A stretch of 39,717 nt of DNA from Haloquadratum walsbyi J07HQW2 (GTDB taxonomy: Archaea > Halobacteriota > Halobacteria > Halobacteriales > Haloferacaceae): contig NZ_KE356561.1 of NCBI RefSeq assembly GCF_000415985.1, positions 3,169,862 through 3,209,578 on the forward strand, read 5' to 3'. Below the pieces are notes generated by a model. It was not told the DNA's origin. It saw only the letters and a list, made by a program, of their open reading frames with translations, and searched no databases. A program made the position numbers and the translations under genes. This document shows, piece by piece, positions 1-39,717 of the stretch. Every line of letters begins with the position of its first letter. Position 1 is the first letter of the stretch.

Positions 1-687
1 TCGGAGACTTCAGTTTCTTTTTGTGTGAGATACAGGTTGAGTGCAGTCGCCGGTTCGATTGATTCGAGATGCGTCATTGGTATGTTCTCTACGAATCGGG
101 AGACGTGCTTGACTCGGTGTTGTTTACTGAGTGTTTGCGTCCGGTTGTTGTGTGGTATCGACCGGCCGCTTAGCCCACGTGGTTTCGCCAGGTGGCTTCG
201 ATGCTGTCGCAGGTGAGGGGTGCAGGGAGCGACCGCCGGGATGCGACTGAACCGCGAACATGGGAAGGGGGTTCTGGCACGAGCGTAGCGATGTGTCAGG
301 TTCCCTTCCCTAGGTTCCAAATCCTGCAGCGCCCATGACTACGAGCGGCTTGACTCTATTGTCTTTATTTGGTACAATCATCGATGGCACTCTTTGTTGA
401 TATGAACTATCGATCTTGACCGACAATCCTGCTGTCATAGCGGTTCCCCCAACACAGGTGGCATTAGCCGTACAGTGTGTGAAATCAGAACAGAACTCAG
501 TAGCAATCGGGTGTCAGCAGGCCCATATTCATTCGGAGCCACTCGCGGCGATCCTCCTAGTCTATCATAAAAATAGGGAGGACGTTCCAGAGCGCGCCAG
601 AGTGCTCATATAATCGTCAAATAGTTGCTCTACAGGAAGCTAGCTCTATCGAATTATATTTAATTTAATCAATGGATAGATACCGAT
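1..687. other. No convincing gene; left-edge non-coding stretch
   Basis: Several short ORFs exist here, but none has a recognisable motif, a good start context or haloarchaeal composition throughout. The first 350 bases are GC-richer than what follows, which suggests an eroded gene or element. The only structure I can support is the hairpin listed separately at 262-310. A T-arm-like string near 311-330 is not part of a complete tRNA. Confidence 0.5.
262..310. repeat. Long imperfect hairpin
   Basis: An 8-bp perfect outer stem (262-269 with 303-310, GGGAAGGG/CCCTTCCC) is followed by a small internal loop. A 7-bp inner stem comes next (274-280 CTGGCAC with 293-299 GTGTCAG, one G-U pair), and the loop is 12 nt. 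It could be an element end, a structured RNA or a transcription stop. No neighbouring gene explains it. Confidence 0.6.
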
Positions 688-903
688 ATGTCACAATACA
701 CATACACTCAGATACAAAGTGGTTGCACTCATGTAGAATCCTCAGCAATTGACTTCGGTCAGGCTGGCGTCTCATATTCCGCAGCAGTTGAGTTCTGTGT
801 GCTCGTGATTATATATAGTCTTGCCCTCACAGTGCTTGGCGCCTGGCGGGGGGTTGTCACTTCGAACAGCTTGTCTGGTGAGGAATCGAGATCACGATCA
901 TAA
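688..903 (+). CDS. Possible small membrane protein (71 aa), doubtful
   Basis: The ATG-started ORF of 71 residues has one hydrophobic segment at about residues 31-50 (AAVEFCVLVIIYSLALTVLG) and a polar, serine/arginine-rich tail. An AT-rich TATA-like stretch lies around 654-665, at roughly the right distance for a leaderless or short-leader transcript. I recognise no family. It stands alone in a gene-poor stretch, so it may be spurious. The support is only the start context and the plausible single-pass topology. Confidence 0.3.
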   Translation: MSQYTYTQIQSGCTHVESSAIDFGQAGVSYSAAVEFCVLVIIYSLALTVLGAWRGVVTSNSLSGEESRSRS

Positions 904-1812
904 CATTACCCCTTCATCATGTCAGTTTTGATAATTAGGATCGTGAGAGATACAGGGACATCGTTGAATCTCAACTTAATTTCCTCTCAAACCGGATTAG
1001 CTGTGATTATCAGTAGGCTCAAGCAATCTCCAGATGACATTGTCGCAACTATCGCCACGGTGCTTCTGTTCATACGACTCGTCGGTTAATTCTTCGCTAA
1101 TTTGAATCGAGGTTCGTTCCACATTATCGGTGTCATGTGCAGGTGACATAATCCTGCATCATTGATATGATAGTGTATAACATAAGATTATATTCATCAT
1201 AGATGACTGCTGCAATCCAACCCCGACGCGCCAATCAGCGAGTCAGATGATTATTGGGTTACGTTTCATGCAAACCCGAAAACATGGATATGGAATTCTC
1301 AAGAAGATTGTATAGACATGATTTTGATAATCAATCCTAGTCGAGAGGACGGGAGCCTCCCGGAGCTGGAGCAACTGATGCAAATTCGCTTAATTCCGGA
1401 GAAAATTTTCATGTGAATATTATATTAAATCAGTTGTTAATGCAAGCCCCTCTGGAGTAAGGGGTTTGTCTGGAGTAAGTGAGGGCATGATCACACCGAC
1501 AGAGGGGGGTTGAGGTGAGTCTACAATAGCCACACAAGTAATCTATATACTGAATCTAAAGCTCGTCTTAATCATTCACATACTCCTTCCTCCCGTAGCG
1601 TCCTCACTATTTCCCTCGGGCGACGTGGGCAGGGAAATCATGAATGACGAAATCATTCGCTACTGTATAAACATGTTATTTACACAAGCTACAGAACAGT
1701 CCGACCACGAGTCATCTATTCATTTGTATGGAACAGAGAGCCCCCGCCGACAAACGAAACAGAGATACTGAAACAATCGAGCGATTCATTATATCGTCTC
1801 TGATGGAGAATA
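904..1812. other. About 0.9 kb without a gene
   Basis: AT-rich sequence with no credible ORF. Two hairpins are visible. The first is 1444-1451 with 1460-1467 (8 bp, one G-T pair). The second is 1609-1616 with 1631-1638 (ATTTCCCT/AGGGAAAT, perfect). The decamer CTGGAGTAAG occurs twice, at 1452-1461 and 1470-1479. The region could be decayed mobile DNA or the long upstream region of the MFS gene. Confidence 0.5.
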
Positions 1813-3054
1813 GTGACCGGACTGATTGATGACCGTACACTCGACGACGACTCAGTGTGGCGTTGGGCGACCATCGCGACCGGATGGCTGCTACTTTTAT
1901 TCGTCGGTGCATACCTAATCACGCCAGCTAGTATCCTCCCGCTGGTGATGACCGATCTCGGTATCACTGAATCCACAGCGGCTGCAGTTGTTTCGATGCC
2001 ACAGATCGCTGCAACAGTAATTGGTATTCCAGTCGGCATCTATCTTGACCGCGTTGAGACCCGCGCGGCGGTTCCGGCCGCAGCAGCCGTGCTCTTTATT
2101 GGCAGCACCGGTGACTGGTTCGCTGCGAGCAGGGGCATCGTCTCGTTGTTGATCGCCTCGCGATTACTTGCCGGTGTCGGGATGTTCGTGCTGTGGGTGA
2201 CCTGTATCAGCGTTGCGGCAAGTACGTTTCGACCGACTAGGCGGGCAACGGCGACATCAGTCATCATCTCCGGCTATCCGGCAGGGTATGCGCTCGGACA
2301 ACTGGGTGCGCCACGCATCGCCGCTATTGTGGGCTGGCCAGGAGTATTTCCGGTCTTCGGCGTCGCGGTGCTGATGATGTCGTTCGCCTTCTACACCGCT
2401 GTCGGGCGCGTATCGCGGTTCCATGCGTCTACGGAACCGATGACAATGCTCGGTTTCAAACGGGTGATTCGGAACCGGAACGTGTGGGCGGTCCTCGTCG
2501 TCACGATCCTAGGCTACTCGTTGTATATGATATTCAATTCATGGATGCCGACATACATCACTCGCCGGTTCGGCGTCTCGCTGGCAGAGAGCGGCACATT
2601 CGTCGCGCTGTTTCCCGCGGTCGGGATTCTCGCCCGACCGACTGGAGGATGGCTCTCGGACACGGTGCTGGGTCAACGACGACGGCCTGTCTTCGCCGCC
2701 TCATTCGTCGGAGCTACCGTGCTCGTGGTTGCGATGTTTTACAGCACGACGATCGCGGTGCTAGTCGCGATACTTGTTCTTGCAGGGGTGTTCGTCCAGT
2801 TGCAGATCGGGCTCATGTACCAGTCGATTCAGGAATTCGTTAACCCCCAGGCTGCCGGGACGGCAATCTCGCTCGCGAGCGTGACCGGGATGGGTGGGTC
2901 GTTCATTGGACCCGTTGTAGCCGGAGAACTGGTCGCTACTACTGGAATCGATGTCGTGTTCGTGTTCGCGGTCGGTCTCAGTGTGATGGGAGGACTTACT
3001 GTCTGGCAGATGGCCGAGTCTGGCGAGTCTGGCGACCCTACGACGCTAGCCTGA
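1813..3054 (+). CDS. Major facilitator superfamily transporter
   Basis: Polytopic membrane protein of 413 residues, the usual MFS length, with about 12 hydrophobic segments in two halves. The loop after TM2 carries a motif-A-like GIYLDRVETR (about residue 75). The second half carries its counterpart, with RPTGGWLSD followed by a basic QRRR cluster (about residue 280). This is the standard MFS pseudo-repeat. The start is GTG at 1813; an ATG at 1803 is out of frame. The substrate cannot be read from sequence, although the general style is of anion or nitrate/cyanate-type MFS porters. Codon use is visibly GC-richer than in most of the window, which may reflect acquisition from another haloarchaeon. 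The C-terminus has a 9-bp tandem duplication (ESGESGD). It is monocistronic. Confidence 0.85.
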   Translation: MTGLIDDRTLDDDSVWRWATIATGWLLLLFVGAYLITPASILPLVMTDLGITESTAAAVVSMPQIAATVIGIPVGIYLDRVETRAAVPAAAAVLFIGSTGDWFAASRGIVSLLIASRLLAGVGMFVLWVTCISVAASTFRPTRRATATSVIISGYPAGYALGQLGAPRIAAIVGWPGVFPVFGVAVLMMSFAFYTAVGRVSRFHASTEPMTMLGFKRVIRNRNVWAVLVVTILGYSLYMIFNSWMPTYITRRFGVSLAESGTFVALFPAVGILARPTGGWLSDTVLGQRRRPVFAASFVGATVLVVAMFYSTTIAVLVAILVLAGVFVQLQIGLMYQSIQEFVNPQAAGTAISLASVTGMGGSFIGPVVAGELVATTGIDVVFVFAVGLSVMGGLTVWQMAESGESGDPTTLA

Positions 3055-3580
3055 TTGCACCCTTTACCTGGCTGACCGTGTGTGCAAGATTCGTCTTTCG
3101 TCTTTCGCACTGATCTACTCGTTAATTTACACAGTCACAGTCACAGTCACAATCATCATGACAGTGGCGCTGACTATTGCTTTCTGGTGTGAGAGCACTC
3201 CCGCGGATGCGGATGTAGCACAGATCAGATGTGCCCCTATCGATTATGTGTGCCGTGTCCGCCCACGCCAGAGGTGATATTATTCGGCATCCGTCTCCCG
3301 AATCTTATCCTTTAGGTAGATCAGGTAATGGACGCCTCCAGCTTTTCATCTCATAAAAGACGTCTGTCATCTTCTGTAGAGGCGGCAAACGTCTCGATAA
3401 TCCTGACAAGTGACCCCTCACAGGTGTATCTACTGTACTCACACAATTTACGATAAGAATTTATGAGAGTATAGTAGGAGCTCTCATTTGACTCCTACAT
3501 AAATATGAAAAGATAATAGACATATTTGCTCTGCTATCGATGCCACGGAGAGTTATGAATCAAGTGCGGAGTGACAGAAT
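3055..3580. other. Intergenic stretch with short tandem repeats
   Basis: No credible gene. Between about 3090 and 3107 the 7-mer CGTCTTT is duplicated, and from about 3131 the hexamer CAGTCA repeats three times. A 65-residue ORF crossing these repeats is low-complexity and unconvincing. The segment from 3440 to 3580 is AT-rich and presumably carries the promoter of the downstream HPP gene. Confidence 0.5.
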
Positions 3581-4105
3581 ATGAGACGCCGAGTTGGAAC
3601 GAGTCTATATGCTGGAGTACTGTTCACGGTACTCGGCGTGATTGCGTGGGGGAGTGGGCAGCCGGTCATCTTTCCGAGCCTCGGTCCAACCGCTTTTGTT
3701 CTCGCGTTTGACCGACGGAGTGAACGAACACAGACGTATCGAATCATCGGTAGTCACTCTATCGGTGGAATTGTTGGTTTGACAGCGTGGACAGTGGTGG
3801 CAGCAGGGGCTTCGATTACTGAGACGCCAATACCATTCTCCATACAGGGCTTTCGCCTAGCTGCAAGTGCAACAATCTCCATCGTACTGACCAGTTGGGC
3901 AATGATAGCCGCTGATGCGATTCATCCACCCGCTTGTGCTACGACACTCATTATATCACTTGGTCTGCTTTCGACACCGTTGCGTGTCGCCATTATTATT
4001 GGAAGTGTCAGTGTTCTGGTTCTGTTTCACACTGGCGTGCTATTCATATTCAAGCGCATTGTTGGTGAATCTCACCCGCTATACAGTGAGGAGAAGTCCG
4101 GTTAA
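3581..4105 (+). CDS. HPP-family integral membrane protein
   Basis: The 174-residue protein has about four to five hydrophobic segments. It carries the signature that names the family, IHPPACATT, with His-Pro-Pro at residues 115-117, and the conserved FPSLGPTA at 31-38. Both features are typical of HPP-domain membrane proteins. Some members in cyanobacteria and plants have been linked to nitrite transport, but the role of archaeal members is not settled. The gene starts at ATG 3581 and is separated from its neighbours by AT-rich gaps, so it is probably transcribed alone. Confidence 0.85.
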   Translation: MRRRVGTSLYAGVLFTVLGVIAWGSGQPVIFPSLGPTAFVLAFDRRSERTQTYRIIGSHSIGGIVGLTAWTVVAAGASITETPIPFSIQGFRLAASATISIVLTSWAMIAADAIHPPACATTLIISLGLLSTPLRVAIIIGSVSVLVLFHTGVLFIFKRIVGESHPLYSEEKSG

Positions 4106-4126
4106 CGAGCAGTGTGTTTTCGTGTG

Positions 4127-4270
4127 TGAACCACCCCACCCCACCCGACCCGCTCACGGCCTGCACCGTTCGCTCCTTGAGGATGTGGATTCCTGTTTCT
4201 ATGACGCGCTTTCCATCCCATCCACAACCTCGGAACTACCCGACGAGCTAAATTCACCAGCTTCCAGGCA
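4127..4270 (-). pseudogene. TnpB C-terminal tail relic (IS1341 type)
   Basis: Read on the minus strand, one frame gives DGKRVIETGIHILKERTVQ. This matches the C-terminal tail typical of haloarchaeal TnpB proteins (KRVVETGSP..LKER) and the tail of the relic at 7236-7665. The end toward 4127 is a C/A-rich run in which CCACC is repeated three times (4131-4145). CCATC is tandemly doubled at 4213-4222. Nothing else of the transposon remains, so this is a scar of an old insertion. Confidence 0.6.
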
Positions 4271-4326
4271 GCGATTTGTTATGCTTGATTAGTTTTATGA
4301 TGAGTGACGTCACGGACGTCATCAAC

Positions 4327-4337
4327 TACTATATTTA
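4327..4337 (+). promoter_or_regulatory. TATA box of the dihydrolipoyl dehydrogenase gene
   Basis: The stretch ACTATATTTAT is centred about 26 nt upstream of the ATG at 4358. That is the archaeal TATA-to-start-site distance, so the transcript would be leaderless. This supports 4358 as the true start over the in-frame ATG at 4304, which lies upstream of the promoter. Confidence 0.6.
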
Positions 4338-4357
4338 TTGAACAAAGAACTGGTATA

Positions 4358-5770
4358 ATGCAAGCAACGACCGATCTTGCTGTTATCGGTGCTGGTCCGG
4401 CGGGCTACACCGCGGCTATTCGTGGCGCACAGAAGGATCTTAATGTCGTCCTTATTGAGCGTGAAACCATCGGAGGCGTTAGTCTCAATCACGGCTGTAT
4501 TCCGGCGAAGGCGTTGATTCACGCTGCTGGATTCCAGAAGGACATCGATCACTGGAATGCTCTTGGCATCGAGACCGATTCCGTCAACGTCGATTTTGAC
4601 GCCATCCAAGACTGGAAAGACAGTGTGATCGACCAACTCGACCAACAGGTTCTCGATAGTCTTGATCACCACGGCGTCGAGTTACTCGAAGGGACCGCTC
4701 ACTTTGTTGATTCAGAGACACTTCAGGTCGACAGTAGCGGCGGCACCACTGATAACGAGACGCAAACAATTGACTTCGAGACGGCGATTATCGCCACCGG
4801 TTCGAATCCGATCGAGATTCCCGGACTCGAGTACGACCAACCAGGTGTCATCACCTCACGGGATATTCTACAGGTCGACGACGTTCCCGACGAGATCGTG
4901 GTTGTCGGTGGCGGTTACATTGGGATGGAGGCTGTCACCAAATTTTCGAAGTTCGGCGCGCGCGTCAAAATCGTTGAGGCACTCGACCGCGTGCTCACCC
5001 AATTTGAGCCGGAGATCGTCAACTCGATTCAGGAGACAAGCGAGATGTACGACAACGATATATACACCTCGACACTGGCTCAGGGCGTCGAGTACGACGA
5101 TGGAACGCCTGTGCTCGTTGCTGAACAGGACGGAGAGGAAATCCGACTGTCGGGCGATCATATCGTCGTCGCTGCCGGTCGAACACCAACTTCAGCGTAC
5201 GATCGGTTAGCGCTCAACACCACCAATGTTGAACTCACCGACGATGGTTTCATTGAGGTTAATAATCAGTTTCAAACAGCCGACGATTCCATCCTCGCAA
5301 TCGGTGATGCGGCCGGTCCGCCATATCTAGCCCATATCTCGGTCCGAGATGGAAAGACCGCTGCGGCGGTCGCTGCCGGTGAGGAACGGACTGTCGACGC
5401 TGAGTACATGCCGACAGTCATGTACACCGACCCCGAGGTCGCGACTGTCGGTCTGTCGGAAGCCGAGGCTACCGAGCAACACGACGACGTGTTGATCGGT
5501 CGCGTGCCGATGCAGAGTTCAGGTCGCGCGTTGACCACTGATAAAACATCGGGCTATCTCAAGATTATTGCCGATACCGACGAGCAACTGTTAGGCGTAC
5601 GGATCGTCGGTGCTCGCGCGTCTGACACCATCGCTGAGGCGACGCTGGCGCTCAAGATGGGTGCCTCGTTGGATGACATTTCGACAACGATGCATGCCCA
5701 CCCGACGTTTCCCGAGACCCTTGTTGAAGCTGCCGAAGCCGCACAAGGTGAGGCAATTCACGTTCACTAA
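4358..5770 (+). CDS. lpdA: Dihydrolipoyl dehydrogenase paralogue with Ser in place of one redox Cys
   Basis: FAD/NAD-dependent disulfide oxidoreductase of 470 residues, full family length. The FAD-binding GAGPAG is at residues 11-16, the NAD-binding GGGYIG is in the middle, and the FAD site GDAAGPPYLAH follows. The C-terminal HAHPTFPET holds the catalytic His-x4-Glu. The redox-active motif normally reads C-x4-C (GG.CLN.GCIP.K). Here it is GGVSLNHGCIPAK, with Ser42 (codon AGT, 4481-4483) and Cys47, so the catalytic disulfide cannot form. No 2-oxoacid dehydrogenase or lipoate genes are adjacent; it is an orphan. It may be a specialised paralogue or an inactive enzyme. Codon use is relatively GC-rich. 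The start was chosen from the TATA position and homologous N-terminus. Confidence 0.9.
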   Translation: MQATTDLAVIGAGPAGYTAAIRGAQKDLNVVLIERETIGGVSLNHGCIPAKALIHAAGFQKDIDHWNALGIETDSVNVDFDAIQDWKDSVIDQLDQQVLDSLDHHGVELLEGTAHFVDSETLQVDSSGGTTDNETQTIDFETAIIATGSNPIEIPGLEYDQPGVITSRDILQVDDVPDEIVVVGGGYIGMEAVTKFSKFGARVKIVEALDRVLTQFEPEIVNSIQETSEMYDNDIYTSTLAQGVEYDDGTPVLVAEQDGEEIRLSGDHIVVAAGRTPTSAYDRLALNTTNVELTDDGFIEVNNQFQTADDSILAIGDAAGPPYLAHISVRDGKTAAAVAAGEERTVDAEYMPTVMYTDPEVATVGLSEAEATEQHDDVLIGRVPMQSSGRALTTDKTSGYLKIIADTDEQLLGVRIVGARASDTIAEATLALKMGASLDDISTTMHAHPTFPETLVEAAEAAQGEAIHVH

Positions 5771-6009
5771 ACCATGGCTAGTCCAAACGCCGACTGTTGA
5801 GTATGACTCTCACGCAAATTGCCAGCAATTCAATAACCTCCTCGAAAGCATGTGTCCTGAAGCGAAGATTCTTTATTTAATATATTACCCTAGATCAGCA
5901 TATATCCACGATACTCAATCTAACATGTTTGCTTGCATAGAAGAACTACAGTGATTGTCAGAGTCACCCACATAGCTAATTTTGCTGATGTGGGTACAGT
6001 ATGAATTTT

Positions 6010-6981
6010 TCACTCTGAATCTCGCACGCCGTCCGGGAGGTTAGCGCCGGTGAGATCTGCACCCTCGATATCGGCGTCGGAAAGGTCGGCACCACGGAGA
6101 TCGGCATCAGTGAGGATAGAACCGTTGAGTTTGGCGCCGGTGAACTTGGAACCCCTCAAGTCGGCGCCGGTGAAGTTTGTAAACGGGAATTGGTTTTTGG
6201 AAAGGTCCATGCCTATTGCACTGGTGCCGGACAGATCTGCACTCGTAAAGTTGGTGTTCATGAGGTCGGCATTCGAGAGGTCGACACCCATGAGGTCAGC
6301 ACCGGTGAGATCCGCATCAGTGAGGTTCGCACCAGAGAGGTCGGCATCTGAAATCTCGGCACCGGCAAGGGCGGCGTCAGAAAGGTTAGTATCAGAAAGA
6401 TTGGCACTAGGGAGGCTCGCGTTCATTAGGTTAGCGTCCGTGAGGTCGGCATCAGTGAGGTTTGCACTAGAGAGATCGGCATTGGGGAGGTCCGAATTTG
6501 TTAAGTTGGTGCCCGTGAGGTTAGCGTTTGAGAGGTCAGCATCAGTGAAATCGGCTCTGGAGAGGTCGGCGCCAGAGAGGTCAGCGGAGCGAGCGATGGT
6601 ACCAGAAAGGTCGGCAGCGCTGAGATCGACGCGTAAGAGGGTGGCACGAGCGAGGTCTGCCTCCAGCAGGGAACTAAAGCGAAGAGTAGCGTCAGAGAGA
6701 TCTGTATATGTGAGTTCGGCACCAGAGAGGTCCGCACTTGAGAGGGTAGCGCGAATGAGATTCGAAACGGTAAGGTCGGCATCGGAAAGATCCGCATTGG
6801 TGAGGTTTGCGCCTGAAAGGGTGGCATGGAAGAGATCTGCACCCGAGAGGTCGGCAGCGCTGAGATCGGCACCCGAAAGAATGGCGTAAGAGAGGTCCGC
6901 TTCTGGGAGATGAGCATCAGATTGAATATCTGTTTTCGTGAGCGTGTCGCTATTTGGAATTGAGAATTCATCTTGGAGCAT
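6010..6981 (-). CDS. Pentapeptide-repeat protein (323 aa)
   Basis: After a short N-terminus of about 30 residues, almost the whole protein is a run of A(D/N)LS-type pentapeptides, more than 50 of them (for example ADLSGADLSAADLSGADL). This predicts a long right-handed quadrilateral beta-helix. No signal peptide or membrane segment is visible, so it is probably a cytosolic scaffold or surface mimic. Families with this fold include DNA-mimic gyrase inhibitors and many proteins of unknown role, so function cannot be assigned. The ORF on the opposite strand (6050-6889) is an artefact of the repeat. It is monocistronic, with AT-rich flanks. Confidence 0.85.
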   Translation of the reverse strand: MLQDEFSIPNSDTLTKTDIQSDAHLPEADLSYAILSGADLSAADLSGADLFHATLSGANLTNADLSDADLTVSNLIRATLSSADLSGAELTYTDLSDATLRFSSLLEADLARATLLRVDLSAADLSGTIARSADLSGADLSRADFTDADLSNANLTGTNLTNSDLPNADLSSANLTDADLTDANLMNASLPSANLSDTNLSDAALAGAEISDADLSGANLTDADLTGADLMGVDLSNADLMNTNFTSADLSGTSAIGMDLSKNQFPFTNFTGADLRGSKFTGAKLNGSILTDADLRGADLSDADIEGADLTGANLPDGVRDSE

Positions 6982-7235
6982 TATTTGGTGAATGTGGGGT
7001 TGATTGGAATAATTCTGCTTTAGATATCAATCCCGGCTCGTGTCGCCGGGTTCGGGTCACTGTTCCTCGGTATGGCAACAGTCGTTTCTGACTCTGATAA
7101 ATTGTCAGGTAGATGATTCCCGTGTTCACGTCTTTGTAGTAACCGATTACCGGTCACTTGGATATGAATCATATACACTAGCTCATATTTGTGGTTTATT
7201 CTACGATATTTAGCAGTTTATAGGCGCTAAGCCCC

Positions 7236-7665
7236 GTCCTCAAGGAGTGATGCGAATCCGAAATACAAGTGCACACGTGAGGGCACGCATTTTCTGAAAG
7301 TCGAAGCTGCACCTGCTGGCACGACCAAAGAATGTGCTTCGTGTGGTGTTGCGTCTGATAAGCCGTTGTGGGCTCGAGAGCACTCGTGACCTGCTTGTGG
7401 TTTTGACATGGATAGGGTAGGGATGCAAACGCAGCGCTGAATATACTTTCTCGTGGTTTTGAAGCGCTAGGACTAGGATTGGGACAATCCGACTCTGGAA
7501 GGTCTGTGGAGACTGCGCTCGCGCTCGCTCTGTTCACTTCGTCGGGTGTGTCCGATGTTGTGGATGTGGATGTGGATGGAAAGCGCGTCGTTGAAACAGG
7601 AAGCGGAAGCCTCACCCTCACCGGAGCGGAGCCGCGCTAGCGGCTGAGTAGGGTGGGGTAGTTCA
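7236..7665 (+). pseudogene. TnpB C-terminal relic (IS1341 type)
   Basis: Plus-strand frames give the end of a TnpB/OrfB transposon nuclease. There is VEAAPAGTTKECASCG, then a stop, then PACGFDMDR, then DANAALNILSRGFEALGLG and finally KRVVETGSG. The zinc-finger knuckles (C-x2-C pairs) and the third RuvC Asp region (DxNAALN) are recognisable. The copy is broken by a TGA stop in the finger and by a 5-bp tandem duplication (TAGGG at 7413-7417 and 7418-7422) that shifts the frame. Further in-frame tandem hexamers occur at 7467-7478, 7515-7526 and 7560-7577. The N-terminal two thirds are missing. Confidence 0.75.
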
Positions 7666-7742
7666 CATTAAACTGCCTCTTAACAGATCACTTCTAGCAA
7701 CTATGTGGGCACGATGTAATTTTTTTGTCGATTAGTGTCGAA

Positions 7743-7922
7743 TTATTGATCAGCTACCCGCTTTAGAATCTGTGGCGTCACGATAACCTCAACGGCTGCA
7801 AACAACAACATAATATTACTGACCAGCTCGTCTTCAATGAAGAAAACCGCCATTCCCACGATTAACCCTGCAGTCAGTATTGATTGCCCGTGTCGGAAGA
7901 GAGGGCTTTGAACTAATCCCAT
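7743..7922 (-). CDS. Small two-segment membrane protein (59 aa)
   Basis: A 59-codon ORF begins MGLVQSPLFRHGQSILTAG. It has two short hydrophobic segments (about residues 14-28 and 32-46), joined by an acidic EDE, and ends VTPQILKRVADQ. The balanced amphipathic layout, the charged residues only at the segment ends and the typical codon choice make this look like a real haloarchaeal small membrane protein, not noise. I recognise no named family. It stands between a TnpB relic and an AT-rich gap. Confidence 0.55.
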   Translation of the reverse strand: MGLVQSPLFRHGQSILTAGLIVGMAVFFIEDELVSNIMLLFAAVEVIVTPQILKRVADQ

Positions 7923-8168
7923 TATCTTAGATTGTTATAAGAAGAAATAAAAATGTAGTTTGAATCTTCTGACCGTGAAAATCGGCTGAGACGTAAGTAT
8001 ATATTACATATTTATTTTAATAATCACATGATATGTATGACACAATCTCTAGACCCCAAACGGTCTACGAATAGTAGATTATCACACACTCTGTGGCTTT
8101 CATAATCAACGTGAGCGGATCATGTCGAGACCCGGGTCCGGGTCGGGTCGGGGGTAATCCACAGGAGA

Positions 8169-8324
8169 CTAATTCGACTCTGGCAGCCGTTGTGACGCCC
8201 AGAATAGAACAGCTAACCCGACTACAATTGCTATTGGTATGCGCAAAAACTCTAACCCGGCTTTGAGCATTATCAACAGAATGAGTCCAACATCATCGCC
8301 GATGGCTGGCGTTGTGGTTGGCAT
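8169..8324 (-). CDS. Possible small membrane protein (51 aa)
   Basis: Starting at the ATG at 8324, the ORF encodes MPTTTPAIGDDVGLILLIMLK and ends with a strong hydrophobic segment, IPIAIVVGLAVLFW, followed by a charged tail. An upstream in-frame start at 8378 lies inside a transposon-end scar and is unlikely to be native. No family is recognised. The evidence is only topology and codon style. Confidence 0.35.
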   Translation of the reverse strand: MPTTTPAIGDDVGLILLIMLKAGLEFLRIPIAIVVGLAVLFWASQRLPESN

Positions 8325-8340
8325 TACCGGGAATCGAGTA

Positions 8341-8375
8341 GAAAGCCCCGTGCTTTCGCGCGGGGAGGATGTCAA
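8341..8375 (+). repeat. IS1341-type right-end scar
   Basis: The hairpin CCCCGTGC (8346-8353) with GCGCGGGG (8358-8365) is followed by GAGGATGTCAA ending at 8375. The same hairpin-plus-GAGGATGTCAA arrangement closes the relics at 11216 and 29695, so this is the right end of a lost TnpB element. Confidence 0.55.
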
Positions 8376-8399
8376 CATACGTGGGGCTCTAGAAATAAT

Positions 8400-9001
8400 G
8401 TGATATGAATGGACACGGTTATTAGTATAGTCATAACCACAGTTTATAGAACTCCCACTGGCAGTTGTTCACATAAAAATAGAGACTCAGCGGTCCGGAT
8501 AAATCCACACGCGAAAGAAGAGAAGATGACCAACCATTGGATCAAACGAGACCAAGGAACAAATATGGCAGGCAATCATAGAACTGTGCCAAATTACTTA
8601 ACGTATGAAACCGGTAGTATAGCGTGATTGCTAGGGTATATCTCCGGATTAGTCGAGAATATCACTCTGGATGAGTCAGCCTCGATTAATTCTGAGAGCC
8701 GGGATTATCACTCAATTTCCCATACCCTAGCAGTCATTCTTATTGTTATGCTATCATAAAAAATCTAGTGATTTTTCTATTCTCAGAGTAGCAACACTAT
8801 TTTTTCGTTATGTCAGACTGCGTAATTATAGTGTGTTTAATTGATTGATACTGGTGAGTTGCTGATGTATTAAACATTGATTTGTGTCTATTTCGTGGAT
8901 AGAAGACGCATACATCAGATACTGCTATTGAGGCCTATACGTTATGATTGATGAGAACCGCTAGCTTTGACCATATATTACCGATTGTATTCAGTCCGCG
9001 G
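8400..9001. other. Gene-free stretch holding an inverted-repeat element
   Basis: No credible coding region. A 72-residue ORF at 8409-8627 has no hydrophobic or motif content that supports it. The notable structure is the pair of inverted repeats at 8625-8736, listed separately. The remainder is AT-rich. Confidence 0.5.
8625..8736. repeat. Short element bounded by 15-bp inverted repeats
   Basis: TGATTGCTAGGGTAT (8625-8639) is matched in inverted orientation by 8722-8736, 14 of 15 positions. The central 11 bp (8629-8639 and 8722-8732) are perfect. The enclosed 82 bp have no ORF. This is the layout of a miniature inverted-repeat element, though a large regulatory or RNA hairpin is also possible. 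No target-site duplication is obvious. Confidence 0.5.
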
Positions 9002-9679
9002 TTACAACGTTGGTGTGGATTCTAGAACGGATTCGAGTAGGAAGGCGGCTATGATCGGGAGACCTACATTGAGAAGGATTTCAATCACAACGACTGCCCC
9101 AACCACAACTGCTGCACCCCGAATTGAGATATTCCTGACCCTCGCGACCGCGTACGTCCATATCACTCCAGCCCAGACGTACGCTCCTGTGTTCACCACG
9201 TAAGTGATGATAGCTCCTGGACTCTGAACGGCTTGTTGAATCTGTTGTGGGTCAGTAATGCTCGCTCCGGGCGTAAAAACGAATGCGATGATTCCCCCGA
9301 CTATAGGAACAAGGACTCGTGGAGCGAAGCCCCATCCAATGGCTGCTAACAGGTCACGAAACTCGCCATCACCGGCGAATATAAGCGAACCGATGAAAAA
9401 TAGCGCTCCAATGATCAGCCATGAGATGAATGGTCCAACTACTCCAAGCAATCCCCCGATAATCACCAGAATGAGATCAACTACACCGACATCTGCAAAT
9501 GTTATTTCGGTGGTAGCGAATGATGTTAGAACTGAACCGAAAAGTCCGGCAATTCCGACGGCAGCGACCACTAACGCTGGACGAAACAGACTGGACTCAG
9601 CTGTGTCCATGTGTACATTGTTTCTGAAGAACGATGCTGGATGTATGATGGCGCGTTGAATATCCGATATCATACTCAA
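9002..9679 (-). CDS. Yip1-type multi-pass membrane protein
   Basis: The 225-residue protein begins with a short soluble N-terminus, MSMISDIQRAIIHPASFFR, the 'pathway' leader typical of haloarchaeal Yip1-domain proteins (a helix followed by P..FF). About five hydrophobic segments follow (residues about 32-55, 65-95, 105-135, 160-180 and 190-217). Prokaryotic Yip1 family members are of unknown function. The start could be Met1 or Met3; I keep the first. It is a monocistronic minus-strand gene. Confidence 0.75.
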   Translation of the reverse strand: MSMISDIQRAIIHPASFFRNNVHMDTAESSLFRPALVVAAVGIAGLFGSVLTSFATTEITFADVGVVDLILVIIGGLLGVVGPFISWLIIGALFFIGSLIFAGDGEFRDLLAAIGWGFAPRVLVPIVGGIIAFVFTPGASITDPQQIQQAVQSPGAIITYVVNTGAYVWAGVIWTYAVARVRNISIRGAAVVVGAVVVIEILLNVGLPIIAAFLLESVLESTPTL

Positions 9680-9821
9680 CCTTGTATCTCTATATCTACC
9701 TCACTGTGAATCACATATAACCCATGTGACTGATTGCTCGAATTAGATTGCAAAAAGAGATGCAGTGATTAGTTTGTGACTACAACTGTGATTATGACTG
9801 GCATATTCAGACTCATACACG

Positions 9822-10052
9822 ATGCGGTGGGTTTTAATTCAGTTATACGAATCACTGTCATGTGTGATACATAATCTTGTATGTAGCGCTCTCCAGTCAA
9901 TTCCATATGTGATTGCTGCCGCTATGTTGGCTGCTATCGTGGGATATCTACGCGGAGGATCAATTGGTTCCGCACTCGTGCTTTCTTTTGCCGTTGGTCT
10001 AGGAGTGACGTTCGGTATTCTTGGGTTTGAAACGTGGAAACGATACGTCTGA
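9822..10052 (+). CDS. Small hydrophobic membrane protein (76 aa)
   Basis: ATG-started ORF with two predicted transmembrane helices: IPYVIAAAMLAAIVGYLRG, then SIGSALVLSFAVGLGVTFGILGF. It ends in a basic, aromatic WKRYV. The layout suits a real two-TM mini-protein, with glycine-rich helices and charged ends. There is no recognised family or operon partner. The N-terminal twenty residues are less convincing, and a downstream start is possible. Confidence 0.45.
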   Translation: MRWVLIQLYESLSCVIHNLVCSALQSIPYVIAAAMLAAIVGYLRGGSIGSALVLSFAVGLGVTFGILGFETWKRYV

Positions 10053-10305
10053 GTATACTCATTTCCTGACTCTCGATAGCTTAGTCGGTCTCTCGTGACC
10101 TGAGAAAATAAGTACTTTCCCTCAAAGCGGTAATTCGAGGACTTGCAGTAGAGTTTAGACCTCGACGGCGGCAACGATCCCTCTCAATTATAATTGCGAT
10201 TACGATACGTGAACCGTCTCGGGGTCAACCCCAAGATACTCGCCTTACTTATCTGTATAACTCTGGATATAATACGAAATACGAGGATGAATATTGAGAT
10301 ACTCA

Positions 10306-10983
10306 CGACCACGATTCGCAAATTTCCCACCGACCGTTGTCAGAACAGATCCAGAGACTCGGACTTTGATTCAATAATTCTAAAAATCTCTCAGTTGTAA
10401 TATGTGATTTCAATATCTGAGTGGTCGTGTCTCCAGCTATCTCAGGCGATATATCTGCTGTATGCCAGCGACTTGCCCGTGTCGATGAGTTCGGGAAACT
10501 GCTCTCGGATGTTGGCTCTGGTCGCAATCGGTGGGCATCATAATCAAAATCAATCTCTGAAGCTGAGACGATGGTGACCATAGCATCACGAAACAACTGT
10601 TTGATGTCTTCCAAATTTGACTCCGGGATCTCAACTGTCACCGGCTGGACCTCCCGGACCGCGTCATAGAATACCTGCTGATTATCGCTGAGGCTCCGAA
10701 ACACCTCCTCATTCAGCAAGATCGCCAGTAGCACATGCATATGATCAGTCTCGATGATGTGAGTCTGTTCCTCATAGATATTCGAAGACCGGATGATATT
10801 GTATGGACTCTCCTGACCGTTCCCACGATGCTGGCTGAACGTACGTTTACCGAGAGTCGAGGAGAAAGCCCGGTCGTTTAGGATGGGGATGGGAATGAAT
10901 CCGGCAGATTTAGACCAGTAAAGAAACCGCCGTGCGCTAACCGAGGCGGTCTCCCCGCCTGTCCCGTGTAATCGGACAGTATC
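10306..10983 (-). pseudogene. TRAP-transporter substrate-binding protein (DctP type), truncated
   Basis: The minus-strand frame is open from about 10983, with a TGA just upstream and no good start. It reads LHGTGGETASVSARRFLYW, then QHRGNGQESPYNIIRSSNIYEEQTH, then LLNEEVFRSLSDNQQVFYDAVREV. This follows the DctP pattern, in which a (V/G)xGQExP..NI..S..YE segment precedes a 'seldom binding, F..L....Q......A' helix. The N-terminal half with signal and lipobox is absent and the C-terminus drifts into low-quality sequence. No DctQ/M permease genes lie nearby. It abuts a TnpB scar on its 5' side, which probably explains the truncation. Confidence 0.55.
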
Positions 10984-10989
10984 GGTTCA

Positions 10990-11216
10990 CGCTGCATTTC
11001 AGGCAGAAACACCCTTTGCTTTCTGTGCTGACACTCAGGCTTGTCGTTAGCACAAGCACAGATAGCTCCGAGTCCTCATGTCGAGGAGAGGAGCCCCGGC
11101 TGGTTGGCACAGCCAGTCGTGTTCCATGTCGGAAGATGGCAAACCATAATATCCCAACTCAGCGCAGCGGCATGATGTCGTGGGAATCCTCGCTGTTTAG
11201 GCGGGGAGGATGTCAA
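10990..11216 (+). pseudogene. TnpB tail plus right-end scar (IS1341 type)
   Basis: The 3' portion from about 11130 aligns by eye with the end of the large relic at 29615-29697. Both carry ATATCCCAAC, a short hairpin (here 11188-11193 with 11201-11206) and GGGGAGGATGTCAA ending at 11216. The upstream part includes an STDSSESS-like frame, comparable with the serine-rich TnpB tail. No intact coding sequence remains. Confidence 0.5.
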
Positions 11217-11349
11217 AGTATCACCATGCTGATAGTGAGTCTGAGATCGCACATCTCCGTTGTGTCGAGATTGTTTATATCATCTAGTATTCAACCCAGA
11301 TCTGTTACCGATACTGTCAGCACTGATACTGCTGTTATGAGTAATGTCG

Positions 11350-12273
11350 CTATCCGAACTTTCCAGTAATGTAGTCTTCAACGCGTTCACTGTGTGGATC
11401 CTCAAACACCTGATCAGTGTCGCCGTACTCGACAAGTTCACCACCGGTAAGGAAGACTGCAGTTTGATCCGAGATACGTGCCGCCTGCTGCATATTGTGC
11501 GTGACAATTACGACCGTATACTCTTCGGAGAGTTTATTGATTAGGTCCTCAATTTTCGCTGTGGCAATCGGGTCAAGCGCCGATGCTGGCTCGTCCATCA
11601 GAATAATCTCTGGGTCGACAGAAAGACACCGGGCGATACAGAGTCGCTGTTGTTGTCCACCGGAAAGCCCGAGTGCATTATCATCGAGTCGATCGTTAAC
11701 CTCGTCCCACAGGGCTGCATCGCGGAGACACTGTTCGACCAACCGGTCGCGCTCTTCTGCGTCACTCCGGTTCAAAAGCCGGGCAAGAATGCCTGTGTCG
11801 AGGTCACCATGTTTTTCAGGACCATACGCGATGTTCTCACGAATCGACTTTGGGAACGGGTTCGGTGATTGAAATACCATGCCAACCCGCTTACGAAGCT
11901 CAACAAGATTGACTCCATCCTGATAGATCTCTTGATCATCAAACCGGACTGAGCCATCTATTCGTGCGGAGTTGATCCGATCGTTCATTCGATTTAAACA
12001 TCGAAGATACGTCGATTTTCCACACCCTGATGGTCCAATCAGTGCAGTGACGCTTTTTTCAGGAATCTCCATCGCGACGTTTTTGAGGGCGTGATCATTG
12101 CCGTAGTAGACATCGAGATCTTCAACGGTCATCTTCGCGTCGCCTTGGAACTCGTAATCTGTCCACGCGTCCTGCGTTTGTTCTTCCGTCTCACCAGTAG
12201 TCGTTGTGAGAGGCTGGTCAGTGCTCGTTGTCTCGGTGCTTATTTTCGTCTGTGGTTTTTGATTCTCGCTCAT
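11350..12273 (-). CDS. pstB: Phosphate ABC transporter ATP-binding protein
   Basis: ABC ATPase of 307 residues. A polar, acidic N-terminal extension (1-45) precedes the nucleotide-binding domain. Walker A is GPSGCGKST at residues 80-88, the Q-loop is [11 protein letters not shown], the signature is LSGGQQQR and Walker B is [13 protein letters not shown]. The H-loop is VTHNMQQA. The NPFP after the Q-loop and the spacing match PstB. It is the last gene of the pst cluster, 5 nt after pstA. It couples ATP hydrolysis to high-affinity phosphate uptake at the inner face of the membrane. No phoU lies directly downstream in this window; mobile-element scars follow instead. Confidence 0.95.
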
Positions 12274-12278
12274 TGTGA

Positions 12279-13907
12279 TCAGGTGTGTCTAAGCTGTCGT
12301 CGGAAGTAGTAACGCGTCGCGATGCCGATTGCATAAAATGAGAGTACAACGATCAGAAGAATAAGTGCTGTTGCCCAGCGGAACGCGTTCGGATCGGAAA
12401 CGCTGCTTCCGAGCCCAACGCCTGCGGTGATAAGTGCAAAAAGCTGGTAGGGAAGCGCTGAGGTTGCCTCAAGTAATGCTGGGTTAGCGACGAACGGTGG
12501 CGCAGCAGTAAACTGAAATCCACCGATGACGTCGACTGTCTGTCCGCCGTTAATAAAGGTCCCGCCAGCCATCGTTAATAAGATTGGTGCCGTCTCGCCT
12601 GCGATGCGGCCAACGCCAAGGATGACACCAGTGACGACACCCGGGAGAGCGGCAGGCAAGACTACGCTTCGAATCGTCTGCCATTTCGACACCCCAAGCG
12701 CAGCGCTCGCATCTCGATATTCATCTGGGACCGAAAGCATCGCCTCACGAGACGTAATCACCACCAACGGTAAAAGCATGAATCCAAGCGTGATCATCCC
12801 TGAAAGCAGTGACTTCCCATTTCCGAAGCGTGGAATGAGGAAGGCAAAGCCGAATAGTCCAAATACGATACTTGGAGTACTCCACAGTCCGTTGGTGGCA
12901 ACTTCAACGACTTGAGTAAATCGACCACGCTCAGCATATTCTGTGAGGAAAACAGCCGATCCAACCCCTAGTGGAACTGCCAACAGGACGGCACCAATTA
13001 CGAGCCAGAAGGTACCGACTATGGCGGGGAGTACACCCTGGAACGTATTCAACAATGCCACACCATTCATCACGAATGGGATAGAGAACGGAAGTGTAAC
13101 TGAGAGTCCAAGAATTGTTGTTTCCGGTCCAGTGCCGAGTCCAACTTCGAGCCCTGTCAGTATCCCTGGAACTCCTTGAATGACGACATATGCGATGAGA
13201 ATAAACAGAAAAGCAACGATTGAAATTGCGTTCAGATACACAAGCACGTATGCACCCATGTGACGACCGCGGGCGCCGAAGCCGCCATACGACTTCGCCG
13301 CCGCCCATCCGCCGTACAAAGCGGTGAACAGCGTTGCCACCGGAATAAGGAACTCAGCGGTGACAGAAGCCTGTTGCTCCCAGCCAAGATTCCAGACCCA
13401 CGTGGGACCGATAATGCCAGTCAGAAAGACGAGCCCCGTCACGATGAGGAGCGCCCCAAATGGAGCCGTTGATCCAACGTCTTCGCGTGTGAGCACGGTA
13501 GCTACAAAGGCAATTCCGCCGACCACGACGGCACCAATAATCCCTCCAGCCGATCCTAAGCCTAACGTCTCGCTCGCAACGCTGCCACCAATCAGCGCCC
13601 AGGGTACTGCAGCGCCTGTTCCAGCGATGAGACCAGCACTTGGGTCAGGATTAGTTCCAATATAGCCAAGTCGTGACCCGACGCCGTAGGCGGTTACTGT
13701 GCTGCCGATTATCGTTAACAGACCGCCCAATAGTTTCACAGTCGGTATGCCAACGAGCGTCCCGGTGAGACTGATCACTTCGAACATTGCCCCGACCGCG
13801 AGAGCAAATAGTATCGCCGAGACACCGATAGCTAGCGCAGCAATCGCGTCTGTCTGAGTGGTCTCCTGTTCAACTAACTGCGTGTCAGTTTCTTGAATAC
13901 CAGCCAT
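12279..13907 (-). CDS. pstA: Phosphate ABC transporter permease PstA, long form
   Basis: The 542-residue permease is almost twice the bacterial PstA length. The C-terminal half (from about residue 260) is the ABC permease domain, with the EAA-type loop [33 protein letters not shown] split over residues around 385-415. The first 200 residues add about six or seven extra hydrophobic segments, a known haloarchaeal architecture. The start is ATG 13907, whose A overlaps the last base of the pstC stop (TGATG). A good Shine-Dalgarno lies at 13914-13921. An in-frame GTG one codon earlier is less likely. Confidence 0.92.
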
Positions 13908-15040
13908 CACATCTCACCTCCGAGACGCTTGTGCATCCGCCATTCAATGTATTGTGCGCCGATCGAAATGACTAATACGGTGATAAATAAGATGACGCCA
14001 GCCACGAACAGCGCATCCATTTGGAGTCCATCAGCCTCACCATAGTTTCGGGCAATGAGCGAGGTTAGCGTCTCCTGACCATAGAAGGCGTTGGTGAGTG
14101 GCTCCGTAAGCCGAGGTACACCGCGGAGCATGACAGTCGCAGCCATCGTCTCACCAATAGCTCTTCCAACGCCAAGGAGGACCGCCGCAGATACTCCGGA
14201 GAACGCTGCTGGAAGAGTAATTGAGGTCATCGTTTGCCAGTCGGTCGTGCCCATCGCCAGCGATCCGCTCTTCATCGATTCAGGGACACTACTCAACGCG
14301 TCCTCTGCGACAGACACGACGGTTGGAAGTGCCATTAACCCGACCACGATACCAACGAATAAATACGAGCCTTGACCGGTAAGTTGGAACTGATCGGAAG
14401 CCCATGGGGAGAGGACAGTGAAACCAATGAATCCATAAACAATAGAGGGGATACCAGCAAGGATCTCGACGCCTGGTTTGACAATCTCACGAACAGTTGA
14501 TGGAGCGATTTCTGAAAGGAATAATGCTGCTGAGACGCCTAGAGGTGCGGCGACAGCAGACGCAATGAGCGTCACCATCACCGTTCCATGAATCATCGGC
14601 ACCATCGAGTACCGAATCGGTGGTGAAACAGCGTCCCAGTTCGGCTGGATGAACATTCGAAGTCCCGGGACCGTGACTCCGAACACAGTCGCGCTCTCGT
14701 ATTGGATTACCGGAATCGACTCCCGGAAAATAAAGACGATAATCAATCCAAGAATTAGAATCGTCGAGACGGTCATCATTAACGCAATTACGTATGCGGT
14801 CTCCTCTTGATATCGATACCAACCGATTGCCGATGAGCCAAGGAAGGCAGCGAATGGGAGGATAGTCCAATTCGACACAGCAAGGAATCCAATAAGTGCA
14901 CCGAGAAGTGACACCGTCATGACCGTGATGACTGCGAGCGCAGCCGGTTCAGCATCGCCGACAAAGGCTCGTATCTGTTGGATACGTTTGCTGATTGCAC
15001 CTCTTATCCGTCCATCTTGTGGGGGCGTCACCTGTGCCAT
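13907..15040 (-). CDS. pstC: Phosphate ABC transporter permease PstC
   Basis: The 377-residue membrane protein has about eight hydrophobic segments. Its permease loop, EDALSSVPESMKSGSLAMGTTDWQTMTSITLPAAFSGV, is the PstC form of the EAA motif. The start is placed at 15040 (MAQVTPPQDGR), because the longer in-frame ORF from 15136 adds 32 non-conserved, hydrophilic residues. PstC and PstA form the transmembrane channel that PstB powers. Translation is coupled to pstA through a one-base overlap. The 156-nt gap to pstS may allow pstS to be expressed at a higher level. Confidence 0.93.
   Translation of the reverse strand: MAQVTPPQDGRIRGAISKRIQQIRAFVGDAEPAALAVITVMTVSLLGALIGFLAVSNWTILPFAAFLGSSAIGWYRYQEETAYVIALMMTVSTILILGLIIVFIFRESIPVIQYESATVFGVTVPGLRMFIQPNWDAVSPPIRYSMVPMIHGTVMVTLIASAVAAPLGVSAALFLSEIAPSTVREIVKPGVEILAGIPSIVYGFIGFTVLSPWASDQFQLTGQGSYLFVGIVVGLMALPTVVSVAEDALSSVPESMKSGSLAMGTTDWQTMTSITLPAAFSGVSAAVLLGVGRAIGETMAATVMLRGVPRLTEPLTNAFYGQETLTSLIARNYGEADGLQMDALFVAGVILFITVLVISIGAQYIEWRMHKRLGGEM
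13914..13921 (-). promoter_or_regulatory. Shine-Dalgarno of pstA
   Basis: The minus strand reads GGAGGTGA here, ending 6 nt before the ATG at 13907. It lies inside the last codons of pstC and decides the pstA start in favour of the ATG. Confidence 0.6.
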
Positions 15041-15196
15041 GGAGTTGGTATGAATAACTTCTCTTGTATGCTCATAAAATATCTTTTGTATGTGGATACA
15101 ACCGGACGTGAACCGCAACCGCATTTCGAGCCGCAAGACAGTCGTATTAGGGGCTTAAACGCTTCTTAATGGCGTGTATTAGATACTCTGAGGAGC

Positions 15197-16429
15197 CTAT
15201 GGCTGAAGTAGGTCTTCGGTCGCGACCGAGGAGACCTGCTCTTTCATCGATTCAAGATCGCTTGTTGGGAGTGGAATATAGTTATTCCCCTCAACAAAGA
15301 CAGTCTGACCGTATTCGTTGAGGAACATATTGACAAATGCTGCCTCACGCTCGTCATATCCACCACCCATCGGGTTACTATCCTCAATGAGGGTGTACAT
15401 GTGGAGGTCACGGTTGAGCGGGTATTCGCTGTCGAATATCGTGTTTTCCGCATCACGGCTCGTTTCATACAGCGTGTCATCAAAGTCGATTGCAATAGGC
15501 GTCACTTCTGGCCCAGTAAATGCAAGTGCCATATACGCAATAGCACCCTCATTCTGACCAACTGCTTGTGCGACCTGCTGGTTCTGCCCAAATCGAGTAT
15601 TAATTCCTGGCATTGCTGCGTCGGCGCTACCGAGCATGTTTAGTCGGAATGAAGTGTCAGTTCCGGATCCCTCAGCACGACCAATTGCGTAGATCTCTTG
15701 ATCGTAATCGATACCTTCGATCTGGTTCCAGTTTGTAATCTCGTCTTGGTAGATTCCGCGAATATCTTCGCCAGTCAACTGAGTTACGCCAGCGTCCGAG
15801 ACGTCAGAGCTTATGACGACCGGTTGTCCATCACGACCGACAACGTTGTCGACAACTGTATTTTGTGCTTCTTCTTCACTAATACCAAGTTCTGCAGTGA
15901 TTGGACCGGACGAATTACCGATATCGACGAGCCCATCAGTGACAGCTTCACAGCCGGTTCCCGAGTGGCTCAGTCCAACCGTCGTTGGGAACGGCGGCGA
16001 AGAGCGTTGTTCGGTCGGCTCGTAACCATACTTCGAAGCGAAGTAATCAGCGAGAAGCATGTCGCCCGCGCCATCAGATGAAAGTGTGTTCCAGCCAGGG
16101 ACCGATCCTTCATCGTTTGCACCCCAGTACTCGCCGTCGCTTGGTGGTGCATTGGAATTCCAGTATGAACTCCCCGTGTTTGAGATAGGATATACTGTCG
16201 AGGAACCCTCGGCGTTGAGCAACGTCGTGGCTGGTCCCGAACTGTCTGCACTGCTGTCGCCCTCGCTGCTCAGCGTACTTTCTTCAGTGTTATCGCCGCC
16301 GGAACTTAATTCACTCTCGCTGCTCTGACCACCGCAGCCGGCCAGACCAGCAGTTCCGAGCGCCCCCGAAGCGATAAGAACTTTCCGCCGTGACATCCCA
16401 CCGTCAGCCCAGTTTTTCTCTGACATCAT
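15197..16429 (-). CDS. pstS: Phosphate-binding lipoprotein PstS
   Basis: The 410-residue secreted lipoprotein has a twin arginine at residues 14-15 (MSRRKVLIASG) followed by the lipobox LAGC with Cys32, so it is exported by Tat and lipid-anchored. A serine/acid-rich linker leads to the periplasmic-binding domain. The phosphate-binding segments are AEGSSTVYPIS near residue 74 and GRAEGSGTDTSFR near 255, as in PstS. It captures phosphate and delivers it to PstC/PstA. It is first in the cluster pstS-pstC-pstA-pstB, with a TATA-like element just upstream. Starts at Met1 or Met2 are equivalent in context; Met12 would also preserve the signal. Confidence 0.93.
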   Translation of the reverse strand: MMSEKNWADGGMSRRKVLIASGALGTAGLAGCGGQSSESELSSGGDNTEESTLSSEGDSSADSSGPATTLLNAEGSSTVYPISNTGSSYWNSNAPPSDGEYWGANDEGSVPGWNTLSSDGAGDMLLADYFASKYGYEPTEQRSSPPFPTTVGLSHSGTGCEAVTDGLVDIGNSSGPITAELGISEEEAQNTVVDNVVGRDGQPVVISSDVSDAGVTQLTGEDIRGIYQDEITNWNQIEGIDYDQEIYAIGRAEGSGTDTSFRLNMLGSADAAMPGINTRFGQNQQVAQAVGQNEGAIAYMALAFTGPEVTPIAIDFDDTLYETSRDAENTIFDSEYPLNRDLHMYTLIEDSNPMGGGYDEREAAFVNMFLNEYGQTVFVEGNNYIPLPTSDLESMKEQVSSVATEDLLQP

Positions 16430-16458
16430 GTAGGTATTCCAGACAGCATATGAAAACA

Positions 16459-16470
16459 GCTTATAATTTT
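16459..16470 (-). promoter_or_regulatory. Probable TATA box of pstS
   Basis: On the minus strand, AAAATTATAAGC is centred about 35 nt before the pstS start. This would give a leader of roughly 10 nt. Phosphate-responsive control is expected for pst genes, but I cannot identify the regulator site itself. Confidence 0.4.
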
Positions 16471-16567
16471 ACTATGTCTTCGTGATTAGTGATACGTATC
16501 AATAACATTGCTATATTGAGATATATATTATACATACCGCAGCGTAATGCTCTATTTGACACTATTT

Positions 16568-16577
16568 GATTATATTT
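16568..16577 (+). promoter_or_regulatory. Probable TATA box of the 16618 gene
   Basis: ATTATATTTA lies about 45 nt upstream of the ATG at 16618, which predicts a leader of about 20 nt. Together with the pstS box it makes this intergenic region a divergent promoter pair. Confidence 0.4.
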
Positions 16578-16617
16578 AGACCTTTCAAAAGATATTCCAC
16601 AGACTGTTACAACCTGA

Positions 16618-17568
16618 ATGTATATGATTGAGTTCGTATCCGAATCGGTCTCTCTTGACGACTTCATTGAGCGTATCGCTGAACGGACGGACGAGGATCC
16701 GAAGTCGATTCGCACATTCCTTGACCCGTTCGTCGATGATGGAGCGGTTACCTCTGACGCTATCGAAGCGACCGTCACCGATGTCTCACAAATACTCGCC
16801 ACCGCCGAGACACGGGTAGACCTCGCGACGCGAACTACTGCGGACGTACGCGAGGCTGTTGCTGCAGTCCCGGATCTGTCGATTGTTCAACTGCGAGACC
16901 GCGCTTTCGAGGAACGACTCGCCGACCTCCGAGCTGACGTTGACGAACTTGGTGAAGACCTTACTGCAGTGCGGACTGGTATGGGCTCAGCGGTAGACAT
17001 CTATCAAGCAGGCGTCAGGCTACATGAGATAACGACTGACGCACAAGATATTGTCCGAGTTGCACACGATCTTGAAACCGAGTTAGAAGCATTCGAAGCG
17101 TGGCTCAACTCGGCGAATAGACGACACGATGCGCTTATTGATGAAATTGAGGCTGCCGAAACGTCCGCATCATCTATCGCCGAGACAATTGAAACGCTCC
17201 AATCTGCAGACGAACCCAACTCGGAGCACTGGTTCGACGCGACAATCCAGACACGCGTTCTTGAGACCGTCGTTGCAGACCTCCGCGTCGAGGAAGCTGA
17301 CCTTCGTGAATGGGCAGAGCATGAGGAAAAATCGTTCCCGGACGATGTAGAAGCACGAATCAAGTCGCTCCAAGACGAAACAGCAGCGAGTGCCGCAGCG
17401 CTCGCAGATCACCCTGACTGGGACCCCCTATTCGACGAGCGACTCGAAGTGCTTGAAGCAGAACTTGAGGCACTTGAGCCTCCCATCGCGTGGGCGCAGG
17501 TGGATGGTCATATAGCTAAAGCACGTGAGGTGATTGATGCAGACGACAAAACTACTCATGAAGGGTGA
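16618..17568 (+). CDS. Coiled-coil protein, 'halo transducer' type, next to pst
   Basis: The 316-residue soluble protein is strongly acidic and almost wholly helical. It starts with a possible small helical domain (residues 1-60, SLDDFIERIAERTDEDPKSIRTFL). Long coiled-coil stretches full of alanine, glutamate and leucine follow. No membrane segment and no methyl-accepting or signalling motif is visible. Proteins of this kind are labelled 'halo transducer protein' in haloarchaeal genomes and, from memory, occur beside pst genes. A regulatory or chaperone role in phosphate response is inference from position only. It is divergent from pstS. Met1 and Met3 are both possible starts. Confidence 0.65.
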   Translation: MYMIEFVSESVSLDDFIERIAERTDEDPKSIRTFLDPFVDDGAVTSDAIEATVTDVSQILATAETRVDLATRTTADVREAVAAVPDLSIVQLRDRAFEERLADLRADVDELGEDLTAVRTGMGSAVDIYQAGVRLHEITTDAQDIVRVAHDLETELEAFEAWLNSANRRHDALIDEIEAAETSASSIAETIETLQSADEPNSEHWFDATIQTRVLETVVADLRVEEADLREWAEHEEKSFPDDVEARIKSLQDETAASAAALADHPDWDPLFDERLEVLEAELEALEPPIAWAQVDGHIAKAREVIDADDKTTHEG

Positions 17569-17701
17569 GCTGTCAACCCAGATAGCTTGAAGCCACTGGG
17601 GTCATGAGCCGGCTATACGGCGCACATCTCACACGCTGACATCATCAGTCGCAAAAGGAGTCCTCAGCAGTTCCATAATCTAATGACCACGGACAAAATG
17701 C

Positions 17702-18541
17702 GTGTCTCGGAGTAGTACCGCGGCGGTCGGAGTTGCACTGCTCTTACTCGTCGCTGGGTGTGGTAGTATTGGGTCTGAAGACACCACGCCGGTGACAGAT
17801 TCACCAACAGCAACAGGTGACTCAACACCCACGGCGACCAGTAATACCACAGTACCGCTCACAGATGTCGAGTTCCCTGATGGATTCTCACGGTCGGATA
17901 TCGACGGTGCCACAGCACGTGAGCATTCAATCACATATCTTAGGACCGAAGAAGTCTCAGGTGTTGCTCTCGAGCGATTCCGTCCTGGAGCATACGCTGA
18001 CTACCAGTATGAGGCGAGCAATACGCGGGCTCGGTTCCGACTTGATGTGCACAACGGGTATTCGGACGTCACAGAACGCGATGTGTACGTCGAATCGGCT
18101 GTTCGGCATAGTCGTAGCGGTCGCAATGGACTGGTCGATTTTGAATCAAGCAACGGCTCAATAGAGGAAACTCGCTTTCGTGCAGCTGACTCGATGTGGG
18201 CAGTGGTCTCTCGGATCCTTACTGTTGGTGAGCTTCGAGCAGTCGAAGTGACCGGACAGGGCGGGGACCGCCGCATTCGATATACCATCGTTGATGTCGC
18301 AGTTCGCAACCCGACCGATATTCGTGGATATCTGACCGTCGATACCGACGGGGTCATTCGGGATGCACACCTTCTGTACACACAAGGAGCTGAACCAAAG
18401 CGGTTCCAATATACTGTAACGTCTCGCTCGGAAAGAGCCGTTGCGCCGCCCGCGTGGCTTCCTGCCGCCAAAGTAGAGAGCCGTCAAGAGACACCTATCA
18501 ATACTTCAGCGTTCGTTTTCGTCCCACCGATATCGTCTTAA
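17702..18541 (+). CDS. Haloarchaeal lipoprotein (DUF7537-like)
   Basis: The 279-residue protein has a signal peptide and the lipobox LLLVAGC (Cys20). A threonine-rich linker (TTPVTDSPTATGDSTPTATSN type) places the folded domain away from the membrane. The mature domain contains LERFRPGAYADYQYEASN and a C-terminal DIRGYLTVDTDGVIRDAHLLY. This is the pattern of an abundant haloarchaeal lipoprotein family in which a LolA-like beta sheet is predicted. Function is unknown. The start is GTG at 17702; nearby ATGs are out of frame. It follows the coiled-coil gene by 133 nt and may be separately transcribed. Confidence 0.65.
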   Translation: MSRSSTAAVGVALLLLVAGCGSIGSEDTTPVTDSPTATGDSTPTATSNTTVPLTDVEFPDGFSRSDIDGATAREHSITYLRTEEVSGVALERFRPGAYADYQYEASNTRARFRLDVHNGYSDVTERDVYVESAVRHSRSGRNGLVDFESSNGSIEETRFRAADSMWAVVSRILTVGELRAVEVTGQGGDRRIRYTIVDVAVRNPTDIRGYLTVDTDGVIRDAHLLYTQGAEPKRFQYTVTSRSERAVAPPAWLPAAKVESRQETPINTSAFVFVPPISS

Positions 18542-18861
18542 TCTTCTAGCTTTCCTCACCGGAATTTCCCTAACGACAGAGTTTATGACTACTGTCTTTC
18601 CAATCAAAAAGACCGATCAAGAGGGCAGCTCCGAGGGTAAAATCTATGCTAAATCACGATAAGAGCGTATCTGAAAATTGAGTAAACCACTTGAATATTT
18701 ACGTTGGGAATGAATCTGATTTATGATTGAGAGGATATTATAATAATTTTCGTCAGGTTGAGATACTCCACGATCGACTCAGTGGTATCATTATAGACCG
18801 ACGAGAGCCCCGGACAATGTTTCTTCTATCATCTAGACCTTACCTCCCAATAACATACATA
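18542..18861. other. Intergenic, no gene seen
   Basis: AT-rich sequence. An in-frame extension of the following dehydrogenase ORF back to 18727 is not conserved in character (aromatic and basic residues) and is better read as leader sequence. Confidence 0.5.
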
Positions 18862-19626
18862 ATGACGATGAGTATTATTGAGGATATTAGCGGTAAGGTC
18901 GCAATCGTCACTGGCGCATCCTCTGGGATTGGCGAAGCGACGGCAAGGTTACTCGCAAATGAAGGAGTTCGTGTTGTGCTTGCTGCCCGTCGTGAAGACG
19001 AGCTTGAGGATCTAGCAGCCCAGATCGAGTTAGACGGCGGAGATAGTCTTGTTGTACCTACAGATGTGACCGACGATGCAGATATTCAACAGTTGGTTGA
19101 TCAGACAGTCGATGCCTTTGGGCAGGTTGATATTCTCATCAACAATGCTGGTGTAATGCTTCTTGAGGAAGTCCAAGATGCTGATACCGATAATTTCCAG
19201 CAGATGGTCGATGTGAATCTGAGCGGCTTAATGAAGCTCACTCACGCGGTTCTCCCGATCATGCAAGAACACGGCAGCGGTCACATTATTAATATTTCTT
19301 CGGTGGCTGGTCGCAAGTCCTTCCCTGGATCAAGTGTATACAGTGCAACAAAGTTCGGTGTTAACGGATTCTCTGAAGGTCTTAGACAGGAAGTCACCGG
19401 TGAAGGAGATATCCGAGTGACGCTCATCGAACCAGGATTCGTCGATACGGAACTCGACGATCACATTCCTGATGAAGAACGGAAACAACAAACAAAAGAA
19501 GTGCATGAGACAATGGACTCACTCACCTCTGAAGATATTGCCCGATCAATTACATACGCTGTGGGTCAACCCGCCCGCGTCGACGTCAACGAGTTACTAA
19601 TTAGACCAACGCAACAAGAATTGTAG
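18862..19626 (+). CDS. Short-chain dehydrogenase/reductase
   Basis: The 254-residue classical SDR carries the cofactor motif TGASSGIG near residue 17. Next come NNAG and the NISS segment with the catalytic serine. YSATK has the catalytic Tyr and Lys, and EPGFVDTEL follows. The fold is a single Rossmann domain using NAD(P)H. An Arg pair (AARRED) after beta-2 favours NADP. The substrate is not predictable; short haloarchaeal SDRs of this length are often annotated as serine dehydrogenase-like or clavaldehyde-type. The start is ATG 18862 or 18868. It is probably monocistronic. Confidence 0.9.
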   Translation: MTMSIIEDISGKVAIVTGASSGIGEATARLLANEGVRVVLAARREDELEDLAAQIELDGGDSLVVPTDVTDDADIQQLVDQTVDAFGQVDILINNAGVMLLEEVQDADTDNFQQMVDVNLSGLMKLTHAVLPIMQEHGSGHIINISSVAGRKSFPGSSVYSATKFGVNGFSEGLRQEVTGEGDIRVTLIEPGFVDTELDDHIPDEERKQQTKEVHETMDSLTSEDIARSITYAVGQPARVDVNELLIRPTQQEL

Positions 19627-19840
19627 TGTGCCCGCGTGGCATATATTCCATATAAGTAACCTTGTATCGTGTATCGAATACCGAATCTGAGGGCTCGATA
19701 CAGATACAATTCTTGAGATAATCGGACGTTATATGACACATATCGACGATGGTCTCAACTTCAGGATTCTAGCTGTACTCAGCCTGTGAAGTGGTTTCAT
19801 ACGGCGTCAACTATTATTAATTCTAACTCATTAGCTAATT

Positions 19841-20251
19841 ATGGGGATTCTGGTCGCGGTTAGCGATGATGGTCAATTCGAGACAGTGCTAAATGTGGCA
19901 GTACAACTAGCCGATGGTCTTGATGAAGAATTGTATGTATCTCATATAACAGAAACCGAGAGTGCATCTGGGGATGAGCGAGACTTTCGTGATGACATCC
20001 GTGAGTTCCTTGAGGAAACGACCATCCCTATTGATATTGGACTTGACCATCTCAGTCGAAGTGGACTCCGCTCAGGGACAGAAGTCGGTAAACAATTGGT
20101 TGAAATTGCAGAAAGTGACGATATTGACCATATTGTGATTGGACATCGATCAAAAGGTCGCCTAACCACAGCTCGTGAGGGACACACTGGATTCGTCGTC
20201 GCCGATGAGGCAGCAGTTCCAGTGACGATTGTCCCCGAAGCGGTCAACTAA
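19841..20251 (+). CDS. Universal stress protein (UspA family)
   Basis: The 136-residue single-domain protein starts MGILVAVSDDGQF, the beta-1 strand of the Usp fold. It ends with the nucleotide-binding loop GHRSKGRLTTAREGHTGFV, close to the G-x2-G-x9-G(S/T) pattern, with VPVTIVP as the last strand. It is therefore an ATP-binding type Usp, likely dimeric and cytosolic. A TATA-like stretch at about 19809-19820 sits at leaderless distance from the ATG. Confidence 0.85.
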   Translation: MGILVAVSDDGQFETVLNVAVQLADGLDEELYVSHITETESASGDERDFRDDIREFLEETTIPIDIGLDHLSRSGLRSGTEVGKQLVEIAESDDIDHIVIGHRSKGRLTTAREGHTGFVVADEAAVPVTIVPEAVN

Positions 20252-20606
20252 CACCTCTGTTGATAAACTCATATATGTTCATCTGACAGTATAGGTTCCC
20301 AGCATGTTATAATATTGATATGAGATTTGATCACCGGACTTCGTTGACGTTTATGAAACCCGTTTTTAATTTTGATGTATTAAATCAACTATATCAAATC
20401 ATTCGTAAGATCGAGAACTCTACGGTATCTTTAGACAATGGTAAAACGAAATCCAATGGCTAGCCGCGGGAGGAACTCAAACTGGGGAATCATATGTATC
20501 AGACACGTACAATCGACAGACAATATTTATACAATGTCATCAATATCAACTCTAACTGCTAAGACATGTATATGACCATTATCCCAATATCACCCCTCAT
20601 AATATC
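20252..20606. other. Upstream region of the envelope locus
   Basis: No ORF is supported. AT-rich, with two TATA-like stretches: CAATATTTATAC near 20521 and CATGTATATGAC near 20566. The nearer one would give a very short leader for the lipoprotein at 20607. I see no clear operator. Confidence 0.4.
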
Positions 20607-21395
20607 ATGAAGCGACGTATGCTGATCCGAACGGTTGTCGGAACTATTGCTATCGGGAGTACAGCAGGTTGTATTCGTCTCTTCCAATCTGATCAGTCAC
20701 CACCTCCGCGCAAATCAAATGTTATCGGTGATATCAGTGTCATGAGCGACGCCGAAGCACTCGAAGTGACAACCGCTCCAGCGGAGTCACAGTGGGTGAT
20801 GACTCGACAAGAAATCGATACTGCGTCTTCACAGACTCAGGCTCAGGCTCAGGCTCAGATCGATAATACTGATACGCATATTGACTGGGATCAACTCTCC
20901 ATTACCGAGGTTGATTCGAGTCTGGACTCAGTATCCCCAATCGGTACAGCCGAAGCAGCAAAGGGAAGAGGTGCAACTGGAAGAGGGCGCGGTGGGTTCT
21001 CATCTGCACCACGCACATCAAATGGTCGTGCGTGGTACGGTGGCGGCGCATATGCAGCTACCTGGTACAATGATCACGATGATGATGTCTCTCGTGTTCC
21101 AGTGACAATTGACACGCTCGGGATTGGATTCATTGGTGATAATGATACATTCACTGAACGATCGCCTGGACCTGGACCAATCAACTGGGAAACAACATAC
21201 GATGACCCAGCGAGAGAAGTGCGAGCTGATCTCGGTCCACGCCGTGGATGGTACCGAGTTGGTGCAGAAGTCAATGCTGAACTCGCCGAGGGGGGAACCC
21301 GGTCTCTTGGGTGGGAGAGTATCGACTTCCGTGTTCAATCCGATGGCAGTGAAGAAGAAATAACGAAAACGTGGAAGGTCTCACCTCGAATATAG
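20607..21395 (+). CDS. Secreted lipoprotein, first gene of the SpeE-like locus
   Basis: 262 residues. The N-terminus MKRRMLIRTVVGTIAIGSTAGC combines a twin-arginine-like signal with a lipobox, with Cys22 as the lipid anchor. A low-complexity QAQAQAQ tract follows, encoded by a tandem hexamer GCTCAG repeated about four times. A glycine/arginine-rich linker (GRGATGRGRGG, near residue 125) leads to a C-terminal beta-rich domain with AWYGGGAYAATWYND and DLGPRRGWYRVGAEV. I do not recognise the domain. Position, 118-127 nt before the membrane spermidine-synthase-like gene on the same strand, suggests it is an exported partner of that system. Confidence 0.7.
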   Translation: MKRRMLIRTVVGTIAIGSTAGCIRLFQSDQSPPPRKSNVIGDISVMSDAEALEVTTAPAESQWVMTRQEIDTASSQTQAQAQAQIDNTDTHIDWDQLSITEVDSSLDSVSPIGTAEAAKGRGATGRGRGGFSSAPRTSNGRAWYGGGAYAATWYNDHDDDVSRVPVTIDTLGIGFIGDNDTFTERSPGPGPINWETTYDDPAREVRADLGPRRGWYRVGAEVNAELAEGGTRSLGWESIDFRVQSDGSEEEITKTWKVSPRI

Positions 21396-21522
21396 CCGTC
21401 TGGACAATGATAACTTACACCTGTGCTAACTCCAATATTCAACTCTGATTATACTCTGTTTCTGATAGACACTCGGTTAATATGATAACCAACTCTCTTA
21501 CCCAATACAATCGTTGCAACCA

Positions 21523-23352
21523 GTGAAACGGCGCATAACCCCGTCGGCACAAACGACCCTCCATATCATCACCTTTCTTGTCGCATTCTGTAGCTTCACA
21601 TACGAACTTGCATATTCAGAACTTCTAACCATAATGTATGGCGGGACAGTAACTCAGTATGGATTAACAATTGGTATCTTTTTTTCATCTCTTGGAGTTG
21701 GGTCATACATTGCCAAGCAGTTCGATGAGACCCGTCCTGAGAATGTATTCCGTACTGAACTTTATTTAGCAGCAACAGCTCCCATTGGTTTGTTATTTAT
21801 TATCTGGGTCAATACAGCTGCAGTGCCGCAGTTGCTCCCAGAAACACTGCTTGCATTGCTAGCCCGCCTACCAGTAGTCGGGATTGGGGTCTTATCTGGC
21901 TTCGAACTCCCGCTGCTGCTTGCACTTGTCAACGACCTAGACTCACCGGCGTTATCGTCACGAGTGCGGCGAATTACGAACGGTGCTGACCGAGTGATCA
22001 ACATGGCTGTCGGACCATTCTTCCATACGTCCAGCTCAAGCAGTGAGTATAATACGTACTCGACAGTTCTCGCGATGGATTATCTTGGGGGACTCATCAG
22101 TGCCCTGATCTATGTTTTTCTTCTGTATCCGAGCGTCGGGCTTATTATCTCTATTTTCGCTTTAGCGCTCATAAACGTCGTTGCAGCCCTTTTGTTTATT
22201 TGTCGATTTAGCTCCCGACCATGGGGGATCCTCGCCTTAGATGATCGTGATATCGTCACAAACGAACGAACTGTACTGGTTGTTGTCACGCTTATGCTCA
22301 CAGCGACGCTTGGTGGAGCTGTTGTATCACACCAGACGGTTGATGACACACTGACAGAGTATTATCTTGAGGGAAATATTGAACAAGAGTACCCGCCTGA
22401 AACGGTCGATGCTGAGATTACGACACAGTTCACCACCCAATATCAACACGTTGTACAGTATAATCGCACTTGGACGGGAAGTAGCGCGAACCCGCTTTTT
22501 GCTGGACAAACAGAGCGATGTCTTCGTCTCGACACAGCCATTCAGGTATGTGATAGTACAGCGCGTCCATATCACAATGGATTGGTAGATGTTCCCCTCT
22601 CAATGTATTCGAACACCACAGATACCGACGTACTTCTTGTTGGTGGTGGCGATTGGATTGCACTTGATCATCTACGTCAACACGATGTCTCTGTTGATCA
22701 TGTTGACATTGATACAGAATTCATGCAGCACGCAAAAACAAACACATTCCTTGCGGAATATCATGATAACGCCTACACATACAGATCTGCGGAAACGCAT
22801 CAAGCTGACATCTATGATTATCTGCAGCGCACAGACGCACAGTATGACGTTATTTTGCTCGATCTACCCGGTGCAAAAACCGATGACCTTCTTTCGGTTT
22901 ACTCGACACAGTTCTATCGGCTGTTGGAAGACTCACTCACCGAGAAGGGTGTTGTCGCAACGTGGGGCTATTCACGATATACATATCCATCCCATCAAAA
23001 AGCATATCTGAATACCGTTTCTCAGGCTGGATTTACACAGTATCAATCATATTACGCATATGATGATTATACTGGCGATGGGGAGACTACGCGGGGGGAG
23101 TTATTTTATCTATTTGCCCCCGATTCATCACGACCGCTAATTGCACCCGCAAACGGGACTCACTACGTCAAAAAACATCGAGATAAATATCAATCGAAAC
23201 GATGGCGCTCAACACCGACGTATCGTAGTGTTAGACCGAATACACTGTTCAATCCTAATTATGAAATCCTCATAGATACCCAGCGTGAGCCAGAACCGCT
23301 CTCAAATCGACTCAATCGACTCCAAAACATGACACTATCCGATCTCACATAA
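21523..23352 (+). CDS. Membrane-embedded spermidine-synthase-like protein
   Basis: 609 residues. The first 265 hold about seven to eight transmembrane helices (SFTYELAYSELL, GLTIGIFFSSLGVGSYIAK, GFELPLLLAL), the hallmark N-terminal half of membrane polyamine aminopropyltransferases. From about residue 365 a soluble Rossmann methyltransferase-like domain begins at LLVGGGDWIALDHL. It continues through VDHVDIDTEFM and ends with VILLDLPGAKTDD. In active SpeE enzymes these read GGGDG and D-x-x-D-P. Here Trp replaces Gly and the second Asp is Gly, so aminopropyl transfer is doubtful. The start is GTG 21523, or TTG 21514 three codons earlier. It overlaps nothing but is only 2 nt before the next gene, so translation is coupled. 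Confidence 0.8.
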   Translation: MKRRITPSAQTTLHIITFLVAFCSFTYELAYSELLTIMYGGTVTQYGLTIGIFFSSLGVGSYIAKQFDETRPENVFRTELYLAATAPIGLLFIIWVNTAAVPQLLPETLLALLARLPVVGIGVLSGFELPLLLALVNDLDSPALSSRVRRITNGADRVINMAVGPFFHTSSSSSEYNTYSTVLAMDYLGGLISALIYVFLLYPSVGLIISIFALALINVVAALLFICRFSSRPWGILALDDRDIVTNERTVLVVVTLMLTATLGGAVVSHQTVDDTLTEYYLEGNIEQEYPPETVDAEITTQFTTQYQHVVQYNRTWTGSSANPLFAGQTERCLRLDTAIQVCDSTARPYHNGLVDVPLSMYSNTTDTDVLLVGGGDWIALDHLRQHDVSVDHVDIDTEFMQHAKTNTFLAEYHDNAYTYRSAETHQADIYDYLQRTDAQYDVILLDLPGAKTDDLLSVYSTQFYRLLEDSLTEKGVVATWGYSRYTYPSHQKAYLNTVSQAGFTQYQSYYAYDDYTGDGETTRGELFYLFAPDSSRPLIAPANGTHYVKKHRDKYQSKRWRSTPTYRSVRPNTLFNPNYEILIDTQREPEPLSNRLNRLQNMTLSDLT

Positions 23353-23354
23353 CC

Positions 23355-23873
23355 ATGTCGACAAATGAACTCTATCTCATCCAGTCTGACCGTCCACGAT
23401 CATTAGACGGTATTGACGTCAAAACAACTCATGAAACAGTATTGTATGCACACCCAGCAGCATTTCACGTTGTTGGTGAATCCCATGCCGTGAGTGTGCC
23501 AGCGCTTCCGTTCTATGAACTTTTTTCATGCCGACCAACACGGACAGAGCAGACACCGAATACAGCAATCACCACCGTTGAACTTTCGCTGGATATAGAG
23601 GTGAATATTACTCATACGTTCGAAAACCACCCAAAGAGTGTCCATACAACTGTGCGAACTGAGCCACTTGCATCATTTCCAGACACAGAGTCGTTCACGA
23701 TTGTGTATAAATTCGATACAGACGCATATACAGCAATTAAATGCATCTCACAAAGCGAGTACCGAACTTATCATACATACCCTGAACATGATCTTACGGT
23801 TATTTCATATCATCAAGTTGGCTCCCCACTGAACACCGAGTCTTTGGATGCAATTGAACCAAATACACAATGA
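23355..23873 (+). CDS. DUF2617-like protein
   Basis: The 172-residue soluble protein has no signal or membrane segment. The pattern HVVGESHAVSVP, then TTVRTEPLASFPD, then DAYTAIKC and RTYHTYPEHDLTVISYHQ resembles by eye the DUF2617 family of bacteria. In those proteins a similar 'AFTA..(W/Y)HTYP...(L/V)V.T' end is seen. Function is unknown. DUF2617 genes in bacteria often lie beside membrane spermidine synthases, which matches the location here, 2 nt after one. Assignment is from memory of the pattern, not from a search. Confidence 0.55.
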   Translation: MSTNELYLIQSDRPRSLDGIDVKTTHETVLYAHPAAFHVVGESHAVSVPALPFYELFSCRPTRTEQTPNTAITTVELSLDIEVNITHTFENHPKSVHTTVRTEPLASFPDTESFTIVYKFDTDAYTAIKCISQSEYRTYHTYPEHDLTVISYHQVGSPLNTESLDAIEPNTQ

Positions 23874-23913
23874 TCGCTGACAGACACTTACTATTTATTT
23901 CAGAATACAACGG

Positions 23914-26091
23914 ATGAGCTGTCAATATACGTTTAATCCAGAACAGAAACACTCGTCACTGACAACCACGTGGTCCTGTCCACATGACTCCCATCCAGCA
24001 AATCAACATTGTCTGTTCCACATGACTCCCGAGGAACGGAGACATAACGATATTACACCACAGGATCTTCAAGCGGCGCTTATATCTGAATTAGCGGCTG
24101 AGACAAATGATAAAAAAGAGTTCATCGGGGCACATATCCCACATCTTGATCTTGACTATATTGATATTGAGACAGATAACCAGTATCCGATTGATTTTCG
24201 ACATACAACAATTGAAGATGGGATCTCGGCTGCTCACGCACGATTCGAAGAACGCGTCGACCTTCGAAATAGCACTGTTGGCGGCTTTCATTCACCAAAC
24301 TGTGCGTTTGAGGACGGATTACTCGCCTCCAAGACAGTCTTCACCGATGTAGTCACACTGTCTGATACAGATTTTAACGGTGATATGATCGATTTCGCCA
24401 ATGCGACCTTTGAGCAGTCTCTCACCTGTGAGGAAATAACAGCCTCCGTTGATGTGTCATTCAAGAATGCAGAATTCAACGGTTGCGTTTCATTTGATGG
24501 CGCATTGCTCACCGAACAGGCGAGCACAATCGATGATAATATTATTTTCGACGATGCGATCTTCCATGATACCGCGTCATTCAAGCATACTTCGTTCTAT
24601 TATACGTCGTTCCAAGACGTCAGATTTCATGACACTGCTAGCTTTAAACACGCTACAGCAAACGGTACAATTCGATTACATGGATCAAGATTTCACGCTG
24701 ATGTTGATTTTGATGAGTTACACTGTCAAGAGGACATCTCATTCAGCAATGTGATATTTGATGGAAAAGCGTCATTTAGAGGGGTATCAATTAGCGGAGG
24801 CGCAGATGTCCTTGCGGATGATCTCTCATTAACGAATGCTAGGTTCAATGATGAGGCTACGTTTGAACGTGGAACGTTTGGGTTCACGAATGCAGAAGGA
24901 GCAGAATTCAATACATGCGTAAATTTCAGACGAAGTACGTTTACTGATGATGTAGCTTTTTGTGACGTCACATTCGCCAACACCGCTGATTTTGATGAAG
25001 TCATTTTTGATGGTGATGTAGCATTCACAGACAGCACGTTCAACGGAGACGCTGTCTTCCGAGGCGCTGAATTTAATGGTGGAACAAATTATCTTGAGTC
25101 TGATGCGGTCTTTACTGACGTCATATTCAACGATGTAGCTAATTTCAGTGATACAAATATTGTCTCAATTGAATTTAGCAAAACTGAGTTTCAATCGACT
25201 GTCGACTTCACGAACGCTGAAATCACTGACACCGTTATCATTCAGACTCCAACATTCACCGACGATTCATATCTCGATTTCACCGATGCAACGATTGAGG
25301 AAGGGACAATTACCCAACCAAAACGTGGGTGGGGATATTTTGACTTTACACGGGCAACGATCGGAGACGTATCACTAACGGCGGCTGACCCGGCTGACAG
25401 ACGAGAGTTACTTGATTACTTTCGGTTTTGTGATACAACGTTTGATGCGTTTGACTTCTCACAACATCTTGAGTATCTTGACCGAAACGACTGGATTCTT
25501 CATCGGTTTGTGCAACCAGAGACTGAGTTCTCACCAGCGCTTGAATTCACGCCGGCACGTATTGAGAAAACATATTTGAAAGCAAAATCCAGTGCTTCGG
25601 CACAGAGCAATCTTAAAGCTGCTGGTGAATTTCGAGTAAAACGCCAACAGTATGCAAAACGAAAGTTCGCTCAGATTGCAACCGACTCCGCAGAGCCAAT
25701 CCGAACACGGATCAAAAACGGGCTTCGAACAATAGAGAATTCGTTTCTTGAACTCTCATGCGGGTATGGACTTCGGTTATATCGAATTACTGCCGTATTT
25801 ATTCTATTCCCATTGGTAGCTGCGATTCTCTTTGCGTTTGGAGGACCACTATTCGAAACTGGTGCCGGACAGACTTCACTGTCTCAGCTAGTGACTGACA
25901 CTGGAGGTGGCGGGACTCGTATTCTCTTGCTCAACATATATTTCTCATATATTACATTTCTTACAATCGGCTATGGTGGCATCGGTCCGCTTGGTCTTGG
26001 CGCTCGGTTCCTAGCTGCGACTCTTGTATATCTCAATGTCATTCTTGCTGGACTCTTCATTTACTCTCTAATTAAACGCAGTGAGATTTAA
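23914..26091 (+). CDS. Pentapeptide-solenoid protein fused to a two-TM potassium-channel pore
   Basis: 725 residues. The first 60 contain Cys/His (CPHDSHPANQHCLFHM), a possible metal-binding knuckle. From about 70 to 520 the chain is built of degenerate pentapeptides centred on F (FDGDVAFTDSTFNGDAVF style), predicting a large beta-helix. After a basic helical linker, the C-terminus has a helix (ITAVFILFPLVAAILFAF), a pore loop with TIGYGG at 684-689 and a last helix. That arrangement is a 2-TM ion channel with a K+ filter (TxGYG). It is likely a K+ channel gated or scaffolded by the solenoid. It lies 40 nt after the DUF2617-like gene on the same strand. Confidence 0.85.
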   Translation: MSCQYTFNPEQKHSSLTTTWSCPHDSHPANQHCLFHMTPEERRHNDITPQDLQAALISELAAETNDKKEFIGAHIPHLDLDYIDIETDNQYPIDFRHTTIEDGISAAHARFEERVDLRNSTVGGFHSPNCAFEDGLLASKTVFTDVVTLSDTDFNGDMIDFANATFEQSLTCEEITASVDVSFKNAEFNGCVSFDGALLTEQASTIDDNIIFDDAIFHDTASFKHTSFYYTSFQDVRFHDTASFKHATANGTIRLHGSRFHADVDFDELHCQEDISFSNVIFDGKASFRGVSISGGADVLADDLSLTNARFNDEATFERGTFGFTNAEGAEFNTCVNFRRSTFTDDVAFCDVTFANTADFDEVIFDGDVAFTDSTFNGDAVFRGAEFNGGTNYLESDAVFTDVIFNDVANFSDTNIVSIEFSKTEFQSTVDFTNAEITDTVIIQTPTFTDDSYLDFTDATIEEGTITQPKRGWGYFDFTRATIGDVSLTAADPADRRELLDYFRFCDTTFDAFDFSQHLEYLDRNDWILHRFVQPETEFSPALEFTPARIEKTYLKAKSSASAQSNLKAAGEFRVKRQQYAKRKFAQIATDSAEPIRTRIKNGLRTIENSFLELSCGYGLRLYRITAVFILFPLVAAILFAFGGPLFETGAGQTSLSQLVTDTGGGGTRILLLNIYFSYITFLTIGYGGIGPLGLGARFLAATLVYLNVILAGLFIYSLIKRSEI

Positions 26092-26148
26092 ACTGAGTAA
26101 CTCAGCAAAAGGGTAATACACACTCAAGCGGATACGGTGTTACACACA

Positions 26149-27114
26149 ATGAGCAATACTCATGCACATGATTTCACGGGAGATATTACACTCAATGGAG
26201 GTGAGGAAACACCGATTTCAGTTGTTGATGCTGAAAATGTTCATTTCAGACGGAATTCGGTCACTGGAAATGTCAAACTCGTTAACCCTGAATACGTATT
26301 TTCCTCTCAACGACCAACCGATCAGGCCGTCCAATCAGATGATATAGAGACCACCGTCAGTGGCTCAATCGAGGATATTTACGTCCCACACAACGGTATT
26401 GAGGGGACGGTCATTATCGATGGTGCAGAGGATGTGTATATTGAGCCAAATGCAATCAGCGGTAATATCGAGATTGTTGGAGAGGAACAACTCTTCTATA
26501 CTCAACTCACGGACTCTCCGTACGGACATGGTGTATACGACGCACACGGGGTCGGGTGGAAACGCTCTGTTTCTGTATCTGATCCCAAACATGGTGTCAG
26601 TGTTACCGGTGGTCGATGCACCGCAGAGATCACTGACGTGACGGCAGATATCGAAGTTATTGTATCTGGTTGGAATAACACAGTCGATATCACTGGGCGA
26701 ACAGCGACCGTTACGGTGTATTTACTTGGATCTCAAAACACCGTGAGGACAAGTCCATATATTACCATTGAGACAGATACACAGGCTGGCATTGAGAATA
26801 CAATCGAACAGGAACCAGTCCCTGCCAGTGATATTATTGAAACAACGAGAGAAGAAGCATATACTGGTCACCTACTTGGACGAGATACTGTTACATTTCA
26901 GGAACCGGCCACAGACAAGGATTATTGTCCTAACTGTGGTGCGAATGCGAATGCAGTCATCACCCGTCGTCAGGAGGATACATTCTTTATTACTAACACC
27001 CCTGTTTACCGATTTGATGCTGGAGGGAGTTCATATGAGTGTGAAAATTGCTCGCCTATTGCCGTTCCAGAGATACAGTTATCCGAAGAGGAGCGAAAAC
27101 AAGTGTTAGGCTAA
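26149..27114 (+). CDS. Bactofilin/DUF3060-like beta-solenoid with C-terminal zinc ribbon
   Basis: 321 residues. The first 230 are short beta repeats rich in G, N, V and I: GDITLNGG, SGSIEDIYVPHNGIEGTVIIDG, ISGNIEIVG, VIVSGWNNTVDI and LGSQNTVRT. The last part recalls DUF3060, and the overall layout recalls polymer-forming bactofilins. A zinc ribbon follows with C260-x2-C263 and C298-x2-C301, then a charged tail. There is no signal peptide, so it is cytosolic, possibly assembling at the inner membrane face. The start is ATG 26149 (the upstream GTG at 26137 is weaker). It is the last gene of the locus, 57 nt after the channel gene and convergent with the next one. Confidence 0.65.
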   Translation: MSNTHAHDFTGDITLNGGEETPISVVDAENVHFRRNSVTGNVKLVNPEYVFSSQRPTDQAVQSDDIETTVSGSIEDIYVPHNGIEGTVIIDGAEDVYIEPNAISGNIEIVGEEQLFYTQLTDSPYGHGVYDAHGVGWKRSVSVSDPKHGVSVTGGRCTAEITDVTADIEVIVSGWNNTVDITGRTATVTVYLLGSQNTVRTSPYITIETDTQAGIENTIEQEPVPASDIIETTREEAYTGHLLGRDTVTFQEPATDKDYCPNCGANANAVITRRQEDTFFITNTPVYRFDAGGSSYECENCSPIAVPEIQLSEEERKQVLG

Positions 27115-27131
27115 TCAATTAACTTATTTCT

Positions 27132-27614
27132 TTACTCAAGAAGAAGAAAACTAATTCCACCAATCGCTGCACTGACAACAGTTAGTATCAGTGTTACAAT
27201 GACACCCAATCCGAAAAGAGCTGGAGCGAAAGTAAGCCCAAAGACAAATCCGATTAATGCGGCAATCCCTGTTGCAGACAGTAATGACCCATTCTCGGTC
27301 TTAGCTCCGATAATTGATCCGGCTGCGATGCCTCCAATCCATGTCAGGGGTAGCGGAATTGCCCCAGTGATGAATGCCCCAATAAACATCATCCCGGCGA
27401 GAACAGCGGTACTGCGTGAATCGTCTCCTTGTCCCGTGTGTGTTTTTGAACTGAGTATATTGAACGTTCGCGTAAGCAAACCAGACCAACTACTACGGTC
27501 TGAGACTGGTCGAGGAGACACTCTAGACCCTGATCGTGAACTCGAAGTCCGCACAGTATCATCGCGATTCGTCTCTGTTGTTTTCGTTTGATCTTTTTGA
27601 CTTTCCTTACTCAT
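27132..27614 (-). CDS. Membrane protein with polar N-terminus (DUF5518-like)
   Basis: 160 residues from the ATG at 27614 (MSKESQKDQTK). The first 75 are hydrophilic and Ser/Thr/Arg-rich. The remainder has about four tightly packed hydrophobic segments rich in Gly and Ala, with PLPLTWIGGIAAGSIIGAKT. That short motif resembles haloarchaeal DUF5518 and related small membrane families. Function is unknown. It converges on the solenoid gene with a 17-nt gap and so is not part of that operon. Confidence 0.6.
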   Translation of the reverse strand: MSKESQKDQTKTTETNRDDTVRTSSSRSGSRVSPRPVSDRSSWSGLLTRTFNILSSKTHTGQGDDSRSTAVLAGMMFIGAFITGAIPLPLTWIGGIAAGSIIGAKTENGSLLSATGIAALIGFVFGLTFAPALFGLGVIVTLILTVVSAAIGGISFLLLE

Positions 27615-27703
27615 GTTAACGTATTCACACTCCAAACAGATGAATGTCTACTCTTCATCTTATCGTTGGTATAATAATAATATCCACAGTAATAATACTG
27701 ATC

Positions 27704-27815
27704 TGACATCCTCCCTGTGGTAAACGGCGAGCATTCGCCTACCGCTCTCAGCGGTTAGAACGGGAGTCCACACTGAGTGCCACGCTTTTCAGGGCGTGGG
27801 AGCTTACTATTCCGG
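27704..27815 (-). repeat. IS1341-type right-end scar
   Basis: On the minus strand the sequence ends in AGGGAGGATGTCAG, with GC-rich stem-forming sequence before it. This matches the right-end consensus GGGGAGGATGTCAA seen at 8375, 11216 and 29695. It faces away from the larger relic that follows and so belonged to a separate, now lost, minus-oriented element. Confidence 0.45.
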
Positions 27816-27829
27816 TGGTGATCCATACC

Positions 27830-28210
27830 TGATAAGATCTTTTTATCCACCGTGAGACGATGATTTTGATAAGGCTGATATTGACATCGACCGATCCTCA
27901 AGCGTCACTGCCCGGCATATCCGGTCTCGAGAGAACCGTCGGCGGTCGTCTTCATCAAAACGGCATCGGTCAAAAAACACGGAAGGAAGAGAAAAGTTTG
28001 CACGAAGGCGCCGTATAAAACGAGTTAATCGATTATAGAAATTCAAGGAGAACGCGTCTTTAGCCGCGGGATGAATCCGACACCGACAACGCCTCCACAA
28101 CCCACCGTCGATGGCAAGGCAGGATATTCCAATTCCACCTCCACCGACTCCAGATACTAACCTTTACCGTTACCACAGAGCAATTATAAGTACTTATACA
28201 GGCGTTCAGA
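27830..28210. other. Eroded sequence preceding the TnpB relic
   Basis: The frame DKADIDIDRSSSVTARHIRSREN, followed by KFARRRRIKRVNRL, runs on the plus strand to about 28040. It looks like the end of a broken basic protein, possibly another transposase tail. A stem-like CTTTAGCCGCGGGATGAATCC-type end lies near 28060-28078. I cannot name it with confidence. Confidence 0.3.
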
Positions 28211-29617
28211 ATGCTAGAAGTCCACCGCACCCATCGAGCGACAATCCTCAACCACGGACAACTAGAGGAAATGCTCGACTTGCACGGGTGGAGTGCCAGC
28301 AAACTCTACACTGGAACGTCGCTAACTACCACTCCCGCAACGTTTGGAAGGAGACGGGCGAGATTCCTGACTATCGCGAGCTTAAAAACGAGTTGAAGAC
28401 TCACAACAAGTACAAGCGACTGCACAGTCAGTCCAGTCAGCGAGTTCTGGAGGAACTCGCTGAAGCCTTCAACTCGAACTCGTGTCGTGGGACGGAAAGA
28501 GGAAATCCGATGACTGAGCGAACCCGCCCGGCTACCGCAAACAAAACTACTACGACAACCAAGGCTGTCGCGTCCACGAAGAACACCCACGGAGCACCGT
28601 GACGTGGAAACAAAACGGCATCACACACGACACGACACGACACGACTCGAAGAACAACCGCCTTCGCCTTCGCCTCTCGAAGGGCCCACACCACAACCAA
28701 CACCCGAAAGCGTGGGAATACATCCTTGTCGTTGTCGAATACGAGACACGCCCCGGCGTCACCGTCGACAACCTGCAACAAGTCCGTGCCGTCTCCGACA
28801 AGGCAAAACAACGTTGGGAACTCCACCTCGTCTGCACAGACGAAATGGAAATCGAGACACCCACGGCTCCCGGCAACGAAACGGCGGGAGTTGACCTCGG
28901 TTCGGTATCTGTAACTTTGCCGCCGTCTCATACAGCACGGAAGAATCCGACCTGTACCCCGGAAACCGTCTCAAACAAGATGGATACTACTTCCCGAAGG
29001 AAATCGCCAACTGCGACGATTCGGGCGGCGAACGAGCCACTCGGCTCCACGGGAAGTAGTCAGAGTGCCGAAACCATTTTGTCCACTCCTTAGCGACACA
29101 CATCATTGACCGGTGTGTCGAGCAGGAAGTGAGCCGTCTCAACATTGGGCAACTCGCTGGTGTCCGCGAAGACGACACCGACAACGACAACGGCGAGTCG
29201 AAGAACTGGGGTCTGGGTCGGCACGGCAACCTCGACCTGCACGGGTGGGCGTGGGCGTGGGCGTTCGACCGATTCTCAAACATCCTCGAATACAAGCCGA
29301 CGGCTGAGGGCATCGAAGTCGGCGAAGTGTCAGAGCGCGACACAAGCAAGACATGACGTGTTGTGTCTGCGGGACAGAAGACGACAGTCAGCGTGACGTG
29401 GTCTCTCTTCTCTGTCCGTGAGTCGTGTGATGCGGCGTTCAACGCTGATGTGAACGGGGCGGGGGCGGAGAATATCCGTCTCGACCTGATCAAAAGTAAC
29501 TCCGAGTCTTCGCCCAATTTGAACGGGAATAGGAGTACCAGCTCGGCTGATTGGCACAGCCCGGAGTCTACCTTCACGACTTGTCCTGCGGATTCCAACC
29601 GCAGGGTCAAGTGGTAG
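28211..29617 (+). pseudogene. TnpB (IS1341/OrfB) pseudogene, near full length
   Basis: All parts of a haloarchaeal TnpB can be read, but across several frames. They run from MLEVHRTHRATILNHGQLE and WNVANYHSRNVWKETGEIPD, through HPKAWEYILVVVEYETRPGV and TAGVDLG (RuvC-I). INIGQLAGVRED (RuvC-II) follows, then VSERDTSKTCCVCG (zinc finger) and CDAAFNADVNGAGAENIRLDL (RuvC-III). It is broken by frameshifts, many caused by tandem duplication of 5-6 bp. An example is TCGGT at 28897-28901 and 28902-28906 just after the RuvC-I Asp codon. In intact elements TnpB is an RNA-guided nuclease of IS200/IS605 transposons. No TnpA is present. Confidence 0.88.
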
Positions 29618-29695
29618 ACTGCAAACCCTCATATCCCAACCCAAGCGGTGCAGTGCCGTGGGATTCCTCCGCGGTTACGCGGAGGAGGATGTCAA
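29618..29695 (+). repeat. Right end of the TnpB relic with terminal hairpin
   Basis: After the TnpB stop region, a perfect 8-bp hairpin CCTCCGCG (29666-29673) with CGCGGAGG (29678-29685) and a 4-nt loop is followed by AGGATGTCAA, ending at about 29695. In TnpB elements this segment forms the 3' part of the guide (omega) RNA, and the guide would be read from the flanking DNA beyond it. Confidence 0.65.
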
Positions 29696-29900
29696 TCTAC
29701 ACTCACTACACCCAACACATCAATGATCATAATCGTCATCATGATTCATATCTGTAAAACGATACATAAATGCCCGTTCACCACAGATTATATGTATGCA
29801 TAATAACGTGACTCGACTAATTTCTATAGCTCCTCAATTGAGTAAACGAGGCGCTGCGCTCGCATATGTACCGTCCAGACTGGCTGAAAACCAATTATAA

Positions 29901-29904
29901 GGAG
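29901..29904 (+). promoter_or_regulatory. Shine-Dalgarno of the 29913 gene
   Basis: GGAG ends 8 nt before the ATG at 29913. It is one of the few clear ribosome-binding sites in the window and fixes this start. Confidence 0.5.
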
Positions 29905-29912
29905 TAGAATAT

Positions 29913-31661
29913 ATGTCATCAGACAATGACTCCATTCTTCCTGGGTCCAGTAATTTGAATTCACTGCTTAGTTCTGGTGCCGGTCCAGACCCATCTCCGT
30001 TGTCATTAGCGCTACGAATCGGAGTCGTAGTTCTCGGACTTGTGATCCTCTATCTTGCCCGACCAGTGATTCATTTCTGGGTCTATGGGATGTTATTCAG
30101 CCCGACTGGACTCATTCTCTTTGGAACCGCAACTGTTGGCATCGCCGTCGGCATATTACTGTTTTTATTCCCCGGATTTCGAAGCGCTGTCAGATTTAAT
30201 GACATCAATGTGGCTGGAACTGCGATTGTGTTCGTTTTCTTTCTCTCGATTGGTGTCGGAGGGATTACCGGAATATTTGAAAGTAAGAGTCTTGCTGAGC
30301 GGACAACAGTGAATGCCGAAGAGATCGACGAACTCCCAGCAATTGCTGAAGAGAATCCACGGATTGTCCCACGTCCGGTTTCTGATGTTCAAACACGTGG
30401 GTCGGTTTCTTATCGGCAACATCGACTTGGAACAAGCGATATTGCCCGCTCCCCAGATGGGTCACTGGTCTGGAGTTATGCCATTGAGCCTGACCCATTC
30501 CGTATCCAACTTACGGGGAATCAGCGAGGCGTGCTACTGAGCGATATGACATCGATTGAGAACCGCAGTATCTCTGCGTTTGACGACCAGGACTTCAAGC
30601 ACGGACAAAATATGTTTTTGTTCCGATCAGCAAGTTGGCAACTCAAGACAACTGGTGGCTACTGGAGCACATATCAGGATGATCCTGTTGAGTTTGTGCA
30701 CGATGGAACGGCATACATGGCGTATCCAAAAACCGGTCATGAGTGGAAGCTGACCCCAATTCCACATACGGTCCCAGTCTGGGATGGCGTTGGGCTTGTC
30801 CATCCAGACGGCACGATTGAGCATTTATCACCTGAGGAAGCACAGGATAGTGAAGTGCTCGATGGACAGCGTCTTTACCCACTGACACTCGCTCGTGAGG
30901 AGGCTGAATCACTCCGGTTCCGAAATGGCATCATCAATCAACTTTCTGTTGTTGGGTCATTCCGTGGTGTTATCGAACCCGCATCACTCCCAGTCACGGC
31001 GAGTAATGAACAGCCGTTTGTTATTGATACAGAGACAGATGGAATGACGTACGTGATGGCGATGGAGCCATTCGGTGAGTCAACTCGTGGTCTTGACGAA
31101 GTGTGGTTGTTTGACGCCGATAGTAATGAGCGGAAGGTATTCTCAACCGGTCGAGAGACTCTGCTTGGTCCTGAACGGGCGGTTGGGATTGTTCGTTCAG
31201 AGGATAGTCGAACGAACTGGGCTGGTTCTAATGGAGATGGGCAATTCAAAGTTGTTGAGCCAATCCCAGTTATTATTGATTCTCAACTGTGGTGGCATAC
31301 AAAGGTATCACCAACAGATAACACTGCTGTGACGCGAAATGTATTTGTTAACGCTGACACTGAAGAGGCGATTGAACTCGGAGAGACTAAAGACGTCGTC
31401 TCGTTCCTTGCCGGCGCGTCAGTTACTCCTGTTGCAGATCAAAATAACGATAGCGCAGAGCAGACCGGGACCGCAACGACTGCCTCAGGTAGCGATAATA
31501 TTGGATATGTAATTGTTGTTCGCGACGAGAATGGAAACGTTATTGACCGGATTCAAGTTCCGGAAAATCAAACCGCGACGATTGAGAGCATCCAGCGCAA
31601 CACAACAGTAACGACACCAACTGCTTCGGAATCGTCAGCAACGAATAACGCAACATCCTGA
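29913..31661 (+). CDS. Large membrane-anchored protein with soluble domain, function unknown
   Basis: 582 residues. After a polar 30-residue start come three hydrophobic segments (about 32-50, 60-85 and 98-122). A long soluble part of about 450 residues follows. Conserved-looking stretches include NPRIVPRPVSDVQTRGSV, YRQHRLGTSDIARSPDG, YIPHTVPVWDGVGLVHPDGTIEHLSPEEAQ and LDGQRLYPLTLAREEA. The tail is Thr/Ser-rich (TGTATTASGSDN, TPTASESSATNNATS) and contains NGNVIDRIQVPENQTATIE. The soluble part probably faces outside, since the low-complexity tail is typical of haloarchaeal exported domains. I recognise a family resemblance among haloarchaeal hypotheticals but no function. The start is well defined by a Shine-Dalgarno. 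Confidence 0.75.
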   Translation: MSSDNDSILPGSSNLNSLLSSGAGPDPSPLSLALRIGVVVLGLVILYLARPVIHFWVYGMLFSPTGLILFGTATVGIAVGILLFLFPGFRSAVRFNDINVAGTAIVFVFFLSIGVGGITGIFESKSLAERTTVNAEEIDELPAIAEENPRIVPRPVSDVQTRGSVSYRQHRLGTSDIARSPDGSLVWSYAIEPDPFRIQLTGNQRGVLLSDMTSIENRSISAFDDQDFKHGQNMFLFRSASWQLKTTGGYWSTYQDDPVEFVHDGTAYMAYPKTGHEWKLTPIPHTVPVWDGVGLVHPDGTIEHLSPEEAQDSEVLDGQRLYPLTLAREEAESLRFRNGIINQLSVVGSFRGVIEPASLPVTASNEQPFVIDTETDGMTYVMAMEPFGESTRGLDEVWLFDADSNERKVFSTGRETLLGPERAVGIVRSEDSRTNWAGSNGDGQFKVVEPIPVIIDSQLWWHTKVSPTDNTAVTRNVFVNADTEEAIELGETKDVVSFLAGASVTPVADQNNDSAEQTGTATTASGSDNIGYVIVVRDENGNVIDRIQVPENQTATIESIQRNTTVTTPTASESSATNNATS

Positions 31662-31734
31662 TCACTATGATCTGCCGTTGCTACTAGATCAAAAATGAAT
31701 ACGTATTTTCGGTCATGAATGCTCACGTCAACTA

Positions 31735-31790
31735 CCGCTCCCTACTCGTTCGCTTTGCTCACTCCTTGAGGAAGGGGACTCCACTCAAAT
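31735..31790 (-). repeat. TnpB-element end scar
   Basis: AACTACCGCTCCCTACTCG, followed by a GCTCACTCCTTGAGGA-type stem and a G-rich run, matches the layout at 4127-4180. Both resemble the C-terminal/right end of haloarchaeal IS1341 elements read in reverse. Only the end remains. Confidence 0.45.
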
Positions 31791-31849
31791 ATGTTGAACA
31801 GTGCGTGACAATTGATCTGAGCGATTTCGCACCTACTTGATAGTTGCTC

Positions 31850-32473
31850 TCAGACCGTTCTACCGAGCGCTGTCTGGAGGTGATCATCCTTAGAGATTGC
31901 ATGCCCACTCGCGTGACCATTGAGCTTCGCAGCGGCGGGTGACTCCCGAAGCGTTTCATCATCATATCCAATCTCATCAAACACATCCGATAGTGCTGGA
32001 TCCGTACGAAGACTGTGTTTTTGATGATAATCTTCTGCAAGATAGAATCGAAAGAGGGGCTCAATACGAGTCCCAATAGCGTCGGCAGTAAAACCACGTT
32101 CTCCAAGGAATGTATTGAGCGTTTCTCGCTGTTCTGATGTCGCTGGCAGAATGAGACTCTGATACTGTGTTTTTCTTATCTGCTGATTTGGTCGATGATT
32201 CTCGAAAGCCCGACTCAACAGTTGTTGATATGAAAGGACTGTTGGATCGTAGTCAACCTGAAACACCTCAGTATGGTCTCCAAGATTGTGATACGTCGGG
32301 TCAGACTTCCTCCCACCGGCGTAGCCAACTCGTGTCCGGATAGCACCATCGACTGCACCGAATTGCGCCTCTGGTCCCCAGAAACACCCCAAACCGAAGG
32401 TTGCAGTCTCCGTCTCGTCATGACCCAGCGCAGCACGATCATACTCCTCAATGAGTGTTGGTGTTAGCGTCAC
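31850..32473 (-). CDS. msrA: Peptide methionine sulfoxide reductase MsrA
   Basis: 207 residues. The catalytic motif GCFWGPE has the nucleophile Cys30. Other MsrA hallmarks are TRVGYAGG, YHNLGDHTEVFQVDYDP and AEDYHQKH. MsrA reduces the S-epimer of methionine sulfoxide in oxidised proteins and needs thioredoxin-type reductant. No second resolving cysteine is visible near the C-terminus, so it may be a one-cysteine type. It lies 32 nt downstream of msrB on the same strand, forming a repair operon that covers both sulfoxide epimers. Confidence 0.93.
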   Translation of the reverse strand: MTLTPTLIEEYDRAALGHDETETATFGLGCFWGPEAQFGAVDGAIRTRVGYAGGRKSDPTYHNLGDHTEVFQVDYDPTVLSYQQLLSRAFENHRPNQQIRKTQYQSLILPATSEQRETLNTFLGERGFTADAIGTRIEPLFRFYLAEDYHQKHSLRTDPALSDVFDEIGYDDETLRESPAAAKLNGHASGHAISKDDHLQTALGRTV

Positions 32474-32505
32474 AAGTGTATGATAGATTAAATTTGAACA
32501 GTGTG

Positions 32506-32913
32506 TTATTCGTCAAAATCCAGTGCTTTGCCATTAATACAGTAGCGCTTCCCTGTTGGCTCTGGTCCATCGTCAAATACATGACCTAAATGACCTTCAC
32601 AGGTACTACAGATGACTTCAGTTCGAACTCTTCCGTGACTGCGGTCGGGTCGTGTCTCAACAGCAGTTGTATCAGCAGGAGCCCAAAAGCTTGGCCACCC
32701 GGTTCCGGACTCAAATTTCTCATCTGACTGAAACAGTTCTGAGTCACAACCAGCGCATCGAAATACACCGTCTTTGCTGACTTTCAATAGATCCGATGTG
32801 CCTGCGCGCTCAGTGCCTGCTTCACGCAGGATATGATACTCTTCTTCATTCAGCACGTCACGCCATTCTTCATCGCTTTCCGGTACATCATTACTAATCC
32901 GACTTTCAGACAT
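32506..32913 (-). CDS. msrB: Peptide methionine-R-sulfoxide reductase MsrB
   Basis: 135 residues from ATG 32913 (MSESRISNDVPESDEEW); a longer in-frame ORF from 32979 adds a non-conserved lead. The zinc site is CAGC and CSTC. The substrate loop SGTGWPSFW and the catalytic RYCINGKALDF near the C-terminus, with the nucleophile Cys, are all present, as is GHLGHVFDDGP. It reduces methionine-R-sulfoxide in proteins. It is first gene of the msrB-msrA pair. Confidence 0.93.
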   Translation of the reverse strand: MSESRISNDVPESDEEWRDVLNEEEYHILREAGTERAGTSDLLKVSKDGVFRCAGCDSELFQSDEKFESGTGWPSFWAPADTTAVETRPDRSHGRVRTEVICSTCEGHLGHVFDDGPEPTGKRYCINGKALDFDE

Positions 32914-33090
32914 AGTATAAATATAGAACTCGGGACGTTTGAAGTTGGCTTCATTTGCAATACAGATGATGGCATGCAATCTCCAAAGGCGGAAACATAC
33001 TTACCGATAATCTGGACCTCAATTAGAGCCTGAGAGCATGATCGTATAATTAGTAACTGATTTCGACGTACTCATGAGTTCCACCACGAG

Positions 33091-33399
33091 CTATCGCGTT
33101 TCAGTTTCTACCCAGTTAGCAAATGAGTCAATAACATCAATTTGATCAAACCGTTCGATGCAGGGCACATCGTTTGTGTGCCGTTCAGTAAGCTCTCTTT
33201 TCAATTCTGGATATCGCTCTGCTGTTGTTTTCGCGAATAAGATAGCCTCCTCCTCATCTTCATACATTTCATTTTCCCATCGATAAGTGGAATCACAATC
33301 AACGATATTCACGCATGCAGCTAATCGTTCCTCAACCAGAAATTTGGCTAGTTCACTCGCTGTCCCTCTCGGGGCTGTGATATATACAGTAGTCATCAT
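33091..33399 (-). CDS. cutA: CutA1-type divalent-ion tolerance protein
   Basis: 102 residues, the standard CutA1 length. Characteristic segments are VYITAP at the N-terminus, LVEERLAACVNIVDCDSTYRWENEMYEDEE, and HTNDVPCIERFDQIDVIDSFANWV at the end. These follow the family pattern (AACVNI...S.Y.W.G, HPY..P.I). CutA1 proteins are very stable trimers linked to copper or other divalent-metal tolerance, with an unclear molecular role. The start is Met1 or Met2. It is separated from msrB by 177 nt and probably independent. Confidence 0.92.
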   Translation of the reverse strand: MMTTVYITAPRGTASELAKFLVEERLAACVNIVDCDSTYRWENEMYEDEEEAILFAKTTAERYPELKRELTERHTNDVPCIERFDQIDVIDSFANWVETETR

Positions 33400-33572
33400 T
33401 CGAATGGTGTTGTCCTTTTCACTAAAATTCGATGAAAAACAGGTCTGCGTTCATATCGTCGCTTGCTCGACATGGTCTCGCAAACTACCTCAAACGAGTA
33501 CAATGTGGTCTGTCACCGTAAATAAAAAATACACTGTGGTGGCATCTCACGATTCTATCGTTTAGTGCCAAT

Positions 33573-34001
33573 TTAAAGAAAACCGTTGGTCAACGGATCA
33601 TCGCTCATATCACGCTGGATAGAAATCCAATGTGTCACACCCGAATCCTCGGTCGGTTGAAGCGCATCAATCGACCATCGGACTTTGTATGCTTCACCGC
33701 TCTTTCGATAATTTGTTGTTTCCCCAATAAAGCGTCCTTCTTCAGATAGACTTTCCGTCAGCTTATCAATCACATGTTGACTGGTTTCCTCACCCTGTAA
33801 CATTTTCGGCGTCTCTCCAAGTGCTTCTTGTTTTGAGTACCCAGTCATCTGCTCGAAGTACTTGTTGACAAACAGAATTTCTTCCTCTGGCTTCTCATGT
33901 GCAGGACCAGCTGTAATCATAATACATTCTGGATAGTGATCCAGAACCCACCCAAACGTTCCATCGTCACTGATCTCTGAAACTATTTCTTCATAGTCCA
34001 T
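33573..34001 (-). CDS. Single PAS-domain protein
   Basis: 142 residues containing one PAS/PAC domain: PECIMITAGPAHEKPEEEILFVNKYFEQMTGYSKQEALG, then GETPKMLQGEETS, then FIGETTNYRKSGEAYKVRWSIDAL and HWISIQRDMS. The layout resembles LOV-type PAS domains, but the photoactive Cys of the NCRFLQG motif is absent (TPKMLQG). No kinase, receiver or DNA-binding domain is attached, so it must act through a partner. A role in redox or light sensing, as in haloarchaeal bacterio-opsin activators, is only a guess. Confidence 0.85.
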   Translation of the reverse strand: MDYEEIVSEISDDGTFGWVLDHYPECIMITAGPAHEKPEEEILFVNKYFEQMTGYSKQEALGETPKMLQGEETSQHVIDKLTESLSEEGRFIGETTNYRKSGEAYKVRWSIDALQPTEDSGVTHWISIQRDMSDDPLTNGFL

Positions 34002-34099
34002 TATCGCGATAACACTAACGTACCGTACTAGTATAAAATACTGGATACTCAGATTAGCAGTGCTTTCCTTGGATTATTACACAATATGATTACATTAGC

Positions 34100-34247
34100 C
34101 GATGTGTTGATTGCTATTTTCTCTCACAGAGAGCGCATAATACTCTGCATCTCAAAGTCGGTGCGACACGCTCGAACAACTCGCTGAGCGATAGTTTACC
34201 AGCTGAACACGGCGAATACCACAGGGCTTTGATACTGATGTGACCCC
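34100..34247 (+). repeat. TnpB-element right-end scar, second type
   Basis: The 24-nt end at 34224-34247 (GGGCTTTGATACTG followed by ATGTGACCCC) is the same as 35493-35516 except for one base. The latter closes the neighbouring TnpB pseudogene, so this is the right end of another lost copy of the same element type. The upstream 120 nt carry no readable coding sequence. Confidence 0.5.
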
Positions 34248-34305
34248 ATGGCCGCGGATGAAGCCAACATGACACTGATACAAGGCATAATAAGTATACG
34301 CAGTA

Positions 34306-35516
34306 ATGCGACTAGATATGTATACCACTGAAGTACACGTTCCGCTATCAGGCCTATCCCGACCGGGGAGGGCTCACCTCAGACCGGACGCGGAATCCTA
34401 CAGTGATATTCACCGCCAAGCCTACAATTATACCCGCTACGACTACCAGACTATTGATACTGAAACGGCGAATATCGGGTCGGCGTCCCAACACCACACC
34501 ACAACCGCCTCACACAGTGGACAGACGAATGTCCGGTGTTCAGCGAAGTCCACTCTAGTCCAAAGCACTGCAAGTAACAGGACGGTCAAGCGGTTCTACA
34601 GTACCCTGAGTGGGTTCTCCGAACTGAAGCAAAACGGGCAGGCGGTTGGGATCGGGATGCTTCGGTGGAAACCACCACGAGAGTTTCGGAGTCTGACGTA
34701 GTCGCAATCTGAATTCAAGCTCACACACACGAGCGGTCAGCGAGCGACACTTTGGCTCTCTGTCTCTGGGATTGGTGATATCCCAACCCGATCCGGTATG
34801 GTATCATCGAGATATTCCGCCGAACGCAATCATCAAAGAGGTCACAATCAAGCACGAATCGACCGCCACCGCACCGGTGAGTGGGTCGTCACGTTCGGGC
34901 TAGAGATGCCCGATAATGCACTCCCGTTGAGAACACCGATTGGTGAACTGAATGGTGACGATTCTGTTAGTATTGATCTCGGCATCCAGAATTACATCGA
35001 CACAAGTGATACTGATAGTGTTGACTGTCTTGATCTGATTGAGGACGAAGAGCACGACCGCCTCCGCCGTGAGCAACAGTCGTTTTCACGGAAAGAACAA
35101 CGCAAGGCAGTAACAGTCGGGAGCACCAACGTTAGCAGGTCGCTAAGGCAAATCGATCAATCGCCCAGAAGGTCAACAATTTCCAGTAGAAACTCACGAC
35201 ATGGTTAATAACCGAGTATAATGCTGTGTTCGTCGAAGACTTGGATTGGACGTGAAGCCAACGGATGTGTCCAGCCAGAACGTCAAAAATAACCAGGATG
35301 CTGCATGGCGACAGTTCATCGAGATGCTGGTGCTGGAGTACAAAGCAAAGCCAAACTACATGGGATACATGTCGTGCAGGTTGGTCCTGCGACTGGGACC
35401 GCTGCGGAGACCGATGGGGAATTGGATGGGGATCACCTCAGTTGGTGTCTGCAAGTCAAATCGTGTCGTTGAATTGCGAAGCCTCGGAGTCGGGGCTTTG
35501 ATACTGATGTAACCCC
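34306..35516 (+). pseudogene. TnpB pseudogene (second IS1341 subtype)
   Basis: The N-terminal part reads DIHRQAYNYTRYDYQTID and VKRFYSTLSGFSELKQNGQ. Then, after a TAG stop at about 34700 and frame changes, come HRTGEWVVTFGLEMPD and VSIDLGIQNYIDTSDTD (RuvC-I). LRREQQSFSRKEQRKA follows, then a battered KNNQDAAWRQFIEML segment before the lost zinc finger. It ends with the repeat at 35493-35516. At least two stops or frameshifts make it non-functional. It is homologous to the copy on the other strand at 35521-36291. Confidence 0.8.
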
Positions 35517-35520
35517 GAGA

Positions 35521-36291
35521 AAGTTCATGTAGCTGCTCGAGATTTTTTGTTTCCGCGAGAGTTTACGCTGTTTGCGGCGAAGCCGCTCGTACTCGTCTTC
35601 GAGATCGAGCTAATCCACCGTCCCGTCTTCCCGTTCGAGGTTTGGATGTAGTGTCGCTGAGAATGCCGAGATCAATCCCAACGCTATTGATCGTATCCAC
35701 CGATCTCACGCCGGGCTTCTCGGGAAGGTCAGCGTCGTTGGTTTCGAGGCCGAAAGAGACGAACCACTCACTGGTCGTCTCTTTCTTGAGCGTGACTCTT
35801 TGAGGTCCGCTTCATCTGGGATGTCTCGATGGTAACGGAGCTGAGCTTAATGTCTCCGATTTTGGAGAGCCGGAGTGTCGTGTCGCGTGTCGACCACTCG
35901 TGTTTGTGAGCCCGAAGCCAGACTGAGAAAACGTCAGACTCTGGAACTCCCGCGGCGACTTCCACTTCCAGTTGACCTTCTCGACCTTTCGCCCGGTTTG
36001 TTTCTGCTCGGAAAGGCTGTCGAGGTTCTGTTAGAATCGCGCGACGGTTCGTCGTAGAGCCTTCGAATTGACTTCTGCCTCTGAGAAGATGGGGAACTCG
36101 TCTTTCCAGTCGGGGAGTCGATAGTGGTGGTAGTGGTGGTGTATGTACGCGGAGCCGATATTGTCGGCGTCCACGTTTTCATACTCATACAGGGTGTAGT
36201 TGTATGCTTGGCGATGAGTGTCAATATGATATTCTAGGTCACCGGCTACCTCCCATGTCAGGTATGCGAGGTAGCGGTGACTGTATTCCAT
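35521..36291 (-). pseudogene. TnpB pseudogene, N-terminal two thirds
   Basis: The minus-strand frame opens MEYSHRYLAYLTWEVAGDL. It reads DTHRQAYNYTLYEYENVD, homologous to the facing copy, then HHHYHHYRLPDWKDEFP. Lower down the fragments SPREFQS, LRLSKIGDIK and EDEYERLRRK appear in other frames. A 9-bp tandem duplication (TAGTGGTGG at 36122-36130 and 36131-36139) expands the His run. The C-terminal RuvC/zinc-finger part is missing; it ends where the facing copy's right end begins. Confidence 0.75.
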
Positions 36292-36752
36292 CGCTGTCAG
36301 TTAATCATCGGTATGTCTATGTAATGGTTTGTGTCACGGGTTGTCGGATTCAACCTCGGGGCATACTCCTTGTAATTCTGTAAAATATATTTTTCCCACG
36401 GGTTGGCTGTCAAATAGTTCCATAGTCATATATATGATATTATACAGCTTATAGTAGGCATGATATACCGATGAATAAGTTAGATGCATTTGAAATGAAT
36501 ACACAGATTTACTATTTAGCCATCATGCAGGCGATTTGTCGGTATTACCGATATCCGAGTATTGAATTGTTAGTTACGCTTGTGTCCGAGTAGACACTGA
36601 GATAAATATATGAATTATTATAGATACATCTCAACGTTCGCTTTTGATAGAGACCGTATCTCACCATCAGATTTATTCATCTGTTTAATTAGCAGTTAGT
36701 ATTAACAAAATATGTGAGTGTGTATTCATCACATAGATTGTTCTCATAAGAC
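36292..36752. other. Gene-free AT-rich region before the permease
   Basis: No ORF is supported. It presumably contains the promoter of the nucleobase permease, but the exact TATA box is ambiguous because several AT-rich stretches fit. Confidence 0.4.
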
Positions 36753-38285
36753 ATGTCTAAAGAAAACAAAAATAATAACGCTGAGACAGACGGCGGAATG
36801 GTAACGTACGGTATTGATGATAAACCACCCCTTTTACAGTCGATTTTGCTCGGGACACAACACTGGCTTACAATGGTCGGGTCTACAATTGCCATCCCAC
36901 TTGTTTTAGCTGGTGCGCTCGGATTTAATGCATCGCAAACTGCACAGCTCGTTGGGACATTCTTTGTAGTCTCTGGCATTGCGACACTGGCACAAACCAC
37001 GATTGGGAATAAGTATCCAATTGTTCAAGGTGGAACATTTTCTATGCTTGGTCCGGCTCTAGCGATCATCGGGGTTCTTGCTTCCAGTAATGCTGCACCA
37101 ACGGTGATGATGCGAGAACTTCAGGGGGCTATTATTATTGCTGGCATATTGGAGGTTCTCATAGGCTATCTTGGTATTTTTGGTCGATTGAAACGATATA
37201 TCGGACCATCTGTTATTGCAGTGGTCATTGCACTGATTGGATTGGCGCTTGTTGGCGTTCCACAGATTACGAGCGCTTCACAAAATTGGTATTTGACTGG
37301 ATTGACGCTCACGCTCATTGTGCTGTTCTCACAGTATATCGATAATTACTCTTGGGTATTCAACCTCTTTCCGGTATTATTAGGACTTGGACTTGCATAT
37401 TTGATCGCGGCTGCGCTCTCCATTGCAGGAATCGTAAATATTGTGAGTTTCGGCTCAATTGCTAGCGCACCACCAGTGCGTGCGATTACGCCATTCCAGT
37501 GGGGAACACCACTATTCACTACCTCATTTGCAGCAGGAATGATCGCAGGGATGCTTGCCTCAGCAATCGAGAGCTTTGGCGATTATCATTCTGTTGCCCG
37601 GATGGCTGGCGAAGGTGCACCCAACTCCCGGCGGGTTAATCATGGGCTTGGCATGGAAGGATTGGGTAATCTGTTTGCAGGAATCATGGGAACCGGTAAC
37701 GGCTCTACGTCATATACTGAGAACGTTGGCGCAATCGGTATCACCGGTGTCGCCTCTCGATATGTTGTCCAGATTGGTGCTGTTGTGATGATCTTAGTTG
37801 GATATGTCGGATACTTTGGTGCGTTCGTCACCACTATTCCAAACGCTATCGTCGGTGGACTTTTCTTAGCAATGTTTGCCCAGATCGTCGGTGTTGGACT
37901 CTCACAACTTCAACACGTCGACATGAATCAGAACCGGAATATATTCGTTGTCGGATTTGGATTGTTTGCTGGTCTTTCGATTCCACGGTATATGAATGGG
38001 CTAGAGTCTGGTGCTTTAGAAGCGGGTCTCTCAAATGTGCCGGTACTGGGGACAGTGCTTGGAGTCCCAGAAGTTGCTCAAACACTTAGCATCGTCCTTG
38101 GAACCCAAATTGCAGTCGGTGGGATTGCGGCATTTATTCTTGATAATACAATTCCCGGAACAGATGAGGAGCGCGGTTTGACTGCTTGGGGAGAGATTAC
38201 TGAGGATGAAGACGCCTTCCAGCCGTCATATGAACGTGTGCTCTCACGAGGTGAAACGACAGATCAAGAAATTGCCGACGATTGA
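36753..38285 (+). CDS. NCS2-family uracil/xanthine permease
   Basis: 510 residues with about 14 transmembrane segments. The signature regions of NCS2 transporters are present. QHWLTMVGSTIAIPLVL is in TM1 and VQGGTFSMLGPA in the TM3 half-helix. In the TM8-TM10 substrate region are ESFGDYHSVARMAGEGAP and GTGNGSTSYTENVGAIGITGVASR. The fold moves uracil, xanthine or related bases with a proton or sodium ion. The closest bacterial analogues are split between UraA and xanthine/urate types, so substrate is open. A degraded hydantoinase-like gene downstream suggests the locus once handled pyrimidine or purine catabolites. Confidence 0.92.
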   Translation: MSKENKNNNAETDGGMVTYGIDDKPPLLQSILLGTQHWLTMVGSTIAIPLVLAGALGFNASQTAQLVGTFFVVSGIATLAQTTIGNKYPIVQGGTFSMLGPALAIIGVLASSNAAPTVMMRELQGAIIIAGILEVLIGYLGIFGRLKRYIGPSVIAVVIALIGLALVGVPQITSASQNWYLTGLTLTLIVLFSQYIDNYSWVFNLFPVLLGLGLAYLIAAALSIAGIVNIVSFGSIASAPPVRAITPFQWGTPLFTTSFAAGMIAGMLASAIESFGDYHSVARMAGEGAPNSRRVNHGLGMEGLGNLFAGIMGTGNGSTSYTENVGAIGITGVASRYVVQIGAVVMILVGYVGYFGAFVTTIPNAIVGGLFLAMFAQIVGVGLSQLQHVDMNQNRNIFVVGFGLFAGLSIPRYMNGLESGALEAGLSNVPVLGTVLGVPEVAQTLSIVLGTQIAVGGIAAFILDNTIPGTDEERGLTAWGEITEDEDAFQPSYERVLSRGETTDQEIADD

Positions 38286-38344
38286 TGACCGGCATCATTG
38301 GTTCAAAATAAGACGTAACTGTATATATTGTGAGTGCAGCAATC

Positions 38345-38797
38345 ATGAGTAAGGACACCCACTCGAAAAATACCAGACAAATTAAGGGTAACTTAGAGCT
38401 TGATGACACACTAATTGCGGAGATGCCCCTGCGTTCATCTGGATGGGTTGGTTATTCTGCTGAGGCTATAATTATCAACGACGATGATGACGATTATAAG
38501 AAAATATATAAAGAAGATATTGCTGAGATCGGGCTTCGAACGCTCCAGTGGGACATGGCGGTGATGAGTATCCTGCTTGCAGGTGTTGGTGGATACATTA
38601 TGTTGACACAAAATCCACTCATCGGACTTTGTTTTGCTCTAGTCGGTCTGGGAAGTCTCTACCGAACCTATACTAATCGATATGCGTTGATCATTCAGAG
38701 TAAAAACCATCACAAGCCAGTGACGATCCATCCAACACACCCGAAAGAGTGTCATGAACAGTTAGCTGAAAAAGTCGAATTAAATCTTATCCGATGA
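38345..38797 (+). CDS. Small two-TM membrane protein with PH-like domain
   Basis: 150 residues from the ATG at 38345; GTG at 38330 adds five. The N-terminal half (EMPLRSSGWVGYSAEAIIINDDDDDYKKIYKEDIAEIGLRT, split by an acidic turn) looks like a short PH-type beta domain. Two hydrophobic segments follow (MSILLAGVGGYIML and PLIGLCFALVGLGSLYRTY), then another strand set (ALIIQSKNHHKPVTIHP). The layout recalls the bacterial bPH or YcxB-like small membrane proteins. Function is unknown. It lies 59 nt after the permease and could be co-transcribed. Confidence 0.6.
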   Translation: MSKDTHSKNTRQIKGNLELDDTLIAEMPLRSSGWVGYSAEAIIINDDDDDYKKIYKEDIAEIGLRTLQWDMAVMSILLAGVGGYIMLTQNPLIGLCFALVGLGSLYRTYTNRYALIIQSKNHHKPVTIHPTHPKECHEQLAEKVELNLIR

Positions 38798-38841
38798 TAT
38801 CAATCGCACAGTAATCTTAAATTAATTGGACCGAATCGGAA

Positions 38842-39410
38842 TATGTTATATCGACTGCTGATTTGAGTATTATCAATAACAAAGTCATAACACCGACTGA
38901 GATATTCATCGGCGGAGTCGCTATTAAGAGCGGATCAATTATTTCGGGTAGTTCCCTTCCAAATTTGCGTGAAGCCGAGTAGACAATTGACCCAGACGGA
39001 AGTTATCTTATTCCCGGATCTATTGACCCACATGCTCATTCTGGATTTTCAAGATATGAATACGACTATCATAAAGGGACCAAACATGGCTTTGAAACTA
39101 AAAACAGGGGTATAGTTCACAGCGGCGTGACAACTGGAACCAACTTTTTGAATTCAACCTAATCTGTATGTGTCTGATATGGAATTTTTCATTGAAACCG
39201 GTGAATGCAGTCCAAACGACGCTCACAATAGTCGAAAATGTACGATGATAAAGAGCGATTACCTAGTCTCCGAAGTGTCGCGACTCCATCAACAGGTACT
39301 GAGGACACTGTCTTAGGTTCAGCGAGTATTGTAGGTCCAACAAGCCGAGTTAATGATCAACGGTTCTACGAACGATTTCCCACTGAACTACGTGAAGTTG
39401 CAAAAGCTGT
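38842..39410 (+). pseudogene. Hydantoinase/dihydropyrimidinase-like amidohydrolase, disrupted
   Basis: The plus-strand frame gives ADLSIINNKVITPTEIFIGG, then a TAG stop. TIDPDGSYLIPGSIDPHAHSGF follows, with the metal-binding His-x-His of cyclic amidohydrolases. Next come YEYDYHKGTKHGFETK, HSGVTTGTNFLNST and a second stop. Later pieces (YERFPTELREVAKAVN near 39370-39410) may be the central part after a deletion. It ends abruptly at the end of a TnpB element at 39411. There is no initiation codon in frame. These enzymes open hydantoin or dihydropyrimidine rings, which fits the upstream nucleobase permease. Confidence 0.65.
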
Positions 39411-39437
39411 GAACTGCTCCGGGGTCAAGCCCCGGAG
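39411..39437 (-). repeat. Right-end hairpin of the edge TnpB element
   Basis: CTCCGGGG (39417-39424) pairs perfectly with CCCCGGAG (39430-39437) around a 5-nt loop. The loop contains the TnpB stop codon. The junction with host sequence is at about 39411. Confidence 0.6.
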
Positions 39438-39717
39438 CTTCTTCCCGTGGATTGGTCGGACACACCCGACACACCATCGGTCTGGTGGCCTTGAGCGGTG
39501 TGGTGGGTCACGGTCGGGCCGTCCACAGGCCCCGATGCCTGCCGTCGCAACTCCCATTTCCGCACCTGCGGGAGTGTGTTGAGAGCAGGCACATTTCGAT
39601 TGTCTTGCTTTCGTAGCCACTTCTGCGCGACACTCACACCAGCGCCACGGTCGGCGTGGTCTTGGTGTTCGCACTCACGACATTTGAATCGCTTTTTGTG
39701 GCGGTTCGCCCGTTCTG
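39425..39717 (-). pseudogene. TnpB C-terminus (IS1341 type), cut by the window edge
   Basis: The open minus-strand frame enters from beyond the window and reads NRANRHKKRFKCRECEHQDHADRGAGVSVAQKW. This is the second half of the TnpB zinc finger (C-x2-C) and the RuvC-III Asp (DHADRGA). A serine/threonine-rich tail ends at a stop in the terminal hairpin. The visible part has no frameshift, so this may be an intact gene; I list it under pseudogene only because it cannot be judged. RuvC-III usually has an Asn after the Asp (DRNAA); here it is Gly. The tail differs from that of the relic at 29617. Confidence 0.7.

What the first reader, a model, noticed from the sequence alone, without database searches (positions are those of the whole stretch)
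20607..27114. Candidate envelope system: lipoprotein, membrane SpeE homologue, DUF2617-like, solenoid K+ channel and bactofilin-like zinc protein
Five same-strand genes with gaps of about 2 to 127 nt form one probable unit. It combines an exported lipoprotein, a multi-TM spermidine-synthase-like protein, a DUF2617-like protein, a pentapeptide solenoid fused to a TxGYG channel pore, and a beta-solenoid with a zinc ribbon. In bacteria, membrane SpeE homologues are found with DUF350, DUF4178, DUF2617 and sometimes ion-channel genes. To my knowledge that arrangement has not been described experimentally in archaea. A membrane-associated stress or signalling role using ion flux and an SAM-like cofactor is inference.
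Basis: partly seen in the sequence, partly recalled or inferred. Interest (0 to 1): 0.7.

Follow-up and report, generated by a model that had tools for sequence, protein, structure and literature searches.

The report
Haloarchaeal membrane aminopropyl-transferase module
Five neighbouring genes travel together through many salt-loving archaea and probably form one membrane system, built around a membrane-anchored relative of spermidine synthase and a small partner protein that looks like a hidden S-adenosylmethionine decarboxylase, the enzyme these organisms were thought to lack.

Summary
The five-gene unit is real and is a conserved module. In 155 haloarchaeal genomes the module-type SpeE and DUF2617 occur in exactly the same 22, side by side; all five genes are present in all 22, in four arrangements, while flanking genes are not conserved. 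Of 48 loci found through DUF2617 in roughly 20 genera, 46 carry SpeE and 40 the channel.

Its profile's only PDB match is an AdoMetDC. In a 1,676-ORF test the top 20 hits were all AdoMetDCs. Its invariant residues follow the spacing of human F223/S229/H243/E247, and it keeps an invariant Ser and Cys. Related bacterial operons mostly carry a true SpeD there. All 22 module genomes lack recognisable AdoMetDC, an acknowledged gap in the literature (PMC5178350). The module SpeE keeps the donor-site residues (67/67) but has Gly at an acceptor-side Asp.

Best reading: an archaeal variant of bacterial SpeE/SpeD/DUF350/DUF4178 envelope systems, in which dcAdoMet-dependent aminopropylation is tied to a K+ channel. 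Decarboxylase activity and envelope role are untested.

The parts
20526..20531 (+). TTTATA motif, candidate TATA box about 80 nt upstream of the first gene
   Evidence: read directly; not tested experimentally
20607..21395 (+). Tat-type lipoprotein (262 aa), Gly/Arg-rich conserved core, no Pfam family; weak beta-sandwich model
   Evidence: (RR and lipobox Cys invariant in 21/21)
21514..23352 (+). membrane spermidine-synthase-like protein (612 aa; start may be GTG 21523): hydrophobic N-terminal half plus aminopropyltransferase domain with Y353/H354, GGGD380, D450 kept and Gly453 in place of the second Asp of DxxD
23355..23873 (+). DUF2617 protein (172 aa), predicted AdoMet decarboxylase relative: S43-H44, E55, C59, F120, T126, H140-TYP-E144 invariant
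23914..26091 (+). pentapeptide-repeat solenoid fused to a C-terminal 2-TM K+-channel-type pore (T-I-G-Y-G filter); N-terminal C...CPH...C.FH motif, possibly zinc-binding
26137..27114 (+). DUF3060-like beta-rich protein with C-terminal CxxC/CxxC zinc ribbon (start probably ATG 26149 by comparison with the genus-mate orthologue)

Best explanation
The five genes are one haloarchaeal membrane-associated module. Its enzymatic core is the translationally coupled pair DUF2617-SpeE. DUF2617 is a minimal, diverged member of the AdoMet decarboxylase superfamily that binds AdoMet and probably decarboxylates it after self-cleavage before Ser43. The membrane SpeE uses dcAdoMet to aminopropylate an acceptor other than putrescine at the membrane: a small amine such as agmatine, or a lipid or protein amine. 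The outer-face Tat lipoprotein and the pentapeptide-solenoid K+ channel are the sensor and output arms, and the DUF3060-like zinc-ribbon protein is a cytosolic scaffold or adaptor. Shown: conservation, co-occurrence, gene order, residue conservation, absence of recognisable class I AdoMetDC. Inferred: AdoMetDC homology (about 0.7), decarboxylase activity (about 0.35), acceptor, channel coupling and stress role.
For: Linkage: SpeE and DUF2617 in the identical 22/155 genomes, adjacent in all, 21/22 with gap -4 to +6 nt; five genes present in 22/22 genomes (in G113 the channel is encoded elsewhere) with rearranged order; flanks not conserved; 48 loci in about 20 genera, SpeE in 46. DUF2617 as AdoMetDC relative: only PDB profile hit is AdoMetDC 2iii, E 0.048; hhalign P 4e-5, probability 70% against AdoMetDC versus at most 0.5% for 40 column-shuffled controls; HMM ranking test, top 20 of 1,676 ORFs all AdoMetDC; highest Foldseek probability among listed hits in both libraries is an AdoMetDC (2iii 0.57; phage proenzyme 0.80); invariant F120-x5-T126-x13-H140-x3-E144 matches human F223/S229/H243/E247 spacing exactly, with invariant S43 and C59. 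Bacterial relatives of the SpeE sit with true speD in 5 of 7 loci examined. No PF02675 AdoMetDC in any of the 22. Module SpeE keeps Y353/H354/D380/D450 in 67/67; seven HVO_0255-like haloarchaeal paralogues lack the D380 equivalent.
Against: The AdoMetDC match is local (about 30 columns around HTxPE); overall TM-scores are low (0.2-0.36) and no Foldseek hit reaches E 0.001; the internal repeat expected of a fused AdoMetDC was not detected; the N-terminal Glu residues of human AdoMetDC (E8/E11) have no obvious counterpart; S43-to-C59 spacing is 16 versus 14 in human; residue 42 varies (S/E/N/D). Haloferax volcanii contains agmatine and cadaverine but no spermidine was found, and the HVO_B0357 deletion had no phenotype (PMC5178350). 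The channel gene is missing from some loci.
Confidence: 0.5

Rival explanations
1. DUF2617 is a catalytically dead AdoMetDC-fold pseudoenzyme that senses AdoMet, dcAdoMet or a polyamine and regulates the membrane SpeE or the channel, like the trypanosome AdoMetDC prozyme.
For: Same homology evidence; fold search lists the T. brucei AdoMetDC/prozyme structure 6bm7 among hits; E8/E11-like residues missing; residue before Ser43 varies.
Against: Ser43, Cys59, Thr126, His140 and Glu144 are invariant in 68-69 of 69 sequences, unusual for a dead enzyme; no active partner AdoMetDC (PF02675) exists in the 22 genomes.
Confidence: 0.25
2. DUF2617 is a metal-dependent beta-sandwich enzyme or metal sensor (two His plus acidic residues), unrelated to AdoMetDC; the HTYPE similarity is convergent. 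PMC11237479 describes bacterial DUF2617 as a predicted beta-sandwich enzyme with two His, an Asp and a Glu.
For: Invariant H44, H140, E55, E144, C59 could form a metal site; AlphaFold model is nearly all-beta; whole-fold TM-scores to AdoMetDC are low.
Against: Exact spacing match to four human AdoMetDC residues and AdoMetDC-specific ranking are not predicted by this idea; positional equivalence to speD in bacterial operons.
Confidence: 0.25
3. The membrane SpeE-like domain is a repurposed AdoMet-binding methyltransferase or transporter domain, with no aminopropyl chemistry; the module is a membrane or ion homeostasis device.
For: Acceptor-side residues of spermidine synthases are lost (355 variable, Gly453); [quoted passage not shown] no spermidine found in Haloferax.
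Against: The donor-side pair D380/D450 with Y353/H354 is kept in 67/67 module SpeEs, while seven HVO_0255-like paralogues aligned lack D380; tight coupling to the AdoMetDC-like DUF2617.
Confidence: 0.25
4. The genes form an anti-virus defence island.
For: Patchy distribution, often on plasmids; membrane channel component.
Against: No PADLOC model matches any of the five; flanking genes differ between loci.
Confidence: 0.05

Closest known systems
Bacterial membrane SpeE / DUF350 / DUF4178 / AdoMetDC operons (PSP-associated systems of PMC11237479; e.g. Alteromonas mediterranea plasmid, Novosphingobium sp. ES2-1 plasmid)
   Same: membrane-anchored SpeE, an AdoMetDC (or AdoMetDC-like) neighbour, other membrane genes; lipoprotein and potassium channel reported in some variants
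   Different: no DUF350, DUF4178, PspA, CesT or SPFH gene in the haloarchaeal module; true SpeD replaced by DUF2617; channel carries a pentapeptide solenoid; extra DUF3060-like zinc-ribbon protein; bacterial SpeE keeps YHE and DxPD, haloarchaeal one has YHx and DxPG
DUF2617/DUF4247 operon variant of PMC11237479 (e.g. CCP45394/CCP45395)
   Same: DUF2617 plus an exported or lipoprotein partner in a polyamine-gene neighbourhood
   Different: haloarchaeal lipoprotein has no Pfam match, including DUF4247; no DUF350
Haloferax volcanii HVO_B0357 (SpeE homologue)
   Same: described GGGD(W/Y) membrane SpeE (PMC6267482); the module is present in several Haloferax species and DUF2617 rings in H. volcanii
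   Different: only the SpeE was described before; its partners were not linked to it in the papers read
S-adenosylmethionine decarboxylase (class I SpeD PF02675; class II human type PF01536)
   Same: local profile match, catalytic-residue spacing, position next to SpeE
   Different: below curated cut-off (13.5 versus 25 bits), mostly all-beta model, fewer helices, no detectable internal repeat

Membership tests
DUF2617 (PF10936) | score above curated cut-off | tested here: met
   31.6 bits against 22.3; all 21 aligned homologues match at E<=1
AdoMet decarboxylase superfamily | score above PF02675 cut-off | tested here: not met
   13.5 bits against 25, E 0.096
AdoMet decarboxylase superfamily | profile-level sequence similarity beyond chance | tested here: met
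   hhalign P 4e-5 versus shuffled controls; top 20 of 1,676 ORFs; only PDB hit
AdoMet decarboxylase superfamily | pyruvoyl-forming Ser, catalytic Cys, Ser/Thr229, His243, Glu247 equivalents | tested here: inconclusive
   S43, C59, T126, H140, E144 invariant; C-terminal four (with F120) match human spacing exactly, S-to-C spacing differs by 2; E8/E11 not found
AdoMet decarboxylase superfamily | four-layer alpha/beta fold | tested here: inconclusive
   AF2 model pLDDT 87; AdoMetDC has the highest Foldseek probability among listed hits in two libraries but low TM-score
AdoMet decarboxylase superfamily | self-cleavage and AdoMet decarboxylation | not testable with these tools
   needs biochemistry
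Spermidine synthase / aminopropyltransferase (PF01564) | family score above cut-off | tested here: met
   54.4 bits against 22.9; 25 PDB aminopropyltransferase sequences matched
Spermidine synthase / aminopropyltransferase (PF01564) | dcAdoMet-binding GGGD/E and first Asp of DxxD | tested here: met
   D380 and D450 in 67/67
Spermidine synthase / aminopropyltransferase (PF01564) | putrescine-side residues (YHE Glu, second Asp of DxxD) | tested here: not met
   355 variable, 453 Gly in 67/67
Bacterial SpeE/DUF350/DUF4178 PSP-linked system | DUF350 and DUF4178 genes in the unit | tested here: not met
   Pfam scan of the window proteins shows neither, and no sixth gene is conserved across the 22 loci
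K+ channel (Ion_trans_2) | TxGYG selectivity filter between two TM segments | tested here: met
   T-x-G-Y-G invariant in 18/18 aligned; hydrophobic segments 625-643 and 699-717; Pfam score 21.7, just under cut-off 22.5
Bactofilin (PF04519) | match to bactofilin family | tested here: not met
   no hit at E<=0.5 in 20 homologues; DUF3060 in 17 of 20

The most novel reading that the evidence does not exclude
DUF2617 is a new, minimal class of pyruvoyl-dependent AdoMet decarboxylase, with human-like placement of active-site residues in about 150 residues. It is the missing source of decarboxylated AdoMet in halophilic archaea and feeds a membrane aminopropyltransferase that modifies an unknown membrane acceptor, coupled to a K+ channel.
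Probability: 0.3. Interest if true: 0.85.

Novelty: new variant of a known kind. Interest (0 to 1): 0.64.

Why it matters
Published work on Haloferax volcanii states that no AdoMet decarboxylase was found in H. volcanii or in halophiles generally, and that both the source of decarboxylated AdoMet and the role of the SpeE homologues are unexplained (PMC5178350). This analysis links one of those SpeE types, in every genome examined, to an AdoMetDC-like partner and three envelope or channel genes. That turns an open question into simple experiments in a genetically tractable archaeon. It would also give a biochemical hypothesis to DUF2617, a family that also occurs in bacteria.

Tried and rejected
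Bactofilin assignment of gene 5: no hit. Defence system: no PADLOC match. Lipoprotein as DUF4247 or another known family: no Pfam or PDB match, low-confidence model. Internal duplication in DUF2617: not detected. Class II AdoMetDC (PF01536) in haloarchaea: nothing found, but no control genome rang either, so uninformative. Bacterial DUF2617 sequences could not be obtained: a plasmid search at E<=1 and the one genome-contig scan returned only haloarchaea. The 'stops inside' flags are match overrun past the C-terminal stop; the ORFs are intact. Haloferax volcanii pHV4 record not held. An hhalign comparison to the single human AdoMetDC sequence alone is weak (E 0.06), though it lands on the same residues.
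Full report
OBSERVATION. Five + strand ORFs occupy 20607-27114 with gaps of 118, 2, 40 and 45 nt. Pfam gives Spermine_synth for gene 2, DUF2617 for gene 3, pentapeptide repeats plus Ion_trans_2 for gene 4, and a weak DUF3060 plus zinc ribbon for gene 5; gene 1 has no family. The window lies in a 3.59-Mb single-contig genome. Its genus-mate G014 has a contig of 3,148,033 bases, the size I recall for the Haloquadratum walsbyi C23 chromosome, and the nearest named DUF2617 homologues are Haloquadratum, so the window is very probably a Haloquadratum.

A CONSERVED MODULE. In 155 genomes of the class, 22 carry a strong homologue of the module SpeE (375 bits or more; the next group of SpeE hits is below 40 bits). 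Exactly the same 22 carry DUF2617, and the two genes are adjacent in all of them; one pair spans the two ends of a contig, consistent with a circular replicon. The lipoprotein and the DUF3060/zinc-ribbon protein also occur in these 22, with only one marginal extra genome each. The gene order differs between lineages: channel before or after gene 5, gene 5 divergent upstream, or genes 4 and 5 flipped downstream. Clustering of all called neighbours shows no sixth conserved gene. SpeE and DUF2617 are separated by -4 to +6 nt in 21 of 22 loci. A scan of GTDB genome contigs with the DUF2617 alignment found 48 loci, all haloarchaeal, in about 20 named genera; 46 carry SpeE, 47 the lipoprotein, 46 gene 5 and 40 the channel, several losses being contig ends. 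Many copies lie on plasmids. Pairwise protein distances of the five genes correlate at 0.83-0.94, as expected for co-inheritance.

DUF2617 LOOKS LIKE AN AdoMet DECARBOXYLASE. A profile of 21 homologues matched only one sequence in the PDB at E<=10: AdoMet decarboxylase 2iii, E 0.048. Pfam AdoMet_dc is the second hit of the window protein, E 0.096, below its cut-off. Profile-profile comparison with 32 AdoMetDCs gives P 4e-5 and probability 70%; 40 column-shuffled versions reach at most 0.5%, and the four other module families at most 0.4%. In a ranking test against 1,676 ORFs that included 39 AdoMetDCs, the 20 best DUF2617-HMM hits were all AdoMetDCs; profiles of three other module proteins showed no such enrichment (the AdoMetDCs are related to one another, so these are not 20 independent events). 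An AlphaFold2 model (pLDDT 87, pTM 0.81) gave no significant fold match, but among the listed hits the highest Foldseek probability was an AdoMetDC in both libraries: 2iii, 0.57 and a phage AdoMetDC proenzyme, 0.80.

RESIDUES. Across 69 DUF2617 sequences, F120, T126, H140, P143 and E144 are invariant in 69, and S43, H44, E55 and C59 in 68 with one gap. The human enzyme, whose numbering is supported by PDB chains cut at residue 68 and by proenzyme entries altered at residues 68 and 243, has F223, S229, H243, E247. The steps +6, +14, +4 are identical in DUF2617. That these human residues stack on adenine, take part in self-processing and bind the ribose is established knowledge recalled, not tested. 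The human pyruvoyl residue S68 and the acid C82 are 14 apart; S43 and C59 are 16 apart. Human E8/E11 have no evident counterpart, and an internal repeat was not found.

THE SpeE PARTNER. In 67 of 67 module SpeEs, Y353/H354, GGGD380 and D450 are kept, the positions that hold the donor side in spermidine synthases, while the Glu of YHE is lost and the second Asp of DxxD is Gly. Seven HVO_0255-like membrane SpeEs, taken from genomes without DUF2617, lack the D380 equivalent. Bacterial membrane SpeEs keep the canonical residues and sit with a true speD in five of seven loci examined, with DUF4178 and DUF350 in the two that are annotated. So DUF2617 takes the place of speD in the haloarchaeal module. 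PF02675 is absent from all 22 module genomes; only 2 of 155 haloarchaea have it, one matching Halobaculum rubrum, which has an ordinary speD-speE pair on a plasmid.

LITERATURE. H. volcanii carries DUF2617 (control genome) and the GGGD(W/Y) SpeE HVO_B0357 (PMC6267482). Authors found no AdoMetDC in H. volcanii or in halophiles generally, asked where dcAdoMet would come from, noted loss of putrescine-binding residues, found agmatine and cadaverine but no spermidine, and saw no phenotype for the HVO_B0357 deletion (PMC5178350). PMC11237479 describes the bacterial operons, including a DUF2617/DUF4247 variant, and calls DUF2617 a predicted beta-sandwich enzyme with two conserved His. No paper found describes the haloarchaeal module or proposes an AdoMetDC relationship for DUF2617; the library is incomplete.

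MECHANISM AND CONFIDENCE. That this is a real module: about 0.97. That DUF2617 is an AdoMetDC relative: about 0.7. That it is an active decarboxylase: about 0.35. That SpeE uses dcAdoMet on a non-putrescine acceptor: about 0.45. Coupling to the K+ channel and an envelope role: inference from gene linkage and predicted locations only.

Noticed in passing
L159 6912-9237 (G090 contig 34): In a haloarchaeon without the module, a true AdoMetDC gene lies tail-to-tail with a pentapeptide-repeat protein related to gene 4, at a contig end.
   Followed up: partly
L158 4050-5828 (Halobaculum rubrum plasmid): Ordinary speD and speE genes occur on a haloarchaeal plasmid, an exception to the published statement that halophiles lack AdoMetDC.
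   Followed up: partly
L069 (Haloferax larsenii plasmid pHl5678-1) and G113:C17:250127-252403: In Haloferax larsenii the channel gene is not beside the other four; in G113 a homologue is encoded on another contig.
   Followed up: yes
window 23914-24050: The channel protein begins with a C...CPH...C.FH motif, possibly a small zinc finger before the solenoid, absent in some lineages.
   Followed up: no
L148 (J07HX64 MAG): DUF2617 present with lipoprotein and channel but no SpeE or gene 5 detected in the locus; possibly a decaying copy or assembly problem.
   Followed up: no
window 19841-20251, 27132-27635, 29913-31661: Flanking genes (universal stress protein, small membrane protein, large membrane protein) recur only in genus-mate G014, so they mark local synteny rather than the module.
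   Followed up: partly
window 21514 and 26137: Start codons of SpeE and gene 5 are probably slightly downstream (GTG 21523, ATG 26149) by comparison with orthologues.
   Followed up: partly
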